Positions 1 through 64,000 of a DNA stretch of 64,000 bases are shown piece after piece. The stretch's first letter is position 1. Each line of letters starts with the position of its first letter. This DNA is from Bacteroidota bacterium (GTDB lineage Bacteria > Bacteroidota > Bacteroidia > UKL13-3). Made by a program: the position numbers and the translations under genes. The stretch lies in NCBI GenBank assembly GCA_040388375.1, contig JAZKBU010000003.1, forward strand, positions 310,001-374,000. Reading direction: 5' to 3'. Below the pieces are notes generated by a model that worked only from the letters and a program-made list of their open reading frames with translations, was not told the DNA's origin and ran no database searches.

Positions 1-1
1 T

Positions 2-988
2 TATGCCAGTATAGCTTTAAGCGAGTATTACCGTTCAAAAGGCAAAATTGATTTGGCTTATGCTTATTTGAAAAAGGCCATTGCATCGCCCGATTTAGAG
101 ATAAAAAGTAAGATACAAATTTTAGTGCCTTTTGTTACACCGGAAGCTGGCAAATCAGCCAAATCCCAAGCCTACGAATTGGTTCAGATATATAAAAATG
201 CACATAAGGCCGAACCTACAGCCACTATGTTGTTAGGCGATTTGTATATGCAGGATAAAAAATATGCAGAGGCCAGAGAAGAATATAGAAAAACAGCCAA
301 GCTGGATGGAAGCAACTTTGCGGTATGGCAACAAATATTGTATTGTGGGCAGGAGTTAAACGATAACAAAGGTATTTTAGAAGATTGCGAAGAGGCTTTA
401 ACATTGTTTCCAAGCGAGCCTTTGTTTTATAATTTTAAAGCATTGATTAACGTACAGGAAAAAAATTACGACATAGCTATTACTGCCGCTTTACAAGGTT
501 TAGAATATGTAGTAGATAATGATGATTTAAAAGTACAGTTGTTAAGTATAGTTGGCGATGCCGCCCATTATGCTAAGCGTCCTGCTTTGGTTGATTCTGT
601 ATATAATGAGGCTTTGCAGTTGCAACCCAATAATGCGTATGCATTAAACAATTATGCTTATTTTTTAAGCTTACGCAAAACCAATTTAAATAAAGCTGAC
701 AGTATGAGTTATTTGAGTTTACAGTTAGACCCTGATAACCCAAGTTACCTTGATACGTATGGTTGGATTTTATACCAAAAACAAGATTACCAAAGAGCAA
801 AACAATACATTGAACAATCGTTAAAAATATCGCCAAAAAGTGCAGATGTTTTAGAACATTTGGGTGATATAATGTATAGGCTAAACGATAAAGAAGCTGC
901 TATGCGTTATTGGCAAAAAGCCAAAGACAACAATTCAAGCGGTGAGTTTTTAGACGAGAAAATAAAACAAGGCAAACTAATAGAGTAG
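2..988 (+). CDS. TPR-repeat protein, 5' end cut by window
   Basis: The reading frame is already open at the window edge (base 2), so this is the C-terminal part (about 328 residues) of a longer protein; the first in-frame TTG at 53 is not a credible start. It is built of helical tetratricopeptide repeats: several units show the W/Y-G-A-Y-A-P spacing, for example around NAYALNNYAYFL, LDTYGWILYQKQDYQRA and VLEHLGDIMYRLNDKEAA near the C-terminus. TPRs are protein-interaction scaffolds; in Bacteroidota such proteins are often periplasmic or lipoprotein-anchored, but the N-terminus that would show this is outside the window. The stop lies 7 bp from the stop of the convergent gene at 996, with no terminator between them. 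Confidence 0.9.
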   Translation, partial: YASIALSEYYRSKGKIDLAYAYLKKAIASPDLEIKSKIQILVPFVTPEAGKSAKSQAYELVQIYKNAHKAEPTATMLLGDLYMQDKKYAEAREEYRKTAKLDGSNFAVWQQILYCGQELNDNKGILEDCEEALTLFPSEPLFYNFKALINVQEKNYDIAITAALQGLEYVVDNDDLKVQLLSIVGDAAHYAKRPALVDSVYNEALQLQPNNAYALNNYAYFLSLRKTNLNKADSMSYLSLQLDPDNPSYLDTYGWILYQKQDYQRAKQYIEQSLKISPKSADVLEHLGDIMYRLNDKEAAMRYWQKAKDNNSSGEFLDEKIKQGKLIE

Positions 989-995
989 TTAAAAA

Positions 996-2093
996 CTAAG
1001 GGTGCGCAAAAGCTATTTTAGCTTTCACATTATTCATATTTATTTTGCTGCTGCCATTGCTTAAAATACAATTCCATTCTACATCAAAACGATGTGTTGC
1101 TTGGTTTTTTTCGTTAAGCAGATAAGGCTCTTTTGATAATACTTTAAAATAGCTGCTTGCATCCTGTTTGGCTATATTGGAGCGCCAAACCTCTCCGTTT
1201 TTATCCGTATATTCAATAATTACAGTGGAAAACTGTGGTATGTTATGTTCAGGGGTAATAGTAAAATTAAAATTAGCCTTGCAGGCAGTAGTATTAATAG
1301 CTATGTTTTTGCTTACTTCTATTGTTTGGTTTAAGTACACCGTAGTAATGGTAGCTTTTACCAGGTATATACCCGGATTTGTATATTTATGATAAACAGA
1401 TTTACTGCTTGATGTATCACCATCACCCAGTTGCCAGGATATGGTTTTTATATTACTGGTGTCGTTAAAATATATGGATACGTTTTGTGCAGTGTCAGCA
1501 TCAGGAAAAATATTCATATCAGGATAAACTAAATTAATAGTATCTGCATTCATGAATATTTTTTTAGCAATACTTGAAGTACATGCCGTTACCGTATTTG
1601 TACTTTTGTACGTAATAATTGGATTGTTATTGGATGGAAATAATTTTGTTGGGTTGGATAGTGTAGAAGAAGTTCCATCACCAAAATCCCACTGATGAGT
1701 GGTATTTATCGTATCAGCAGCAAAAAAGTTTACTTTATAGTTGGTGGGGTTATCTATGTAATAATTGTAATTGCTGTAACCAAAAATAGAGTCAAAAGCA
1801 AAAGGTACGTTTTTTCCGTTATGGTTATTTCTGATAATTATTTTTAAAGATTCCTTGCAATCAATACATGGTTTTTTGAACTCACTTACATAAGTTATTA
1901 TATCATTGGTTGAATCGTACCCATAGTCGGTAAATAAATAAAAATCATCAATACCCGCTGTTATGTTAAGGTTTTGGCTGTTTACCAACCCTGTTACATT
2001 AAACTCAGGATTACCAGTGTTGCCAACGGGATCAATGTTTTTTTTGCAGGAAACAATGCACATTAGTAATATGTAAACAATATATTTTTTCAT
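996..2093 (-). CDS. PKD-domain lipoprotein, third gene of sigma/anti-sigma operon
   Basis: 365 residues. The N-terminus is a lipoprotein signal (MKKYIVYILLMCIVSC, lipid-modified Cys16 followed by KK), so the mature protein should be membrane-anchored in the envelope. Two PKD-like beta-sandwich modules are visible: one around HQWDFGDGTSSTLSNPT and one around ISWQLGDGDTSSSKSVYHKY, both with the W-x-x-G-D-G turn typical of PKD domains. The remainder is unrecognised. The start ATG is 4 bp beyond the stop of the anti-sigma/beta-barrel gene (2098-3387), so the two are almost certainly co-transcribed with the sigma gene at 3384-3953. The position suggests (inference) a surface or periplasmic partner that modulates the anti-sigma factor, or a structural product made with it. 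PKD domains usually bind protein or carbohydrate ligands. Confidence 0.85.
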   Translation of the reverse strand: MKKYIVYILLMCIVSCKKNIDPVGNTGNPEFNVTGLVNSQNLNITAGIDDFYLFTDYGYDSTNDIITYVSEFKKPCIDCKESLKIIIRNNHNGKNVPFAFDSIFGYSNYNYYIDNPTNYKVNFFAADTINTTHQWDFGDGTSSTLSNPTKLFPSNNNPIITYKSTNTVTACTSSIAKKIFMNADTINLVYPDMNIFPDADTAQNVSIYFNDTSNIKTISWQLGDGDTSSSKSVYHKYTNPGIYLVKATITTVYLNQTIEVSKNIAINTTACKANFNFTITPEHNIPQFSTVIIEYTDKNGEVWRSNIAKQDASSYFKVLSKEPYLLNEKNQATHRFDVEWNCILSNGSSKINMNNVKAKIAFAHP

Positions 2094-2097
2094 GTGC

Positions 2098-3387
2098 TTA
2101 AAATTTGTAGGCGCCTCCTAAACGCAAGCCGATGTTGTTATTGTTATCGGTAACAGAAACATTGGTTAAGCCATAATAAAAACCGGTATTAATAAGCCAG
2201 TTTTGGCGTAAGTAATATTGGTATGATAAATTGATTTGCCAGTCAATATCATTTATATGGTTTCTGTATCCATTTAAATAATCAGTTCTTTCTTTATTTG
2301 ATTCTTTGCTCAGTGTAGTTTTTAAAACTTCAGCAGACTCTATTACATACATAAATGAAATGCCAGCTTGTACACTGTGTTTGGGTGTAATGCAGTAACC
2401 CAACATAAGGGGTATTTCAATATAATCAAGACGAGTGGTTCTCAATTTTTTTATGTTTTCATTCACACCAAAACTATATGTTTTTTCGGTAATAATACGC
2501 TCTTGTTGGTTTTGGTTAATGCGGCTGTAATAGATACCACTGCTTAAAAAAGTTTTAGCACCCATAAAGTATTGGTATTTTAAACCTGCATAAAAATCAA
2601 TGGGATTATACCAAGCGTTGTTTGGGTTGTAGTAAGTTAACCCTGCCTCCAGCCAAACTTGTTGCTGCGCACGCTGCTTTTGTTTTTTATATATTTTATA
2701 AGCTATTGATTTTTCCTGTACGCAAGTATCGCAGGTGTTTAGCTGAACATTAAAGCCAGCTAATTTTTTACTATCCATTAATAAATAATCACTGTTTTGT
2801 TCTTCAATCAGCGCTTCTTTTTCTGCTGGCGATGCAACATCCAATTTGTTTCCATTGGCTAAAGCTGCACTAGCTAATTTTTTATATTTTCTGCTTTGTG
2901 AGTTATTGGAGTTAGCAGTATTACTCATATTATTGGTTTTATCAGGTCGTGTTTTGTAATCCTTTACATTAACAGCAGTTTGTTGTTTGTTAGGTTCCTG
3001 AGTATCATTGCCGGCCTCAGTTGTATTGTTTTTATCTTTTGTGTTTATAGTTGCAGCGTTGTTGTTAGCAGTATTTGTTGATGGTGTAGTATTAGTAGCA
3101 GGGCTATTGTTAGCAGGGGTAGTAGAATGAGATGATGAAGCAACGGTAGCATTGTTATTGTCCGTAGCATCTAATGACATTACATGGTTCCAGGTAACAG
3201 CACTAATAAATGCAATAAACAGCATGGTTAAAAAGAGCAGAAAAAAGCGTTTTCTATTCTTTTTTTGTAAGCGATCGTTGGCAATCATATCCTTTGCCAT
3301 TATCCAGTCGCTTTCCGTAAACTGTATATTTGCATCGTTTCCTTTTTTTCTCAGAAACTCATCAAATAATTCATCTTCCTGTTTCAT
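2098..3387 (-). CDS. Putative dual-membrane-spanning anti-sigma factor with C-terminal outer-membrane beta-barrel
   Basis: 429 residues in four parts. Residues 1-47 are charged and cytoplasm-like, rich in D/E and K/R. Residues 48-66 form one hydrophobic helix (FFLLFLTMLFIAFISAVTW). Residues about 70-180 are low-complexity and rich in N, T, S and A, and should be a disordered periplasmic linker; a CDTC motif follows at 219-222. Residues about 243-429 are alternating aromatic/polar strands typical of a small outer-membrane barrel, ending in the diagnostic C-terminal Phe (GGAYKF). The gene overlaps the ECF sigma gene upstream by 4 bp (ATGA), the usual arrangement for a sigma/anti-sigma pair. The architecture matches the Dma proteins (dual membrane-spanning anti-sigma factors) known from Bacteroides thetaiotaomicron. 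The anti-sigma function is inferred from position and topology, not from a recognised anti-sigma motif. Confidence 0.75.
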   Translation of the reverse strand: MKQEDELFDEFLRKKGNDANIQFTESDWIMAKDMIANDRLQKKNRKRFFLLFLTMLFIAFISAVTWNHVMSLDATDNNNATVASSSHSTTPANNSPATNTTPSTNTANNNAATINTKDKNNTTEAGNDTQEPNKQQTAVNVKDYKTRPDKTNNMSNTANSNNSQSRKYKKLASAALANGNKLDVASPAEKEALIEEQNSDYLLMDSKKLAGFNVQLNTCDTCVQEKSIAYKIYKKQKQRAQQQVWLEAGLTYYNPNNAWYNPIDFYAGLKYQYFMGAKTFLSSGIYYSRINQNQQERIITEKTYSFGVNENIKKLRTTRLDYIEIPLMLGYCITPKHSVQAGISFMYVIESAEVLKTTLSKESNKERTDYLNGYRNHINDIDWQINLSYQYYLRQNWLINTGFYYGLTNVSVTDNNNNIGLRLGGAYKF

Positions 3388-3953
3388 AATACTAACATTT
3401 TAAGCGATGATAAAATAGTACTCAGCTTCTCTTTTAAAAGTGTTCTTGCGTTAGACAAGTGCCACCTTGATGTTCCTTCGCTAATGTTTAATGATAAACT
3501 AATTTCTTTGTGACTCAATCCTTCAAATACATAAAGGTTAAGTACTTCTTTACTCATTTTAGGCAACTTGCCTATTTGAGTTAAAACTTCTTCTGCACTC
3601 AGTTTTTGTTCGGCTTTGTTAATATCGAATGGATGTTCGTTACTACTAAATGTAGAAAAGTCTGTTACCTGCTGATTTTCTCTATATTTTTTATTCATTC
3701 TAAATTCATCAATTATGGAATTTATTAAAATACTTTTTGCCCATTTACTAAATGCCAGTTCATTATTGTATTTTGAAATGTTGTTGAGTATTTTTAGAAA
3801 GCCTTTATTCAGTAAATCCAAGGCATCATCGCGATTGGTACTATATCGGTAACATATAGGCATAAGCAGTGTAAAACACTTTTGATACAAGGCATACTCT
3901 GCCCTTGTATCCTGTTTTTTACATTGTGCTATAATCTCGTTGAGTTCCTGCAT
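3384..3953 (-). CDS. ECF-type RNA polymerase sigma-70 factor
   Basis: 189 residues, normal for an extracytoplasmic-function sigma factor. Region 2 is seen at about residues 15-85 (CFTLLMPICYRYSTNRDDA ... LAFSKWAKSILINSIIDEFR), and region 4 near 130-180 (LPKMSKEVLNLYVFEGLSHK then ISLSLNISEGTSRWHLSNAR), a helix-turn-helix for the -35 element. No region 3 is present. It heads a three-gene operon with the putative anti-sigma/barrel protein (4-bp overlap) and a PKD lipoprotein. A 14-bp-stem hairpin lies between it and the upstream PKD/T9SS gene, so it probably has its own promoter, although no consensus TAnnTTTG box was found in the 65-bp gap. ECF factors of this group often activate their own operon; the target genes cannot be read here. 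Confidence 0.92.
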   Translation of the reverse strand: MQELNEIIAQCKKQDTRAEYALYQKCFTLLMPICYRYSTNRDDALDLLNKGFLKILNNISKYNNELAFSKWAKSILINSIIDEFRMNKKYRENQQVTDFSTFSSNEHPFDINKAEQKLSAEEVLTQIGKLPKMSKEVLNLYVFEGLSHKEISLSLNISEGTSRWHLSNARTLLKEKLSTILSSLKMLVL

Positions 3954-3962
3954 TTACTTATA

Positions 3963-3999
3963 ACAAAAGACAGTAGGAGTTTAGTCTACTGTCTTTTGT
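3963..3999 (-). terminator. Hairpin terminator after the PKD/T9SS gene
   Basis: Perfect 14-bp inverted repeat (3963-3976 with 3986-3999, arm ACAAAAGACAGTAG) with a 9-nt loop, just downstream of the minus-strand gene at 4019. The arm ends in a TCTTTTGTT run on the minus strand. It separates the surface-protein gene from the sigma operon, although partial read-through would couple them. Confidence 0.72.
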
Positions 4000-4018
4000 G
4001 TTTATTGTTGAATATATA

Positions 4019-6145
4019 TTACTTGATCATTTTTTTACTTATCCGTCCCTGTTCGTTACTTATTTGTACCATATACATGCCGCCAAATAAATCACTAATA
4101 TCTAATTTAATATTGTTTTGTCCAACATGTGTTGTAAAAGTTTTAGTTAAAAATACTTTTCCGGCCATATCAGTAATACTTACTTCAACCGGTTGGTTGA
4201 ATACACTAAGTAAATCAATGTTCAGTTCATTGTTGGCAGGTATTGGGTACATATTGCTGATGCTCATGCCTTCTACAGTTTTTACTCCTGTGCCTACATT
4301 ATTAATGTGTATACTGTCGCATACTGTTTGGTGGCACGAGTCAATGTTATTCCATACTGTTAAACAAACTTGATACCAGCCATTTGTAGCATATTGATGC
4401 GCTGGATTTTGAGAATTAGACGAGGATCCATCACCAAAATCCCAGAAATAATTAGTGCCGCTTGGTTGAGGATTTAATGTTTGGAAAACACCCACACGTG
4501 AACTGTCTAAGTGGTAATTAAATGCTGCATTACATTTAAATAAACCAGAGTCAACATATATTATTTTGCATTTAGTGTCGTAGCAGGAATCAGTTGTGCT
4601 GGAAATAGTTAAGCAAACAGTAAAATTACCAGCATATGTATAGTAATGAATAGGATGTTGGCTGGTAGAAGTAGTTCCATCACCAAAGTTCCATGAGAAG
4701 TTTATATTATTTCCTGTTGACGTGTTGTTAAAATGTGCTGATGCATTGCTTTGCCAAAAAACGAAATCTGCATGACATGGTTGTGAAGAATCACCTGTTA
4801 CAGTTATTGTTGTACATTTGGTATCTATACAGGTTGAATCAAATGCATTTCTTACCGTTAAGCAAACATTATAAGTGCCGGGTTTAAAAAGGTGTAAATA
4901 GTTGGCGCTTGTTGCTGTCCATCCATCGCCAAAATTCCAATAGTACAATAAGTTGTTACCAGTGCTGCTTGTTGCATTAAACAAACAAGGGTAATCGTTA
5001 AAATTAACTTTTTGTGGGTTTAACGAGTAGGTGAAATTAGCATGGCATGGGGTATTACCTGCACTTATCACTATGGTTGAACATTTGGTATTGGTGCAGG
5101 TAGAGTCTAATAAGTTTCTAACGGTTAAACAAACATTGTAAGTACCCGGTAAAGTAAATGTTTTATTCGGGTTCATGGTAGTAGAAGTAGTACCATCGCC
5201 AAAGTTCCAGTAATATCCTAAGTTATTACCTGTTGATGTATTGTTAAAATAGAAAACATTATTAATGGTGTCTCTGTAATAAGTAAACTTAGCCACACAT
5301 GGTATGTTTGCAGCAGGTATAGTAATGGTTGAACACTTGGTATGGTAACAATTAGAATCCAATAAATTTTGTACCGTTAAGCAAACAGTGTAAGTACCCG
5401 GTGTAAATGTTTTAGTTGGGTTCATTGCTGTAGAAGTGCTGTTGTTTCCAAATGTCCAGTAATAAGCTAAGTTACTGCCGCTTGACGAATTAATGAAATG
5501 AACATTATTTAAACTATCTCTAGAATAAGTAAAATTAGCTATACATGGTTGGTTGTTACCATTGGTAACAACAATGGTAGAGCATTTTGTGCTGTAGCAG
5601 GTAGAGTCAAACGCACCACGTATAGTTAAACAAACAGTATAAGTTCCGGGATTAGCATACGCATGGCTTGGGTTTTGCAAGGTAGAGCCTGTACTATCAC
5701 CAAACGTCCAGGTATATAATAAATTAGTGCCGGTAGAAGTATTGTTAAAATACACCGTACTGTTTATGGTATCTTTAAAGTAATTGAAATTAGCCGTGCA
5801 CGGGCTTGAAGGCGTTAAATAAAGTACGGTACAAAAAGTATCATTACATACACCTGGTTTGGTTACACGGTGGCAAACCATATAGGTGCCATAATTAACA
5901 TAAGTTTTAGTCGGGTTTCTGGTTATGCCTGTACTTCCATCACCAAATGTCCAGAAGTGTTGTACTGTACTGTCGTAATTGGTGCTGTTAAAGTTAACTG
6001 TTTTGTTGGCAGTGCCTGTGCCAACCAAAGAGGTGTAATAAGGATTACAAGTTTGTGCCTTAAGTGTGCTTGTGTTTAAAAACAAAGCACAATAAACTAG
6101 CAGTGCCATACAATAAGTGAAGGGTAGTTTGATTATTTTTTTCAT
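4019..6145 (-). CDS. Secreted protein with seven PKD repeats and T9SS type A sorting domain
   Basis: 708 residues. A signal peptide (residues 1-30, ending SSTLKAQ-like TLKAQ) is followed by seven tandem PKD domains of about 82 residues. Each has a W-x-F-G-D/N core (for example YTWTFGDSTGSTLQNPSHAY, YYWNFGDGTTSTTMNPNKTF, YFWDFGDGSSSNSQNPAHQY) and a C-T-x-x-x-x-V-x-N pattern; paired cysteines recur in each unit, suggesting a disulfide per domain. The last 75 residues form a type A T9SS sorting domain (MYPIPANNELNIDL ... GGMYMVQISNEQGRISKKMI). The product should be exported by Sec, moved across the outer membrane by T9SS and attached to the surface or released. No catalytic domain is seen, so it is probably adhesive or structural. 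It lies directly upstream of the sigma/anti-sigma/PKD-lipoprotein operon on the same strand. Confidence 0.9.
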   Translation of the reverse strand: MKKIIKLPFTYCMALLVYCALFLNTSTLKAQTCNPYYTSLVGTGTANKTVNFNSTNYDSTVQHFWTFGDGSTGITRNPTKTYVNYGTYMVCHRVTKPGVCNDTFCTVLYLTPSSPCTANFNYFKDTINSTVYFNNTSTGTNLLYTWTFGDSTGSTLQNPSHAYANPGTYTVCLTIRGAFDSTCYSTKCSTIVVTNGNNQPCIANFTYSRDSLNNVHFINSSSGSNLAYYWTFGNNSTSTAMNPTKTFTPGTYTVCLTVQNLLDSNCYHTKCSTITIPAANIPCVAKFTYYRDTINNVFYFNNTSTGNNLGYYWNFGDGTTSTTMNPNKTFTLPGTYNVCLTVRNLLDSTCTNTKCSTIVISAGNTPCHANFTYSLNPQKVNFNDYPCLFNATSSTGNNLLYYWNFGDGWTATSANYLHLFKPGTYNVCLTVRNAFDSTCIDTKCTTITVTGDSSQPCHADFVFWQSNASAHFNNTSTGNNINFSWNFGDGTTSTSQHPIHYYTYAGNFTVCLTISSTTDSCYDTKCKIIYVDSGLFKCNAAFNYHLDSSRVGVFQTLNPQPSGTNYFWDFGDGSSSNSQNPAHQYATNGWYQVCLTVWNNIDSCHQTVCDSIHINNVGTGVKTVEGMSISNMYPIPANNELNIDLLSVFNQPVEVSITDMAGKVFLTKTFTTHVGQNNIKLDISDLFGGMYMVQISNEQGRISKKMIK

Positions 6146-6327
6146 ATAATAATTGATTAATTGTTCTTTCTGTTATTGGGTACGTATGCGTATGGCGTAT
6201 GTGTTGGGTTTTTAGAAAAATAAAATGTAAAAAAATATTGTTTTGGTTGAAAGTGAGCTAGGTAATAATAACAATATTTCCGGTGAAGGTGTAGTCAACC
6301 CATTGAGACTAACAATTGAAATAAAAA
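6146..6327. other. Upstream region of the PKD/T9SS gene
   Basis: AT-rich non-coding stretch holding the promoter region of the 4019-6145 gene. The only internal structure noticed is a short run of GTATG units (about 6180-6200, three copies spaced 6-7 bp). No TAnnTTTG box with proper spacing was found, which would be consistent with, but does not show, use of an alternative sigma factor. Confidence 0.4.
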
Positions 6328-6363
6328 TAATATCCGTAGCTATTACTATAACTACGGATATTA
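6328..6363 (-). terminator. Hairpin terminator after the methyltransferase gene
   Basis: Perfect 12-bp stem (6328-6339 with 6352-6363, arm TAATATCCGTAG) and 12-nt loop, followed on the minus strand by TTTTTATTT. It lies 28 bp beyond the stop of the minus-strand gene at 6391. Confidence 0.72.
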
Positions 6364-6390
6364 CCATTCAAAATCAATATAAAAACAAGC

Positions 6391-7170
6391 TTATTTAGTA
6401 GCTATTACAAATATGTCAATTGCCTCGTGCAGATTCCTGTCACTTAAAAAGAAATCGTGTGTTGAAATAGAGGCCCTTCTTTCGTCCTGTTTTAAAAGCT
6501 GTTTCCTCATAATGCTGGTTATAATATTATATGGTAAAGTAAGTAACCAAGAAGGGAGTTTTTTATGTAACTCAAACTTATCATATTTCAAGGCCAGATC
6601 CACCCAGGTTTGGTTGTCTTTATAATATTTTTTTACAGAGTCGTTGCCATGTAAACCCAGAATGGTATACGATGAAAAGTACTTTTTTATTTCCGTTTCC
6701 ATTTCTTCAAATGTATACTCAAAAACATGGTAAGGGTTTCGCGCAAACGATTGCAAGCGGTTAGGTGTAGTACAAATAAACTGCCCACCCGTTTTTAAAC
6801 AACGATGTGCTTCCTTTACAAATTCCTCCCTTTGTTCTATATGTTCAATAAACTGAAATGAGGTTAGTATATCAACAGAGTTTTCATCCATAGGTATAGG
6901 TGGTACCTTGGCTTGCTTAAAAGTAATACGTTTGTTTAGTAATTGCTTTTTACTGGCATCAGCTATGGTTTGTTTAGAGTAATCCAACCCGATAACGTTA
7001 TTGCTTTTTAAAGTAAAATCAACCGTTCCGTATCCATTGGCACAGCCAATATCAACTACTTTGTGTTGAGGTTTTATATACGTGTTAGAAAATTGGTAAG
7101 CATAGTAACAACGTTTTACTGTTACATTATTAGCTGTTTCAAAACTTGGTCGTTCTCTATTAAATATCAT
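6391..7170 (-). CDS. Class I SAM-dependent methyltransferase
   Basis: 259 residues. Methyltransferase motif I is at about residues 37-47 (VVDIGCANGYG), the acidic loop follows (VIGLDYSKQTI), motif IV is DILTSFQFIEHI, and the LKTGGQFICTTPN strand is motif V/VI; this is the Methyltransf_11/UbiE-type fold. The C-terminal 100 residues (NRLQSFARNPYHVFEYTFEE onwards) form a cap typical of methyltransferases found in polysaccharide or glycan gene sets, so a sugar or lipid substrate is possible, but it is not shown by the sequence. It follows a same-strand gene (7192-7863) after 21 bp and is closed by a terminator hairpin; the two are likely co-transcribed. Confidence 0.88.
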   Translation of the reverse strand: MIFNRERPSFETANNVTVKRCYYAYQFSNTYIKPQHKVVDIGCANGYGTVDFTLKSNNVIGLDYSKQTIADASKKQLLNKRITFKQAKVPPIPMDENSVDILTSFQFIEHIEQREEFVKEAHRCLKTGGQFICTTPNRLQSFARNPYHVFEYTFEEMETEIKKYFSSYTILGLHGNDSVKKYYKDNQTWVDLALKYDKFELHKKLPSWLLTLPYNIITSIMRKQLLKQDERRASISTHDFFLSDRNLHEAIDIFVIATK

Positions 7171-7191
7171 GCTAAATATAAGTTTAAAATT

Positions 7192-7863
7192 TTAGTCGTG
7201 GAAAAACCGGCTATTGCGAAATGTTTTAGGTGTGTTTAACTTTTCAGCCTTAAATATAAGATTGGTGGTTTGTTGCATTTGGCTGGCAACCGCAGGCAAA
7301 TACTCATTGTTTGTTAAACGTACTGTAGGTATTTGAGCTTGCTTAAATAAATCAGTAAAACCTTTATCCATACTCGAACTATAAATAACAGCATTGCTAA
7401 AATACCTTTTAATGAGTTGTATTAGCTCATGCATGGAAGCATTGGAGCAATCGTTAGTATGGCACTGAATGCCAATAAAAATAGTTCCCTTGGTTTTTAG
7501 TTTAAAACACAGTTGAATAAGGTAAGTTTCAATATCTCTTTCATGTAGCGTAGTGGAATAAAATAAAGTATCAACCGATTCGTTAAAAACAATTTGTTTT
7601 TCTTTAGGTGCTGTTAAGTAGTAAACAAGCAAATCACCTGTGTAAGTCAGCTGTTTTATGTTATTGTATTTATTTGTTTCCTTGCTTAGTGTATGGCTAT
7701 GGTTTAACCAAAAAACATCTTGTCCTTTAGGTAGTTCGTTTTGAATAAATTTTTCGTGCAGTTGCGCAGGCGAAATAAAATGGTTGCTGAAAACCATTGA
7801 TGCGATTACTTTTTTAAAGAATAAGCGAACATCATTTAATAGTAAGTTGAACTCATAGACCAT
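7192..7863 (-). CDS. Unrecognised protein, possibly a degenerate methyltransferase-fold partner
   Basis: 223 residues, no signal peptide or membrane segment. I do not recognise a family. The middle part (about residues 85-130: VDTLFYSTTLHERDIETYLI then QLCFKLKTKGTIFIGIQ) resembles the motif IV to motif VI region of class I methyltransferases (acidic strand, helix, L-K-x-K-G strand). A glycine-rich SAM loop (motif I, D/E-x-G-x-G) is absent, so SAM binding is unlikely. The gene sits directly upstream of an intact methyltransferase on the same strand with a 21-bp gap, suggesting a paired or accessory role (inference). It may equally be an unrelated Bacteroidota-specific protein. Composition is like its neighbours. 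Confidence 0.7.
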   Translation of the reverse strand: MVYEFNLLLNDVRLFFKKVIASMVFSNHFISPAQLHEKFIQNELPKGQDVFWLNHSHTLSKETNKYNNIKQLTYTGDLLVYYLTAPKEKQIVFNESVDTLFYSTTLHERDIETYLIQLCFKLKTKGTIFIGIQCHTNDCSNASMHELIQLIKRYFSNAVIYSSSMDKGFTDLFKQAQIPTVRLTNNEYLPAVASQMQQTTNLIFKAEKLNTPKTFRNSRFFHD

Positions 7864-8186
7864 AACATATACGTATTAGTAAGTATGTAGCTGTTATAAA
7901 TAAAAACTATATACCATTAGGTTAATTAATTTTATTAGTAATTACATCATTAAAATAAATAGTTCTGTTTCTATAAAATGCTGGTACGTTAACTTATAAA
8001 GTTATGTTGGGTTTTTGAGTAATAATTATTTCTTAACAGAATAGTTTCTGCTAATTTTTAAAAAAATGGATGTGCGCTGTCTCAAAGCGAACAACATAGG
8101 GTATGATAGTACATAAAAAATAAGGCAAGTTTCAGATTTTATAATGATAAAAAACGTCCGACATTTGTATAGTAAAAGCTCAGAAA
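7864..8186. other. 323-bp divergent intergenic region
   Basis: Very AT-rich spacer between the divergent genes at 7863 (minus) and 8187 (plus); it must hold promoters for both. A degenerate -7 box GACATTTG at 8160-8167, 19 bp before the Ada-like start, is the best plus-strand candidate (one mismatch to TAnnTTTG, no good -33). No small gene, RNA gene or repeat was recognised. Confidence 0.5.
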
Positions 8187-9029
8187 ATGAATAACGAAGA
8201 AAACATCAATTACCAACGCATAGCTGATGCCATTAACTATATACAAAACAATTTTAAAACACAACCTAGTTTAGAAGAAGTAGCAGAAAAAGTGCATTTA
8301 AGTCCCTACCATTTTCAACGACTTTTTACCGAATGGGCAGGCACCAGTCCTAAAAAGTTTTTACAGTATATAAGTATAGAGTATGCAAAAAGTTTATTGA
8401 AAGAAAATCAGGTTACTTTGTTTGAAGCAGCCTTTGAAACAGGTCTTTCTGGTACCAGCCGTTTGCACGATTTGTTTATAAACATAGAAGGGATGAGTCC
8501 GGCCGAATATAAAAATGGAGGTAAAAATTTAACCATTAATTACAGTTTTGCAGCAAGCCCCTTTGGTAATATAATAGTAGCTTCTACACCCAAAGGTATT
8601 TGCCATATAGCATTTACCGATGATGAAGCACAAGCTTTTCAAATATTACAAAGTCATTTTCCCAATGCACAGTTTAACCGACATGCCGATGCAATGCAAC
8701 AAAATGCTTTGTTTATTTTTAACCACGATTGGCAAAAGTTGCCACAAATAAAATTGCATTTAAAAGGAACTGATTTTCAATTAAAAGTTTGGGAAACATT
8801 ACTTAAAATACCATTGGGCGAGTTGTCAACCTACGGAAAAATAGCACAACAAATAGATAAGCCCAATGCCCCAAGAGCAGTGGGTACCGCCATTGGCGAT
8901 AATCCAGTTGCTTTTTTAATACCTTGCCACCGAGTAATACAAGCAACAGGAAAGTTAGGTGGTTATATGTGGGGCACTACGCGTAAAACAGCTATGATAG
9001 GTTGGGAAGCATCGCAAATAAATTTATAA
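8187..9029 (+). CDS. ada: Ada-like bifunctional AraC regulator / methylated-DNA--protein-cysteine methyltransferase
   Basis: 280 residues. Residues about 10-110 are an AraC-type double helix-turn-helix (PSLEEVAEKVHLSPYHFQRL ... AAFETGLSGTSRLHDLF). The C-terminal half is an O6-methylguanine-DNA methyltransferase with the active site PCHR at 246-249 (acceptor Cys247), the GTAIGDNPVAFLIPCHRV helix and the GKLGGYMWG loop. It repairs O6-alkylguanine by suicidal alkyl transfer to Cys247. The N-terminal zinc/methylphosphotriester domain of enterobacterial Ada (four-Cys) is absent, so how the AraC domain would be switched by damage is open. The neighbour starting 2 bp downstream is AlkB-like, so the pair forms an alkylation-repair operon. 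The ATG start at 8187 fits the family N-terminus. Confidence 0.93.
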   Translation: MNNEENINYQRIADAINYIQNNFKTQPSLEEVAEKVHLSPYHFQRLFTEWAGTSPKKFLQYISIEYAKSLLKENQVTLFEAAFETGLSGTSRLHDLFINIEGMSPAEYKNGGKNLTINYSFAASPFGNIIVASTPKGICHIAFTDDEAQAFQILQSHFPNAQFNRHADAMQQNALFIFNHDWQKLPQIKLHLKGTDFQLKVWETLLKIPLGELSTYGKIAQQIDKPNAPRAVGTAIGDNPVAFLIPCHRVIQATGKLGGYMWGTTRKTAMIGWEASQINL

Positions 9030-9031
9030 AT

Positions 9032-9640
9032 ATGAATTTATTCACTGACGAAACAGACCATGACAAAAACCTATTGCCTTACGATGGTGTAGTAAATTAT
9101 TATGGTAAGCTATTTAACCAGGAAGAAGCCAATCAATACTTAACAGATTTGTTAAATACCATAGCATGGAAAAATGACGAAGCCGTTATTTTTGGTAAAC
9201 ATATTGTTACCAAACGGAAAGTAGCCTGGTATGGCGATACCGATTTTAACTATACCTATTCCAATATGACTAAAAAAGCTTTAAGCTGGACAAAAGAGCT
9301 ATTAACCATAAAGAATACAATAGAAGCTAAAACAGGCGAAACCTTTAATTCTTGCTTGTTAAACCTATACCATAGTGGCGAAGAAGGTATGGCCTGGCAC
9401 AGCGATGCAGAAAAAGATTTAAAAAAGAATGGAACCATTGCTTCTGTAAGTTTTGGTGCCGAACGTAAATTTGCCTTTAAACATAAACAAACCAAAGCAA
9501 TCGTTTCAATGCTATTGGAGCATGGTAGTTTATTACTCATGAAAGACATTACCCAAGCCAATTGGCTGCATAGATTGCCACCAACAAAATTGGTTTCCAA
9601 ACCCAGAATAAATTTAACTTTTAGAACTATCGTTATTTAG
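9032..9640 (+). CDS. alkB: AlkB-type alpha-ketoglutarate/Fe(II) DNA dealkylase
   Basis: 202 residues from the ATG at 9032, 2 bp after the ada-like stop; a longer in-frame TTG start at 9002 would overlap that gene and is rejected. The protein shows the 2OG-Fe(II) oxygenase jelly-roll core: NSCLLNLYHSGEEGMAWHSD (H123 and D125 of the facial triad), ASVSFGAERKFAFKH, the distal His at 180 (WLHRLPP) and the 2-oxoglutarate-binding PRINLTFR (R192). The family oxidatively removes methyl or etheno groups from N1-adenine and N3-cytosine, releasing formaldehyde. The layout of the N-terminal lid resembles the ALKBH2/3-like branch. Co-transcription with the O6-methylguanine methyltransferase gives a complete response to alkylation damage. 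Confidence 0.93.
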   Translation: MNLFTDETDHDKNLLPYDGVVNYYGKLFNQEEANQYLTDLLNTIAWKNDEAVIFGKHIVTKRKVAWYGDTDFNYTYSNMTKKALSWTKELLTIKNTIEAKTGETFNSCLLNLYHSGEEGMAWHSDAEKDLKKNGTIASVSFGAERKFAFKHKQTKAIVSMLLEHGSLLLMKDITQANWLHRLPPTKLVSKPRINLTFRTIVI

Positions 9641-9702
9641 TAATGCAACATTTTGAAAATTGGTATTGTCAAAAAGCATGAAAATAATTAAACAATACTT
9701 TT

Positions 9703-10464
9703 ATGAAAAAAGCAATTTTAGCAATGAAGACAATAGTGTTATTGGCAATGATTTTAAGCTTGAGTTTTACAAGCTGTAAAAAAGGTTGGTGGGGTTATGA
9801 AGAAGAAAATGGTGGTGGAGGTAAAGGCGGGGGAGGTAAAGGTGGCCAAACACATGTAAAGGGAATCATATATACCCAAGGCTGTGGAATTGGTATTTAC
9901 GGAGATGGCTTATGGATTAAATTAGATGATGGCACTTTATTACAACCTTGTGCCCAATCGTTTCAAACACTTTGCCCTATTGTTTTGCATGAAGGCGACA
10001 GGGTAGAATTAAGCTATAGTGCTTACAAGGGTGATTATCCCGATTTTCAACCCTATTGCGATATGATGATGTTTCCTTTTAAAAGAGTTACCATTGATTT
10101 TATGACCGTAATAAACAAGCCCGTAGGTACATGCAAACCTGTTACTGTACCTAATAACTACGACCAACTGGATTTAGCGCAGGTAAACATAGGCGAAGCA
10201 TCAATTGTAGGAACCAGTTTAAAACTAAATATTGGTTATAGCGGATGCAGTAAGAATGCCGAAAAATTCGGTTTAGTTGGCAAATTAATTAGTAAAGGAA
10301 GTACTTTAACCTATGAAATAAAACTAACAGATGCAGTACCAGAAATGTGCCAAGCTTATTTTACCGAGGATTTATGTTTTGATTTACAATCACTCAGAAA
10401 TCCAACAAACAGTAGCAGGGTGAAAATTAAATTGATTGGATTCGGTAAAGAGTTAATATTGTAA
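9703..10464 (+). CDS. Lipoprotein with Gly/Lys-rich linker, function unknown
   Basis: 253 residues. The N-terminus is a lipoprotein signal, with the lipidated Cys at residue 25 (SFTSCKKG); an alternative start at Met8 would also leave a signal. The mature N-terminus carries a GGGGKGGGGKGG linker (about residues 37-48), followed by a compact domain of about 200 residues with nine cysteines (for example QGCGIGIYGDG, CAQSFQTLCP, YCDMM, GCSKNAE), suggesting disulfides in the envelope. I do not recognise a family; the beta-rich pattern GIGIYGDGLWIKLDDGTLLQ suggests an OB-like or beta-sandwich fold. It lies 62 bp after alkB and ends at a bidirectional terminator, and may be read from the same transcript. 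Confidence 0.8.
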   Translation: MKKAILAMKTIVLLAMILSLSFTSCKKGWWGYEEENGGGGKGGGGKGGQTHVKGIIYTQGCGIGIYGDGLWIKLDDGTLLQPCAQSFQTLCPIVLHEGDRVELSYSAYKGDYPDFQPYCDMMMFPFKRVTIDFMTVINKPVGTCKPVTVPNNYDQLDLAQVNIGEASIVGTSLKLNIGYSGCSKNAEKFGLVGKLISKGSTLTYEIKLTDAVPEMCQAYFTEDLCFDLQSLRNPTNSSRVKIKLIGFGKELIL

Positions 10465-10511
10465 TATAATTAGTTAGTTTGTTTGCTAAAGCTAATTGAA
10501 ACAAACCCCAT

Positions 10512-10541
10512 AAAAAAAGAGAACCTAGGTTCTCTTTTTTT
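10512..10541. terminator. Perfect 30-bp palindromic bidirectional terminator
   Basis: A fully self-complementary 30-bp sequence: seven A, then GAGAACC, then its complement ending in seven T, centred on CCTAGG. It lies between the convergent genes at 9703-10464 (plus) and pnp (minus), and gives an A-tract/hairpin/T-tract on both strands, so it can stop transcription from both sides. Confidence 0.88.
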
Positions 10542-10563
10542 GTTATTGTATGATAAGCTAAAA

Positions 10564-12720
10564 TTAAGCTTGTGGCTCTTGTGGAGTTTCAGGCTTAGGA
10601 GTTGGCTCAGGTTTAGGTAATAAAGCTTTGCGGCTTAATCTGAATTTACCTGTTTTTTTGTCAACCTCTATTAATTTAACCTGTATTGTTTCACCTTGTT
10701 GTAATACACCATCCATTTTATCAATGCGGTTCCAGCTTATTTCACTAATGTGTAATAAACCGTCTTTACCCGGTAAAAATTCAACAAATGCACCAAAGTC
10801 CATTATGTTTTTAACTTTACCTTCGTATACCTCACCAACAACCGGTACAGCTACTATGCCTTTAATTAACTGCATAGCTCTGCGTAAACTTTCAGCGTTG
10901 CTCGATGCTATTTCAACCACACCGTTTTTATCATTTTCGGTAATAGAAACAGTAGCACCCGTTTCTTTTTGAATACCTTGAATAATTTTACCGCCTGGTC
11001 CTATTACTGCACCAATAAATTCTTTATCAATTAGTAAAGTTTCAATACGCGGAGCATGTGGTTTTAAATCGTCAGCAGCAGCCGAAATAGTTTTATTCAT
11101 TTCGTTTCTGATATGCTCACGACCGGCTTTAGCTTGGTTTAATGCTTCTTCAACCATTTCCCAACGTAAACCGTTTATTTTTATATCCATTTGGCAGGCA
11201 GTAATACCTTTTGCAGTACCTACTACTTTAAAATCCATATCACCTAAGTGATCTTCATCTCCTAAAATATCAGATAAAATAGCATATTTACCGGTAGTTT
11301 CATCGCTTACTAAACCCATAGCAATACCACTAACAGCACCGGTAATTTTAATACCTGCATCCATTAATGCCAATGAACCCGCACAAACAGTAGCCATACT
11401 TGATGAACCATTTGATTCTAAAATATCAGATACAATACGGATAGTATATGGACTTTCAATTAAAGGAGGTAATACACGTTTTAAACCACGTAAAGCTAAG
11501 TTACCGTGTCCAATTTCACGTCTTCCCGGTCCACGGTTAGGTCTAACCTCGCCAGTAGAGAATGAAGGGAAATTGTAATGTAACATAAACTTAGCATAAC
11601 CGGCTAACATTGGGCTATCCAATAATTGCTCATCTAATTTAGAACCTAAAGTAACCGTAGTTAATGATTGTGTTTCGCCACGGGTAAATAAAGCCGAACC
11701 ATGAGCAGCAGGTAAATAACTTACTTCTGTCCATATTGGGCGTACTTCATCCAATTGTCTACCGTCTAAACGTTGTCTTTCATTCATAATCATCGCACGA
11801 ACTGCATCGTACTCTACATCATGAAAATATTTATTGCTTAAAAATTTATCAACTTCAGTTCCTTCCGGTAACGAAGCTTTAAACTCTTCTCTGATAGCTT
11901 TAAAGCCAGCGCTTCTTTCATTTTTACCTGCTTTTGATTTAGCTACTGCATATACTTTATCGTAAGCAAATGCACGAATAGCAGTTTCTAATTCAGGATT
12001 GCTGCGTTCGTGGTTATAAGTACGTACAGGTTTTTTGCCTCCTAACATTTCGCATAATTCCCACTGTGCTTTTATTTGTAATTTAATGGCTTCGTGAGCT
12101 ACTTTTAAAGCAGCTAACATATCCACTTCACTTACCTCTTGGCACTCACCTTCAACCATGTTTAAGTCTTTTTCAGTACCTGCTACTATTAAGTCCATAT
12201 CAGCACGCTCTAATTCGTCTTTGTATGGATTGATAACAAACTGACCATCAATACGTGCAACACGTACTTCAGAAATAGGTCCGTTAAAAGGAACATCACT
12301 TACTAATAAAGCAGCCGAAGCAGCTAAACCAACCAATGCATCAGGCATAATGTTTTGGTCAGACGATATTAAAGTTAATGCTACTTGCGTATCAGCATGG
12401 TAATCACTAGGGAATAATGGGCGTAAAGCTCTATCTACTATACGACTAATCAATACTTCGTAATCAGATAATTTAGCTTCTCTGCGGTGAAAGCTTCCCG
12501 GTATGCGACCTACGGAAGCAAATTTTTCTTGGTAATCAACCGTAAGTGGCATAAAGTCCATATCTTCTTTGGCTTCTTTAGCCGATACTACAGTAGCCAT
12601 GATCATGGTATCACCCATTTTTACTACTACTGCTCCATCAGCTTGGCGAGCTAAACGGCCAGTTTCAATACTGATGGTTTTACCACCAATTTCAAATGTT
12701 TTAATTGTTGCTTGTGACAT
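10564..12720 (-). CDS. pnp: Polyribonucleotide nucleotidyltransferase (PNPase)
   Basis: 718 residues, the usual length. The order is: RNase PH domain 1 (about 10-145), alpha-helical linker, RNase PH domain 2 (about 310-545, with RGETQSL and [18 protein letters not shown]), KH domain (about 560-620, [13 protein letters not shown]) and S1 domain (about 628-695, [20 protein letters not shown]). The C-terminal tail is Pro/Glu/Lys-rich. It degrades RNA 3'-5' by phosphorolysis and can also synthesise heteropolymeric tails. rpsO lies upstream on the same strand, the common bacterial order, but here a terminator hairpin separates them. The 112-bp leader contains a weak 7-bp CCCATCT/AGATGGG pairing (12739-12745 and 12774-12780) that might be relevant to autoregulation; this is speculative. 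Confidence 0.97.
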
Positions 12721-12832
12721 ATTTTTTAAATTTTCAGCCCCATCTGTTTTACTTTTATAACTTTTACTTACTAAGATGGGATTAGTAAACGAAAGATTTT
12801 TCTGTTTTAAATTTTACTCCTTTAAAAACATA

Positions 12833-12864
12833 AAAGCAGGAGCTATATAATTGGCCCCTGCTTT
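12833..12864 (-). terminator. Terminator between rpsO and pnp
   Basis: Hairpin with an 8-bp stem (AAAGCAGG/CCTGCTTT, 12833-12840 with 12857-12864), extended by 2 bp after one mismatch, followed on the minus strand by ATGTTTTTAAA. It lies 68 bp after the rpsO stop and would attenuate transcription into pnp. Confidence 0.68.
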
Positions 12865-12932
12865 CAATAAATTAATGTAGTGTTACCTCTTTTTTTAAAT
12901 TCAAAGGCAACATTAGTTTTAATCCGAATATC

Positions 12933-13208
12933 TTATTTACGGATTTCAAGTTCTTTGATAATTGCTCTATAGCGGAAAACGTCTTTACGCATCAAGTAAT
13001 TTAATAAAGAGCGTCTTTTTCCAACTAACTTTACAAGACTTAACTCTGCAGAGAAATCTTTTTTGTTAATTTTTAAATGCTCAGTAATGTGATTGATCCT
13101 CTCAGTGAAAAGAGCAATCTGACTTTCAGCAGAACCAGTGTCTGTTTTAGACTTAGCTGTACCGAATTTTTCGAAGATGGCTTGTTTAGCCTCGCTTGTC
13201 AAATGCAT
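12933..13208 (-). CDS. rpsO: 30S ribosomal protein S15
   Basis: 91 residues, near the family standard of 88-90. The signature is clear: DTGSAESQIALFTERINHIT at about 22-41 and KRRSLLNYLMRKD at about 64-76, followed by YRAIIKELEIR. It binds the central domain of 16S rRNA early in 30S assembly. The ATG at 13208 is preceded by an exact Bacteroidota promoter (see 13243-13273). pnp follows downstream but after a hairpin terminator, so the classical rpsO-pnp pair is probably attenuated rather than a simple operon. Confidence 0.98.
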   Translation of the reverse strand: MHLTSEAKQAIFEKFGTAKSKTDTGSAESQIALFTERINHITEHLKINKKDFSAELSLVKLVGKRRSLLNYLMRKDVFRYRAIIKELEIRK

Positions 13209-13242
13209 GATCTATTTTGTTTATTTTTAATGAATAAGGCTG

Positions 13243-13273
13243 CAAATGTAAAAAGTTTTTATTAGGAAACAAA
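13243..13273 (-). promoter_or_regulatory. Housekeeping-type promoter of rpsO
   Basis: On the minus strand TTTG (13273-13270), then exactly 19 bp, then TACATTTG (13250-13243), matching the Bacteroidota primary-sigma consensus TTTG-N19-TAnnTTTG without mismatch. It places the transcription start roughly 25-30 bp before the rpsO ATG. Confidence 0.82.
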
Positions 13274-13394
13274 CATTCCCCTAAAAATTAGCCAGATGTG
13301 GCTTTAATTAAGCGTCAGCACAAAGAGAAAATATTTGCCATATTCCAACAGAACCTTTTTAATCTTAAATTGCCAAATATTTCCAATTTAAGTT

Positions 13395-14522
13395 TTGTCG
13401 GGCATTTATATCCATATTCCTTTTTGTAAGCAAGCGTGTTTCTACTGTAATTTCCATTTTTCAACCCAATTGAAAAATATAGACGATATGGTGGAGGCTA
13501 TTTGCAAGGAAATACATTTGCGCCATCATTATTTACAAGACAAAACTTTAGCCAGCATATATTTTGGTGGGGGAACGCCCAGTTTACTTAATAACCAACA
13601 AATAGGGCAAATATTTGAAGCCATACAACAGTATTTTACTATAGCCAAAGGAGCCGAAGTAACATTGGAGGCCAATCCGGATGATTTAACCGCAGAAAAA
13701 TTAAAGGAACTGAAGCAAACACCAATTAACCGCTTAAGTATTGGTGTACAAAGTTTTTTTGATGCTGATTTAAAATGGATGAATCGTGCGCACAATGTCA
13801 ACCAGGCAGAAACAGCGATCGCTTTGGCCAAAGAGATTGGTTTCCATAATATTACCATTGATTTAATTTATGGAACACCCGGTTTAAGTAATGCCAACTG
13901 GCTAACCAATATCAATACCGCTTTGGCTTTAGGTGTAAACCATGTAAGCAGCTATGCTTTAACAGTAGAACCTAAAACAGCATTAGCCTCATTTATAGAA
14001 AAAGGAAAATATGCCCAAACCAACGATGAGCAAGCCGCAGAGCAGTTTGATATTTTGGTAAAAACCCTAACAGAAAATGGCTTTATACATTACGAAATAA
14101 GCAATTTTGGTAAAGCAGGGTTTTTAGCACAACACAATGGCAATTACTGGAAAGGCAAACATTATTTAGGGATTGGTCCTTCTGCACATTCCTTTAATAC
14201 CCTGTCTCGCAGTTGGAACGTAGCCAATAACCAGGCATATATACAGGCATTACAAAATGATAACTTTGAATTAACGGAGGAGATACTCAGTGTAAATGAC
14301 CAGATAAACGAATACATAATGACAGGTTTACGTACCATTTGGGGTTGCGATTTGGGTTTTATTGAACAGCAGTTTGGTGTGGCACATAAAGAACGTATAC
14401 TAAAAGCAGCAACAAAGTTTATAACACAAGATTTACTTACTATTCAGCAGGGTATTTTATTAACTACCCCAAAAGGTAAGTTTTTAGCCGATGGCATTGC
14501 CGCTGATTTATTTTTGGTTTAA
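13395..14522 (+). CDS. hemW: HemW-type radical SAM protein (heme chaperone, HemN family)
   Basis: 375 residues. It begins at a TTG: the in-frame codons just upstream are GTT and then a TAA stop at 13389, and the family N-terminus GIYIHIPFC follows at once, so no ATG is possible. The radical SAM cluster motif is C11-x3-C15-x2-C18, followed by N-F; the Phe at the fourth position (Cys in true HemN) marks the HemW subgroup, which lacks coproporphyrinogen oxidase activity and transfers heme to respiratory proteins. GGGTPS (SAM-binding region), EANPDDLT and the C-terminal HemN domain (YIMTGLRTIWGCDL) are present. Two further plus-strand genes follow (14576, 15046) and may share its transcript. Confidence 0.93.
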   Translation: MSGIYIHIPFCKQACFYCNFHFSTQLKNIDDMVEAICKEIHLRHHYLQDKTLASIYFGGGTPSLLNNQQIGQIFEAIQQYFTIAKGAEVTLEANPDDLTAEKLKELKQTPINRLSIGVQSFFDADLKWMNRAHNVNQAETAIALAKEIGFHNITIDLIYGTPGLSNANWLTNINTALALGVNHVSSYALTVEPKTALASFIEKGKYAQTNDEQAAEQFDILVKTLTENGFIHYEISNFGKAGFLAQHNGNYWKGKHYLGIGPSAHSFNTLSRSWNVANNQAYIQALQNDNFELTEEILSVNDQINEYIMTGLRTIWGCDLGFIEQQFGVAHKERILKAATKFITQDLLTIQQGILLTTPKGKFLADGIAADLFLV

Positions 14523-14575
14523 CACAATAAAGCAAAACTATTGCTAATATTGGAGCTTAATTATTGATATACTAA

Positions 14576-15037
14576 ATGAACGATTGGTGGCAAATAGTTA
14601 GTGTTACATTAATTTGTACCATTAAATTTATTATTGGTTTAGGAATGGCATTGGCTTATAATTTTAAACCGGTTGTTTTTTACTTGACTACAGTTGGCGG
14701 AGGTATGCTGGGGGTGTTTATTTACCTATACCTTTGGGACTTTATATTGCTTATAAAAAAGAAAATAGTAAAGCCAAAACCACATGTAGTGCATATAAAA
14801 ATTAACAAGAGCATTCGTAGAATGGTTCGTTTTTCAAGAACGTGGGGTATTTACGGTATAGCACTGGTAACACCTACTATTATATCAATGCCGGTGGGTA
14901 CACTTATTTGCAGAGCTATAGAAAAAAACAAATGGCATATTAAATTAGTCATGTTTTTTTCATTGAGCTTTTGGTCAATACTCATTATAACCTTGCAGAA
15001 TCTGTTCAATATAGATGTACAGGCCTGGTTTAAATAA
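14576..15037 (+). CDS. Small integral membrane protein, unknown function
   Basis: 153 residues with about four hydrophobic segments: roughly 5-28, 32-57 (VVFYLTTVGGGMLGVFIYLY), 92-112 (GIYGIALVTPTIISMPVGTL) and 122-142. A basic cytoplasmic loop lies between the second and third (IKKKIVKPKPH). The GIALVTPTIISMPVG segment, with glycine and proline inside a membrane helix, recalls small export/permease-like proteins, but I do not assign a family. It starts with ATG, 53 bp after hemW, and is followed after 8 bp by a glycosyltransferase gene, so it is probably the middle gene of one operon. Confidence 0.8.
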   Translation: MNDWWQIVSVTLICTIKFIIGLGMALAYNFKPVVFYLTTVGGGMLGVFIYLYLWDFILLIKKKIVKPKPHVVHIKINKSIRRMVRFSRTWGIYGIALVTPTIISMPVGTLICRAIEKNKWHIKLVMFFSLSFWSILIITLQNLFNIDVQAWFK

Positions 15038-15045
15038 ACAAAAAA

Positions 15046-16035
15046 ATGAAAGTACTTTATGCCATTCAAGGAACCGGAAACGGCCATATAAGCAGGGCTC
15101 GCGAAGTAATTCCTATTCTAAAAAACTATTGCGAATTGGATTTACTCATTAGCGGTACACAAGCCGATGTACAATTACCATACGAAGTAAAATATAAGTT
15201 ACAGGGAGTTGGTTTTGTTTTTGGTAAAGATGGTGGTATAGATATGGGCAAAAGTGTGAAAGACTTACACCCCATTAAGTTTATAAAAGACATTTATAAA
15301 ATACCTGTTAAAGAATATGATTTGGTGATTAACGATTATGAGCCAGTGAGTGCCTGGGCTTGTAAAATACATCAGTTAGATTGTGTAGCTATTAGTCACC
15401 AGGCTTCTTTCCTGAGTAAAAATACGCCACGTATAAAAAAGCGCGATAAGTTTGCAGAAAACGTATTGAAAAATTATGCTCCTTGTACGGATAAAGTAGC
15501 CTTTCACTTTGATACCTACGATGACTTTATACATACACCCGTTATCAGGAGTGAGGTAAGGCAAATGGAGGTAAGTAATAAAGAACATATTGCTGTTTAT
15601 TTGCCGGCTTATGCCGATGAAATATTGCTAAAACATTTCAATAAAATTCCATCAGTTCAGTTTGAAGTGTTTAGTAAACATACCAAACAGGCATATACCA
15701 AAAAGAACGTAACCGTAAAACCGGTTTTAAATAACGATTTTATTACAAGCCTTGCCAGTAGCAATGGTTTAATTACCAATGGTGGGTTTGAAAGTCCAGC
15801 GGAAGCTAGTTTTTTAGGTAAAAAAGTAATGTGTATTCCTATGGCTAATCAGTATGAGCAACTGTGCAATGCCAAAGCATTTAAATTGCTGGGTGGAACA
15901 CGCGTAAAAAAAATAGAAGACAATTTTTACCAAAGAATAGAAAACTGGTTACATTTTGGTAAACCTATTCCCGTTAATTATAAAGATGAAACGGCTGCTA
16001 TTATTGAAGGTATTATCAATAAGTATAAAAAATAA
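15046..16035 (+). CDS. MurG-like glycosyltransferase family protein (GT-B fold)
   Basis: 329 residues. The N-terminus MKVLYAIQGTGNGHISRARE is the typical first strand and glycine-rich loop of GT-B glycosyltransferases related to MurG and to archaeal MJ1255-like proteins. The C-terminal nucleotide-sugar-binding half contains LITNGGFESPAEASFLGKKV (the GG-x-x-S/T-P-x-E region) and PMANQYEQLCNAKAF, which parallels the P-x-x-x-Q-x-x-N motif. Donor and acceptor cannot be read from sequence. There is no signal peptide; it probably acts at the cytoplasmic face of the inner membrane, possibly with the small membrane protein encoded 8 bp upstream. Confidence 0.87.
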   Translation: MKVLYAIQGTGNGHISRAREVIPILKNYCELDLLISGTQADVQLPYEVKYKLQGVGFVFGKDGGIDMGKSVKDLHPIKFIKDIYKIPVKEYDLVINDYEPVSAWACKIHQLDCVAISHQASFLSKNTPRIKKRDKFAENVLKNYAPCTDKVAFHFDTYDDFIHTPVIRSEVRQMEVSNKEHIAVYLPAYADEILLKHFNKIPSVQFEVFSKHTKQAYTKKNVTVKPVLNNDFITSLASSNGLITNGGFESPAEASFLGKKVMCIPMANQYEQLCNAKAFKLLGGTRVKKIEDNFYQRIENWLHFGKPIPVNYKDETAAIIEGIINKYKK

Positions 16036-16036
16036 C

Positions 16037-16070
16037 CATTGCAAGTTGTAGTAATATTTTACTTGCAATG
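16037..16070 (-). terminator. Hairpin between convergent genes
   Basis: Perfect 10-bp stem (CATTGCAAGT/ACTTGCAATG, 16037-16046 with 16061-16070), loop 14 nt. On the minus strand it is followed by GGTTATTTTTTA, which suits termination of the gene at 16090; on the plus strand there is no T-tract. Confidence 0.65.
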
Positions 16071-16089
16071 ACTCTGATAACGTTTATGC

Positions 16090-17046
16090 TTAACTAAATC
16101 TACGTTGTATTAATTTTTCTAAGTCTTTTACCAGTGCATTATCATGGCTCCAGTTATGCGAAATCTTTAATTCAGTCCAAATTAAGTTGGCTTCTGTTAA
16201 ATCATCTGCACTGTTTATTTTATCAATAGATTTGGCATATTCCACTACATTTTCTTTGAATAACTCATTTACAAAAGCTATTTTTTTGTTTAATGAAATG
16301 GCGGTTTTTAAACTATCAATTTTAGGTTCAACAATTTTTTCAGCATGTTGGAATCCTTCTTTGTTGTGCGCCATTTTTTCGTTTAAACTTATTTCAGTTG
16401 CAGGCATCACCGTTTTACCAATACTGAAAAATGGAGCAGGTTTTTCTTTAGGCTCCTGTGCAGGTGTGTTTATTTCAAAATGAGGAGCAGTAACGGGGCT
16501 TCTGGTTTCTATTATTTCCTCCGCTTTTGGTTCCACAATTATTTCTTCCACAGGTGTCGCTGCTATAATTGGTTCTGTTCGAACCTCTGCTACAATAACA
16601 GGTTCATTAATAATAGCCGGTTGTTCTACAATTTCTTCTACAGCTGCAGGTGTTTCTTCCTGTACAGGAACAACTAAGGTTGGCTCAGGTTCAAAGAAAA
16701 CTATATTGGGTGCCACTTCCGTTTGTTGAATAGTTGTTTCGGCTACCTCTGCAATATTATTAATGCTTAACTCTTCCTGTGAGCCCATCATAACAATATC
16801 TTTAAAGTTAAGCTCTTCTTTTTTCAACTCGTTCGATATGTTTTCTTTTAACTGAATTTGCTCTTCGTTTAAATCATTGGTTGTTTTTAAACGCAAAATA
16901 AGTTCGTACAAATCAGCACAATTTCTTTTTAAAACTTCTTTTTCAACTTCACTTAAATCAGCATGTGGTTTTAATATTTCGCTACTGTACATAGCCAAAT
17001 CTTCTATACGGGTATTTATTTTTGTAATTAATTGAATAGCATTCAT
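16090..17046 (-). CDS. Cytoplasmic protein with Glu/Pro/Val-rich central region, unknown
   Basis: 318 residues from the ATG at 17046; a TTG six codons upstream is less likely. Residues 1-85 are helical and charged (NAIQLITKINTRIEDLAMYS, EVEKEVLKRNCADLYELILR), probably a coiled coil. Residues about 100-215 are low-complexity (repeated EE/EPxV/PAxxEP segments), typical of a disordered linker. The C-terminal 100 residues are again helical (ISLNKKIAFVNELFKENVVE, ANLIWTELKISHNWSHDNAL). The helical-linker-helical layout with the segment KIAFVNELF resembles widely conserved Bacteroidota proteins of unknown function. No signal peptide. Function not assigned. It is monocistronic and convergent with the glycosyltransferase gene. 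Confidence 0.8.
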   Translation of the reverse strand: MNAIQLITKINTRIEDLAMYSSEILKPHADLSEVEKEVLKRNCADLYELILRLKTTNDLNEEQIQLKENISNELKKEELNFKDIVMMGSQEELSINNIAEVAETTIQQTEVAPNIVFFEPEPTLVVPVQEETPAAVEEIVEQPAIINEPVIVAEVRTEPIIAATPVEEIIVEPKAEEIIETRSPVTAPHFEINTPAQEPKEKPAPFFSIGKTVMPATEISLNEKMAHNKEGFQHAEKIVEPKIDSLKTAISLNKKIAFVNELFKENVVEYAKSIDKINSADDLTEANLIWTELKISHNWSHDNALVKDLEKLIQRRFS

Positions 17047-17181
17047 AATGGCAAAATTCACCAAATAAAATAATCATACAATAAATAGTAATAAACATGT
17101 GTTATTAACCTAAGCCCATATTTTACTACCTATTCTTCAGCTATTTTCTAATGGCATCGTATAATTAAAAAATAAAATAAT

Positions 17182-17189
17182 TACTTTCG
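17182..17189 (+). promoter_or_regulatory. Possible -7 element of tdk
   Basis: TACTTTCG, one mismatch to TAnnTTTG, ends 7 bp before the tdk ATG, implying a very short leader. A proper -33 TTTG at 18-19 bp is not present, so this is tentative. Confidence 0.38.
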
Positions 17190-17196
17190 CCTGACC

Positions 17197-17781
17197 ATGT
17201 TTATTGAACCTCGCGCACATACCGATAAAAAGAAAGGCTGGATTGAAGTTATTTGTGGATCTATGTTTTCAGGTAAAACAGAGGAACTAATACGTAGATT
17301 AAATAGGGCAAAAATTGCTAATCAGGCGGTGCATATATTTAAGCCAACTGTTGATACCCGTTACGATGAAACAGAAGTTGTATCGCACAATAAAAATTCC
17401 ATTTCGTCTACACCCGTTAACTCTTCACTTAATATTTTGCTCATGGCAGGCGATGCCAGTGTTATTGGTATAGATGAGGCACAGTTTTTTGACAGCGAAT
17501 TAATTTTTGTTTGCGAAAAATTGGCAGAACAAGGAGTAAGGGTTATTGTGGCAGGTCTTGATATGGATTATTTAGGCAAACCATTTGGTCCTATGCCTGC
17601 TTTAATGGCTATTGCTGAGTATGTAACCAAGGTGCACGCTATATGTATGGTATGTGGCGATATTGCTACCCATTCATTTCGCAAAATTAACAATGCAAGT
17701 TTGGTTATGTTAGGCGAGCAAGATACTTACGAAGCCCGCTGCAGGTATTGTTTCACCGAAGGGATGAAAACAACAGCATAA
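17197..17781 (+). CDS. tdk: Thymidine kinase
   Basis: 194 residues, normal for the type II (zinc-containing) bacterial enzyme. Walker A is GSMFSGKT at 21-28, the Walker B region is IGIDEAQFF near 86-94, and the zinc-binding Cys pairs are CMVC (about 148-151) and CRYC (about 183-186). The enzyme phosphorylates thymidine to dTMP in nucleotide salvage using ATP. It begins with ATG, and the first 15 residues (MFIEPRAHTDKKKGW) are common in Bacteroidota homologues. It is monocistronic, convergent with the flavoprotein gene at 17810, and no clear terminator was seen in the 28-bp gap. Confidence 0.97.
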   Translation: MFIEPRAHTDKKKGWIEVICGSMFSGKTEELIRRLNRAKIANQAVHIFKPTVDTRYDETEVVSHNKNSISSTPVNSSLNILLMAGDASVIGIDEAQFFDSELIFVCEKLAEQGVRVIVAGLDMDYLGKPFGPMPALMAIAEYVTKVHAICMVCGDIATHSFRKINNASLVMLGEQDTYEARCRYCFTEGMKTTA

Positions 17782-17809
17782 ATTGTAATTGAAAGATAGT
17801 AAGAGTAAA

Positions 17810-19024
17810 TTAGCTACCTGCTCCTACACCTGCTAAAAAGCCGGTTGTCCAAGCTGATTGGAAATTAAAACCACCGGTAACACCATCAATATCCAACACT
17901 TCTCCGGCAAAGTATAAACCTTTTATTTTACGGCTTTGCATTGTTTTAAAATCAATCTCGTTTAAGTTTACACCACCACAGGTAACAAACTCTTCTTTAA
18001 AGCCTGTTTTTCCTTCTACTTGGTAACTGTCATATAGTAAAGCTTGTACTAGCTTGTTTACTTGTTCTTTGCTTATTTCAGCCCAGTTTAATTTTGGGTT
18101 GATAGTGCTTTTTTCAAAAAGGTAGTCCAATAAACGACCCGGTAATTTAAAAGGGAATAAATTATTTACTTGTCTGTTAGGGTTAGCCGCTTTTATATTC
18201 ATTAATTCATTGCGGCACGACTCTTCTTTTTTATCGTTTAACCAGCTTATAATTACTTCAAAATGGTAATTTTTTTCAGCTATTAAACGGGCTCCAAAAC
18301 TTGATAAACGTAAAACGGAAGGTCCACTTAAACCCCAATGCGTAATTAATAATGGACCATTATTCTCCAGTTTTAAATCAGGAATTCTTATTTTTACCGG
18401 ATTAACAGATACACCAGTAAGTTCGGTAATAGGGTTATTAGGTAAGTTAAATGTAAATAAAGAAGGTACTGGAGCTATTATTTCATGGCCTAAAGTTTTT
18501 ATCCAGTTAAATTGTTCTTCTTTGGGACCACCACCGGTTGTTACAATTACTTTGTTACACTCAATGTTTTCACCGTCAGCTATATAAACTTTGAAACTCA
18601 AATCGCGCGTTTCAATTCGTCTAACTTCTTTATTCGTTAAAATTTCAATTTTAAGTTTTTTTACTTCCTTCATCAAGCAGTCTATAATAGTCTGACTGTC
18701 ATCGCTAACAGGAAACATACGGCCATCGGGTTCAGCTTTTAATTTTACCTTTCTCGATTCAAACCATTTAACAGTATCAGTAGTGGTAAATCGGCTAAAA
18801 GCGCTTTTTAAGTGCTTTTCGCCCCTAGGGTATGAAAGCGAAAGTTGTTTCAAGTCGGTACAAGCATTGGTTACATTACATCTGCCACCGCCACTTATCT
18901 TAACTTTTTGCAATAATTTAGCTGTTTTCTCTAAAATAATTACCTCGGCTTCTGCGTTAGCAGAAGCGGCATTAATTGCTGCAAAAAAACCTGCAGCCCC
19001 ACCTCCAATTACAACAATTCTCAC
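17810..19024 (-). CDS. HI0933-family FAD-dependent oxidoreductase
   Basis: 404 residues starting with GTG at 19024. The N-terminus MRIVVIGGGAAGFFAAI is a Rossmann dinucleotide-binding loop, EKTAKLLQKVKISGGGRCNV is the family signature (K-x-x-x-S-G-x-G-R-C-N), and the C-terminal GVTGGFNFQSAWTTG closes the FAD site. The family (HI0933/BaiN-like) contains flavoproteins of mostly uncertain substrate; some are annotated as aminoacetone oxidases. A putative promoter with a TACTTTTG box lies just upstream. It is not obviously linked to its neighbours: a terminator separates it from the upstream T9SS protein gene. Confidence 0.9.
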   Translation of the reverse strand: MRIVVIGGGAAGFFAAINAASANAEAEVIILEKTAKLLQKVKISGGGRCNVTNACTDLKQLSLSYPRGEKHLKSAFSRFTTTDTVKWFESRKVKLKAEPDGRMFPVSDDSQTIIDCLMKEVKKLKIEILTNKEVRRIETRDLSFKVYIADGENIECNKVIVTTGGGPKEEQFNWIKTLGHEIIAPVPSLFTFNLPNNPITELTGVSVNPVKIRIPDLKLENNGPLLITHWGLSGPSVLRLSSFGARLIAEKNYHFEVIISWLNDKKEESCRNELMNIKAANPNRQVNNLFPFKLPGRLLDYLFEKSTINPKLNWAEISKEQVNKLVQALLYDSYQVEGKTGFKEEFVTCGGVNLNEIDFKTMQSRKIKGLYFAGEVLDIDGVTGGFNFQSAWTTGFLAGVGAGS

Positions 19025-19059
19025 TATAAATATTTTTTTAGTCTTAAAATTTGAGGCTG

Positions 19060-19092
19060 CAAAAGTAAGTGATTTTGAGGCTAAAATCCAAA
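19060..19092 (-). promoter_or_regulatory. Putative promoter of the HI0933-family gene
   Basis: On the minus strand TTTG (19092-19089), 21 bp, then TACTTTTG (19067-19060). The -7 box matches TAnnTTTG exactly; the spacing is 2 bp longer than the usual 19. Confidence 0.5.
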
Positions 19093-19125
19093 TTAAAGTT
19101 TATTCAGACTTTTTAAAGCACAAAA

Positions 19126-19152
19126 AAAGGCTGCCAAATTCTGGCAGCCTTT
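19126..19152 (-). terminator. Strong terminator of the T9SS hydrolase-like gene
   Basis: Perfect 11-bp GC-rich stem (AAAGGCTGCCA/TGGCAGCCTTT, 19126-19136 with 19142-19152), 5-nt loop, followed by seven T on the minus strand. It lies 22 bp after the stop of the gene at 19175. Confidence 0.88.
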
Positions 19153-19174
19153 CTAATTGTTTTTCTATTAAATA

Positions 19175-20695
19175 TTATTCAATTACCAAGCGTTTTGTTG
19201 CGCTTGCGCCATTGTCTAATTTAATATTAACTAAGTAAATACCTTTGTTTAAATAGTCAATATGAATAGTTTGTTCAAAGCTATTTAACGCAGTAGTAGT
19301 ATTCACCAATTTACCTGTAACGTCAAAAATGTTAATTTCATTGATACGGGCATTGTTTCTGTCCATACTAACTGTTAATACATCTTTAGCAGGGTTAGGG
19401 AATAATAATACACTGTTAGCATAGTTTACTACTTCTTTTACACCAACGCTTAAGCTAAACTGAGCAGCAATTCTAGGAGCTACGAAACGTACGATAGTAT
19501 CGCAATAAGCTTTACCTCTGGTTGCACTCATCATTGGGTTAGTTAACATTGATAATGAATCAGCTCTTCTTCCTGCACCTGCACTTGGAAAATCAATAGA
19601 TTGAACAGTTGGTCTGTCCCACCATTCCCAAGGAGCACTTTCGTAAGGGAAACCTGTAATAAATGGATATAAATTATTGGTATTGCTGGTAACAGCTAAA
19701 CCTCTTACGCTGATAGCATCGTTATAAGCACGTGCATTTATTGTGCTGTTAATACCTAGCGAATTAGCAAAAGGTACTACTACACCTGCACCACTGGCAC
19801 TAGGAATAACAGTAATATTACTACCCGGTACCACAACATTTCCTGTTCTGTAAGGTGCGTATGGATCGCTAGGGCATTGTAAACCTACAATCGGTAAAGT
19901 GTTGTTATCCATCCAGGCAGAGTCGCCCATTGCACCTCCAATATTAAATACCATATGTGCATTACCTGAAACAGTAGTTTCGCCACCATAATTAAAGAAT
20001 GGAAGACCACCTAAACCGTTCCAGTCGCCCAAAGTGTCAATGTTAATCATTGGATCGAAACCAATTTGAAATTTAGGATTGGTAATAATATCTTGTACTT
20101 TATCAACTGCTGCAACACCTAAAGCAACGTATCCACCTGTACCTTGTCCGCCAACAATAATTTTTGAAGTATCAATTCCGTATGCGGTAGCGTTTGTTCT
20201 AGCAAAACGGATTGCATTGCGTACGTCTTGGATAGCGCGGTAAGTAGCTTTAATTAATTGTTGTGCTGCATCAACCTGAACTGTAGTTTGCGGATTCCAT
20301 CCTAAACGGTAGTTAATAGCAAATACTACATAACCTCTTTTAGCAAATTTGGTAGCCATTTCAACAATTGAGCTATCGTTTTTGTTACCGGTAGGCTGTT
20401 GGTTAATAATAGCCGGTAAGTAACTTCCTGTGTGTGCTAATATAATTACAGGTCTTTTTGCAATAGTATCTCCTGTTGGAGTGTAAATATCGCAACGTAA
20501 TTTAGCGGTAATAATAGGAGAGTTTACTCCCGGTTGATATTGAAGATTGATAGTACGGTTACTATCATATTCAATGTCAGAAACTTTGTTGTAGTTTTGG
20601 AAAACCTCATCAACATAACGCGTTTGTGCATTTACACCTAGGCTAATTAGTGCCAATGTAACAATGCTAAGTACCTGTAGTAGTCTTTTTTTCAT
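19175..20695 (-). CDS. Secreted alpha/beta hydrolase-like protein with T9SS type A domain; nucleophile serine replaced
   Basis: 506 residues. Signal peptide 1-23 (VNAQ cleavage). An alpha/beta-hydrolase domain of the carboxylesterase/BD-FAE type is seen: KRPVIILAHTGSYLP (oxyanion region, about 80-94), FAINYRLGW and DVRNAIRFARTNATAYGIDT. The nucleophile elbow is VGGQGTGGYVALG (181-193): the family expects G-x-S-x-G, but residue 185 is Gly, encoded by GGT, so the catalytic serine is missing. The C-terminal 75 residues are a T9SS type A sorting domain (LFPNPAKDVLTVSM ... NKGIYLVNIKLDNGAS). It is therefore exported and surface-attached or released, but is probably a non-catalytic binding homologue. 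The reading frame is otherwise intact. Confidence 0.85.
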   Translation of the reverse strand: MKKRLLQVLSIVTLALISLGVNAQTRYVDEVFQNYNKVSDIEYDSNRTINLQYQPGVNSPIITAKLRCDIYTPTGDTIAKRPVIILAHTGSYLPAIINQQPTGNKNDSSIVEMATKFAKRGYVVFAINYRLGWNPQTTVQVDAAQQLIKATYRAIQDVRNAIRFARTNATAYGIDTSKIIVGGQGTGGYVALGVAAVDKVQDIITNPKFQIGFDPMINIDTLGDWNGLGGLPFFNYGGETTVSGNAHMVFNIGGAMGDSAWMDNNTLPIVGLQCPSDPYAPYRTGNVVVPGSNITVIPSASGAGVVVPFANSLGINSTINARAYNDAISVRGLAVTSNTNNLYPFITGFPYESAPWEWWDRPTVQSIDFPSAGAGRRADSLSMLTNPMMSATRGKAYCDTIVRFVAPRIAAQFSLSVGVKEVVNYANSVLLFPNPAKDVLTVSMDRNNARINEINIFDVTGKLVNTTTALNSFEQTIHIDYLNKGIYLVNIKLDNGASATKRLVIE

Positions 20696-20838
20696 TTTAT
20701 TTGTTCATTTTAGTGTTGGCAAGTAAACACTTTTTCTAAGAACAAAAAATCAAATTTTACGGGGTAAATCTACTTTACTATACACATTACTTGCCTTTCT
20801 CATTTATCGCAACAAAGGATTTGTTAACTAGTAAATCA

Positions 20839-21924
20839 TTATTGAGAAATGAATTTTCCAATGCAGGTTTCTAATGTTAAACCGGGTCCAAAACCGCAGG
20901 CAAATACATTTCCACTTCGCTTTTCGTACATCATTTTCTGGAGCACAAACAAAATAGTAGCTGAACTCATATTGCCATAATGTTTCAATACATCATACGA
21001 AGCGCTTACCTGAGTGTTGCTCAATTGTAGCTCCTTTTGAATGCTTTCAATAATTTTTCTTCCTCCGGGATGAATGGCCCAGTTGTCAATATCGCTTATA
21101 TTTAATTGGGCCAGTTTTAAAAGCTTATGTAACATTTTACTGATACCACTTTCAATTAATTGCGGAATAAAAGCACTTAAGGTCATTAAAAAACCATTTT
21201 CATTAATATGCCAGGCCATGTCTTTTTTGCCATCAAACATTACTTCGCTATAAAACCGGTTTAGCTCTATTACATTTTTATGTAAGGCCTTACCGCTCAC
21301 TATACAAGCAGCAGCACCATCTGCAAACAATAAATTGGCTGCTACATTATCCATGGAATAATGTTTTTGAAAATGGAGCGTGCATAATTCAACCGATACA
21401 ATTAATACTTTACTATCAGCGTCCGCTTTACAAATGGCATTGGCTATTTTTAAAGCATGAAAAGCAGCATAACAACCCATAAAGTTAACAGATGTTCTGT
21501 TGGTTGAGTTGGGCAACTGTAGTTCTTCTAATAAAATTAAATCAAGCCCCGGAGCTGCCATTCCTGTACAGCTAACAGTTATTAAATGTGTAATGGTGTT
21601 TAATTCGTTGGGGCTTTCAAGACAATTTAAAATAGCTGTTTTACACATTTGCGGAGCTACCTTAAAAAATACATCCATTCTTTTGTTTACCGAAGGAAAG
21701 TTGTTGTTTAAATCAAAAGGTAATAGTTCCCGTTCATTGGCTTGCGCTCCATAATCAGGAATAGCACTGTAGCGTGTTTCAATACCTGATTTTTCATACA
21801 TCAGTTGAATGCGCCTTTTGTCTTTTTCATCAATGGAGTAAAAGTTTTGCATAAAGGCTGCAATATCCATTTGATTCATTTTATAGGGTGCAGTGGCTGT
21901 TCCAATGGTATTAATAAAACTCAT
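20839..21924 (-). CDS. Type III polyketide synthase (chalcone/stilbene synthase family)
   Basis: 361 residues, the standard length. The full catalytic triad is visible: Cys151 in VNFMGCYAAFHA, His285 in WAIHPGGRK and Asn318 in HYGNMSSATILF. The C-terminal GFGPGLTLE loop is also present. Such enzymes extend an acyl-CoA starter with malonyl-CoA and cyclise the chain to resorcinols, pyrones or naphthols; the starter cannot be predicted from this reading. Its ATG shares one base with the TGA of the UbiA prenyltransferase gene upstream (TGATG), so the two proteins are translationally coupled and presumably act on one product. No methyltransferase or oxidase gene lies alongside. Confidence 0.93.
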   Translation of the reverse strand: MSFINTIGTATAPYKMNQMDIAAFMQNFYSIDEKDKRRIQLMYEKSGIETRYSAIPDYGAQANERELLPFDLNNNFPSVNKRMDVFFKVAPQMCKTAILNCLESPNELNTITHLITVSCTGMAAPGLDLILLEELQLPNSTNRTSVNFMGCYAAFHALKIANAICKADADSKVLIVSVELCTLHFQKHYSMDNVAANLLFADGAAACIVSGKALHKNVIELNRFYSEVMFDGKKDMAWHINENGFLMTLSAFIPQLIESGISKMLHKLLKLAQLNISDIDNWAIHPGGRKIIESIQKELQLSNTQVSASYDVLKHYGNMSSATILFVLQKMMYEKRSGNVFACGFGPGLTLETCIGKFISQ

Positions 21925-22802
21925 CAGTGTAATTGTTTAACTACTATTTCTAAAATAAAATAAGCACTCAGGCTTACTGACGATAACATATTCATTTGCA
22001 TAGTGTTTTTAAAATCTGCCTTTGAATAATCGTTGAATACTTGGTAAGCCCACCACAAAAAATAAATAACCACCGGTGCTAAAAAGCCCTGGAACCAATA
22101 AAAATGCAAGAATTGAGGTGTAATAAATACAGTTTGTATAAAAAATAAAAGTGTTCCGATAATAAAGAGCATGGCGGAAAATATAAAAGTACCTTTATAG
22201 CCCAATAACAAGCTCAGTGTAAAATCGCCCGAAGCTTTATCTTGCTTGTGCTGGTATATTTGCGATAACGGATAGGTGGCGCCAATAAGCAAGGAGGGGA
22301 CAAAAAATATAAACGATGGGAATGTTTCTGCTTTAATATTACTGCTTAAACAAAAGAACAAAACAGCAAATAAATAACTTCCTTGAAAAAAGCTAACTGT
22401 TATCCAACTGGCAAAAGGGAACTTTTTTAAGCGAATGCCTTTAAAGCTATAAGCACGTGAAGCCAATATATATAACATAATAAAAAAAGCAAAGCCAAGG
22501 CTAACTACACAGCACAATACCAAACCAATCATATCAAAAATGAAACTTGCATAGAATAAGTTTTTACTTGGCATGGGTGGATTTTTTAAACCGCCAATGC
22601 TTTCTGTGTCTTTATCCATATAACTGTTGTAACCATTGCTTGCAGGGTAAATAAATAAGTGCAAAGCTAAAAAGCCGGTAATGGCTTTGGTTAAGTCAAT
22701 ATTGTTTAAGCAAGCCAAAGCAAAGAAATATACCGGCATTAAAAAAAGGCTAAATGGTATACGCAGTAGCTTGATGGTATTTTTATCAAAAATGTTAAGC
22801 AC
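21924..22802 (-). CDS. UbiA-family membrane prenyltransferase
   Basis: 292 residues, starting with GTG. About eight to nine hydrophobic helices are seen. The first Asp-rich motif is NGYNSYMDKD at 56-65, followed by SIGGLKNPP; the second is YPLSQIYQHKQDKASGDFT near 187-205. Members attach prenyl chains to aromatic acceptors (quinones, hemes, polyketides) in the inner membrane. Coupling by a 1-bp overlap to a type III polyketide synthase gene suggests prenylation of the polyketide (inference). The NGYNSYMDKD form is a Bacteroidota-type variant distinct from MenA and UbiA proper, so a primary quinone role is less likely but not excluded. Confidence 0.9.
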   Translation of the reverse strand: MLNIFDKNTIKLLRIPFSLFLMPVYFFALACLNNIDLTKAITGFLALHLFIYPASNGYNSYMDKDTESIGGLKNPPMPSKNLFYASFIFDMIGLVLCCVVSLGFAFFIMLYILASRAYSFKGIRLKKFPFASWITVSFFQGSYLFAVLFFCLSSNIKAETFPSFIFFVPSLLIGATYPLSQIYQHKQDKASGDFTLSLLLGYKGTFIFSAMLFIIGTLLFFIQTVFITPQFLHFYWFQGFLAPVVIYFLWWAYQVFNDYSKADFKNTMQMNMLSSVSLSAYFILEIVVKQLH

Positions 22803-23010
22803 ACCGCATATTACAGCTTTAATATTAAATTGAAGTTACATGAATATGTTTTTGTTTTGTAATATGTCGGTTAACTTACTTTTTTAGAATAACTTGCAGG
22901 AATAAAGCTAGACAGGCTATTTATCTACGTTATCATAAAAATAACTTAAATGTATAAATACAGTCGTATTTTTTTAAAGTATTAATAAATTCGTAAAAAA
23001 AACAAAGCGT

Positions 23011-23718
23011 ATGGCAAAACAAGTTACACCTCATATTTTATTAGTGGAAGATGAAAGTACGCTGGGCTTTTTATTAAAAGAAACCTTACGTGTAGAAGAT
23101 TATACCATTCGTTTGTGCAAGGATGGTGAAGAAGGTTTACGTTCTTTTCAAAACGAACGGTTTGATTTGTGCATTTTTGATGTCAATATGCCAAAAATGA
23201 CCGGTTTTGAGCTGGCAGAAAAAGTACGTGAAAAAGATGAGCATGTGCCTATCATATTTTTAACAGCCAATTCAAATGAAGAGGATAAGTTAAAAGGGTT
23301 TCAAATAGGAGCTGACGAATACATAACAAAACCATTCAGTACACCGGAGTTATTAGCAAGGATAAAAGCTATTTTAAAACGCAGTTCCGCTAAACCTGAA
23401 ACAGAATTATCTGCCAAAGATGAAGTAATAGAAATAGGCCATACTAGGATTGATTTAATCAATAATACCATTCAGGTAAGTGGTATTGATAAAAAAATAA
23501 GTAATACCGAAGCTACTTTGTTAAAGCTATTGGTTGTTAATAAAAATGCACTTTTGCCAAGAGCCAATATACTACTGCATGTATGGGGGCGAAATGACTT
23601 TTATACTGCCCGAAACTTAGATGTTTACATTAATAAAATCAGAAAACTACTTAAGGAAGATACTTCTGTTTCTATTGATAATATACATGGTAGTGGCTTT
23701 AAAATGGTGGAAGTATAA
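23011..23718 (+). CDS. OmpR/PhoB-family response regulator
   Basis: 235 residues. Receiver domain 8-122: acidic pocket VEDES (12-16), phosphoacceptor Asp57 (CIFDVNMPK), Thr near 85 (IIFLTANS) and the KPF lysine near 107. The winged-helix DNA-binding domain follows (about 137-233: LINNTIQVSG, ISNTEATLLKLLVVNKN, LDVYINKIRKLLKED, IHGSGFKMVE). A histidine kinase gene starts 71 bp downstream with its own promoter, so the two make a cognate two-component pair. A -7-like box TAAATTCG lies at 22986-22993 before the ATG but lacks a good -33. Confidence 0.95.
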   Translation: MAKQVTPHILLVEDESTLGFLLKETLRVEDYTIRLCKDGEEGLRSFQNERFDLCIFDVNMPKMTGFELAEKVREKDEHVPIIFLTANSNEEDKLKGFQIGADEYITKPFSTPELLARIKAILKRSSAKPETELSAKDEVIEIGHTRIDLINNTIQVSGIDKKISNTEATLLKLLVVNKNALLPRANILLHVWGRNDFYTARNLDVYINKIRKLLKEDTSVSIDNIHGSGFKMVEV

Positions 23719-23729
23719 GTTTTAATGAT

Positions 23730-23759
23730 TTTGAAAGCATATAGCTTTTATTAGATTTG
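23730..23759 (+). promoter_or_regulatory. Promoter of the TPR histidine kinase gene
   Basis: TTTG (23730-23733), 18 bp, TAGATTTG (23752-23759), an almost ideal Bacteroidota promoter. The TTG that opens the longest reading frame (23757) is part of this -7 box, which supports the ATG at 23790 as the true start and separate expression of kinase and regulator. Confidence 0.68.
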
Positions 23760-23789
23760 TTTGAAGGCTTCGTTACACTCATCAATAAC

Positions 23790-25790
23790 ATGCGGTTTAT
23801 TATTTTAAGTTTTTGTTTGTATTTAGTGATGGGCTCAAATCATATTTGTGCGCAAACAAGCAATGGAAATAACCTTTCGAAAAACGACAGCATTACTCTA
23901 TTGGTTGAAAAAGCCAATCAAATAGGTTATGGCAATATTTTTAAAGCGTTAGAGTTTGCCAAACAAGCATCAGCACTAGCTGATGAAACAAATTCTAAAG
24001 CACATAAAATAACAGCCTATAAAACATTAGGAGCTTATTACTACTTAGCGGGCAATTTTTATCCGGCTATTGGCGCTTACCAAAAAACACTAAAGCTGGT
24101 TGATGCAAACAGCAAAGACCAAGCGGAGCTATTATTTGCACTTGGTAATATTAACTATGCTTTAGGTAATCTGCCACAAGCTATTGGTTTTCATTTGGAG
24201 GCATTAAAAATTTTCGAATACTTAAAATTATCTGCCGATTTATTAAACTCCTATGTTTCTATAGCCGCTGTTTATGAAAGACAAAACAACTTTACCAAGG
24301 CTATTGAATACAACTTAAAAGCCTCAAGTATTTTCGAGCAAACCAAAGCTCCGTTGCGCCAGTTAAATATTATTGAAAACATTGGTAATATTTATTCATT
24401 GCAAAAAAAATACGAACGCGCTATTGCTTATTATAACAAGGCATTACAAATTTATGTATCGTTAAATAACAAAGCAGGTGAGGCTGTTACACTGCAAAGT
24501 TTAGGTAAACTGTATTACCAGCTAAAGCAATATAATCAGGCACTGAAGTATTATCAGCAGTCGTATAAAATTGCACAAATGGCTCAGTCCGAAGCATTGG
24601 CTACCAGTAACCTGATTGGTTTAGGTAATGCAGAGTTTATGTTAAACAATTATGGCGAGGCTGAAAAATATTATAAAAAAGCTTTGCAAAAAGCCAAATC
24701 ACTGAATCAAAGGTTTGAACTAAAAGATGCATACGATGGATTGAGTTTAATAGCCAAAATAAATAACCAAAGTTTTAGTTCAAAAACCTATTCCATTTTA
24801 AGTAATCAAATAAAAGATTCGTTGTTTAACGATTCCATATTGGCCAGTATTACAAATATCCAGTTGTTTTACGATAAAGAAAAATCGCAGCAGCAGGTTG
24901 CCTTATTAAAGCAAAACGAGGAACTAAGCAAGGAGCAATTAGCCAAAGAAATACAAGTGCGTAATATGTTATTGGCTATTGTTGCCTTAATGATATTACT
25001 GGGTTTTGTGTTTTTCTATTTTTACAGGAAAAATAAATTAATCGGGCAGTCATTAGAACAACGGAATAAACTGTTGGCTAACCAAACAGATGAGTTGCGT
25101 GGATTGAATAAAGTAAAGGACCGTTTTTTTAGCATTATAAGCCACGACTTAAGAAACAATTTAACTACGATGAAATTGTATTTTGATTTGATGAGCAATA
25201 AGAAATACAAGCCTGAAAATACGGAAGAGTTAACCAAACAGATAGCTTCATCGGTTGAAAACAATATAGATTTACTGGAAAACTTATTGGTATGGGCTGC
25301 TGCGCAAATAAAAGGGGTACCTTTAAAGTTTGAAGCCATCAATATATTTGAAATGGTGGAGAGCAATATTAAGCTGGCTTCGAGTGTTGCACATCAAAAA
25401 AATATTGATTTACAAAACCGTTGCGAAGCAGACTATGCTGTTTATGCCGACTTAAATACAATTAACCTGGTACTCCGTAATTTAATAATGAATGCTATTA
25501 AGTTTACCCCTGAAGGTGGTGTGGTGGGTATTGAAACGGTTAAATTGGCTGAGGCTGTTAAAATATCGGTTATTGATAATGGTGTGGGTATTAGTAAAGA
25601 TAAATTAGATAAACTTTTTACCGAGCACCAAAACCCAAGTACACAGGGTACGGCCAATGAAAAAGGAACCGGTTTAGGTTTAATGCTGTGTTACGATTTT
25701 ATTAAGCAAAACAAGGGTTGTATATACGCCAACAGTGAGGAAGGGCAAGGTTCTACTTTTACTTTTGAATTGCCTCTTTTTGTCGGGTAA
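23790..25790 (+). CDS. TPR-containing sensor histidine kinase
   Basis: 666 residues from the ATG at 23790. A signal peptide (about 1-22, HICAQ) precedes seven or so TPR units in the periplasmic part (about 40-340; for example AGEAVTLQSLGKLYYQLKQ, YNQALKYYQQSYKIAQ). After a coiled-coil stretch (LLKQNEELSKEQLAKEIQ) there is one membrane helix at about 393-412. The cytoplasmic kinase has phosphoacceptor His452 (FSIISHDLRNNL), the N box near 570 (NLIMNAIKF), DNGVGIS near 597 and GTGLGLML near 626. It probably phosphorylates the OmpR-type regulator encoded just upstream. Periplasmic TPRs suggest it senses a protein or peptide partner. It is followed at once by the repeat/promoter region of the LiaF-like operon. 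Confidence 0.93.
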   Translation: MRFIILSFCLYLVMGSNHICAQTSNGNNLSKNDSITLLVEKANQIGYGNIFKALEFAKQASALADETNSKAHKITAYKTLGAYYYLAGNFYPAIGAYQKTLKLVDANSKDQAELLFALGNINYALGNLPQAIGFHLEALKIFEYLKLSADLLNSYVSIAAVYERQNNFTKAIEYNLKASSIFEQTKAPLRQLNIIENIGNIYSLQKKYERAIAYYNKALQIYVSLNNKAGEAVTLQSLGKLYYQLKQYNQALKYYQQSYKIAQMAQSEALATSNLIGLGNAEFMLNNYGEAEKYYKKALQKAKSLNQRFELKDAYDGLSLIAKINNQSFSSKTYSILSNQIKDSLFNDSILASITNIQLFYDKEKSQQQVALLKQNEELSKEQLAKEIQVRNMLLAIVALMILLGFVFFYFYRKNKLIGQSLEQRNKLLANQTDELRGLNKVKDRFFSIISHDLRNNLTTMKLYFDLMSNKKYKPENTEELTKQIASSVENNIDLLENLLVWAAAQIKGVPLKFEAINIFEMVESNIKLASSVAHQKNIDLQNRCEADYAVYADLNTINLVLRNLIMNAIKFTPEGGVVGIETVKLAEAVKISVIDNGVGISKDKLDKLFTEHQNPSTQGTANEKGTGLGLMLCYDFIKQNKGCIYANSEEGQGSTFTFELPLFVG

Positions 25791-25804
25791 AAATATTAAG
25801 TATT

Positions 25805-25867
25805 TTTCACCTACTATTTTTTACGGTTCACCTACTTTTTTAAACGCTTCGCCTAAACACTATTTTG
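25805..25867 (+). promoter_or_regulatory. Three direct repeats of exact 21-bp period, putative regulator-binding array
   Basis: Three head-to-tail copies begin at 25805, 25826 and 25847. The cores are TTCACCTAC (25806), TTCACCTAC (25827) and TTCGCCTAA (25848). The first two full units agree at 17 of 21 positions. A 21-bp period places the cores on the same DNA face, and the third unit ends at the -33 element of the downstream operon. LytTR-type regulators bind paired 9-bp direct repeats about 12 bp apart (21-bp period), and this operon encodes a LytTR regulator, so autoregulation is the natural hypothesis. Confidence 0.7.
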
Positions 25868-25892
25868 TGTTTGTAAATTGATTTTACATTTG
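25864..25892 (+). promoter_or_regulatory. Promoter of the LiaF-like/LytTR operon
   Basis: TTTG (25864-25867), 17 bp, TACATTTG (25885-25892). The -7 box is exact, and the slightly short spacing may make the promoter activator-dependent. The third direct repeat overlaps the -33 element. Start codon 20 bp downstream. Confidence 0.65.
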
Positions 25893-25912
25893 TACCATAA
25901 TTATAAATAAAA

Positions 25913-26653
25913 ATGGAAAATTCAATTAACGACAGAACTCATTCAAAAGGTACGGGTAAAGTGTTGGGCGGAATAGTTTTATTAATTGTGGGAGTAGTTT
26001 TATTTGCTCGTCAATTAGGTGCAGACTTACCTTACTGGTTGTTTCGCTGGGAAATGTTTTTAATAGTACTGGGTGTTTTTATGGGGGCTAAAGATTCTTT
26101 TAGACGGAATGGCTGGATAGTTTTGGTTTTAATAGGCTCTTTTTTCTTAATTGATGATTTGATTATAGATATAAGATTGATTAAGTTTTTTTGGCCAACA
26201 GTTATATTGATTTTGGGAGCCACCATGATTCTTGCTCCTAATAGAAAAAAAGCATGGAACAGATGGAATAACAAAAATGACCGTTTTGACGGAGACGGTA
26301 TAAATAACACCAATGATTTTATTGATTCTACGGCCGTATTAGGTGGCGTAAAAAAAAATATTGTAAGTAAAGATTTTAAAGGAGGCGAAATTTTTAATGT
26401 TTTTGGTGGCACGGAAATTGACTTATCGCAGTCTGATATTAACGGAGTAGTGGAGTTGGAAATTACCCAAGTATTTGGCGGTACCAAGTTAATTTTACCG
26501 GCTCATTGGGAAGTAAAATCGGAAATAACAGCAGTATTGGGTGGCATTGAAGATAAACGTAAAAATTTATCGGCACTTAACATTGCAGATGGCAAAGTAC
26601 TCATTTTGCGTGGTACTAGTGTTTTGGGGGGAATAGATATTAAATCATTTTAA
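25913..26653 (+). CDS. LiaF-like membrane protein (cell-envelope stress family)
   Basis: 246 residues. The N-terminal half has four short hydrophobic helices (about 18-37, 43-63, 68-84, 86-105), the LiaF transmembrane/DUF5668-type layout. The C-terminal half is a beta-helix-like region with the repeated V-F/L-GG motif: TAVLGGVKKNI, EIFNVFGGTEIDLS, TQVFGGTKLILPAHW, TAVLGGIEDKR, TSVLGGIDIKSF. This matches LiaF_C/cell wall-active antibiotic response proteins, which in Firmicutes inhibit the LiaS kinase. It is the first of four genes (DUF4288 protein, LytS-type kinase, LytTR regulator), so a sensor/inhibitor role for that kinase is plausible (inference). A strong promoter and the 21-bp repeats precede it. 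Confidence 0.88.
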   Translation: MENSINDRTHSKGTGKVLGGIVLLIVGVVLFARQLGADLPYWLFRWEMFLIVLGVFMGAKDSFRRNGWIVLVLIGSFFLIDDLIIDIRLIKFFWPTVILILGATMILAPNRKKAWNRWNNKNDRFDGDGINNTNDFIDSTAVLGGVKKNIVSKDFKGGEIFNVFGGTEIDLSQSDINGVVELEITQVFGGTKLILPAHWEVKSEITAVLGGIEDKRKNLSALNIADGKVLILRGTSVLGGIDIKSF

Positions 26654-26679
26654 GTAATAATTAGTTAAACATTACAAGT

Positions 26680-27015
26680 ATGGTATTTTTAGTAAAATTA
26701 GTATTTAGTATTTCAACAGTTGACAATGGTTTTCATTTTGATGATCAGTTACGTGTTATCATGGCAGGTAATAAACATGAGGCATTAATGAAAGCTAAAG
26801 TTTTGGGAATTAAAGAGGAAGAGCATTTTATGAATGATTCACTTACCTCGGTTAGTTGGAAATTTGTTGATGTAATGGAAATAAAGGCATTGACAGATTT
26901 GCAGGATGGCATGGAATTATATTCACATACCCGCGAGAATGAGCCAAACGATAGTTATGCTGCTTATGTGCAACAAACAGCCCGTAACCTGGCTGTAGAA
27001 ATGATTGAATTGTAA
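26680..27015 (+). CDS. DUF4288-like small protein
   Basis: 111 residues, no signal peptide or membrane segment. The pattern of an N-terminal beta strand (FLVKLVFSISTVDNG), an A-rich helix (NKHEALMKAKVLGIKEEEHF), then VSWKFVDVMEIKALTDLQDG and ELYSHTRE fits the DUF4288 family, which has no assigned function. It lies 26 bp after the LiaF-like gene and 11 bp before the LytS-type kinase gene, so it is a member of that signalling operon, perhaps a cytoplasmic adaptor; that is inference from position. Confidence 0.8.
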   Translation: MVFLVKLVFSISTVDNGFHFDDQLRVIMAGNKHEALMKAKVLGIKEEEHFMNDSLTSVSWKFVDVMEIKALTDLQDGMELYSHTRENEPNDSYAAYVQQTARNLAVEMIEL

Positions 27016-27026
27016 AAAATAAAGTA

Positions 27027-28085
27027 TTGAATAATAATATACGCGTACTCATTTTTTTTGGTAGTTGGTTTATACTTTGGGCCTCTATACAATGGGGTAT
27101 TTTACTAGGGTTTCATCCATCACTTTCATTTACATTGGTTGATGCTATTGTAACCAATTCCGTTATCGCAACCATTGCTTGTGCGTTGTTTTACATTGGC
27201 AAAAACACGCAGCCTACACGCAAGTTACTTACCAATCCCATCATAATTTTAGCAGCCTGTGTTTTTATAGCCTACCATATGGAAAGGCTGCTTATATTTT
27301 ATATTCTTGACAATAACGAAGCCTATTGTGAATTTTTTACCGGAGCTATGAATCTGAGGCTCGCATTTAATTTCCTCATGATTTTAAGTGTAGCCATTTT
27401 AAGTTGGATGTGGAATTACAAATCGACTATGCACGAAGATTTGCAGATTCAAAACGATAATGAAAAACTATTGCGTGAAGCAGAACTTTTAAATTTACGC
27501 CAGCAAATACAACCCCATTTTTTATTTAACAGTCTTAACTCTATCAGTGCTTTATTAGGTTCAAAGCCCGAGTTAGCGCGTAAAATGATTCAGGAATTAG
27601 CTGATTTTTTACGAGGTACTTTAAAAAAGGACGATCAGCAATTACTTACTTTGGCTACCGAATTGCAGCATGTACAATTGTATTTAAACATTGAAACCAT
27701 TCGTTTTGGACACAGGTTACAGGTGGAAACCAATATAGAAGCAGGTACTGAACAATTATTAGTTCCCAGCCTTATTATTCAACCTATAGTTGAAAATGCT
27801 ATTAAGTTTGGTTTATATGGCACTACCGAAAATATTGTAATAAGTATTGTTTGTAAAAAAATAAACGATATGTTGGCTATAGAAATCAGCAATCCTTTTG
27901 ATGCCGAAACTTACCAGGCAAGTAAAGGGGAAGGTTTTGGATTAATGAGTATTGAACGCAGGCTTTATTTATTGTTTATGCGAAATGATTTGTTAAAAAT
28001 AACCAATACCAATAATGTATTTAATGTTCAACTTTTTATTCCTCAACCTGTAAAAAATAAAGATGAAAGCTGTTCTTATAGATGA
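27027..28085 (+). CDS. LytS/YehU-type sensor histidine kinase
   Basis: 352 residues starting with TTG at 27027; the frame is closed upstream by TGA at 27006 and no ATG lies between, while the first membrane helix begins at residue 6. Four hydrophobic segments (about 6-27, 38-58, 70-95, 110-129) are followed by a short helix and the His_kinase domain with phosphoacceptor His164 (LRQQIQPHFLFNSLNS), then a HATPase (VPSLIIQPIVENAIKFG near 252-268). It has no extracellular sensor domain, so its input is probably the membrane or the LiaF-like partner. The 3' end overlaps the LytTR regulator gene by 23 bp, indicating translational coupling. Confidence 0.92.
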   Translation: MNNNIRVLIFFGSWFILWASIQWGILLGFHPSLSFTLVDAIVTNSVIATIACALFYIGKNTQPTRKLLTNPIIILAACVFIAYHMERLLIFYILDNNEAYCEFFTGAMNLRLAFNFLMILSVAILSWMWNYKSTMHEDLQIQNDNEKLLREAELLNLRQQIQPHFLFNSLNSISALLGSKPELARKMIQELADFLRGTLKKDDQQLLTLATELQHVQLYLNIETIRFGHRLQVETNIEAGTEQLLVPSLIIQPIVENAIKFGLYGTTENIVISIVCKKINDMLAIEISNPFDAETYQASKGEGFGLMSIERRLYLLFMRNDLLKITNTNNVFNVQLFIPQPVKNKDESCSYR

Positions 28086-28800
28086 TGAACCTTTAGCCAG
28101 AAGCCTCGTAGCGGAGTACCTGCAAACTTACACGCAAGTGCAGGTTGTTGCAGAGTGTAATGATGGTTTTGAGGGTATAAAAGCCATTATGCAACATAAG
28201 CCTGATTTGGTTTTTTTGGATGTACAAATGCCTAAAATTACAGGGTTTGAAATGCTGGAATTGTTAGACTATAGGCCTCAGGTTATTTTTACAACTGCTT
28301 TTGATGAGTATGCTATTAAGGCTTTTGATCAAAATGCAATAGACTATTTGTTAAAGCCTTTTAGCAAAGAAAGATTTGATAAAGCCATGCTTAAACTAAT
28401 GAATAATACCAATCAAACAGACATGCAGAAAGAAGGCGAGGAGTTAATATTAACCACGGCTAACAATGAAGCAGAGAAAAGGGTAGTGGTGAAACATGCA
28501 GGGGTTATAAAAATTATTCCTACCGTTGATATTTTTTATTTTGAAGCGTACGATGATTACGTAAAAATACATACGGCTGAAAACATTTTTGTGAAGAAAA
28601 AAACAATGAGTTATTTTGAGCAAACGCTGCAACAAACGCAATTTGTGCGCGTTCACCGCTCGTATATTATACAGGTTAACCAATTGACTAAAATTGAACA
28701 GTTGGATAAGGACACACACGCTGCCATTTTAAAAACAGGGGTACGTATTCCTTTAAGTAAAACGGGCTATCCTAAATTAAAAAGTGTTTTGGGACTTTAG
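28063..28800 (+). CDS. LytTR-family response regulator
   Basis: 245 residues. Receiver domain 1-118 with acidic residues DDE (7-9), phosphoacceptor Asp53 (LVFLDVQMPK), FTTAFDEYA and the KPF lysine near 105. The C-terminal LytTR DNA-binding domain (about 145-243) shows IIPTVDIFYFEAYDDYVKIH, FVRVHRSYIIQVNQL and IPLSKTGYPKLKSVL. LytTR domains bind paired 9-bp direct repeats via beta-strand/loop contacts. It overlaps the kinase gene by 23 bp and is the last gene of the operon that begins at 25913; the 21-bp-period repeats at 25805-25867 are a candidate binding site. Confidence 0.95.
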   Translation: MKAVLIDDEPLARSLVAEYLQTYTQVQVVAECNDGFEGIKAIMQHKPDLVFLDVQMPKITGFEMLELLDYRPQVIFTTAFDEYAIKAFDQNAIDYLLKPFSKERFDKAMLKLMNNTNQTDMQKEGEELILTTANNEAEKRVVVKHAGVIKIIPTVDIFYFEAYDDYVKIHTAENIFVKKKTMSYFEQTLQQTQFVRVHRSYIIQVNQLTKIEQLDKDTHAAILKTGVRIPLSKTGYPKLKSVLGL

Positions 28801-28844
28801 CTTATTAAAGCGTAATTGCACTTGTATTCCAATTGCATTAACAC

Positions 28845-29333
28845 ATGAAAATTTCAATGATTGTAGCTGCTGATGAGCAAAACGGAATTGGTAAAAACAA
28901 CCAATTGCTTTGCCATTTACCTGCTGATTTAAAATATTTTAAAAATTTAACTACAGGCCATGCTATTTTAATGGGCCGAAAAACTTTTGACAGCATTGGT
29001 AAACCTTTACCTAACAGAGTAAACATTGTTATTTCGAGAAATGTAAAGGCTATTGATGGATGCGTTGTCTTTGATACTGTAACAGCAGGCATTGATTATG
29101 CAAAATCATTGAATGAAACAGAGCTTTTTATTATTGGAGGGGATAGTATTTTTAAACAAAGTCTGGAACAAACAGATGTAGTTTACTTAACCCGCATTCA
29201 CCATACTTTTGAAGCAGATACTTTCTTTCCTGCATTGGGTAACAGTTGGAAATTACTGGAAGAAACGGCTTGTAAAGCAGATGAGAAAAATAAGTTTGAT
29301 TATACTTTTAAAACTTTTGGTAAAACCAATTGA
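28845..29333 (+). CDS. folA: Dihydrofolate reductase
   Basis: 162 residues, standard length. Signatures: ISMIVAADEQNGIGKNNQLL (N-terminal strand and Met20-type loop), HLPADLKYFKNLT with the conserved acidic residue, ILMGRKTFDSIGKPLPNR (NADPH-binding), and FIIGGDSIF. It reduces dihydrofolate to tetrahydrofolate with NADPH, supporting thymidylate, purine and methionine synthesis. Start ATG 44 bp after the LytTR gene, with no terminator seen between them. Its stop lies 1 bp from the stop of the convergent ispF gene. No thyA lies next to it in this window. Confidence 0.97.
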   Translation: MKISMIVAADEQNGIGKNNQLLCHLPADLKYFKNLTTGHAILMGRKTFDSIGKPLPNRVNIVISRNVKAIDGCVVFDTVTAGIDYAKSLNETELFIIGGDSIFKQSLEQTDVVYLTRIHHTFEADTFFPALGNSWKLLEETACKADEKNKFDYTFKTFGKTN

Positions 29334-29334
29334 T

Positions 29335-29808
29335 TTATTTTTTTAATAATAATACCACGGCATAAGCTACTATACCTTCTTCGCGGCCAATAAAACCCAT
29401 GGTTTCATTGGTGGTGGCTTTTATACTGATATCATCAATAGTAATATTACATATTTGTGCAATACAACTTTGCATACTGGCTGCATAAGGCATAATTTTA
29501 GGCTGTTGGCATACTACTGTGGTATCAATATTGCCAATTTTATAACCTTTATCGGTAATTAATTCCATTACTTTTTGTAACAGAATTTTACTATCAACTC
29601 CTTTAAATGATTGGTCTGTGTCGGGAAAGTGTTTGCCAATATCGCCTAAAGCCAATGAGCCTAAAATAGCATCGCAAATAGCATGTAATAATACATCAGC
29701 ATCACTGTGGCCAAGAATACCTTTTTGAGCAGGAATTTTAATACCTCCTAACCAAAATTCACGTCCTTCCTGTAGCTGATGAACATCGAAACCAAAACCT
29801 ATACGCAT
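29335..29808 (-). CDS. ispF: 2-C-methyl-D-erythritol 2,4-cyclodiphosphate synthase
   Basis: 157 residues, the usual size. Metal-binding Asp8 and His10 sit in GFGFDVHQL, and the signature GHSDADVLLHAICDAILGSL follows (third metal His, active-site loop). NIDTTVVCQQPKI and the C-terminal ATTNETMGFIGREEGI are also diagnostic. It catalyses the fifth step of the MEP isoprenoid pathway, cyclising CDP-ME-2-phosphate with loss of CMP. It lies 9 bp after porV on the same strand, so the two are co-transcribed; the link between T9SS and isoprenoid genes is probably only organisational. It is convergent with folA with a 1-bp gap. Confidence 0.97.
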   Translation of the reverse strand: MRIGFGFDVHQLQEGREFWLGGIKIPAQKGILGHSDADVLLHAICDAILGSLALGDIGKHFPDTDQSFKGVDSKILLQKVMELITDKGYKIGNIDTTVVCQQPKIMPYAASMQSCIAQICNITIDDISIKATTNETMGFIGREEGIVAYAVVLLLKK

Positions 29809-29817
29809 GTGCTTGTA

Positions 29818-31095
29818 TTAATTATCTAAAGGAACATCAGCGTTTTTCTTTTTACCTGTTTCATCTTTTTGTTCCACAAATGCATCAAAGTCAAATGTTA
29901 AACTGAAACGTAAAGTATTTTCTAATGGATGGCGTTGTTGGAAAGGCCATATGTAAGCCACGTCTAATCCAAAAACATTGTATTTAATACCTATACCAAA
30001 AGTAGCATACTGTCTGTTACCTTTTGTAAAAGGCTCGTGGAAATAACCACCACGCAAAGCAAATTGTTTATTGTACCAATATTCTAATCCTGAAGCTATA
30101 TTAATTTCATCCATCTCTTCACTAAATCCACCCGGTGCATCGTAAAACGATTGAATCATTCCTTGTACTACCGGTACGTTAGGATCCATTCCTTTATCGT
30201 AAATTGGTTTGCCGTTACGCAATGAGTCACCATTATTTCTTGAGTTACGTAATTTATATGGATTGGTAGGAACCAGTAATTTATTGGCATCAACCATAAT
30301 GGCTATACTGTTGTATTTATCAATATCAATATTAGCATAACCACCTAAACGTAAATTAATAGGAATAAAGTTTTCAAACTGGGCTGAAGTATAAGTTAGT
30401 TTTGAACCAATGTTAGAAATAACACCACCAAAACCATAACTGATTTTGTATTTATTGCCAGATGCTCTGTCTTTATAAGTGTAATCGTTGCGGTAATAAG
30501 CACTGATATCACCCGCATAAGAAACACCCGCATCAATAGGGGTTTGCGATTGGTTAAACCCTCCGGCTAAGTTGGAATAAATGTAGCGGAAAGCTACACC
30601 TAAACTGAATTTTTCATTTAATTTGGTACTGTAGCCTAAGTCAATAGCAAACTCATTGGGTGTAAAATTACCTGTGCTTGCACCATAATTATCGGTAAAC
30701 TGAATTTGTCCAAGCGAAAAATAACGCAATGAACCTGCTATGGCTGAACGTTTATCTAACTTGTAATAAGCGGTTAAATATGATAATGAAATATCGGGAA
30801 CTAAATTACGTAACCAAGGAGTATATGAAATAGCCACGGCTCCATTTTTTGTATTGAAAGGGACTTTGGCTAAATTCCAATGCATTGCATTTACATCGTC
30901 AGGTAACGCAGCACCGGCATCACCTAGAGCACCCGCACGGGCATCAGGCGAAATACCTAAAAAAGGCACAGCAGTACTTATTGAGTTTTGACCATTTTGT
31001 AAATCCTCAGTAGTGATTTTTTTTGCTTGACTAAAAGCATTTAAAAATAAGTGTGCGCCAATGATGGCTAATCCTAGTTTTTTAAAATTCGGCAT
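29818..31095 (-). CDS. porV: Type IX secretion outer-membrane protein PorV (LptO)
   Basis: 425 residues from the ATG at 31095; an upstream ATG at 31110 adds five residues and cannot be excluded. Signal peptide about 1-22 (LGLAIIGAHLFLNAFSQA). The family opening is clear: STAVPFLGISPDARAGALGD, AGAALPDDVNAMHWNLAK. The rest is an amphipathic beta-strand pattern of an FadL-like outer-membrane barrel (DISLSYLTAYYKLDKRSAIA, GLEYWYNKQFALRGGYFHEP, IGIKYNVFGLDVAYIWPFQ). PorV accepts T9SS cargo from the SprA translocon and delivers it to the attachment complex. Three cargo proteins with type A sorting domains occur in this window. ispF follows 9 bp downstream. Confidence 0.92.
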   Translation of the reverse strand: MPNFKKLGLAIIGAHLFLNAFSQAKKITTEDLQNGQNSISTAVPFLGISPDARAGALGDAGAALPDDVNAMHWNLAKVPFNTKNGAVAISYTPWLRNLVPDISLSYLTAYYKLDKRSAIAGSLRYFSLGQIQFTDNYGASTGNFTPNEFAIDLGYSTKLNEKFSLGVAFRYIYSNLAGGFNQSQTPIDAGVSYAGDISAYYRNDYTYKDRASGNKYKISYGFGGVISNIGSKLTYTSAQFENFIPINLRLGGYANIDIDKYNSIAIMVDANKLLVPTNPYKLRNSRNNGDSLRNGKPIYDKGMDPNVPVVQGMIQSFYDAPGGFSEEMDEINIASGLEYWYNKQFALRGGYFHEPFTKGNRQYATFGIGIKYNVFGLDVAYIWPFQQRHPLENTLRFSLTFDFDAFVEQKDETGKKKNADVPLDN

Positions 31096-31200
31096 CGTTA
31101 TATTTCTCATCTCTTTAACGGGTTGCAAAAGGATATTTTACAACGTGTTTTTTAATAATGTAATTAATGTTTAGTAGAGATGTGTCTTCTATAGGTTTTA

Positions 31201-31216
31201 GTTCAAAAATTTGAAC
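31201..31216. repeat. 16-bp near-palindrome upstream of porV
   Basis: GTTCAAA, two bases, TTTGAAC: perfect 7-bp arms, about 105 bp before the porV start and in the only long spacer of this area. The shape suits a dimeric repressor or activator site, but no regulator can be named. Confidence 0.35.
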
Positions 31217-31373
31217 GTGCAATATAGGTTTTTAGTGGAAAATTGGAATATGCTAAATTATTTTTACGTAAATAAGTAATTTCTAATGGTTTGTTAACAA
31301 AAGGATAAGACAAAATTATTGGCTAAAAAGGAGGTTTTAGTAATGAGGAATATAAGCATTTTTATGCTTTTTG

Positions 31374-31907
31374 TTACTGAACTGTATAGTGTAATTGCAC
31401 CAATCCTTTCTCAAATTGTTTGCTGCTGTTTAGCTTTAAGCGTTGCTCAGGTCCATTATTATCAAATAAGGGAATGCCTTTTCCCAATAAAACAGGAATG
31501 ACTGAAATGTAGAACTCATCAATCAGCTTACTTTTGAGCAGCTCGTTAATTATTTGGGCTCCACCATCAACAAAAATGTTTTTTCCCTGTTGTTGTTTTA
31601 GGTCTTTAACTAACTGCTGCAGGTTGTCGGTATAAAATTTCAGTTTATCTTTACCGGGCTTGGGTGTGCGTGTAATCACATAAACGTCTTTACCCGGATA
31701 TGAGTGCTCCGGAACTATAGTTAATACTTTGTCGTAGGTTCTACGCCCTATAATAATGGTATCAATACCTTTCATAAATTCCTGGTATCCGTAATCTTCT
31801 CCTTCCTGTTCAACTGTATTTAAAAAGGTAAGGTCATCATTGGGAGTAGCTATATACCCATCTAAACTGGTTGCTATGTAAACAATTACTTTTCTTTCGC
31901 TGTTCAT
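31374..31907 (-). CDS. Dihydrofolate reductase-like protein (RibD C-terminal family)
   Basis: 177 residues from the ATG at 31907; the longer TTG form would run into the upstream gene. The pattern IVYIATSLDGYIATPNDDLT, DTIIIGRRTYDKVL, DVYVITRTP and NIFVDGGAQIINELL is that of the DHFR/RibD_C superfamily, often annotated as dihydrofolate reductase family protein. These bind NADPH, but the folate-binding acidic residue is not clear here, and many members reduce other pterins or are uncharacterised. It lies 10 bp after an AraC-type regulator gene on the same strand, so the pair is likely one operon. It is not redundant with the true folA at 28845. Confidence 0.87.
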   Translation of the reverse strand: MNSERKVIVYIATSLDGYIATPNDDLTFLNTVEQEGEDYGYQEFMKGIDTIIIGRRTYDKVLTIVPEHSYPGKDVYVITRTPKPGKDKLKFYTDNLQQLVKDLKQQQGKNIFVDGGAQIINELLKSKLIDEFYISVIPVLLGKGIPLFDNNGPEQRLKLNSSKQFEKGLVQLHYTVQ

Positions 31908-31917
31908 GGTTTGTTTT

Positions 31918-32775
31918 TTAGCAAAAGTATGGATGTGTAAACAATCCAAATTGTACAGAATTTACCTGCTTACGGCTGTTGTTTCTGAATGCGTTGGGCG
32001 ATAGGTTGCAAATTTTTTTGAAGGTTTTTATAAAGTGTGACTGGTCGTAGAAACCAACTTGTAAGCCAATATCGGTTAATGATTTAGTTGGACATTTTGT
32101 GATAAGCTGAATGGCTTGGTTGACTTGCAGTAAATGCAGGTATTGAATTGGGCTTACGCCTACTGTTTGGTTAAAATAATGTATAAATGTTTTAGGGCTT
32201 ATTTTTAATTCACCGGCTATTTTTCCCATGGTTCCTTTTTGTATTTGGCTGGATTGGATGGTATGAATAGTTTGAATGACTTCCTGTTTAATTTCTTTTG
32301 GTTTGAAATGTTGAAGCATGAAATTTTCAAATGAAGGAAGGAAGCTATCCAAGGAAATGTTTTCGGTTTGTTCGTGTACAAACTCTTTCATCAGCTTATT
32401 GCCTATTATTTGGGTATCTATAGCTGTATTGGTTAATGCTGCCGGACTGATTCCGAATATTTGGTATAAACCCCAAGGTTTAAAAAGTATGCCAACAGAA
32501 AGGTGTTTACCTTTGGTTTGCGTAAGGATAGGGTTTGTATGCAACCCACTAATCCAACTGCTTAGATATTTGGTACTATAGGTATCATTCAGGTCTTTTA
32601 CTTCAAAGCATTCTCCTAGGTTAAAAACCAATTCCTGGTTAAGCATGGGGTACGTAATGAGCGATGTTTCAAACTGATCGGCCAGGTTTAAGTAAAAGCA
32701 ATCTATTGATTGACTTAGCGAACTTGTTGGTATGTGTATTTTTGATATCAATACTTGTTTGAAAAATAATGGCAA
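31918..32775 (-). CDS. AraC-family transcriptional regulator
   Basis: 285 residues. N-terminal domain (about 10-150) as in Bacteroidota AraC regulators with a DUF6597-like sensing region (KIHIPTSSLSQSIDCFYLNL, GILFKPWGLYQIFGISPA). C-terminal AraC double helix-turn-helix at about 175-270 (MGKIAGELKISPKTFIHYFN, LTDIGLQVGFYDQSHFIKTF). The first available start is TTG at 32775 (or TTG at 32751); upstream the frame closes at 32797-32799 with no ATG. The ftsH terminator hairpin ends only 3 bp before this TTG, leaving no room for an ordinary promoter and leader, so expression may rely on read-through of that terminator. It probably controls the RibD-like gene 10 bp downstream. Confidence 0.88.
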   Translation of the reverse strand: MPLFFKQVLISKIHIPTSSLSQSIDCFYLNLADQFETSLITYPMLNQELVFNLGECFEVKDLNDTYSTKYLSSWISGLHTNPILTQTKGKHLSVGILFKPWGLYQIFGISPAALTNTAIDTQIIGNKLMKEFVHEQTENISLDSFLPSFENFMLQHFKPKEIKQEVIQTIHTIQSSQIQKGTMGKIAGELKISPKTFIHYFNQTVGVSPIQYLHLLQVNQAIQLITKCPTKSLTDIGLQVGFYDQSHFIKTFKKICNLSPNAFRNNSRKQVNSVQFGLFTHPYFC

Positions 32776-32778
32776 TAA

Positions 32779-32816
32779 AAAAACTGCTTTTGATTTTTAT
32801 TTCAAAAGCAGTTTTT
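32779..32816 (-). terminator. Terminator of ftsH
   Basis: Perfect 15-bp stem (AAAAACTGCTTTTGA with its complement; 32779-32793 and 32802-32816), 8-nt loop, ending in a T-run on the minus strand, 15 bp after the ftsH stop. It abuts the start of the AraC-type gene. Confidence 0.87.
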
Positions 32817-32831
32817 AATTTTATAGTTTAA

Positions 32832-34904
32832 TTAAGCATCAGGATGTGTATCGGCAAGTGGGCTTGTCAATGGCTGATTGTTTTCTGCTTTCTTTTCAGC
32901 TATTCGTTTTGCTTCTTCGTCCAGTTGTAATTTCTCTGCATCCATGGCTTCTATTTCCTGGTTGCGGTATTCGAACGGACGTTTGCCTAAAATAACTTCT
33001 AAGTCGGCTTGGAATATGATTTCCTTTTTCAATAACTCTTGTGCTAATATTTCTAAAAGGTCTTTCTTTTCAGTTAATAAAGCTTTCGTTTTCTGGTAAC
33101 AAGTGTCAATTAATAAACGGACTTCTTGATCAATTAATTCAGCTGTTTTATCACTGTATGGTTTTTGAAAACCGTATTCCTGATTGGCATCGTAAAAACT
33201 TAAGTTCCCTACTTTATCATTCATACCATATACGGTCACCATAGCATAAGCCATTTTAGTAATACGCTCTAAATCGTTCTGTGCACCTGTACTTATTCTG
33301 TTAAATATAATGTCTTCTGCTACACGACCACCTAAAGTCATACACATCATATTTACCATTTGTTCGGTGGTATATAAATATTGGTCTTTAGGCAAATACT
33401 GCGCATAGCCTAAAGCTGCTACTCCACGCGGAACTATACTTACTTTTACCAATGGGTCAACATGCTCTAAGAACCAACCTGCAATAGCGTGACCAGCTTC
33501 GTGGTAAGCTACTATTTGTTTTTCGTGGTCCGAGATTACTTTGTTTTTCTTTTCTAATCCACCAATTACCCTGTCAATAGCTGCCTGGAAATCAGCCATG
33601 TCGACCATTTCCTTGTTTCTACGGGCGGCAATTAAAGCAGCTTCGTTACATACGTTCATTATTTCAGCTCCGGCAAAACCAGCAGTTTGTGTAGCTAACT
33701 TGGTTTCTTCTACATCGTTGGCTAGTTTAAGTGGTTTTAAATGCACTCTGAAAATAGCAGCACGGCCTTTTAAGTCTGGTTTGTCAATAGAGATTTGTCT
33801 ATCAAAACGTCCCGGACGTAATAAAGCTGAATCTAAAATATCAGGACGGTTGGTTGCGGCTAAAATAATAATACCTATATCGGTACCAAAACCATCCATT
33901 TCCGTTAGTAATTGATTTAAGGTATTTTCTCTTTCGTCATTGGCTCCTTGCATGGCATTTTTACCACGGGCGCGTCCAACGGCATCTATCTCATCAATAA
34001 ATATAATACAAGGTGCTTTTTCTTTGGCTTGTTTAAATAAATCGCGCACACGACTAGCTCCAACACCCACAAACATTTCTACGAAATCAGAACCTGAAAG
34101 CGAGAAGAAAGGTACACCTGCCTCACCTGCAACGGCTTTGGCTAAAAGGGTTTTTCCTGTTCCCGGTGAACCAATTAATAAAGCTCCTTTTGGAATTTTA
34201 CCACCAAGGGTTGTATATTTTTTTGGGTTTTTAAGGAAATCAACAATTTCCATTACCTCTTCTTTGGCTTCATCTAAGCCTGCAACATCTTTAAAGGTTA
34301 TGTTTACGTTACTTTCTTTATCAAATAACTGGGCACGGCTTTTTCCTATATTAAATATTTGTGCACCGCCTCCACCTCCGTTGCCACCCATTCTGCGCAG
34401 CATAAAAAAGGTAAATCCAATTAACAGTAAAATAGGTAACCAGTTTACTAAAAAGTTAGAGGTTTCTCTGGTATTGGCAAACTCAACAGGAATTTTTTCA
34501 TTTGTGGTAAAGTCTTTTTGTACTTCATCCATGTTTTTTTCAAATTGTTGTAAGTCGCCAATTTCAAAATAATAATGCGGACCTACCTCTTCTACAAAAG
34601 TTCCCTGTCCTTTTATTTCTTTATATTTTGCATTGTTAAGAGCCGCTTTTTTTATAAATACTTCAGCTCGCTCTTTATTCACCACCATTATACGTTCTAC
34701 ATCATGTGTTAAAATCATGTTGTTACGCACATCAAACCAAGTAGTTTTTTTTGCAAAGTCGCGTGGCATAAGCCACAAAACCAGCATTACTACTGCAATA
34801 ACACCATAAATCCAATAGAAATTGAACTTAGGCATATTGGGTTTCTTGGGTATGGGGTTGTTGTCGTTTTTAGGTTTTAAATCATTTGAATTAATATCAG
34901 CCAT
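32832..34904 (-). CDS. ftsH: ATP-dependent zinc metalloprotease FtsH
   Basis: 690 residues. Two membrane helices near the N-terminus (about 28-45 and 155-172; [20 protein letters not shown]) flank a short periplasmic domain. The AAA+ module has Walker A GSPGTGKT near 243-250, Walker [13 protein letters not shown], and the [21 protein letters not shown]. The protease zinc site is HEAGH near 465-469. The enzyme degrades membrane and short-lived cytoplasmic proteins and is generally essential. It is monocistronic with its own promoter (34958-34987) and a strong terminator. An N-terminal Asn/Pro-rich extension ([19 protein letters not shown]) and a long C-terminal tail are typical of Bacteroidota. 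Confidence 0.98.
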
Positions 34905-34957
34905 TGATTATTGAGATTATTATTTGTGTTAGGTTATGTTAAAGTTTATTGCTTTGT

Positions 34958-34987
34958 CAAAACTACAAATAGTTTCGAGCTAGCAAA
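34958..34987 (-). promoter_or_regulatory. Promoter of ftsH
   Basis: On the minus strand TTTG (34987-34984), 18 bp, TAGTTTTG (34965-34958), fitting the Bacteroidota consensus. It lies in the 91-bp gap before ftsH, about 55 bp before the ATG. Confidence 0.66.
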
Positions 34988-34995
34988 ATGTAATT

Positions 34996-35493
34996 TTAAT
35001 TCTGTAGTATATTTTGCTTTGGATAGAACCATGCTTTTTCTATGGGTATTATCCAGTTGGTATCAAATTCTTGTTTGGTGCTTACTTGATTGTTAAATGT
35101 TTTAGCTAACGGGCTTACTAAATTTTGATGGATGCTTTCCAATAGATTTGATTTTCTATAAACGGTTAATTCATCGTTATCTAAAACCTGTATAGCTAAA
35201 CGATTGAATAAGTTAAGACCTGTTTCAGCTTCTATTTCTTTTACTAAATGAACGGATTTGTCAATTCCGCACCCGCTTATTTCGTTAAAACTTTCATCAA
35301 CCATAAATACCAAGAAACAATTGTGTAAAATGGCAAATGCTGCTTTTAACTGATTGCTATGGGCTGTCCAGCTTTGAATAAATGGAGCTGCTTTTTCTTG
35401 AATAAGGTTTACTTGGGTGGGTGTTAATAATTTATCACTTGCATATACCCAAACTTTAGCGTGGGCCGGCATATTTTCAAATGGTGTTGTCAT
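34996..35493 (-). CDS. Conserved Bacteroidota protein, often misnamed ABC transporter ATPase
   Basis: 165 residues, soluble, no signal peptide. The sequence FENMPAHAKVWVYASDKLLT, SWTAHSNQLKAAFAILHNCF, VFMVDESFNEISGCGIDKSV and AETGLNLFNRLAIQVLDN recurs across Bacteroidota under the name ABC transporter ATPase, but there is no Walker A, signature or Walker B motif, so that name is not supported. Function unknown. Cys in SGCGIDKS and the invariant WTAH segment are the notable features. It lies upstream of ftsH on the same strand but ftsH has its own promoter. Start ATG at 35493. Confidence 0.85.
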   Translation of the reverse strand: MTTPFENMPAHAKVWVYASDKLLTPTQVNLIQEKAAPFIQSWTAHSNQLKAAFAILHNCFLVFMVDESFNEISGCGIDKSVHLVKEIEAETGLNLFNRLAIQVLDNDELTVYRKSNLLESIHQNLVSPLAKTFNNQVSTKQEFDTNWIIPIEKAWFYPKQNILQN

Positions 35494-35571
35494 TCAACAG
35501 GTATTAGTTTTTCTACCATGTTACAAAAATCAAACCAATGACAGTATGGCTGAATTGTTATTGGTTTTAAC

Positions 35572-35605
35572 AAAAAGAGCGAAAATTTTAGTTTTCGCTC
35601 TTTTT
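35572..35605 (-). terminator. Terminator of kbl
   Basis: Perfect 14-bp stem (AAAAAGAGCGAAAA/TTTTCGCTCTTTTT, 35572-35585 with 35592-35605), 6-nt loop, 5 bp after the kbl stop; T-run present on both strands. Confidence 0.88.
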
Positions 35606-35610
35606 ATTAT

Positions 35611-36801
35611 CTATTTAATAACGCCTAGTTCTTTGCCTACTTTGGTAAAGGCTGCTATGGCTTTATCTAAATGTTCTCTTTCGTGTCCGGCTGATATCTG
35701 CACTCTTATACGGGCTTGCCCTTTAGCCACTACCGGATAATAGAAACCTATTACATAAATACCTTCTTCTAATAATTTTGAAGCAAAGTCTTGGGATAAT
35801 TTAGCATCATATAACATAACGGGTACAATAGCATGCTCGCCAGGTTTTACATCAAAGCCTGCTTCTACTATTTTGCTTCTGAAATATTTGGTGTTCTCCC
35901 ACAATTTATCGCGCAGGGTAGTAGTTTCAGTTAACATATCAAGCACACTAATACTTGCACCTACTATACTTGGTGCTAATGTATTGCTGAATAAATAAGG
36001 GCGTGAACGTTGGCGTAACATATCAATAATTTCTTTACGGCCGCTTGTAAAACCGCCACTGGCACCACCTAAAGCTTTTCCTAACGTACCGGTAATAATA
36101 TCTATTTTACCCATTACTCCGCAATGCTCATGAGTTCCTCTTCCTGTTTTACCCATAAAGCCGCTTGAATGACATTCATCAATCATAATCAGGGCTTCGT
36201 ATTTATCTGCCAATTCTACAATTTTGTCTAGTTGTGCAATGGTTCCATCCATACTGAAAACGCTATCGGTAACAATAATTCTGTTGCGGCAATGTTTGGT
36301 TTCTTGTAGTTTGGTCTCTAAGTCAGCCATGTTGTTATGCTCGTAACGGTGGCGTTCTGCTTTGCATAAACGCACGCCATCAATAATACTTGCATGGTTT
36401 AAAGCATCACTGATAATAGCATCTTGTTCGTTAAACAAAGGTTCAAAAACACCGCCATTGGCATCAAAAGCGGCTGCATATAAAATGGTATCTTCTGTAC
36501 CTAAAAATTCTGAAAGTTTAGCTTCTAATGTTTTATGAATATCCTGTGTCCCGCATATAAAACGGACACTGCTTAAACCAAAACCATGGCTATCAATAGC
36601 GTTTTTTGCTGCTGCTAATACTTTTGGATGGCTTGATAAGCCTAAATAATTATTTGCACAAAAATTTAATACTTCTGCTCCTGTACTTACTTTTATAGAT
36701 GCGGCTTGTGGGCTTGTAATAATACGTTCGCGTTTATAAAGACCAGCGTTTTCAATTTCGCTTAATTCGGCTTGCAACAAGGGTTGTAATGTTTTATACA
36801 T
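35611..36801 (-). CDS. kbl: Glycine C-acetyltransferase (2-amino-3-ketobutyrate CoA ligase)
   Basis: 396 residues, the usual length of this PLP-dependent alpha-oxoamine synthase. Markers: [51 protein letters not shown]-like [34 protein letters not shown], and the PLP lysine in [15 protein letters not shown] (about residue 241). It interconverts glycine plus acetyl-CoA and 2-amino-3-ketobutyrate in threonine breakdown. The H-E-x-C-G-V-M-G stretch separates it from 8-amino-7-oxononanoate synthase and serine palmitoyltransferase. No threonine dehydrogenase gene lies alongside in this window. Clear promoter and terminator make it a single-gene unit. Confidence 0.95.
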
Positions 36802-36829
36802 GGTTTGGTTATTTATGTTTTTGAGTTAA

Positions 36830-36859
36830 CAAAAATATAAATACTTATGTGAAGGCAAA
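36830..36859 (-). promoter_or_regulatory. Promoter of kbl
   Basis: On the minus strand TTTG (36859-36856), 18 bp, TATTTTTG (36837-36830); the -7 box fits TAnnTTTG. It implies a leader of about 20-25 bases before the kbl ATG. Confidence 0.65.
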
Positions 36860-36961
36860 GTTTAAAAGTGGAATACCCATTAAAATGAGCAATATCAAAT
36901 AAGGTGTTCACAACAAAATTTTTTTGGTTTGAATAGATTTTGCTTAATTCGTAGCTAGTAG

Positions 36962-38335
36962 ATGGGCTCAGAACAATCATTTCATCAAGGTGTAAAAAAA
37001 TCCTTGCAAAACAAGGAACTGCAAAACCGAACGCAAAATGCTTCGGTAAAGCACCAGCTTGCTATGAAAAGTGCTTTGGGTCAGTTTGCTGATTTGGAGT
37101 TGGCACGTAAACGGGCTGCTTATATTAAATGGCGTGTGAACGAAAATTTAGATAAGTACCTGGTTGACTTTGAAGGTAGCTTAATGCGCAAAGGAGGCAA
37201 AGTTATTTGGGCTGATTCTGCTGCTACTGCCCTGAATGAAATTGAGCAAATTATTAAGCGTAACAATGCTAAAAGCATTGTAAAATCCAAATCATCTATT
37301 TGCAATGAAATTGGGCTTAATGAATTTGTAAGGGCTAAAGGATATAAATTACACGAAACGGATTTAGGCGATTTTATAGTTGATGGTTTTAACGAAAAAC
37401 CTTTTCATACTATACTTCCTGCTATGCATAAAAGCAAAGAGGAAATTAATAATTTACTGAATCAGACCATTAGTTCTTCGCTTGATATTGAGCCTGAGCA
37501 AATGACCAGTGATGTGCGTGAACACTTACGCGAAAAGTATTATAAAGCTGATATTGGTATAACCGGGGCTAATTTTTTAATAGCTGATAGTGGCATGGCT
37601 TGCATTACGGAAAACGAAGGTAATGTAAGGCTTTGTAGCACGTTTGTTAAAACGCATATTATTATAGCTGGCATTGATAAAATTATTCCTACGCTGGGCG
37701 ATGTTGATTTGTTTTTTTCGCTATTAGCCAGTTATGGAACGGGTCAATATTTAACAGCATACAATACTATAGTTGGTCCTAAAAATAACGATGAGTTTGA
37801 TGGCCCCAATGAATTTATTGTTGTACTGGTTGATAATGGCAGGAGTAATATTTTAGCTGCACAGGATCAGCGCGAGGCCTTAAGTTGTATAAAGTGTGGC
37901 GCCTGTCATTTTGTATGCCCTATATTTAAAAATATTGGAGGGCATGCTTACGAAAGTAATTATACAGGCCCTATTGGTATGGTAACTGAACCTTTGGCGC
38001 AAGGCTTAAGTGAAAACAGGCATTTAGCGGAGGCAAGCACAAGTTGCGGAAAGTGTAATGATGTTTGCCCTGTTAATATTGATATCAGTAACCATATTAT
38101 CAGAAACAGGCGCGATGTTGTTAATTTAGGCAAAGAATCAGCCGGTAATAAACTGGCTTGGTATACTTGGACTAAAGCCATGTTGAGTCGCAAAAATTTA
38201 AATAAATCTACTACGCTTAAAAACTTTACTTTTAAGCAACTATATAAATCGGAGTGGGGTAATGAACGTGAGTTTCCTAAAATAGAGGATAAGTCGTTTA
38301 ACCAATTATGGCGTGAAAAATTTGGTGGTGCTTAA
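36962..38335 (+). CDS. lutB: LutB-like iron-sulfur protein (lactate utilisation family)
   Basis: 457 residues. An N-terminal LUD domain (about 60-290; for example GITGANFLIADSGMACITEN) is followed by a two-cluster ferredoxin-type domain: C-x2-C-x2-C-x3-C-P near 308-318 (SCIKCGACHFVCPIF) and CGKCNDVCPVNI near 361-372. The C-terminal segment is basic (RNRRDVVNLGKE onwards). In Bacillus the LutA-LutB-LutC complex oxidises L-lactate; here no LutA or LutC gene is adjacent, the neighbours being kbl (divergent) and rodA (convergent). Its partners must be encoded elsewhere, or it serves another oxidation. Start ATG at 36962; a degenerate TTAATTCG box lies 10 bp upstream. Confidence 0.9.
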   Translation: MGSEQSFHQGVKKSLQNKELQNRTQNASVKHQLAMKSALGQFADLELARKRAAYIKWRVNENLDKYLVDFEGSLMRKGGKVIWADSAATALNEIEQIIKRNNAKSIVKSKSSICNEIGLNEFVRAKGYKLHETDLGDFIVDGFNEKPFHTILPAMHKSKEEINNLLNQTISSSLDIEPEQMTSDVREHLREKYYKADIGITGANFLIADSGMACITENEGNVRLCSTFVKTHIIIAGIDKIIPTLGDVDLFFSLLASYGTGQYLTAYNTIVGPKNNDEFDGPNEFIVVLVDNGRSNILAAQDQREALSCIKCGACHFVCPIFKNIGGHAYESNYTGPIGMVTEPLAQGLSENRHLAEASTSCGKCNDVCPVNIDISNHIIRNRRDVVNLGKESAGNKLAWYTWTKAMLSRKNLNKSTTLKNFTFKQLYKSEWGNEREFPKIEDKSFNQLWREKFGGA

Positions 38336-38367
38336 AAAGATTTTTTAACGTCCTTATACCATTTATT

Positions 38368-39642
38368 TTATTCAAACGCTCCCCGTAATTCATTTACTCT
38401 ATTTGCATCTAAACGGATAAAAATAAATAACAAAATAGTAAAACTTAACAAGGCCGAACCTCCATAACTAAAGAATGGAAGTGGAATACCAATAACAGGC
38501 ATTAAACCTAATGTCATGCCTACGTTTACAAAAAAATGGAAGAATAAAATAGCCGCTACACTATAGCCATAAATTCTATTGAATTTGCTTCGTTGGCGTT
38601 CGGCCATTACCAATAAACGCCATAGTAAAAGCATGTATAGTATTATAAATACAAGTGAACCTACAAAGCCGTATTCTTCGCCAATGGTACAGAATATAAA
38701 ATCGGTACTTTGTTCCGGCACAAATCGGAATTTGTTTTGCGTGCCTTCTAAAAATCCTTTGCCTAAAAACCCTCCTGAGCCAATGGCTATTTTTGATTGT
38801 TGAACATTATAGCCGGCACCTTTTAAGTCTACTTCTTTACCTAAAAGCACATTGATACGTGTTTTTTGATGTGCCTGTAAAATATTTTCGAATGCATAAT
38901 TCACCACGCTTACGTAGGCACTTGCAAAAATGAGAATCCCTGCACATAGGTATATCAGTAGCATGGTACGTTTTACTAATAACAGGAATGCAACACCAAT
39001 AACTACTAAGCCAATAATAATGTATATGGGAGGAAACAATAAAGCCAATATGCTTAACACAGCCATTAATACGCCAATTACTAATATCCAACCCGGTAAA
39101 CCTTCGCGATACAATACTAAAAAGAACGAACCGAATACCAATGCTGAACCTGTTTCGTTTTGTAACAGGATAATAATCATGGGCAATACAATAATACCAA
39201 TGGCCACTACTTTGGTTTGCCATTTATCGAAATCTATATTATAACCACTTAGGTATTTAGCTAAAGCCAGGGCAGTACCAAATTTGGCGAACTCGGCTGG
39301 TTGTAATTGAAATCCTCCAATTCTAATCCAACTGCTTGAACCTTTAATTTCGGTTCCAACGGCAAAGGTGGCTAAGAGTAGTAATATTGATAAACCAAAG
39401 AAACCATAAGCAAAAGCATAAAAGAGTTTTTCATCCACCAGTAAAATAAGAAGCCCTACAAATGATGAAATACCTATCCATAATAATTGTCTGCCATAGT
39501 TTTGGCTCATATCATAAATAAGGGGATTTGTGTCTTTATACACGGAAGCATAAATGCACAATAAGCCTGCAAATACAAATACAAAATATAGGACTAAACA
39601 AATCCAATCAATGCTTGCCGGTTTTGGTTGCTGTTGAGTCAT
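38368..39642 (-). CDS. rodA: RodA peptidoglycan polymerase (SEDS family)
   Basis: 424 residues with about ten membrane helices. SEDS markers: SSSWIRIGGFQLQPAEFAKF (about 114-133), NETGSALVFGSFFLVLYREG, QSKIAIGSGGFLGKGFLEGT, VPEQSTDFIFCTIGEEYGFV and the last-helix region MPVIGIPLPFFSYGGSALLS. SEDS proteins polymerise lipid II glycan strands; RodA works with PBP2 in the elongasome. The gene overlaps mrdA upstream by 35 bp, ensuring coupled synthesis of the two partners. The mreBCD genes that often precede this pair are not here: upstream of mrdA lies a divergent gene. Confidence 0.96.
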   Translation of the reverse strand: MTQQQPKPASIDWICLVLYFVFVFAGLLCIYASVYKDTNPLIYDMSQNYGRQLLWIGISSFVGLLILLVDEKLFYAFAYGFFGLSILLLLATFAVGTEIKGSSSWIRIGGFQLQPAEFAKFGTALALAKYLSGYNIDFDKWQTKVVAIGIIVLPMIIILLQNETGSALVFGSFFLVLYREGLPGWILVIGVLMAVLSILALLFPPIYIIIGLVVIGVAFLLLVKRTMLLIYLCAGILIFASAYVSVVNYAFENILQAHQKTRINVLLGKEVDLKGAGYNVQQSKIAIGSGGFLGKGFLEGTQNKFRFVPEQSTDFIFCTIGEEYGFVGSLVFIILYMLLLWRLLVMAERQRSKFNRIYGYSVAAILFFHFFVNVGMTLGLMPVIGIPLPFFSYGGSALLSFTILLFIFIRLDANRVNELRGAFE

Positions 39643-41473
39643 TAGGTTTTGGTTTATTGGTTAAGTTCCCTTTCATCATACGCTCTACTAAGTAAGTTCG
39701 TGTATCATGTTTTTTTGTTAAATATTGTTCTATCATTAAACTGGCAATTGGCGCAGCCCATGTGGCTCCAAAGCCTGCATTCTCTACTACTACTGCTATG
39801 GCTATTTTAGGATTGTCTTTTGGAGCAAAAGCAAAAAAGATGGAGTGATCTTTACCATGTGGATTTTGTGCTGTTCCAGTTTTACCACAAATGGTTATAC
39901 CTGGAATACGTGCCACATAAGCTGTTCCATGATTTACCACATCTTCCATTCCATCAATTACTACCGGAAAATAACTTGTATCTACTGTACACCAATGTTT
40001 ATTGTTGTATTCAGGATTCGGGTTTTTTTTGCCATCGATACTTTTTACAATATGTGGTGTAATGTAGTAACCTCTGTTGGCTACTAATGCGGTGGCATTG
40101 GCCATTTGTAATGGGGTAATACCTAATTCTCCTTGTCCTATTCCTAACGAAATAGTGGTAAGTGCCTGCCAGCGGTGGCGTCCATATATTTTATCGTAGT
40201 AGGTAGCTTTGGGTACAAAACCGCTTCCTTCGCCATATAAGTCAACACCTAATCTATGACCCATACCAAAACTGGCTAAATGTTCGTATAATTTGTTGTA
40301 GGCATCCTCTGCATATTTATAGCGTGGATTGTTTACTACGGTTCTGTATACATGGCAGAAATAGGCATTGCAACTTACAGCTATTGCAGCTCTGAGTGGT
40401 AACGGTGAGCCATGTGGATGGCAACCTACATGTAAGCCTCCATAAAAAAAACCTCGTGAACAACCATAGGCTGTACTGGGTGTTAATACTTGTTCCTGCT
40501 GGCCTATTAAACTCATTATAACTTTAAAAATAGAGCCCGGAGGATAAGGTGCTGCTATAGGTCGGTTAAATAACGGTTTACTTTGGTCGCGTAATAATTC
40601 CATGTAATGGTTTCCTCTTTCGCGGCCTACAAATAAATTAGGGTCATAAGTGGGGCTGCTCACCATAGATAGTATTTCGCCTGTTGCTGGTTCAATAGCT
40701 ACTATACTGCCTATTTTGTTTTGCATTAAAGCTTCGCCTAATTCTTGTAATTTATAGTCGAGCGTTAAGTTTATTTTTTTACCTGCTACTGCTGCGGTAT
40801 CAAATTCGCCTTCTTTGTAGCGTCCTTGTGTACGGCTTTTGCTATCTACCAAAACGTAGCGTACGCCTTTGGTTCCGCCTAGTTCTTTTTCGTAAGTACG
40901 CTCTACTCCGCTAATACCAATAAAATCGCCCATACGATAATAACCGTTTGATTGCTCTATCATTTTTTCGGTTACCTCTCCAATATAACCCATAATGTGG
41001 GCGGCATTGCTGTGTTTGTATTTTCTATCGGTTCTTACATCTACATAAAAACCCTGGAAATCGAAAAGCATTTCCTGGAACCTGGCGTAGGTGGTAATGG
41101 TTAATTGTTTTTCGAAAACGGAAGGTTTATAAATAGCGTATCCTTTTTGGCGTTTAATGCGCTCAAATCGGTCAATAAAATCTTGTTTGCTTATGCCTAA
41201 TACTTCGCAAAAAGTTACGGTATCTAACTCTTTTACTTGTTCGGGAATAACAAACAAATCATAAATGGCATCGTTGTATACCAACAATTCATTGTTTCTG
41301 TCAGAAAGTAAGCCACGCGCAGGGTAAATGGTTTGTTCCTGTAATACATTGTTTTGGGCGTAACGTATATAACTATCGTCAAAAATCTGGAGTGTTAGCA
41401 AGCGTATAACATATACCAATGCTATAAAAATAAAGACCCCTAATAATATTTTTTGCCTGAGTTGACCGTCCAT
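39608..41473 (-). CDS. mrdA: Penicillin-binding protein 2 (transpeptidase)
   Basis: 621 residues. One N-terminal membrane helix (about 8-27, ILLGVFIFIALVYVIRLLTL), a dimerisation domain with the YPARGLLSDRNNELLVYND segment, and a transpeptidase domain with S-x-x-K in PPGSIFKVIM (Ser near 314), S-x-N in AVSCNAYF and K-T-G in CGKTGTAQN (near 533). It cross-links peptidoglycan during cell elongation and is the beta-lactam target that partners RodA. The 35-bp overlap with rodA indicates tight co-expression. Length and motif spacing are normal, so it should be active. Confidence 0.96.
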   Translation of the reverse strand: MDGQLRQKILLGVFIFIALVYVIRLLTLQIFDDSYIRYAQNNVLQEQTIYPARGLLSDRNNELLVYNDAIYDLFVIPEQVKELDTVTFCEVLGISKQDFIDRFERIKRQKGYAIYKPSVFEKQLTITTYARFQEMLFDFQGFYVDVRTDRKYKHSNAAHIMGYIGEVTEKMIEQSNGYYRMGDFIGISGVERTYEKELGGTKGVRYVLVDSKSRTQGRYKEGEFDTAAVAGKKINLTLDYKLQELGEALMQNKIGSIVAIEPATGEILSMVSSPTYDPNLFVGRERGNHYMELLRDQSKPLFNRPIAAPYPPGSIFKVIMSLIGQQEQVLTPSTAYGCSRGFFYGGLHVGCHPHGSPLPLRAAIAVSCNAYFCHVYRTVVNNPRYKYAEDAYNKLYEHLASFGMGHRLGVDLYGEGSGFVPKATYYDKIYGRHRWQALTTISLGIGQGELGITPLQMANATALVANRGYYITPHIVKSIDGKKNPNPEYNNKHWCTVDTSYFPVVIDGMEDVVNHGTAYVARIPGITICGKTGTAQNPHGKDHSIFFAFAPKDNPKIAIAVVVENAGFGATWAAPIASLMIEQYLTKKHDTRTYLVERMMKGNLTNKPKPNDSTATKTGKH

Positions 41474-41627
41474 GAAGTGTATTTGAAACAGTTTGCAAAG
41501 TAAGTCGCTTAAAGGGCTATTTTAAGCTAAGCTTGTTTTTTTTATAAGAAATAAATTAACAAACTGGTGTGGATTGAGCGGAATAATAATTAAGCAATTA
41601 TATATTGCCTGCCTTTATTATTTCAGC

Positions 41628-42131
41628 ATGTTAAAACAAAGTTTAGTTCTATTGTCTGTAGTATGTTGTTTGGCTGCTTGTAATTGGAAACAAGAGTCAA
41701 CCTATACCACTAAATACCATTATTTTTTAACCAAACGCGATAGGATTTCGGATTCGTTGGTACAACAATTATGTAAAGGTCCGTGGCAAATTTTTGAGTA
41801 TGAAAACCGAAAGTTTAATAAGCAAAGAATGGTTTTTGACAATAGTCGCCAATATATAAATGAGAGTAATTTGTTTACCTTAAACTTTTATGCTGATAGC
41901 AGTATTGTTACGCAAAACCCGGCAGGTAGAGGTACGTGGAGCATTAACAATAAATATTTTATTGAATTTGATTTTTTTAGTGCTGATTCAGCTAACCATT
42001 TACGTGGTAAGTTTGATGTAAAAATGCGTTACGATGATTTGGTATTTAACCAAGGCGTTTATACCAGCGATACATCAAGTGAAACATTGCGTATGCACTT
42101 TTTTAGAGAAGGCGGTATTGTGGTGCATTGA
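41628..42131 (+). CDS. Small lipoprotein, unknown function
   Basis: 167 residues from the ATG at 41628; the longer TTG form would bury the signal peptide. Lipoprotein signal MLKQSLVLLSVVCCLAAC, lipidated Cys18. The mature domain of about 150 residues (SDSLVQQLCKGPWQIFEYEN, NKQRMVFDNSRQYINESNLF, GRGTWSINNKYFIEFDFFSA) looks like a lipocalin-type beta-barrel with W-x-I starting strand, a design shared by many Bacteroidota lipocalin-like lipoproteins; this is a resemblance, not a secure assignment. An EEP-family gene follows after 15 bp, probably co-transcribed. It is divergent from mrdA. Confidence 0.82.
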   Translation: MLKQSLVLLSVVCCLAACNWKQESTYTTKYHYFLTKRDRISDSLVQQLCKGPWQIFEYENRKFNKQRMVFDNSRQYINESNLFTLNFYADSSIVTQNPAGRGTWSINNKYFIEFDFFSADSANHLRGKFDVKMRYDDLVFNQGVYTSDTSSETLRMHFFREGGIVVH

Positions 42132-42146
42132 TACGCGGACTTATAC

Positions 42147-42806
42147 ATGAAAATTGCTACCTGGAATATTGAACGCTTAAAGCATAAAACTAATTTGGCA
42201 ACCATAACCAGTATTTTAAATGGTTTGCAGGCTGATATTTTGGTGCTAACTGAAACGGATAAACAAGTAGTGTTAAGTAATTATCCATATTGCATTTCAA
42301 CTCCTGCATTAATTAGTGATGAACCTCAAAATTATCTTCCTACTGAGAATAGAGTAACTATTTATAGCAAATATGAAATAGTGAATCAATATGCTACTTT
42401 CAACGAATACACTAGTTTGTGTGTAACACTTAAAACGGAACAAGGTGATTTGGTGGTTTATGGAACCATAATGGGTGTTTATGGTAATAGGCATGCTGAT
42501 TTTAAAACTGACTTAGCCCAACAAATAATAGATTTTGATAAATTCTCTACGCATAATAATTTGTGTATTGTAGGTGATTACAATATAAGTTTTAACGATA
42601 ATTATTACTTTACCAATTGGGGAAGAGAACAATTACTAGATAGTTTTAATAAGCATAATATCGAATTGATAACGTCTCAAATGCCTGCTTGTATTGACCA
42701 TATAGCTATGTCAATTTTTTTTTTAAATAAACGAAAGGTATTGGTAACTGATTGGTTTTATAGCAAGCTATCTGATCATAAAGGGGTTTTGGTTGAGATT
42801 GAATAA
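42147..42806 (+). CDS. Endonuclease/exonuclease/phosphatase-fold enzyme
   Basis: 219 residues, soluble. EEP markers are present in order: MKIATWNIERL (metal/Asn region), ADILVLTETD (metal-binding Glu), VYGTIMGVYGNRH, IVGDYNISFN (catalytic Asp and Asn, GDxN), and near the end SDHKGVLVEI (terminal S-D-H with the catalytic His). Family members hydrolyse phosphodiester bonds in nucleic acids, phosphoinositides or sphingolipids; the substrate here is unknown. At 219 residues it is shorter than exonuclease III or APE1 and has no signal peptide. It shares a transcript with the small lipoprotein upstream (15-bp gap) and ends at a bidirectional terminator. Confidence 0.88.
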   Translation: MKIATWNIERLKHKTNLATITSILNGLQADILVLTETDKQVVLSNYPYCISTPALISDEPQNYLPTENRVTIYSKYEIVNQYATFNEYTSLCVTLKTEQGDLVVYGTIMGVYGNRHADFKTDLAQQIIDFDKFSTHNNLCIVGDYNISFNDNYYFTNWGREQLLDSFNKHNIELITSQMPACIDHIAMSIFFLNKRKVLVTDWFYSKLSDHKGVLVEIE

Positions 42807-42846
42807 TTAAGGAATAAAAGGGTCTCTGACTAAACTACTTGAAATA

Positions 42847-42879
42847 AAAAAACCTTGCTGATTCAAAGCAAGGTTTTTT
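42847..42879. terminator. Bidirectional terminator between convergent genes
   Basis: 13-bp perfect stem (AAAAAACCTTGCT/AGCAAGGTTTTTT, 42847-42859 with 42867-42879), 7-nt loop, with A- and T-tracts on both sides; it serves the EEP gene (plus) and the giant surface-protein gene (minus). Confidence 0.88.
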
Positions 42880-42893
42880 ATTTTGGGTTAATT

Positions 42894-45800
42894 CTATTGG
42901 ATAATAATATTTTTAAAGGCCGAGCCATTTTCGGTTTGTAACTGAATCAAATAGACTCCTTTACTCAAATTGGCATCGAATTCTAGTTCTTGCATACTAT
43001 CTATAATTAATTTATTAATACTCCATACTTCTTGCCCAAGCATATTGATTAGTTTTAATTGTATGTTAGTCAGGTTTTTATTGTTTAGTTTTAAAGTAAA
43101 ATGGCCATTATTTGGATTAGGGTAAATTTGCCAATCAAGGGTGTTGTTGCTTATGTTATGCAGACTCAAATTAGTAATATTTACATTTAACGAAGTGGTA
43201 TCAGAGCAGTCTTGAGTGTTTTTTATTTCGGTATATACTTTTCCGGTTCCTAAGCTTTTCCATAATATGGTAACAGAATCGGTACCTTGACCTGAAACAA
43301 TATCTCCATTCGTTGCTATCCATTTATAGGTATGATTAACTTGTTTATTTATTGAATAAATTATAGGGTTAATTAATCCTATTCCAGATGTTGGACCTTT
43401 AATATTTCCTATTATTGGTGAGGCATTTATAGTTATGTTTTTACTAATACTATCTAAACAGTTATTGTTTGATTTTACAATTAGTTTAACTGGATAGTTA
43501 CCGCTATTGGTGTAACTTTGATAGGCAGTTTTAGCGGTCTGTATATTTCCAATGCCGGTGTTCCAGGTACTAGTTGTATTTGATGTAGTGTCTGTAAAAA
43601 TAAAGTTATTGTTAATTAAACATTGGCTATCTTTATTAATAATAAATCCTGCTATTGGTTGAGTTAAAACGGTTACTGTTTTTGTTGCTGAATCTCTACA
43701 ACCATTGGTAGTAAGTGATTTTAACTTAATTGTATATAAACCGGCACTAACGTATGTTTGATTGGCTATTTTAGAGGTTTGTATATTTCCAATACCTGTA
43801 TTCCAAATACTAGTTGTATTTGATGTAGTATCTGTAAAAATAAAATTATTGTTAATTAAACATTGACTATCCTTATTAATAATAATTCCCACTATCGGTT
43901 GAGTTAAAACGGTTATTGTTTTTGTTACCGAATCAATACAGCCATCGGTGGTAATTGATTTTAACTTAACTGAGTATAAACCTGCATTGGCGTAAGTTTG
44001 ATTGGCAATTTTGGAAGTTTGTGTATTTCCAATACCAGTATTCCAAATGCTAGTCGTATTCAGAGTAGTATCGGTAAAAACAAAGTTGTTATTTGTTAAA
44101 CATTGCGAAACCCGGTTAGTTGTAAATCCAACTTTTGGTAATGAATAAAAAGTGATGCTGGTATCGAAAGAATTTGAATAACAACCTTTGTTATTTATTA
44201 TTTTTAAATTGTAAACGCCATTATTTTTTACAGTAATAGTTTTATTGTTTTTATTCAAATCAACTCCATTTCTTTGCCAGTTGTATGATTGAATGGTATC
44301 TAGCGATTGCGCTATAAGTATGCAACTATCACCAAGGCACTTTCCATTTGAAGAGGATACAACTCTTTGTATATTAGGTTTTAAGTTAACACTTAATATA
44401 CTATCATTTGATTTATAATAGCAATTAAATGTATCTTTAATAATGAAGGCATATGTTCCATGTTGTTTTATCATTAAGTTGGGTAAAGTATCTTTTACTT
44501 GAGAGATACCTTCATAATACCAGTTAAAGCTTTTCAAACCATTTATAATGCTAGACGATGCTACTACGCTATCGCCTTCACATATTACAGGTAATTTATT
44601 GAAAATTATTGCAGGTGATTTATTAGGTACAAATGTTATTAATGTATCTAATAAAAAATTACTGCAAAGGTTAGAATCAATTAATTTAATTTTATAAGTG
44701 CCGGTTGTTTTTATTTTTAATTTTGATGTAGTGTCTAAGGTTAAGGTAATACCGTTTTTGTACCATTGAAATTTATTGGCAGAGGTAGTTACTTCAAGTT
44801 GAAGGCTATCATAGCTGCAAATATTTCTAAAACCTTTATTTCCAGTAAGTGTACCTGTGGGTAAAGAATTTACAATTACTTGTGTATCGTTTGAGTATTT
44901 TATGCACCCATTAGCATTAGTTGATTTAAGTTTAACAGTTGCGGAGGATGTTATTTTTAAAGTGTTATTGGAATCCTGCAGTAATATATTATTTACATAC
45001 CATCTCCATCTTAAATCTGCATTGTTTAATGAGTCAGCTATTAGCAAAGTACTGTCACCTTTACAAAAAATTAATGGTCTATTTGCTTTTAAAGCTATAG
45101 CATAATTGTTACTATTTGTACTAAACAAAGGAGCTGACCATTTACAATAATTTGAATCTATTATAATTGCATTATAATTTCCAGATTGCGTTATTTTAAT
45201 ACTGTTAAAGGAGTCTGAAGGCAAAGGGTTGTTATTTAGATTCCAATAAGTTTTGAATTTGCTATGAGTTGAGTTTACGGTCACCAAAACGCTATCACCG
45301 TTGCAAAAGATTGTGTTTCCGGTGTATGAATAGCCTGAAAATGAATTATTAAATGTGTTTATTTGTTTTGTTTGCGATTCTACGGAACATCCAATGCTGC
45401 TTTTGTAAACAACTTTATACTGACCCGCTGTTTTTATTGTAAGAGAGTTGACATTGGTACTGGTTAATAAGGTATTATTCCTATACCAATTGTAAAGTCC
45501 TGTTAAATTATTTACTCCTGCCGTTAAATTTAAACTATCATAATTGCATATACTAAAGCCTTTTGTACTGGATAATAATATTGTTTGTCCATTTTGACAT
45601 ATACTTATATTGAAATCAGTTGTGATAGCGGTATCCTTTGGTGAGGTTGAAATTATTCTTAATTTATAACTTCCTATTGCAGTGTTAGCAGGTAAAACAC
45701 ATAATAAAGTGTCTATACTCAAGCTACTTGTTTTCTGCCCAATATTTGCATTAATTATTGTACTACCTATGGAATCTAGTAATTGAACTTTAAATAAATT

Positions 45801-48800
45801 ACCACTATTAAAAGTTCGCCCATAGGTATTGTAAGGTAAATAAAGGCTATCACCGTGAGAATAAACATATTTTTTTAATGGATTAATTTTGAATAGTTTT
45901 TGACTATTCTGCATTATTTCGTAATAATTAGTGGGACCATAATTTACTATAATTTCTGGTTTACCATCCAAATTTAGATCAGCTATTTTAAGTTCACCAT
46001 CAATGGCATTAGAAGCATTTAAATATAGCTTGAAATTGTTGGTGTCTATATTTTGATTTACCATATTGTTTTTGTAAATCATTAGTCCGGTTTCATTAGT
46101 ACTTGGTCCAGATACTATTAAATCAATTTTACCATCTCCCGAAACATCTTGTAGTCTAATTTTATTTGGTTTGTTAGGTAGTGAAAAAACAGCAGTAAGT
46201 ACAAATGAATTAGAATCTAATATAATTCCTGTTGATATGTTTTTATAGATATATAGTTTATTATTTAGTGAATTGATAATTGCAAAATCTTCTTTTCCAT
46301 CTTCATTGATGTCGGCACTTTCGATATTTTCCCACCCTGATGGTCCGCTAATTGCTAAAGTTGTGTCAAAAGAACTTGTGTTAAAGAAACCTGTATCATA
46401 TGTATTTCTATATATTCGAATTGCACCTGTATTTTTGTTAGCAAATAAAATATCCGGCTTGCCATCATTATTAAAATCATTAATAGTTGCAGCAGTTAAA
46501 TTTTGATTTCCACTTGACCACCCCAAAAATGGTTTATTATATTCTAAAATTCCCAATGCAAAAATGCTATAATTATTGTTGAAATTATTTCGGGTTACTA
46601 ATCGGTCAAATACACCATCCTTATTAAAATCAGTTAATCCTAGTGTTAATCCGGGAGAAAATCCAACTGGGTTAGCTCCACCATCGCAACTAAAATTAGA
46701 ACAACCAAAAGAGCCCGTTGCTGTTAATGAAGATGATAGCAAATCCATTCTTAAGTCACGATCAACATCAAAATTAGTTTGTAAGGTTCTATATGAAGTT
46801 TGGCTAGTCATAGCTATAGACCAAGACCGGAAAGCAAGTTCTATGCTATAATTTGGATAGGCCGGTGATAATGCATATGCAATACCATTCATATGAGATG
46901 AATAGTTATCTGGTCTACCATCTAAGTTTAAATCACCTGATGCTATACCATTTATTGTAATACTTCCATTATTGTAAGAAAAATGATTACTGTTAAATGT
47001 ATAAGTTCCAGTCCCAAAAGAATCCTTACTTAAAAAATAGGGTTGAAATTTTTTAGGAGAGTAGGAGTCCCCTAATGATTTCCTTGTTACTCTTATAAAA
47101 TCATTTGTTGCGCCAAAAGGGACTATAACTTCAATAGTTCTTTTGTTTATTATATTAAACTGGGATGCTTTTACTGTTCCAAATGTAACCGAAGTAGTCG
47201 TTGAAATGTTTGCATTATCAACCAAATAACTTACTTTGTTCATCATTAAATCATAGTCAAAATAATCACCATAGATAACTACTTTATCTCCTGGTTTAGC
47301 TTTTAGAGGAACTATGGAATCAATTCGAGGTATTTTTACTAGCGTTTTAATTACTATATCAATAGGTGCAAGCTTAGGAGCATAGTTTACGCTATCGGCT
47401 TTTACTTCATATTCTAACATCCTTATATTATAAGTGGTACTGCTGGAAAGCCCGTTTATATAAACATAAGAGCCGCTATCACTATAAATAATGTAATTAA
47501 TATTTCCGTTTGTTTCTTTAATGGTATCTCCATCTCCATATTTATCATCTGCTAAATATATTTTATTTTGAATGGGACGCACGTTTGGTTTATTATCGCG
47601 TAAAGCCATAACCAACCGATTATTTCCGTCACCTTTTGTCCAACTTATTTTGGCACTAGAATCACTTATATTGCTAACTGTTACATTTGAAACTTGAACA
47701 GAAATCTGATCTTCAGTTCTAAAATTCCAATAATAAGCAGAGTCCATAAAATTAGCGCCTAGTCCTAGACCATGAGCTTCTATTACCGCTGCATAATAGG
47801 TGGTATTTCGTCTTAAGTTATTAAAGGTAAAAGTATCCTTATTGCCAATATACATTATATAGCCATTGGTCTCTAATGATGTGCCTAAACCAAAAGAATC
47901 TTTAGCCAGATAATTTGAATAGTCTACGGGCAGTTGTGTAATTGGACTTCCTTTTTTTAAAACAACAAGTCTTTGACTGCCATTGCCTTTATTTACATTG
48001 AACTTAGCTTTGAAGCTTTCAATAGAAATTATATTCACATTAGATGATTTAATGGTTGGTTGTGGCTTTAAAAAATTATTTTCTTTTATCCATAATCCAT
48101 TCCAATAAGAAATCATATCTTGAGAATAATTGGTATCTAAGTCAGCTAAAATTAGGCTATTGGTGGTATAAGGACTATTTATATTTACTGAAAATGAAAA
48201 TTGCCTTCTGTTGAGTGAGTCAGGTTCTTTATTTTGTAAATAAATTTTAGAGAGACCCGTTTGGAAGTTGCTAACAATAAAATCACTAAATCCATCCATA
48301 TTTATATCGACAAACTTACTGTTGCTGTTACTACTATTCATAAGAAAAATAGGACTGCCATAAGTTACAATGGATCCGCTGAATCCGGTTATTCTGTTTT
48401 CAAAAAGATATGTATTCATATCAGTATGTAAAATGAAATCTATTTTGCCATCTAAAGTAAAGTCACCTATTTGGAATTTATTACTTGCTGAGAAACCGAA
48501 ACTGAAGGGAATAAAGGAAATATTACTAGTTGTACTATTATTTAAAAAAATGGTATTGGATGCAGATCCGGTTGCAGGGCATACAATTAAATCCTGTTTG
48601 CCATCTAGGTTAAAATCGCCATTTAAAATTTTTGAGCCTAAAAGGGTATTTACTGTCCATGGTGTAGAAAGTAACAACGTATTCGAATTGGTCGATGTAT
48701 TTAATAATATAACTGTTCCTTGCGTATTCGAATATACTGTGTCAAAGGTTATGGCTAAGTCCAACTTGCCATCGTTGTTAAAATCATTAATATTAAAATC

Positions 48801-49541
48801 TCTTGGTGAGTTTGTTAGATTGAATATTAAAGGACTACTTAAACTAAATACGTTAGCCGTAGAATTGTTTTTAAAGTAGTAGATTTTTTTGAATGTTTTA
48901 TTAATACTTATAATGTCATCTTTTCCATCATTATTAATATCAGCAACGCCTAAAATTTTGTTTCCGGTACTATCAGACAGGCTAATATATGACTGAAAAG
49001 AATTTGCAATTTGGTATGTCTTACTATTTAAAAAAACTCTTGACCCGCCCGAGGAATTGGTTTCAACAAAGTCTATTTCATTGTCCAAATTAAAATCACC
49101 ACTTGCAATTTGATTTTCTTGAACTATTTGACTGTAATCAACATAGCCGGTAAATGAACCAAATAAAATTACTGAACTGTCTGCATAGCTTCCGCCATTT
49201 TTATAGATTATAAATGGGGTAGAAGATTTAGTGCTTAAACCACTTTTTGTTATAGTAATGGGTCCTGATTGTGCCGATCTTGGAACTTTAACAATAAGTT
49301 GAGTCGTACTTGAAGAAAAAACAGTAGCTTTTATACTACCAAAAAACACAAAATTGCTATCTGGATTTGTATGAAATCCAGTTCCGGTTATTGTATCCCA
49401 ATCATAATATTTTCCTTTTTCAGGAGAAAATGAATTAATAATTGGTATTTGTGAAAATAAAAAGGTAGTATTTATAATAAGAATAAATACTATAATGAAC
49501 CTATAGAGTATTATTTTATAGTGTTTAAGGAAATTAATCAT
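42894..49541 (-). CDS. Giant T9SS surface protein with FG-GAP, IPT/TIG and Ig/PKD-like modules
   Basis: 2215 residues. Signal peptide 1-31. Order: IPT/TIG domain (about 33-115), first FG-GAP/VCBS beta-propeller (about 130-500; repeated calcium-type loops such as DFNLDNEIDF, DINNDGKDDI, DFNNDGKLDL, DFTLDGKIDF), fibronectin-like modules (about 505-740), second IPT/TIG (about 745-845), second FG-GAP set (about 870-1230), Ig-like CEGDSV/C-x-G-D-S repeats (about 1370-1800), three nearly identical 80-residue PKD-like units (about 1795-2035), a PKD/Ig spacer, and a type A sorting domain (WQIYPNPNNGHFTLKL ... KGVYLIQLQTENGSA). It should be exported by T9SS; no catalytic domain is seen, so adhesion or ligand binding is likely. 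The frame is intact over 6.6 kb. The promoter 49565-49594 precedes it. Confidence 0.92.
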   Translation of the reverse strand: MINFLKHYKIILYRFIIVFILIINTTFLFSQIPIINSFSPEKGKYYDWDTITGTGFHTNPDSNFVFFGSIKATVFSSSTTQLIVKVPRSAQSGPITITKSGLSTKSSTPFIIYKNGGSYADSSVILFGSFTGYVDYSQIVQENQIASGDFNLDNEIDFVETNSSGGSRVFLNSKTYQIANSFQSYISLSDSTGNKILGVADINNDGKDDIISINKTFKKIYYFKNNSTANVFSLSSPLIFNLTNSPRDFNINDFNNDGKLDLAITFDTVYSNTQGTVILLNTSTNSNTLLLSTPWTVNTLLGSKILNGDFNLDGKQDLIVCPATGSASNTIFLNNSTTSNISFIPFSFGFSASNKFQIGDFTLDGKIDFILHTDMNTYLFENRITGFSGSIVTYGSPIFLMNSSNSNSKFVDINMDGFSDFIVSNFQTGLSKIYLQNKEPDSLNRRQFSFSVNINSPYTTNSLILADLDTNYSQDMISYWNGLWIKENNFLKPQPTIKSSNVNIISIESFKAKFNVNKGNGSQRLVVLKKGSPITQLPVDYSNYLAKDSFGLGTSLETNGYIMYIGNKDTFTFNNLRRNTTYYAAVIEAHGLGLGANFMDSAYYWNFRTEDQISVQVSNVTVSNISDSSAKISWTKGDGNNRLVMALRDNKPNVRPIQNKIYLADDKYGDGDTIKETNGNINYIIYSDSGSYVYINGLSSSTTYNIRMLEYEVKADSVNYAPKLAPIDIVIKTLVKIPRIDSIVPLKAKPGDKVVIYGDYFDYDLMMNKVSYLVDNANISTTTSVTFGTVKASQFNIINKRTIEVIVPFGATNDFIRVTRKSLGDSYSPKKFQPYFLSKDSFGTGTYTFNSNHFSYNNGSITINGIASGDLNLDGRPDNYSSHMNGIAYALSPAYPNYSIELAFRSWSIAMTSQTSYRTLQTNFDVDRDLRMDLLSSSLTATGSFGCSNFSCDGGANPVGFSPGLTLGLTDFNKDGVFDRLVTRNNFNNNYSIFALGILEYNKPFLGWSSGNQNLTAATINDFNNDGKPDILFANKNTGAIRIYRNTYDTGFFNTSSFDTTLAISGPSGWENIESADINEDGKEDFAIINSLNNKLYIYKNISTGIILDSNSFVLTAVFSLPNKPNKIRLQDVSGDGKIDLIVSGPSTNETGLMIYKNNMVNQNIDTNNFKLYLNASNAIDGELKIADLNLDGKPEIIVNYGPTNYYEIMQNSQKLFKINPLKKYVYSHGDSLYLPYNTYGRTFNSGNLFKVQLLDSIGSTIINANIGQKTSSLSIDTLLCVLPANTAIGSYKLRIISTSPKDTAITTDFNISICQNGQTILLSSTKGFSICNYDSLNLTAGVNNLTGLYNWYRNNTLLTSTNVNSLTIKTAGQYKVVYKSSIGCSVESQTKQINTFNNSFSGYSYTGNTIFCNGDSVLVTVNSTHSKFKTYWNLNNNPLPSDSFNSIKITQSGNYNAIIIDSNYCKWSAPLFSTNSNNYAIALKANRPLIFCKGDSTLLIADSLNNADLRWRWYVNNILLQDSNNTLKITSSATVKLKSTNANGCIKYSNDTQVIVNSLPTGTLTGNKGFRNICSYDSLQLEVTTSANKFQWYKNGITLTLDTTSKLKIKTTGTYKIKLIDSNLCSNFLLDTLITFVPNKSPAIIFNKLPVICEGDSVVASSSIINGLKSFNWYYEGISQVKDTLPNLMIKQHGTYAFIIKDTFNCYYKSNDSILSVNLKPNIQRVVSSSNGKCLGDSCILIAQSLDTIQSYNWQRNGVDLNKNNKTITVKNNGVYNLKIINNKGCYSNSFDTSITFYSLPKVGFTTNRVSQCLTNNNFVFTDTTLNTTSIWNTGIGNTQTSKIANQTYANAGLYSVKLKSITTDGCIDSVTKTITVLTQPIVGIIINKDSQCLINNNFIFTDTTSNTTSIWNTGIGNIQTSKIANQTYVSAGLYTIKLKSLTTNGCRDSATKTVTVLTQPIAGFIINKDSQCLINNNFIFTDTTSNTTSTWNTGIGNIQTAKTAYQSYTNSGNYPVKLIVKSNNNCLDSISKNITINASPIIGNIKGPTSGIGLINPIIYSINKQVNHTYKWIATNGDIVSGQGTDSVTILWKSLGTGKVYTEIKNTQDCSDTTSLNVNITNLSLHNISNNTLDWQIYPNPNNGHFTLKLNNKNLTNIQLKLINMLGQEVWSINKLIIDSMQELEFDANLSKGVYLIQLQTENGSAFKNIIIQ
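43441..44160. repeat. Three tandem 240-bp coding repeats
   Basis: Three in-frame copies with an exact 240-bp period (for example the CATTGACTATC-like segment at 43621, 43861 and 44101), each encoding an 80-residue unit with NKDSQCLINNNFIFTDT and WNTGIGN. The hand-compared stretches 43561-43680 and 43801-43920 differ at about 11 of 120 positions, pointing to recent duplication or gene conversion; the outer copies are more diverged. Confidence 0.85.
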
Positions 49542-49564
49542 TTTGTTAATTCTAAAAATAGGCG

Positions 49565-49594
49565 CGAAGCTAATGATAAAATCACTTTAACAAA
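49565..49594 (-). promoter_or_regulatory. Putative promoter of the giant surface-protein gene
   Basis: On the minus strand TTTG (49594-49591), 18 bp, TAGCTTCG (49572-49565), one mismatch to TAnnTTTG. It gives a leader of about 15-20 bases before the ATG at 49541. Confidence 0.5.
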
Positions 49595-49603
49595 ATACAA
49601 AAA

Positions 49604-49633
49604 AAATCCCCCTGTTTTGCAACAGAGGGATTT
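49604..49633 (-). terminator. Terminator of nrdJ
   Basis: 12-bp stem with one internal mismatch (AAATCCC, C, CTGTT against AACAG, A, GGGATTT; 49604-49616 with 49621-49633), GCAA-type 4-nt loop, followed on the minus strand by a run of T; 46 bp after the nrdJ stop. Confidence 0.8.
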
Positions 49634-49679
49634 GATGTATATATAAATTTGTCCCCACATCGGACTCGTTAATTGTGGC

Positions 49680-52600
49680 TTAGCTGCAACCTGTGGTTGT
49701 ACCACAAGTCATACATGTGTAGCAAGTACCTGCTCTCATGGTCATGTTACCACAAGCTCTACATGCCGGTGCTGAACTGTCGCCAAATAAATTACCTGTT
49801 TTTGCTTTTGTTGGAGCTATCAATGTATCGGTAACAGGACTTAATTTTTCGTGTTGCATTGGTTCAACTCTAACAAAACCAATGGTAGGTGCAGCTGTTT
49901 CTACTTTGGCTGTTATATGGCTTTCGTTACTATTGTAAATTGGATTTACAAGTACTGACGAAGGCGTAATGTTTTTATGTTGATTTACTGCCAAATGACT
50001 ACGTTGTGTTTCAGTTGGCGGTACTTGAATAAAGTCTTCTCTGCCTAAGTATTCAAATCCTAACATACGGAACATGTAATCAATAATAGAGGTTGCGCTC
50101 TTAATATTATCATGTCCGCTTACCATACCTGCAGGTTCAAAGCGGGTAAAGGTAAATTTATCTACGTATTCATCTAACGGTACACCGTATTGTAAACCTA
50201 ATGAAACAGCAATAGAGAAACAGTTCATTAAACTACGAAGAGTTGCTCCTTCTTTGTGTAAGTCAACAAATATTTCACCCAATGTTCCATCTTCATATTC
50301 ACCTGTACGTACAAATATAGTTTGTCCGCCAACGGTAGCTTTTTGTGTAAAGCCACCACGTTTACCCGGTAATGCTTTGCGGGCTACAACGCCTGCTAAT
50401 TTATGTTTAAAGGCTGTATCGTGTGTGCGGTTTAATATAGCTGTAGCTGCTTCCAATACTTGCTCAGGGCTTAACTCACTAACTGGTTTGTTAGCATCTT
50501 CGCCTAATACTGATTCAACTGTTTCCTGGATGTCTTCCTCATCTTTCACATCTGATTTGTTTGAAAGTGGTTGACTTAATTTACTGCCATCGCGGTAAAT
50601 AGCATTTGCTTTTAAGCCTAAACTCCAGCTTAGGTAATAACATTCTTTAATATCGCCTTCGGTTGCTTCGTTTGGAACGTTAATGGTTTTTGAAATAGCA
50701 CCACTTAAAAATGGTTGTGCTGCTGCCATCATACGGATATGACCTGTTGCAGCAATGTATCTTTCGCCTTTGCTACCACATTTGTTAGCACAATCAAATA
50801 CTGGTAAATGTTCGTCTTTTAAGTAAGGCGCACCTTCTACAGTCATGGTACCACATATGTAATCGTTGGCCTCTTCAATTTCTGATTTGGTAAAGCCTAA
50901 TTTACGTAATAAGTTAAAGTTAGGGTGGTTGTATTCTTCACTGGTAAAGCCTAAACGTAGTAAACAATCTTCGCCTAATGTCCATTGGTTAAATGCAAAG
51001 CCAATTTCAAATGCACCAGCAGCAGCTTTGTCTAATTTAGCAATTTCATCTTCGTTGAAACCACGGAATGTTAAACTTTCAGGGTTAATATGTGGAGCAC
51101 CTTTTAAAGTAGCATGTCCTGTAGCATATTTAATAATGGCATCTATTTCTGATTCGCTGTAACCTAAGCTTTTTAAAGCTGCAGGCACACCCATGTTGAT
51201 GATTTTAAAGTAACCACCACCTGATAATTTTTTGAATTTAACCAAAGCAAAATCTGGCTCAATACCTGTTGTATCGCAATCCATTACTAAACCAATGGTT
51301 CCTGTTGGCGCAATAACTGTAGCTTGTGCATTGCGGTAACCGTATTCTTCGCCCATTTGTACTGCTTTGTCCCAAGCATTGGTAGCAGCGGTTAATAAAT
51401 AATCAGGGCAATATTTAGGATCAATACCTACCGGTTTAACTGATAAACCTTCGTATGCATCGGTAGCGTTATATGCTGCGTAGCGGTGATTTCTCATTAC
51501 GCGCAACATGTGTTTTTTGTTTTCTTGGTATTTAGCAAATGGTCCAAGGTATTTAGCCATTTCTGCTGAGGTTTGGTAAGCTACTCCATTTAAAATGGCG
51601 GTGATAGCTCCACAAATAGCAAATGCTTTTGGTGAGTCGTAAGGAATACCCGAAATCATTAACAATGAACCTAAGTTAGCATAACCTAAACCTAAGGTGC
51701 GGTATTCGTAAGATAATTGAGCTACTTCTTTTGATGGGAACTGAGCCATCAATACAGAAATCTCCAACACCATTGTCCAAAGACGACTGCTGTGTTCAAA
51801 TCCTTTTACATCAAACTCTAATGTTTCTGCATTGAAATACTTCATTAAGTTTAACGAAGCTAAATTACAAGCAGTATTATCTAAGAACATGTATTCTGAA
51901 CAAGGGTTTGATGCATTGATACGGCCACCTTCTGGGCATGTATGCCACTCGTTAATGGTACTATCGTATTGTACACCGGGATCGGCACATGACCAGGCTG
52001 CATTGGCAATCATATCCCACATATCCTGTGCAGGAACTGATTTCATTACACGGCCATCGGTACGGGCTTTTAAATCCCAGTTTTTTCCTTCGTTTAATGC
52101 TTCGAAAAATTCGTGCGGAATACGAACTGAGTTATTTGAGTTTTGACCTGAAACGGTTGCATAAGCTTCGCCTTCATAATCGCTGGCATAACCCGCAGCT
52201 ATTAAAGCAGCTACTTTACGTTCTTCGTTCTTTTTCCAATTGATGAATTCAATAATCTCAGGATGGTCTAAATCTAAACAAACCATTTTAGCAGCACGTC
52301 TTGTAGTGCCACCTGATTTAATAGCACCGGCTGAACGGTCTCCAATTTTAAGGAAACTCATTAAACCTGATGATGAACCTCCACCTGATAGTTTTTCATT
52401 GGCACCTCTAATGCGTGAGAAGTTGGTACCAACACCTGAACCATATTTGAATATACGTGCTTCACGAACCCATAAATCCATAATACCGCCATCGTTTACC
52501 AAATCATCATCTACTGAAAGGATAAAGCAAGCGTGTGGTTGCGGGCGTTCGTAAGCCGAAGTTGATTTTTCTAACTGGCCTGTTTTTGGGTTTACAAAAT

Positions 52601-53078
52601 AATGTCCTTGTGGTTTACCTGTAATGCCGTATGAACTATGCAAACCTGTATTAAACCATTGTGGTGAATTAGGTGCTGCATATTGTCCTACAATCATGTA
52701 AGCCATTTCTTCATAAAATATCTGAGCATCTTCGCGCGAATCGAAGTAACCATAGTCTTCACCCCACTTCATCCAGCAATGAGCCATGCGGTGAGCAACC
52801 TGTTTAATACTTGTTTCGCGACCTATAGTTCCATCGGGTTGCGGAACGCCAGCCTTACGGAAATATTTTTGAGCTAACACATCGGTAGCAACCTGACTCC
52901 AACTCTTCGGGACCTCTACATTGTTCATTTCAAAAACAACGCTTCCGTTTGGATTTTTAATAATTGAGGTGCGATAGTCATACTCAAACATGTCGTAAGG
53001 ACTTACACCTTCTTTGGTAAAGTGTCTTTCAATTTTAAGACCTTTAGCATCGGTGGTTTTTTTGCTGGCTTTACTCAT
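49680..53078 (-). CDS. nrdJ: Adenosylcobalamin-dependent (class II) ribonucleotide reductase
   Basis: 1132 residues. The catalytic core shows NSPQWFNTGL, the substrate-binding SGGGSSSGLMSFLKI, GTTRRAAKMVCLDLDHPEII, NPCSEYMFLDNTACNLASLN (active-site NPC-x-E) and ATVIAPTGTIGLVMDCDTTG. C-terminal regions include a TSCPD-type domain (GEIFVDLHKEGATLRSLMNC) and a zinc-ribbon tail with four Cys pairs (CRACGNMTMRAGTCYTCM then TCGTTTGCS) that can re-reduce the active site. It makes deoxynucleotides with coenzyme B12 and needs no oxygen or tyrosyl radical. No cobalamin riboswitch or NrdR box was recognised in the long upstream gap. It is a single-gene unit. Confidence 0.96.
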   Translation of the reverse strand: MSKASKKTTDAKGLKIERHFTKEGVSPYDMFEYDYRTSIIKNPNGSVVFEMNNVEVPKSWSQVATDVLAQKYFRKAGVPQPDGTIGRETSIKQVAHRMAHCWMKWGEDYGYFDSREDAQIFYEEMAYMIVGQYAAPNSPQWFNTGLHSSYGITGKPQGHYFVNPKTGQLEKSTSAYERPQPHACFILSVDDDLVNDGGIMDLWVREARIFKYGSGVGTNFSRIRGANEKLSGGGSSSGLMSFLKIGDRSAGAIKSGGTTRRAAKMVCLDLDHPEIIEFINWKKNEERKVAALIAAGYASDYEGEAYATVSGQNSNNSVRIPHEFFEALNEGKNWDLKARTDGRVMKSVPAQDMWDMIANAAWSCADPGVQYDSTINEWHTCPEGGRINASNPCSEYMFLDNTACNLASLNLMKYFNAETLEFDVKGFEHSSRLWTMVLEISVLMAQFPSKEVAQLSYEYRTLGLGYANLGSLLMISGIPYDSPKAFAICGAITAILNGVAYQTSAEMAKYLGPFAKYQENKKHMLRVMRNHRYAAYNATDAYEGLSVKPVGIDPKYCPDYLLTAATNAWDKAVQMGEEYGYRNAQATVIAPTGTIGLVMDCDTTGIEPDFALVKFKKLSGGGYFKIINMGVPAALKSLGYSESEIDAIIKYATGHATLKGAPHINPESLTFRGFNEDEIAKLDKAAAGAFEIGFAFNQWTLGEDCLLRLGFTSEEYNHPNFNLLRKLGFTKSEIEEANDYICGTMTVEGAPYLKDEHLPVFDCANKCGSKGERYIAATGHIRMMAAAQPFLSGAISKTINVPNEATEGDIKECYYLSWSLGLKANAIYRDGSKLSQPLSNKSDVKDEEDIQETVESVLGEDANKPVSELSPEQVLEAATAILNRTHDTAFKHKLAGVVARKALPGKRGGFTQKATVGGQTIFVRTGEYEDGTLGEIFVDLHKEGATLRSLMNCFSIAVSLGLQYGVPLDEYVDKFTFTRFEPAGMVSGHDNIKSATSIIDYMFRMLGFEYLGREDFIQVPPTETQRSHLAVNQHKNITPSSVLVNPIYNSNESHITAKVETAAPTIGFVRVEPMQHEKLSPVTDTLIAPTKAKTGNLFGDSSAPACRACGNMTMRAGTCYTCMTCGTTTGCS

Positions 53079-53844
53079 TTATATTGGTAATTTTATTGTT
53101 ATAAGGGTATTAATTATTTTATGTTTCAAATAGACGAGGTTTTATCTGTTAAAAGTTTCGATAGAAATCTTGTTTACTTGTCTCCCAAAAGTGCACTCGA
53201 AAATGTGTTAAATCAAATTCGTGTTTCCACAATGTATAATAGAAGGGTGTCCAGTATATAGTAAATATTGAGAAATGGGGTGTTAATAAGCTAGTTTTAC
53301 ACAAAAACGAAGTGAGTGTTGGTAAGGCTTTAGCGGCTTGTATAACTACACACGTTTTCAGTGGTTTGTCTAATTTTTATGACAAGTAATCCACGGTTTT
53401 TTTTCTAATTTTTTTTAATTGATAAACTTTTCAACACCAAATTGAGAATGATTGAAAAACCCAGTATTACCTAGGTGTTTTTCTGTGGGTTTGGCAAATA
53501 ATATAAATTTTGCGGTGTTAAATTTTTAGTGCATGGCACGAAAAAGGCAATCACTTGAAAACGGCAGATTAAGTTTTTGTAAAATTTATTTTATGCTTTT
53601 TTGTTTATTTATTCTACTGGTTTATAGTTTGTTTTATGGTTGAATAGTATAAAATAAAACAAAGTAATATGAATTACTATTTTAGCTAAACAGCACTGTT
53701 TGTTTGTGTAATGGCTTAGTTAAGAATATTATTCTAACCTTAATTTATTTACTATTCTATAAATTTACCGAAAGGCATTATTATTAAATTAAAAAATTAG
53801 CCTTTATTTGCCTTGCAAATTTATTTTTAAGCCCATTCAAAATT
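53079..53844. other. 766-bp AT-rich region without a convincing gene
   Basis: It separates the divergent nrdJ and pcrB genes. Seen: a bulged hairpin at 53454-53483 (GAAAAAC with GTTTTTC arms around CC/GG), a possible 36-codon reading frame at 53533-53643, and AT-rich flanks. Loose DnaA-box-like words (for example TTTCCACAA near 53224, AATCCACGG near 53388) are too degenerate to call an origin. No B12 riboswitch (GCCACTG box), tRNA or known structured RNA was recognised on either strand. Confidence 0.5.
53533..53643 (+). CDS. Possible 36-residue membrane miniprotein
   Basis: ATG to TGA, beginning MARKRQSLENGRL and continuing with a hydrophobic helix (IYFMLFCLFILLVYSLF): a basic N-terminus followed by one membrane segment, the layout of many bacterial single-span small proteins. 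No ribosome-binding motif or consensus promoter is visible and no comparison was possible, so it may be a chance reading frame in AT-rich DNA, where hydrophobic Phe/Leu/Ile codons arise easily. Confidence 0.25.
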   Translation: MARKRQSLENGRLSFCKIYFMLFCLFILLVYSLFYG

Positions 53845-54603
53845 TTGACATTGACTATACTAAATGCATTAAAACAAAAAAAGACTAAAGGAACCAAGCA
53901 ATTGGCTGTTTTAATTGACCCTGATAGTGTAGCTAGTGAAGCGCAATTGCTTACTACCTGCGAGTTATGCAACAAGGCAAATGTCGATTTGATTTTAGTG
54001 GGTGGCAGTTTAATTACAAATGGTTTTTGGAGTAAATGTGTAAGTCTTATAAAAGCACATACCAAAATTCCTGTGGTATTATTTCCGGGTAATATTATGC
54101 AAGTGCACGATGAAGCCGATGCCATACTTTTTTTAAGTATGATTAGTGGCAGAAACCCAGACTTATTAATTGGTAAACATGTATTGGCTGCTCCGGGTTT
54201 AAAAAAATCTGGCATAGAAGTAATGCCTACGGGTTATATGATAGTGGATGGAGGTAATATAACTAGTGTAATGTACATGAGTAATACCATGCCTATTCCG
54301 CACGATAAAGATAGTATTGCAGCTTGTACAGCTATGGCTGGCGAAATGTTGGGTTTACAGGTAATGTATATGGATGCGGGTAGTGGAGCTCATCGCCCAA
54401 TATCTGCCAGCATGATCAGTGAAGTGAAAAAGAGTATCAGTTTACCTTTGTTTGTAGGTGGTGGTATCAAAACAGCTGAACAAGCCATAGCAACCGCAAA
54501 TGCCGGTGCTGATGTGGTAGTGGTGGGAAATGCTTTTGAAGAAAATCCGGGTTTAATTTTGGCATTAGCTGAAGCTATACATGGAATGGCAGTAGCCAAA
54601 TAA
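53845..54603 (+). CDS. pcrB: Geranylgeranylglyceryl/heptaprenylglyceryl phosphate synthase (PcrB family)
   Basis: 252 residues, starting with TTG at 53845 (TTG at 53851 also possible); the frame is open to 53788 but holds no ATG. TIM-barrel motifs: QLAVLIDPDS (phosphate/Mg region), NVDLILVGGSLITNG, PVVLFPGNIMQVHDEADAIL, PTGYMIVDGG, and the phosphate-binding SLPLFVGGGIKTAEQA and GADVVVVGNAFEEN. The family attaches a polyprenyl diphosphate to sn-glycerol-1-phosphate, the step that starts archaeal ether lipids and also occurs in bacteria. The archaeal-type stereochemistry is known of the family; the chain length here cannot be read. It ends at a hairpin terminator just before mfd. Confidence 0.92.
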   Translation: MTLTILNALKQKKTKGTKQLAVLIDPDSVASEAQLLTTCELCNKANVDLILVGGSLITNGFWSKCVSLIKAHTKIPVVLFPGNIMQVHDEADAILFLSMISGRNPDLLIGKHVLAAPGLKKSGIEVMPTGYMIVDGGNITSVMYMSNTMPIPHDKDSIAACTAMAGEMLGLQVMYMDAGSGAHRPISASMISEVKKSISLPLFVGGGIKTAEQAIATANAGADVVVVGNAFEENPGLILALAEAIHGMAVAK

Positions 54604-54649
54604 TTTATTTAAAGCTTTAAGCAATTAAAGCAAGTATATTTTTAATTTT

Positions 54650-54680
54650 AAAAACCCGGATAAGTTTTATTCGGGTTTTT
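54650..54680 (+). terminator. Terminator of pcrB
   Basis: Stem AAAAACCCG/CGGGTTTTT plus one wobble and one A-T pair (54650-54660 with 54670-54680), 9-nt loop, ending in TTTTTG. It lies 46 bp after the pcrB stop and 16 bp before the mfd start. Confidence 0.8.
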
Positions 54681-54696
54681 GTTATTTATTTTATAA

Positions 54697-57600
54697 TTGA
54701 AAATTCAAGAATTAATAGGGCTTTACAGCCAAAGCGAAAGTGTAAATAAAATAGCTAAAAGTTTAAACAAAACTAAACAGGCTAAAGTACATGCAAAAGG
54801 AATGGTAGGTAGTATTGATGCTATTGTTGCCACTTGTATATATCAGTTTAATTTCAGAACACAGGTATTTGTATTTAACAATGTTGATGAAGCCAAATAT
54901 TTTTATGCTGATTTAGAAAGTTTAATGGAAGGGAAAACGGTATTGTATTTCCCTGCTTCCTACAAAAGAAGTTTTCAAATAGATATGCTTGAAAACAACC
55001 AGGTATTGGAACGGGCTGAAGTATTAAACAGGCTAAACCAAAGGTTGAGCAAGGGAGATTTAATAGTTACTACCATTGATGCCTTGGCTGAGCTGGTAAT
55101 TAACGAAACGGAGTTAACACAAAATACTTTTGAGATAAAAGCAGGTTCTACTTTTGACTTAGAATTTTTTATTGATTTTTTAACGGAACATCATTTTGAA
55201 AGAAGCGACTTTGTTTATGAAGCAGGTCATTTCAGTATTCGTGGTGGTATTGTTGATGTATTTTCGTTTAGCAACGATATGCCCTACCGTATTGAGCTTA
55301 ATGATGATATAATAGAAAGTATTCGCGTGTTTAACCCGGTTGATCAGCTATCGGTTACCAAAGTAGATCGATTTTTTATTATTCCCAACGTACAAAAGCA
55401 GGCTGAAAAACAACGCCAGACTTTTTTTGATTATTTGCCTGATGATACTATTTTTTTTACCGAAAATATAAGACTGAGTGCAGAGATATTATCTACGGGA
55501 ATAGAACGTGCTGAATTAGGCCTGGCACGTATAAAAGAGCAAAAGGATACAGAGAATGCCATAGCATATGAATCTGTTTACGATGTACTGATAAGTGGAG
55601 AGAAGCTGGTAGGTAGTTTGGTTAATTATGCCTGTATTGAAATGGGGGTAAAGGGTGGCTTTGACCACGATGAAGTGGTGCAGTTTAATTGTTCACCACA
55701 ACCTACTTTCCATAAAAACTTTAAAATGTTGATTGAAAATTTAAAACAAAATCAACAACAAAAATTAAGTAATTTAATATTTAGCGATACCAGTAAACAG
55801 ATAGAAAGGTTATATACTATTTTTAACGATTTGGATAAAACCATTGAGTTTAATCCTGTTTACCACGGTATATCAAAAGGGTTTATTGACCATGATTTAA
55901 AACTGGCCTGCTATACGGAACATCAGGTGTTTGACAGGTTTTACAGAGGCAAATCAAAAACACGTTATAACAATTCGAAAATTATAACACTGAAAGAATT
56001 AAGGGAGTTAAAGCCCGGTGATTTTGTAGTGCATGTTGACCACGGAATAGGCAAGTTTGCCGGCTTGGAAAAAATAGAAGTAAGCGGACGTGTGCAGGAA
56101 GCGGTGAGGCTTATTTATAAAAACGAAGATTTGTTATATGTGAGCATTAACTCGCTACATAAAATAACTAAATTTACGGGTAAAGAGGGCACTGAGCCTC
56201 GTTTAAATAAACTGGGTAGCGATGCATGGGAAAAATTAAAAACAGCCACTAAAAAGAAAGTAAAAGATATAGCCCGAGATTTAATTCAATTATACGCTAA
56301 AAGAAAAGCACAAAGCGGGTTTCAGTTTAGTGAAGATACATACTTGCAAGTAGAGTTAGAAGCGAGCTTTATGTATGAAGATACGCCTGACCAGGCCAAA
56401 GCTACTGCCGATGTGAAAAAAGACATGGAAAGCCCACACCCAATGGATAGATTGGTTTGTGGTGATGTGGGTTTTGGTAAAACAGAAATAGCTATGCGTG
56501 CGGCCTTTAAAGCCGTAAGTGATAGTAAGCAAGTAGCTATATTGGTTCCTACTACCATTTTGGCTAACCAACATTACCGTAGTTTTAAAGAAAGGTTTAA
56601 AGACTTTCCTTGTACGGTTGATTATATAAACAGGTTTAAAACAGCTAGTGAACAAAAGGATGTTTTAAAGAGAACTGCAGAGGGAAAAGTAGATGTACTG
56701 ATTGGTACGCATAAAATTTTAAGTAAGGATATTAAGTTTAAAAACTTAGGCTTAATGATTATAGATGAAGAGCAAAAATTTGGTGTAGCTGCTAAGGAAA
56801 AACTAAAAAGCATCAAAGTAAATGTTGATACCTTAACACTTACCGCTACACCTATTCCGCGTACCCTGAATTTTAGTTTAATGGGTGCCCGCGATTTATC
56901 AATTATTAACACACCTCCACCTAACAGGCAGCCTGTAAATACGGAGTTGCATTCTTATAACGATGAGCTGTTACGTGATGCGGTGCTTACCGAAGTAGAA
57001 CGGGGAGGGCAGGTTTTTTTAGTACACCACAGGGTAAAGGATATTTATGATATAGCCAATAGAATTGAGTTTTTATGCCCGGGGGTAAAAGTATGTGTGG
57101 CCCACGGACAAATGGAAGGCGATAAGCTGGAAGATGTAATGGTCCGTTTTATTGAAGGTGAGTATGATGTGTTGGTGGCTACTACCATTATTGAATCGGG
57201 TTTAGATATATCCAACGCCAATACCATTATTATTAACAATGCACAAATGTTTGGCTTAAGTGATTTACACCAAATGCGTGGAAGGGTAGGGCGTAATAAT
57301 AAAAAAGCGTTTTGCTATTTGTTAGTGCCAAGTGTGGCTACTTTAAGTGCTGATGCCAGACGCAGGTTGCATGCTATTGAAGAGTTTAGCGATTTGGGCA
57401 GTGGCTTTAATGTGGCCATGCGCGATTTGGATATACGTGGTTCGGGTAATTTACTGGGGGGTGAGCAGAGTGGCTTTATTTCGGAAATAGGTTTTGAAAT
57501 GTACCATAAAATTTTAGACGAAGCCATTCAGGAATTAAAAGAAGATGAATTTGCCGATGTATTTCAAGATCAGCAAATACATAAAATAGAAGCCAAAGAC

Positions 57601-58074
57601 TGTGTAATTGAAACTGATTTTGAGGCATTGATTCCGGATGAGTATGTGCGCAATATTGGCGAACGTTTAAGTTTATACAACCAGTTGTCGTCTATTAATG
57701 AAAGTAGCGAACTGGAAAAATTTGCCAACGATTTGGTGGACAGGTTTGGACCTTTACCTAAGCAGGTAGTTGATTTAATTAAAATTATAGAATTACGTGA
57801 GTATGCTAAACGCATTGGTTTTGAGAAACTGGTTTTGAAAAATAAGCTTTTGATAGCCACTTTTCCTAACGAGAATAACAAAGCTTATTATCAGTCAGAG
57901 TTGTTCAGCCAACTGCTACAATTCATCCAACAAAATGGTTCGAGCAGTAAATTGAAACAAACGGGTAAAGTTTTACAACTTCAATTGGTTAATATAAATA
58001 AGATAGCAGATGGCTTGCTGTTTTTCAATACTTTATTAATAAAATTAGAAGGAATTTTAACAAGTATTAGGTAA
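54697..58074 (+). CDS. mfd: Transcription-repair coupling factor Mfd
   Basis: 1125 residues. It starts with TTG at 54697, directly after an in-frame TAA at 54694, and the family N-terminus KIQELIGLYSQSESV follows. Order: UvrB-homology region (FYFPASY-like VLYFPASYKRSFQ, FSIRGGIVDVFSF), RNA polymerase-interaction domain with a CarD-like fold (KPGDFVVHVDHGIGKFAGLE, about 442-461), then the SF2 translocase: Walker A GDVGFGKTEIAMRAAF near 589-604, DEEQKFG near 690, TATPIPRTL, and VATTIIESGLDISNANTIII, plus QMRGRVGR. The TRCF C-terminal domain closes it. It removes stalled RNA polymerase and recruits UvrA. The gene is closed by a hairpin whose loop carries the next gene's -33 element. Confidence 0.97.
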   Translation: MKIQELIGLYSQSESVNKIAKSLNKTKQAKVHAKGMVGSIDAIVATCIYQFNFRTQVFVFNNVDEAKYFYADLESLMEGKTVLYFPASYKRSFQIDMLENNQVLERAEVLNRLNQRLSKGDLIVTTIDALAELVINETELTQNTFEIKAGSTFDLEFFIDFLTEHHFERSDFVYEAGHFSIRGGIVDVFSFSNDMPYRIELNDDIIESIRVFNPVDQLSVTKVDRFFIIPNVQKQAEKQRQTFFDYLPDDTIFFTENIRLSAEILSTGIERAELGLARIKEQKDTENAIAYESVYDVLISGEKLVGSLVNYACIEMGVKGGFDHDEVVQFNCSPQPTFHKNFKMLIENLKQNQQQKLSNLIFSDTSKQIERLYTIFNDLDKTIEFNPVYHGISKGFIDHDLKLACYTEHQVFDRFYRGKSKTRYNNSKIITLKELRELKPGDFVVHVDHGIGKFAGLEKIEVSGRVQEAVRLIYKNEDLLYVSINSLHKITKFTGKEGTEPRLNKLGSDAWEKLKTATKKKVKDIARDLIQLYAKRKAQSGFQFSEDTYLQVELEASFMYEDTPDQAKATADVKKDMESPHPMDRLVCGDVGFGKTEIAMRAAFKAVSDSKQVAILVPTTILANQHYRSFKERFKDFPCTVDYINRFKTASEQKDVLKRTAEGKVDVLIGTHKILSKDIKFKNLGLMIIDEEQKFGVAAKEKLKSIKVNVDTLTLTATPIPRTLNFSLMGARDLSIINTPPPNRQPVNTELHSYNDELLRDAVLTEVERGGQVFLVHHRVKDIYDIANRIEFLCPGVKVCVAHGQMEGDKLEDVMVRFIEGEYDVLVATTIIESGLDISNANTIIINNAQMFGLSDLHQMRGRVGRNNKKAFCYLLVPSVATLSADARRRLHAIEEFSDLGSGFNVAMRDLDIRGSGNLLGGEQSGFISEIGFEMYHKILDEAIQELKEDEFADVFQDQQIHKIEAKDCVIETDFEALIPDEYVRNIGERLSLYNQLSSINESSELEKFANDLVDRFGPLPKQVVDLIKIIELREYAKRIGFEKLVLKNKLLIATFPNENNKAYYQSELFSQLLQFIQQNGSSSKLKQTGKVLQLQLVNINKIADGLLFFNTLLIKLEGILTSIR

Positions 58075-58102
58075 AACTTTTTGGACTTGCTAAAAAGTTT
58101 TA
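58072..58102 (+). terminator. Hairpin at the mfd stop codon
   Basis: Perfect 11-bp A/T-rich stem (TAAAACTTTTT/AAAAAGTTTTA, 58072-58082 with 58092-58102) that begins with the mfd stop codon itself; 9-nt loop. The low GC content makes it a weak terminator, and the TTG of the next promoter lies in the loop. Confidence 0.62.
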
Positions 58103-58116
58103 TATTGTTAAATTTG
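58087..58116 (+). promoter_or_regulatory. Promoter of the GAF histidine kinase gene
   Basis: TTG (58087-58089), exactly 19 bp, TAAATTTG (58109-58116), 16 bp before the ATG. The -33 element sits in the loop of the mfd terminator hairpin. Confidence 0.72.
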
Positions 58117-58132
58117 CTCAAAACCAAGCATT

Positions 58133-59347
58133 ATGACTAAAAACGTGGAGCAAGATAGATTGAAAAAACTGCTGGAATATCAGATTCTTGATACCCCAGA
58201 AGAAGCGGATTTTGATGAACTCGTTAAATTAGCATCAAGTATATGTAATACACCTATTTCTTTAGTTTCATTGATTGACGATAAGCGACAATGGTTTAAA
58301 GCGCATATTGGATTATCCGTAAGAGAAACGGCAAGAGAAATATCATTTTGCCAAAATGCTATTTTAACCAATGAGTTGTATATTATTGAAGATGCTGTGC
58401 ATGATAAACGATACGCTAGCAATCCTTTAGTTACCGGAGACCCCAATATAGGGTTTTATGCGGGTATGCCTTTAACTACTGAAGATGGATATAATTTGGG
58501 TACTATTTGTGTAATAGACAGAGAGCCCCGTATATTAAACCATCACCAACAAGAAGCTTTGAAAATAATAGCCAAACAGGTTATAAAATTGTTGGAGTTG
58601 AAATTGAGTGTTTTAAGAGAAAAAGAAACCAGTAAGCAGCTTGAAAATACTACTGTTGAGTTAAAAGAAGCCAATAAAGTAAAAGATAAAATTTTTAGTA
58701 TTGTGGCACATGATTTACGCTCACCTTTGCGTAATATAAACTCTATTTTAGAAATGTATAAAGATGGCGATATTTCAGAAGATGAAGCAGCCGAATTTAT
58801 TAAATCGTTAAGTCATAAAGTAAGAGAAACGGCCGATATGATTGATAACTTATTGAGTTGGGCTAAAACCCAGATCAATAATACGGAGGCATTTTTCCAA
58901 GAAGTTAATTTGCTTGAACTGGTTGAAAATAAAGTAGGCTTATTTAAATCCGTTGCAGAAGATAAAGGTATTTCTTTTGAAGTTGACATAGCCCAATCAA
59001 TCAATGTGAAAGCAGATATAGAAATGCTTAAAATAGTATTCCGTAATTTAATTAATAATGCCATTAAGTTTAGTAATCCCAATGGAAAGATTACGCTTAA
59101 AGCTGTTGTGGAAGGTAATGAAGCCATTGTATGTGTAGCAGATAATGGAACAGGGATAGCGGCTGGTGATATTGAAAAATTGTTCTCGGCTACTACCCAC
59201 TTAAGCACATACGGTACTAAAAACGAAAAAGGTACCGGAATTGGTTTGCAATTATGTAAAGATTTACTGGCTAAAAACAATGGAAATATTTGGGTGGAGA
59301 GTGAGTTAGGAAAAGGAAGTTGTTTTTATTTTTCTATACCATGCTAA
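58133..59347 (+). CDS. GAF-domain sensor histidine kinase
   Basis: 404 residues, no signal peptide or membrane helix, so cytoplasmic. N-terminal GAF domain (about 10-160: ILDTPEEADFDELVKLASSI, ISLVSLIDDKRQWFKAHIGL, ISFCQNAILTNELYIIEDAV, FYAGMPLTTEDGYNLGTICV). A coiled coil (about 160-185) leads to the HisKA domain with phosphoacceptor His193 (FSIVAHDLRSPL). HATPase: NLINNAIKFSNPNGKITL, ADNGTGIA, GTGIGLQLCKDLL. No regulator gene is adjacent, so it is an orphan kinase. The GAF variant is common in Bacteroidota kinases with unknown ligands. It ends at a strong bidirectional terminator. Confidence 0.93.
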   Translation: MTKNVEQDRLKKLLEYQILDTPEEADFDELVKLASSICNTPISLVSLIDDKRQWFKAHIGLSVRETAREISFCQNAILTNELYIIEDAVHDKRYASNPLVTGDPNIGFYAGMPLTTEDGYNLGTICVIDREPRILNHHQQEALKIIAKQVIKLLELKLSVLREKETSKQLENTTVELKEANKVKDKIFSIVAHDLRSPLRNINSILEMYKDGDISEDEAAEFIKSLSHKVRETADMIDNLLSWAKTQINNTEAFFQEVNLLELVENKVGLFKSVAEDKGISFEVDIAQSINVKADIEMLKIVFRNLINNAIKFSNPNGKITLKAVVEGNEAIVCVADNGTGIAAGDIEKLFSATTHLSTYGTKNEKGTGIGLQLCKDLLAKNNGNIWVESELGKGSCFYFSIPC

Positions 59348-59371
59348 ATTTACAAGCGTATAAAATGATAT

Positions 59372-59402
59372 AAAAAGAGGTTGCCATAAACAACCTCTTT
59401 TT
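59372..59402. terminator. Bidirectional terminator between convergent genes
   Basis: Perfect 12-bp stem (AAAAAGAGGTTG/CAACCTCTTTTT, 59372-59383 with 59391-59402), 7-nt loop; serves the GAF kinase gene (plus) and the gene at 59408 (minus). Confidence 0.88.
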
Positions 59403-59407
59403 TGTTT

Positions 59408-60187
59408 TTACAACAAGGCATTTTGTATCCTAAAACCAATAATAAATTGATTCATGTTGCTGACAAAAGGAGCAGAGCCACTATAAAATTTATCATCACC
59501 TATGCTTTGCATAAAAGTGTATTGCCCTAAAAGCCACCAACGCCCTTGCGAACCTATTGGATATTCTCCCCTGAAGCTAAAGTAAGTTGCCCTGCTGTAA
59601 TTATCGGTGCCGCTGTCGTACCAAATGGTTCCAATGGCTCGTTTATCGGCTACCGATTCGGAAATACAATATTCGCCTCGGACTACAAAAGGTCTTGTAA
59701 AGTTAAATAAATCGCCATCTAAATTAGGTGTGCCAAAGCCCCCCGCATTGCAAGTTTGCCACCTGAAATCAAAACCTGCCAAAGCACCCCATTTTTTGTT
59801 GCGGTAGCCCGCTAAAAGCAAATAACCGAAGTTGGTGTTCATGCTGAATGTTTTCTCCTTGTCAGAAGCACCGGCAGTTGGTTTGCGTGCATCACCTTGT
59901 AAAAGACCCAAGTTAATATCGAAATAAAAAGCATCATGCACGGTGAATGCACTTTTCTTATCCCAAAGGGCCGATACTATTTTTACTTCGTTTGATAAAT
60001 GTATGCCGTTAGCTGAATGGCCGCTGTTGCTGTCTTTAGGTGTTAATGTCCAATTGCTATAACCTATATTTACTCTCATTACGTCTCTTATACCTTCTCT
60101 GCTTAAATAAATATATTCCTGTGCCCAGCAAAAAGCAGTTAAGTTTATCAATACAATAGTGATGCTTAGTTTTTTTACTGTTTTCAT
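59408..60187 (-). CDS. Secreted, probably outer-membrane beta-barrel protein, unknown
   Basis: 259 residues. Signal peptide 1-23 (TAFCWAQ). The mature part has alternating aromatic/hydrophobic strands and many Tyr, Trp and Gly (REGIRDVMRVNIGYSNWTLT, FGYLLLAGYRNKKWGALAGF, FSFRGEYPIGSQGRWWLLGQ, MNQFIIGFRIQNALL). It ends in Leu rather than Phe, so the barrel assignment is moderate. I recognise no family. It is 8 bp downstream of the PQQ-like propeller gene, so the two are co-transcribed, and the pair may form an envelope complex (inference). Confidence 0.8.
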   Translation of the reverse strand: MKTVKKLSITIVLINLTAFCWAQEYIYLSREGIRDVMRVNIGYSNWTLTPKDSNSGHSANGIHLSNEVKIVSALWDKKSAFTVHDAFYFDINLGLLQGDARKPTAGASDKEKTFSMNTNFGYLLLAGYRNKKWGALAGFDFRWQTCNAGGFGTPNLDGDLFNFTRPFVVRGEYCISESVADKRAIGTIWYDSGTDNYSRATYFSFRGEYPIGSQGRWWLLGQYTFMQSIGDDKFYSGSAPFVSNMNQFIIGFRIQNALL

Positions 60188-60195
60188 AGGTATTG

Positions 60196-61764
60196 TTATT
60201 TTGTTTTAAAGCGTAATATTTTACCACCATCAAATTTTACAAACTCTTCTCCATCCTCTGTAAACCAAGGGCGATAGGTGTCGTCTATTTTACCCAGTAT
60301 AGCTCCAGTTTCTATATCTAGTCTGATAAACTTTTTCAAGTCACCGGGCTCTTTACCTGTCCATACAAAAAAGGCATCGCTTACAAATTGTGTTCTGAAA
60401 CAATTACCCGTGTTGGTGCCAAATATTTTTTTACCATCAGCTTTGCTTAAACGGGCTACACCTTCACGTCCTTCAATCAGTATATCGTTTTTAAAGAATT
60501 GTAAATTAATAGGCTCTCCTATATCCAGACCTTTGTTCTCTACATTAAATATTACTTTCCCTGTACTTGGCTCAAAAGCAAAAACATTTTTATTAGAGGC
60601 TACGTAAATGTTTTTATCATCGGTAATAATATTGCTAATGCTGCTGCTAAATTTATCACCGGCAGGTTTTGTTTTCTCCGTTTCCCAAATCAGTTTTCCA
60701 GTATTTAAATCATAGGCTTTTAAGCCGAAATCGCCAATCATTTTAAACTCGGTTTTGCATACATCAAGTGTTGAACTGTTTGGGTTAGGAATGTACGATT
60801 GGGTAATGATGTCGCCACCAAAACGGGCTATCAATGTATTATTTACAATCATTAATTGTGGTACTACTGCATTTTTATCAATAGGTTCTGATTTCCATAA
60901 TACACTCCCGTTCTCTGCATTTAGCTTTTTGATACAGTAATTGTTTTTTGATAAGTCGGCAATGTATATGGCGTTACCAACCAATAATGGAAAATCGGCA
61001 CGGCCTACTGTTTGTGTTGATTTAAAAAGACCAAAGTTAAATTGTGAATTATCGAAAGTGGTTTGCCACAGTATTTTGCCTGACTGTAAATCAATACAAG
61101 TAATGCCTTCGTAAATGGCAAATACTTTATTGTCCTGCGCCATTAAACTCAATTGGTTGTCAAAATAACTTGAACTGGTATTACCACATAAGCTGGCTAC
61201 GAGGCTGGCATCAAAAGTAAGTGTCCAGTTAATATCACCTGCACAGGTTAAGTTTACTTTGCGTTTTGATGAACTCATGGCTGAACCACCCCAGCTTTTT
61301 TCGTAACTGGCATTAATAATTACATTTGGATTACTCAGTGAAAGCGTTCCTTTGTCTTGCCATTTTGAATTTGGTTTTGTTTTTTCAGTACGTGAATTAG
61401 CATCAGCAACTACTTCCATCGTTTTATCATCTATGAAGTAAGTAACAACATCGCCTTTCTTTTCACCTTTGAATTCAATTTTCACCAGAGCTTTTGATTC
61501 TAACCAGCGCCAGTCGGTACATTTTTTCTTGCCAAACTTTGCTTTCATGTTCAGTTTCCAAAGCTCTTTGCCATCTACACAACTAAACATACCAATATCT
61601 TCTAAGTCACCGGCCAGTACTTTACTTACATCATCGCTAATGGTTTTCCATTCGGCATTGAGGGTAAATTTGGCAGTTAAAATTTGAGGAAAGGTTTTTT
61701 GCGCATGTGCATATTGGTTTGCAGTGAGTGCAAAAACGCAACAAATAATCAATAATTTTTTCAT
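60196..61764 (-). CDS. Secreted PQQ-binding-like beta-propeller repeat protein
   Basis: 522 residues from the ATG at 61764; the longer TTG form would precede the signal peptide. Signal peptide 1-22 (QYAHAQ). From about residue 190 the protein carries repeated blades of the PQQ-dehydrogenase-like type with the G-x-x-L/I-W consensus: LQSGKILWQTTFDNSQF, AENGSVLWKSEPID, LNTGKLIWETEKTKPAG and FEPSTGKVIFNVENKG. The N-terminal 180 residues are unrelated. Such propellers without a dehydrogenase domain often act as scaffolds, as BamB does. It starts an operon with the barrel-like gene 8 bp downstream. The catalytic residues of PQQ enzymes are not evident. Confidence 0.87.
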   Translation of the reverse strand: MKKLLIICCVFALTANQYAHAQKTFPQILTAKFTLNAEWKTISDDVSKVLAGDLEDIGMFSCVDGKELWKLNMKAKFGKKKCTDWRWLESKALVKIEFKGEKKGDVVTYFIDDKTMEVVADANSRTEKTKPNSKWQDKGTLSLSNPNVIINASYEKSWGGSAMSSSKRKVNLTCAGDINWTLTFDASLVASLCGNTSSSYFDNQLSLMAQDNKVFAIYEGITCIDLQSGKILWQTTFDNSQFNFGLFKSTQTVGRADFPLLVGNAIYIADLSKNNYCIKKLNAENGSVLWKSEPIDKNAVVPQLMIVNNTLIARFGGDIITQSYIPNPNSSTLDVCKTEFKMIGDFGLKAYDLNTGKLIWETEKTKPAGDKFSSSISNIITDDKNIYVASNKNVFAFEPSTGKVIFNVENKGLDIGEPINLQFFKNDILIEGREGVARLSKADGKKIFGTNTGNCFRTQFVSDAFFVWTGKEPGDLKKFIRLDIETGAILGKIDDTYRPWFTEDGEEFVKFDGGKILRFKTK

Positions 61765-61880
61765 GATGAATAAGGAAATTTTGTATTTCAAAATTGCATG
61801 AAATGTATAAGCTATCTATCGCATGAAATACGTATTTTGTAGTACGTAATAAGTGTGTTATGGAAACCTTATAAAACACC

Positions 61881-61912
61881 AAAAGCTGTTTCGGTTCAAT
61901 GAAACAGCTTTT
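61881..61912 (-). terminator. Terminator of the OmpA-family gene
   Basis: Perfect 12-bp stem (AAAAGCTGTTTC/GAAACAGCTTTT, 61881-61892 with 61901-61912), 8-nt loop, 20 bp after the stop of the gene at 61933. Confidence 0.82.
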
Positions 61913-61932
61913 TAGTGCATATAAAACAGTTT

Positions 61933-64000
61933 TTAGAAGCTTAATCCTACTCTGTAACCCCAATAGTTAATTTCACTACCTGAGGCTTTGTATAAACCAC
62001 CTTGTATAAACTTCCATCTGGCGTTTACACCAATGCGTGTGTGGTTTACATTATCCATTATTTTATCGTTGCGCAGTGCGCCTATGCTGTAAATAAACTC
62101 AGGCCCAACTATAAATTGTTTTACTTTGGCAATATATCTTAAGCCTAAAGGAATGTTTATGTTGTATAAACCATCGGTTCCTTTACTGGCAAAGTATTTT
62201 ATTTCCCAACCCCATAAAATATTTAACGGTAGTTTGATAAGTGGTTTTAATTGAATGTTCCTGATATTGGTATAACCTGCACCCCAGTCAATACTATCCG
62301 GATTATTGTAATAATATTCTAAATGGTTTTCGGCTAAGTTTTTTGCATCGCGTACAAAGGTTATAGATACACCTTGGCTTATACCTTTTATTTCGTAGCC
62401 ATGGTTAAGCAAACTAATGTTGAAACGTTTTAAAATATTGTCATCAATATTTAAAGCAGTACCGTTAAATGAGCCGTTATATTTATTAGGTGTATAAGGT
62501 ATATTGTTACTAATAGGTTTGTAAACCGTGTTACATTCGCTTCCGCTTGGTAAACCTCCTTTGCGTGCAGCGGCTTGTAGTAAAGGTAGCATCTCACCTT
62601 TTTTAATAGCGGCTGCAGCTATCGGATCTTCTTTTTTCTTTTTATCATCTTCAGTTGCTACATCAGCACCTTCTTTGTCTTGTTGTAGTTTTAAAATTTT
62701 AGCCTCAACCCTTCGGTTTAGTTGTCGGCCTTCGTCAGTTGCATTGTTGGCAATGGGTGTCTTTTCGCCATAACCAACTGCCATAATTCTGTTGCCGTTA
62801 ATACCTTTATTGGTTAAATATGTTTTTACACTGTTTACCCTTTCCTGCGATAGAATCTGATTAGCTTCGTCTTTACCGATACTATCCGTATGGCCGCCTA
62901 ACTCTATTACTATATCGCTATTGCTTAATATTTCATATAGCTTATCTAATTCCTTTTTAGAGTCATCGCGTAACGTTGCTTTACCCAAGTCGAAGAATAT
63001 ATTTTTTAGCTCAAAGGTTACACCAATTTGCGCGCGTTTAACCTGGAAGTCTTTTTGCAATTGCAGGTCTTCCGTGTTTTCCGTCATCCAGTCGTATTTG
63101 GCTTGGTAAAGCAAGTTTTCCATTTCCTCCACAGCAGCTTTGTATGCATGGGTTTGTTTTTCGTAGGCATCAAAAGTTTCTCTTATTTTTTCTGTGTTGG
63201 TTTGGTTAAGCACACCCAACTGGTAGTTTAAACTATCCATTTTAATTTTAAGGGCATCTAGTCTGCTGCGTTGTAAAGTTATTTTCTGCTGAAAAGTAAA
63301 ACGTTTACGGTACTTGTCAGGATTGGTTAAATCAATTACTTCGCTGTAGTATAAATAACCTTTCATATCAATAACGGCTAAGTATTTTTTATTCAATGGC
63401 AAGGCTGCTGAATAATACCCGGTACTATCGTTACTGGTAGCTTTGGTTACAACGGTATTGGTAGCCATATCAATAAATTTAATGTTTACCTGTGCGGCAC
63501 TGTCTTTTTCGTTGTAAACATTTCCGAAAAGTTTAAATAGTTGTTCCGGACGTAAACTAAAAGGCATTAGAAATTTGTATATATCCGCTTTTCCATAACC
63601 ATCGGGTGCATCGCTGCGTACTACATAAGCTAACTTACCCGAAGCAGGAATTGATAAATCCATATCACCATCCAAAGTATTGATGTATTTACCTAAATTA
63701 ACAGGTGTACTCCAGTTGGTCCAGGTATCATCAAGCCTGCGGCTTACAAAAATATCTTCTTCACCAAAGCCGGGTAAACCGTTTGATGAGAAATAAAGTG
63801 TTTTACCATCGGCAGCTAAAAACGGAAACTTTTCACTCTGGGTCGTATTCACGGTTGTTCCTAATGAAATGGGTTTTGCCCAACCATTTTCAGTTAGTGT
63901 GGTCATAAACATTTCACTGCCTCTACCGGTTACATCTGTACAATAAATAAGTGTTTTTCCATCAGGCCCAACACAGGCTAACGACTCCCATATTTTGGTA
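61933..64000 (-). CDS. OmpA-family protein with PD40 repeats and C-terminal extension, 5' end cut by window
   Basis: The frame runs through the window edge: upstream of the first Met at 63912 it stays open and encodes another PD40 unit (ACVGPDGKTLIYCTD), so this is a truncated gene. Order: PD40/TolB-like repeats (GPDGKTLIYCTD, AADGKTLYFSSNGLPGFGEE, PASGKLAYVVRSDAPDG), a CarboxypepD_reg-like beta-sandwich (LFKLFGNVYNEKDSAAQVNI), a coiled coil, then an OmpA peptidoglycan-binding domain (ELGGHTDSIGKDEANQILSQ, RVNSVKTYLTNKGI, NRRVEAKIL). About 250 residues follow it and look like beta-strands. The PD40-CRD-OmpA order recalls T9SS-associated PorE-like proteins, though the extra C-terminal part is unusual. 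Likely anchors an outer-membrane complex to peptidoglycan. Confidence 0.88.
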   Translation of the reverse strand, partial: TKIWESLACVGPDGKTLIYCTDVTGRGSEMFMTTLTENGWAKPISLGTTVNTTQSEKFPFLAADGKTLYFSSNGLPGFGEEDIFVSRRLDDTWTNWSTPVNLGKYINTLDGDMDLSIPASGKLAYVVRSDAPDGYGKADIYKFLMPFSLRPEQLFKLFGNVYNEKDSAAQVNIKFIDMATNTVVTKATSNDSTGYYSAALPLNKKYLAVIDMKGYLYYSEVIDLTNPDKYRKRFTFQQKITLQRSRLDALKIKMDSLNYQLGVLNQTNTEKIRETFDAYEKQTHAYKAAVEEMENLLYQAKYDWMTENTEDLQLQKDFQVKRAQIGVTFELKNIFFDLGKATLRDDSKKELDKLYEILSNSDIVIELGGHTDSIGKDEANQILSQERVNSVKTYLTNKGINGNRIMAVGYGEKTPIANNATDEGRQLNRRVEAKILKLQQDKEGADVATEDDKKKKEDPIAAAAIKKGEMLPLLQAAARKGGLPSGSECNTVYKPISNNIPYTPNKYNGSFNGTALNIDDNILKRFNISLLNHGYEIKGISQGVSITFVRDAKNLAENHLEYYYNNPDSIDWGAGYTNIRNIQLKPLIKLPLNILWGWEIKYFASKGTDGLYNINIPLGLRYIAKVKQFIVGPEFIYSIGALRNDKIMDNVNHTRIGVNARWKFIQGGLYKASGSEINYWGYRVGLSF

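Follow-up and report, generated by a model that had tools for sequence, protein, structure and literature searches.

In the window, that is, the whole stretch of 64,000 nucleotides analysed here, two overlapping genes probably encode an ECF sigma factor and a Dma/Reo-type anti-sigma factor acting in an autoregulated relay from the outer membrane to the cytoplasm, in which we infer the sigma binding, the signal and the release. Judged from sequence comparisons, the pair is a real member of the published Dma/Reo kind of dual-membrane anti-sigma systems of Bacteroidota, and a downstream gene for a PKD lipoprotein appears to be its conserved third member, the new part being this lipoprotein and the operon around it. 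Triads, defined as sigma, anti-sigma and PKD lipoprotein genes in this order, also appear to have a common promoter-like signature (CCAAC-N17-CGT), of which the window has an N18 version. The lipoprotein gene, the T9SS/PKD gene on the other side of the pair and the promoter-like signature all lie outside the coordinates of the original prediction and were missed there. In the literature searched, no published description of a PKD-lipoprotein arrangement beside a Dma-type pair was found, and the work on Dma/Reo proteins concerned gut Bacteroidales only, though one paper calls the family Bacteroidota-wide.

Table 1. Predicted features of the locus (positions in the window)
Feature	Position	Strand	Details
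PKD protein gene, putative conserved third gene	996..2093	minus	365 aa; lipobox Cys16
Predicted Dma/Reo-type dual-membrane anti-sigma factor, whole gene	2098..3387	minus	429 aa
Residues 241-429, predicted 8-strand outer-membrane barrel	2101..2667	minus	Pfam, AF2 model, Foldseek
Residues 67-240, mostly disordered linker	2668..3189	minus	174 residues, 42% N+T+S+Q
Residues 48-66, predicted inner-membrane helix	3190..3246	minus	Hydrophobicity and AF2 model
Residues 1-47, predicted cytoplasmic anti-sigma module	3247..3387	minus	Trp28 invariant in alignments A1 and A4
ECF sigma factor gene	3384..3953	minus	189 aa
Hairpin between T9SS/PKD gene and sigma gene	3963..3999	minus	z -6.5
Secreted T9SS/PKD protein gene	4019..6145	minus	708 aa; 7 PKD stretches, T9SS type A sorting domain
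ECF-type promoter-like site CCAAC-N18-CGTA	6181..6207	minus	36 bases before ATG of T9SS/PKD gene

The sigma gene and its predicted dual-membrane neighbour

The 189-aa protein matches sigma region 2 (3.5e-11) and region 4 (2.9e-11) in Pfam, and bases 3384-3387 are common to its gene and the 429-aa gene, in agreement with the original prediction of an ECF sigma gene overlapping its neighbour by 4 bp. The pairing is not due to chance, the same gene order being found again in relatives.

The layout first proposed for the 429-residue product (a cytoplasmic N-terminus, a helix at 48-66, a linker and a barrel ending in Phe) agrees with the results of Pfam, AF2 and Foldseek. Residues 48-66 form the most hydrophobic 19-residue stretch of the protein and are directly preceded by KKNRKR (residues 42-47), so the N-terminus should be inside. 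The Pfam family OMP_b-brl_2 (PF13568) was matched at residues 263-410 (E 1.8e-12; 48.1 bits, cut-off 27), and the final residue is Phe. Structure prediction of the full protein, which had been suggested as a check, yielded an AF2 model (34 sequences, mean pLDDT 73) with helices at 4-18 and 25-72, a disordered linker (pLDDT below 50 at residues 76-131, 140-182 and 212-236) and eight barrel strands within 242-428, for which the ten-residue pLDDT means are 81-98. Among the best Foldseek matches are OmpA, Ail, OmpX and NspA, all barrels of 8 strands (E 5.5e-9 to 1.7e-5), and the modelled barrel is thus predicted to be OmpA/OmpX-like with 8 strands. When the whole protein was compared with solved structures by phmmer, 0 matches were obtained at E up to 1, and the profile of the window family (A1) gave one match only, to a sodium channel (E 0.057). 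A CDTC motif is present in the linker before the barrel (residues 218-221) in the window protein and that of its closest relative, L004, only; the other ten A1 rows are without it, and the aligned lipoproteins described below (A3) carry a conserved CxxC.

The cytoplasmic part was compared with ten proteins (alignment A5) that were assigned as Dma/Reo-type from their layout and neighbours rather than by name. Nine of them come from presumed Bacteroidales genomes and the tenth, L158, from a genome titled Dysgonamonadaceae; 'Bacteroidales' was presumed from NigD genes, which were found in 6 of the 198 genomes of the class and, among 14 controls, in Bacteroides ihuae only. By hhalign, A1 and A5 matched at 98.6% (E 5.6e-16, columns 2-72). 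All ten A5 proteins adjoin ECF sigma genes, a DUF4943 gene lies downstream at two of the ten loci (4.7e-49 and 3.7e-47), and nigD genes adjoin two of the ten proteins; the two nigD-adjacent loci would fit the expectation for EcfO-Reo or Dma1, the Dma2-like or Reo-like assignment being drawn from the neighbours. The profile match and these neighbour genes together indicate that residues 1-47 correspond to the known Dma/Reo module. The suggestion of a possibly new type of cytoplasmic part is thereby contradicted, and it is also countered by the occurrence of the same module on many further Bacteroidota proteins encoded next to ECF sigma genes. Among these are proteins of about 237-265 aa (L064, L066, L068, L069 and L072), in which the match to profile A1 is confined to its N-terminal part. 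Over residues 1-47, no Pfam or NCBIfam model scored above its own cut-off. ZAS anti-sigma factors carry HxxxCxxC in the cytoplasmic part; the absence of a classical zinc anti-sigma motif noted earlier was confirmed, because residues 1-47 contain no Cys or His.

A barrel profile built from window relatives matched 10/10 A5 proteins, 29/36 farther relatives (A9) and 0/56 neighbouring genes, with E-values computed for these small sets; the A9 and A5 rows and the 56 neighbouring genes were outside the training set, in which 23 of the 36 rows of A8 were also included. By Pfam alone, PF13568 was found in 20/36 and 17/36 of two 36-row relative sets. Several variants of the architecture were observed. 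In L180 (3788-5065, a MAG titled Chlorobiota), an anti-sigma protein has the same N-terminal module and helix, with two PKD stretches replacing the barrel and a CHU_C type IX domain match of 25.5 bits, below the cut-off of 27. The N-terminal part of the anti-sigma protein at L131 (5561-6305) looks like several tandem Trp-containing modules, and at L192 (391-2031) a sigma factor is fused directly to the helix and barrel, like the published Dma3.

The first paper on Dma proteins reportedly appeared in PNAS in 2024. As described in PMC13088901, Dma1 and Dma2 of B. thetaiotaomicron consist of an N-terminal anti-sigma domain, an inner-membrane helix, a disordered tether and a C-terminal barrel, and adjoin an ECF sigma gene; the window pair has the same N-terminal module, helix, long disordered tether, barrel and sigma neighbour. 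The likeness to Dma proteins of Bacteroides that was pointed out earlier is thus upheld, and with it the view that one polypeptide could link surface and cytoplasm. According to the same source, dma2 lies in a three-gene operon with a DUF4943 gene, bt_1557, which is strongly increased in a dma2 mutant (log2 6.0), whereas the third gene in the window encodes a PKD lipoprotein. Further differences from Dma1/Dma2 are that the window sigma and the presumed Bacteroidales partners belong to different subgroups and that a common promoter-like signature was found for the triads. Reo, of the EcfO-Reo system of Bacteroides fragilis and Phocaeicola vulgatus, is described in PMC9308784 and PMC13114119 as spanning from cytoplasm to surface and is proposed there to respond to outer-membrane stress, and the lipoprotein genes nigD belong to the EcfO regulon (PMC13114119). 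A spanning anti-sigma factor and linked lipoprotein genes are therefore features of both systems, but nigD is divergent in the Reo-like loci examined, whereas the PKD lipoprotein gene of the window is directly downstream. Dma3, which according to PMC13088901 has a sigma-like domain at the N-terminus of a barrel protein, presents the same outer-membrane-to-cytoplasm layout, whereas the window has one gene for sigma and another for anti-sigma.

A conserved PKD lipoprotein gene

Matches were obtained in 18 of the 58 genomes searched (the window's own included), and sigma, anti-sigma and lipoprotein genes were found in order at 14 of the 22 loci from these genome searches; in this set, the window's genus is represented by 10 genomes, all 10 with the full triad. 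A second copy with unchanged gene order is located on contig C5 of the window's genome. Of the other genomes searched, G007 alone has a close orthologue of the window copy (48% identity), and the remaining genus members carry copies resembling the C5 one. By use of a sigma profile, 80 named loci were collected, with titles naming Saprospiraceae, Flavobacteriales, Chitinophagales, Crocinitomicaceae, Pedobacter and others; these are the best 80 of 592 confirmed sigma matches and are therefore biased to close sigma relatives. Within this best 80 of 592, the lipoprotein follows the anti-sigma factor at 31/36 nearer loci (L103-L141) vs 0/37 farther ones (L142-L182), a boundary that was drawn after the result had been seen; at the other 5/36 nearer loci the lipoprotein was not seen. 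The 36 and 37 are loci with a complete second gene, in which the third gene was sought within 200 bases, and L146, among the 37, ends before any third gene position. Seven named loci are outside both sets, four ending at the sigma gene and three having a cut second gene, and the loci include near-copies (L104/L105; L009, identical to L109; L018, near L134).

Ten aligned lipoproteins (A3) have in common the lipobox Cys16, Cys76, Cys79 and PKD-core residues, and the window lipoprotein matches PKD in Pfam, with no match in NCBIfam. When A3 was used to search the phylum, matches listed from outside the protein's own triads fell within profile positions 97-312, around the PKD part. The phylum searches scored at most 4 or 5 candidates per genome (at most 5 with A3), and a full-length lipoprotein relative in G100 was missed by the A3 search and found as L044; their tallies are therefore lower bounds. 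In L108, L115, L117, L118 and L137, the lipoprotein gene is followed by a fourth gene of about 360 aa, whose products resemble one another at both termini.

In a quickly built tree of 132 sigma proteins, which has long branches and rows sampled by similarity to the window's sigma, all 40 triad sigmas are included in one 54-row group (SH-aLRT 96); its other 14 rows come from loci where the lipoprotein was not observed or the contig is cut. Over the tree as a whole, the triad label requires 12 changes (by starred branches, at least 5). With regard to a possible assignment to sigma group ECF21, a larger group of 116 rows (SH-aLRT 97) unites triads, pairs and the presumed Bacteroidales Dma partners, with the window sigma and these partners in separate subgroups; outside it are 7 other presumed Bacteroidales ECFs and 9 ECFs from the window's own genome, two of which (L030 and L036) adjoin genes with a weak match to A1 or A4. 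The fusion L192 groups among the presumed Bacteroidales Dma partners.

Evolutionary distances of the individual parts were compared over 25 of 31 triads, L105, L113, L118 and L127 having been left out by hand and L103 and L124 for short lipoproteins. The correlation between barrel and lipoprotein (r 0.83, permutation maximum 0.27) is the highest raw r among all part pairs and remains at a partial r of 0.68 and 0.70 given sigma or the N-terminus. The other raw values are 0.75 for N-terminus and lipoprotein, 0.69 both for sigma and lipoprotein and for sigma and barrel, 0.65 for sigma and N-terminus, and 0.63 for N-terminus and barrel. This co-variation suggests that barrel and lipoprotein may touch.

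For L105, whose sigma and inhibitor genes form a natural in-frame pair, both proteins were modelled together as a single chain, read through the stop codon (pTM 0.71, mean pLDDT 78), and the model has two helices in the inhibitor part. Its sigma part aligned with RsiW-bound SigW at Z 13.4 (rmsd 4.6 over 155); SigW, CnrH and RpoE-NepR aligned at rmsd 4.6-5.2 over 147-155 residues, SigK-RskA at 7.8 over 147, AlgU-MucA and sigmaE-RseA over one domain only, and several RNA-polymerase-bound sigmas at about 26. This fold search tests the sigma part only, because no row covers the anti-sigma helices as a whole. The model is compatible with a sigma factor in the inhibited shape and is weakly informative, some inhibitor-bound sigmas fitting less well.

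Promoter-like signature and the T9SS gene

Blocks of ACCCAAC and CGTA are common to the upstream regions of the C5-like copies, and AAC-N16/17-CGT was found at -74 to -86 in 11/12 triads from genome searches. Among the named triads, 30 upstream regions were used (L107, with 109 bases upstream, was excluded), and CCAAC-N17-CGT occurs at most 250 bases before sigma in 20/30 (shuffle mean 0.04, maximum 1), with no other spacing from 8 to 29 found more than once; the motif had been read from genus copies, and this wider N17 form was picked after matches had been seen. The form CCAACN{15,18}CGTA, which had been settled on before any inspection of the named triads, was present in 7/30 (shuffle mean 0.1). 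For comparison, CCAAC-N17-CGT was found in 2/41 of the farther set and at 2/5 nearer loci without the lipoprotein.

The signature that marks the window's site was derived from other operons. The T9SS/PKD gene behind this site is presumed to be the first gene of the unit, and L109, L112, L129 and L133 have the same arrangement of signature, T9SS-tailed gene and then sigma, the sole match in about 4.9 kb preceding the T9SS-tailed gene. The whole window contains 3 matches of CCAACN{15,18}CGTA vs 1.08 expected, and 10/100 shuffles reach 3, so the weight of the site lies in its position rather than in the count. In the whole genome, MCCCAACN{16,18}CGTA gave 11 sites vs 8 for a reversed control and CCAACCN{15,16}CGTA 10 sites vs 13 for the reversed pattern; no regulon is therefore readable from the own-genome sites. 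Three of the 11 sites lie at most 60 bases before a gene: one before the T9SS/PKD gene of the window, one before the paralogous sigma gene and one, on contig C7, before a gene for a T9SS-tailed protein. This protein (L223, 599-2215) has 538 aa and a T9SS type A tail, with the signature 38 bases upstream. A second ACCCAAC-N-CGTA site is located at 7985-8012 of the window, 122 bases before an ORF (7192-7863, minus strand) in which Pfam finds no domain at E up to 0.01; chance alone would place about one such site in the window.

A T9SS neighbour was considered as a general mark of the triads and rejected, since it was found for 5/18 usable upstream genes in triads vs 6/20 in the farther set (usable genes being available from 31 triads and 41 farther loci, respectively). 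In the triads, 8/18 downstream genes match T9SS, a count that has no control set. A hairpin like that between the T9SS/PKD and sigma genes occurs at the same place in the closest relative, L004 (z -5.2). The terminator scan accepts the window's hairpin on the plus strand only, and it is not terminator-like on the coding strand.

Proposed relay and alternative explanations

In the relay considered probable here, residues 1-47 would hold sigma at the inner membrane, while the barrel in the outer membrane would sense a condition of the surface or of that membrane; the odds that the lipoprotein is its partner, possibly a subunit, are about even. A change at the barrel may then be passed through linker and helix, and sigma would be freed by pulling, conformational change or proteolysis. 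Free sigma would transcribe its own unit from a promoter of the CCAAC-N17-CGT type, raising the T9SS/PKD surface protein, sigma, the inhibitor and the lipoprotein, and owing to the hairpin that separates sigma from the first gene, the regulators may be made in smaller amounts than the surface protein. A more elaborate, three-part version is considered unlikely: the PKD lipoprotein would dock on the Dma barrel as the true sensor or gate and would report whether the PKD surface protein of the same unit, exported by T9SS, has arrived or folded. If this were true, one chain would couple type IX cargo at the surface to cytoplasmic sigma release.

The main alternative to such a sensing role keeps the Dma/Reo-type pair and regards the lipoprotein merely as a target gene of sigma; within the probability given to the Dma/Reo-type pair, we put the share of this reading at roughly one half. 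Precedents are the known targets nigD and the DUF4943 gene bt_1557 (PMC13114119 and PMC13088901), and the lipoprotein is missing from 5/36 nearer loci. However, triads of differently named groups have retained the lipoprotein, whose distances correlate more highly with those of the barrel (raw r 0.83) than with those of sigma (raw r 0.69). It is very unlikely that the barrel protein is an outer-membrane protein simply made with the unit, its N-terminal part being only an uncleaved signal anchor. Although the lack of any Pfam or NCBIfam model above cut-off for residues 1-47 would agree with an anchor, the N-terminal part is precisely what is common with Dma/Reo-type proteins, and the module also occurs beside ECF sigma genes on the proteins of about 237-265 aa. 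In FecI/FecR and ZAS systems, an ECF sigma gene followed by the inhibitor gene is the usual order, as it is here, but FecI/FecR-like signalling with a TonB-dependent transducer, or a zinc anti-sigma factor, is scarcely plausible for the window: no FecR-type anti-sigma factor was matched in Pfam at E up to 1, the cytoplasmic residues lack Cys and His, and the barrel is on the same chain.

With respect to the cue sensed by Dma/Reo barrels, the conservation of a lipoprotein with the barrel points to a specific candidate partner in sensing, and regulons of uncultured Bacteroidota could be sought by means of the promoter-like signature. In L112, from Phaeodactylibacter luteus KCTC 42180, the T9SS gene, sigma, anti-sigma and lipoprotein genes are found together, and since this locus belongs to a named strain, the four-gene arrangement can be tested.
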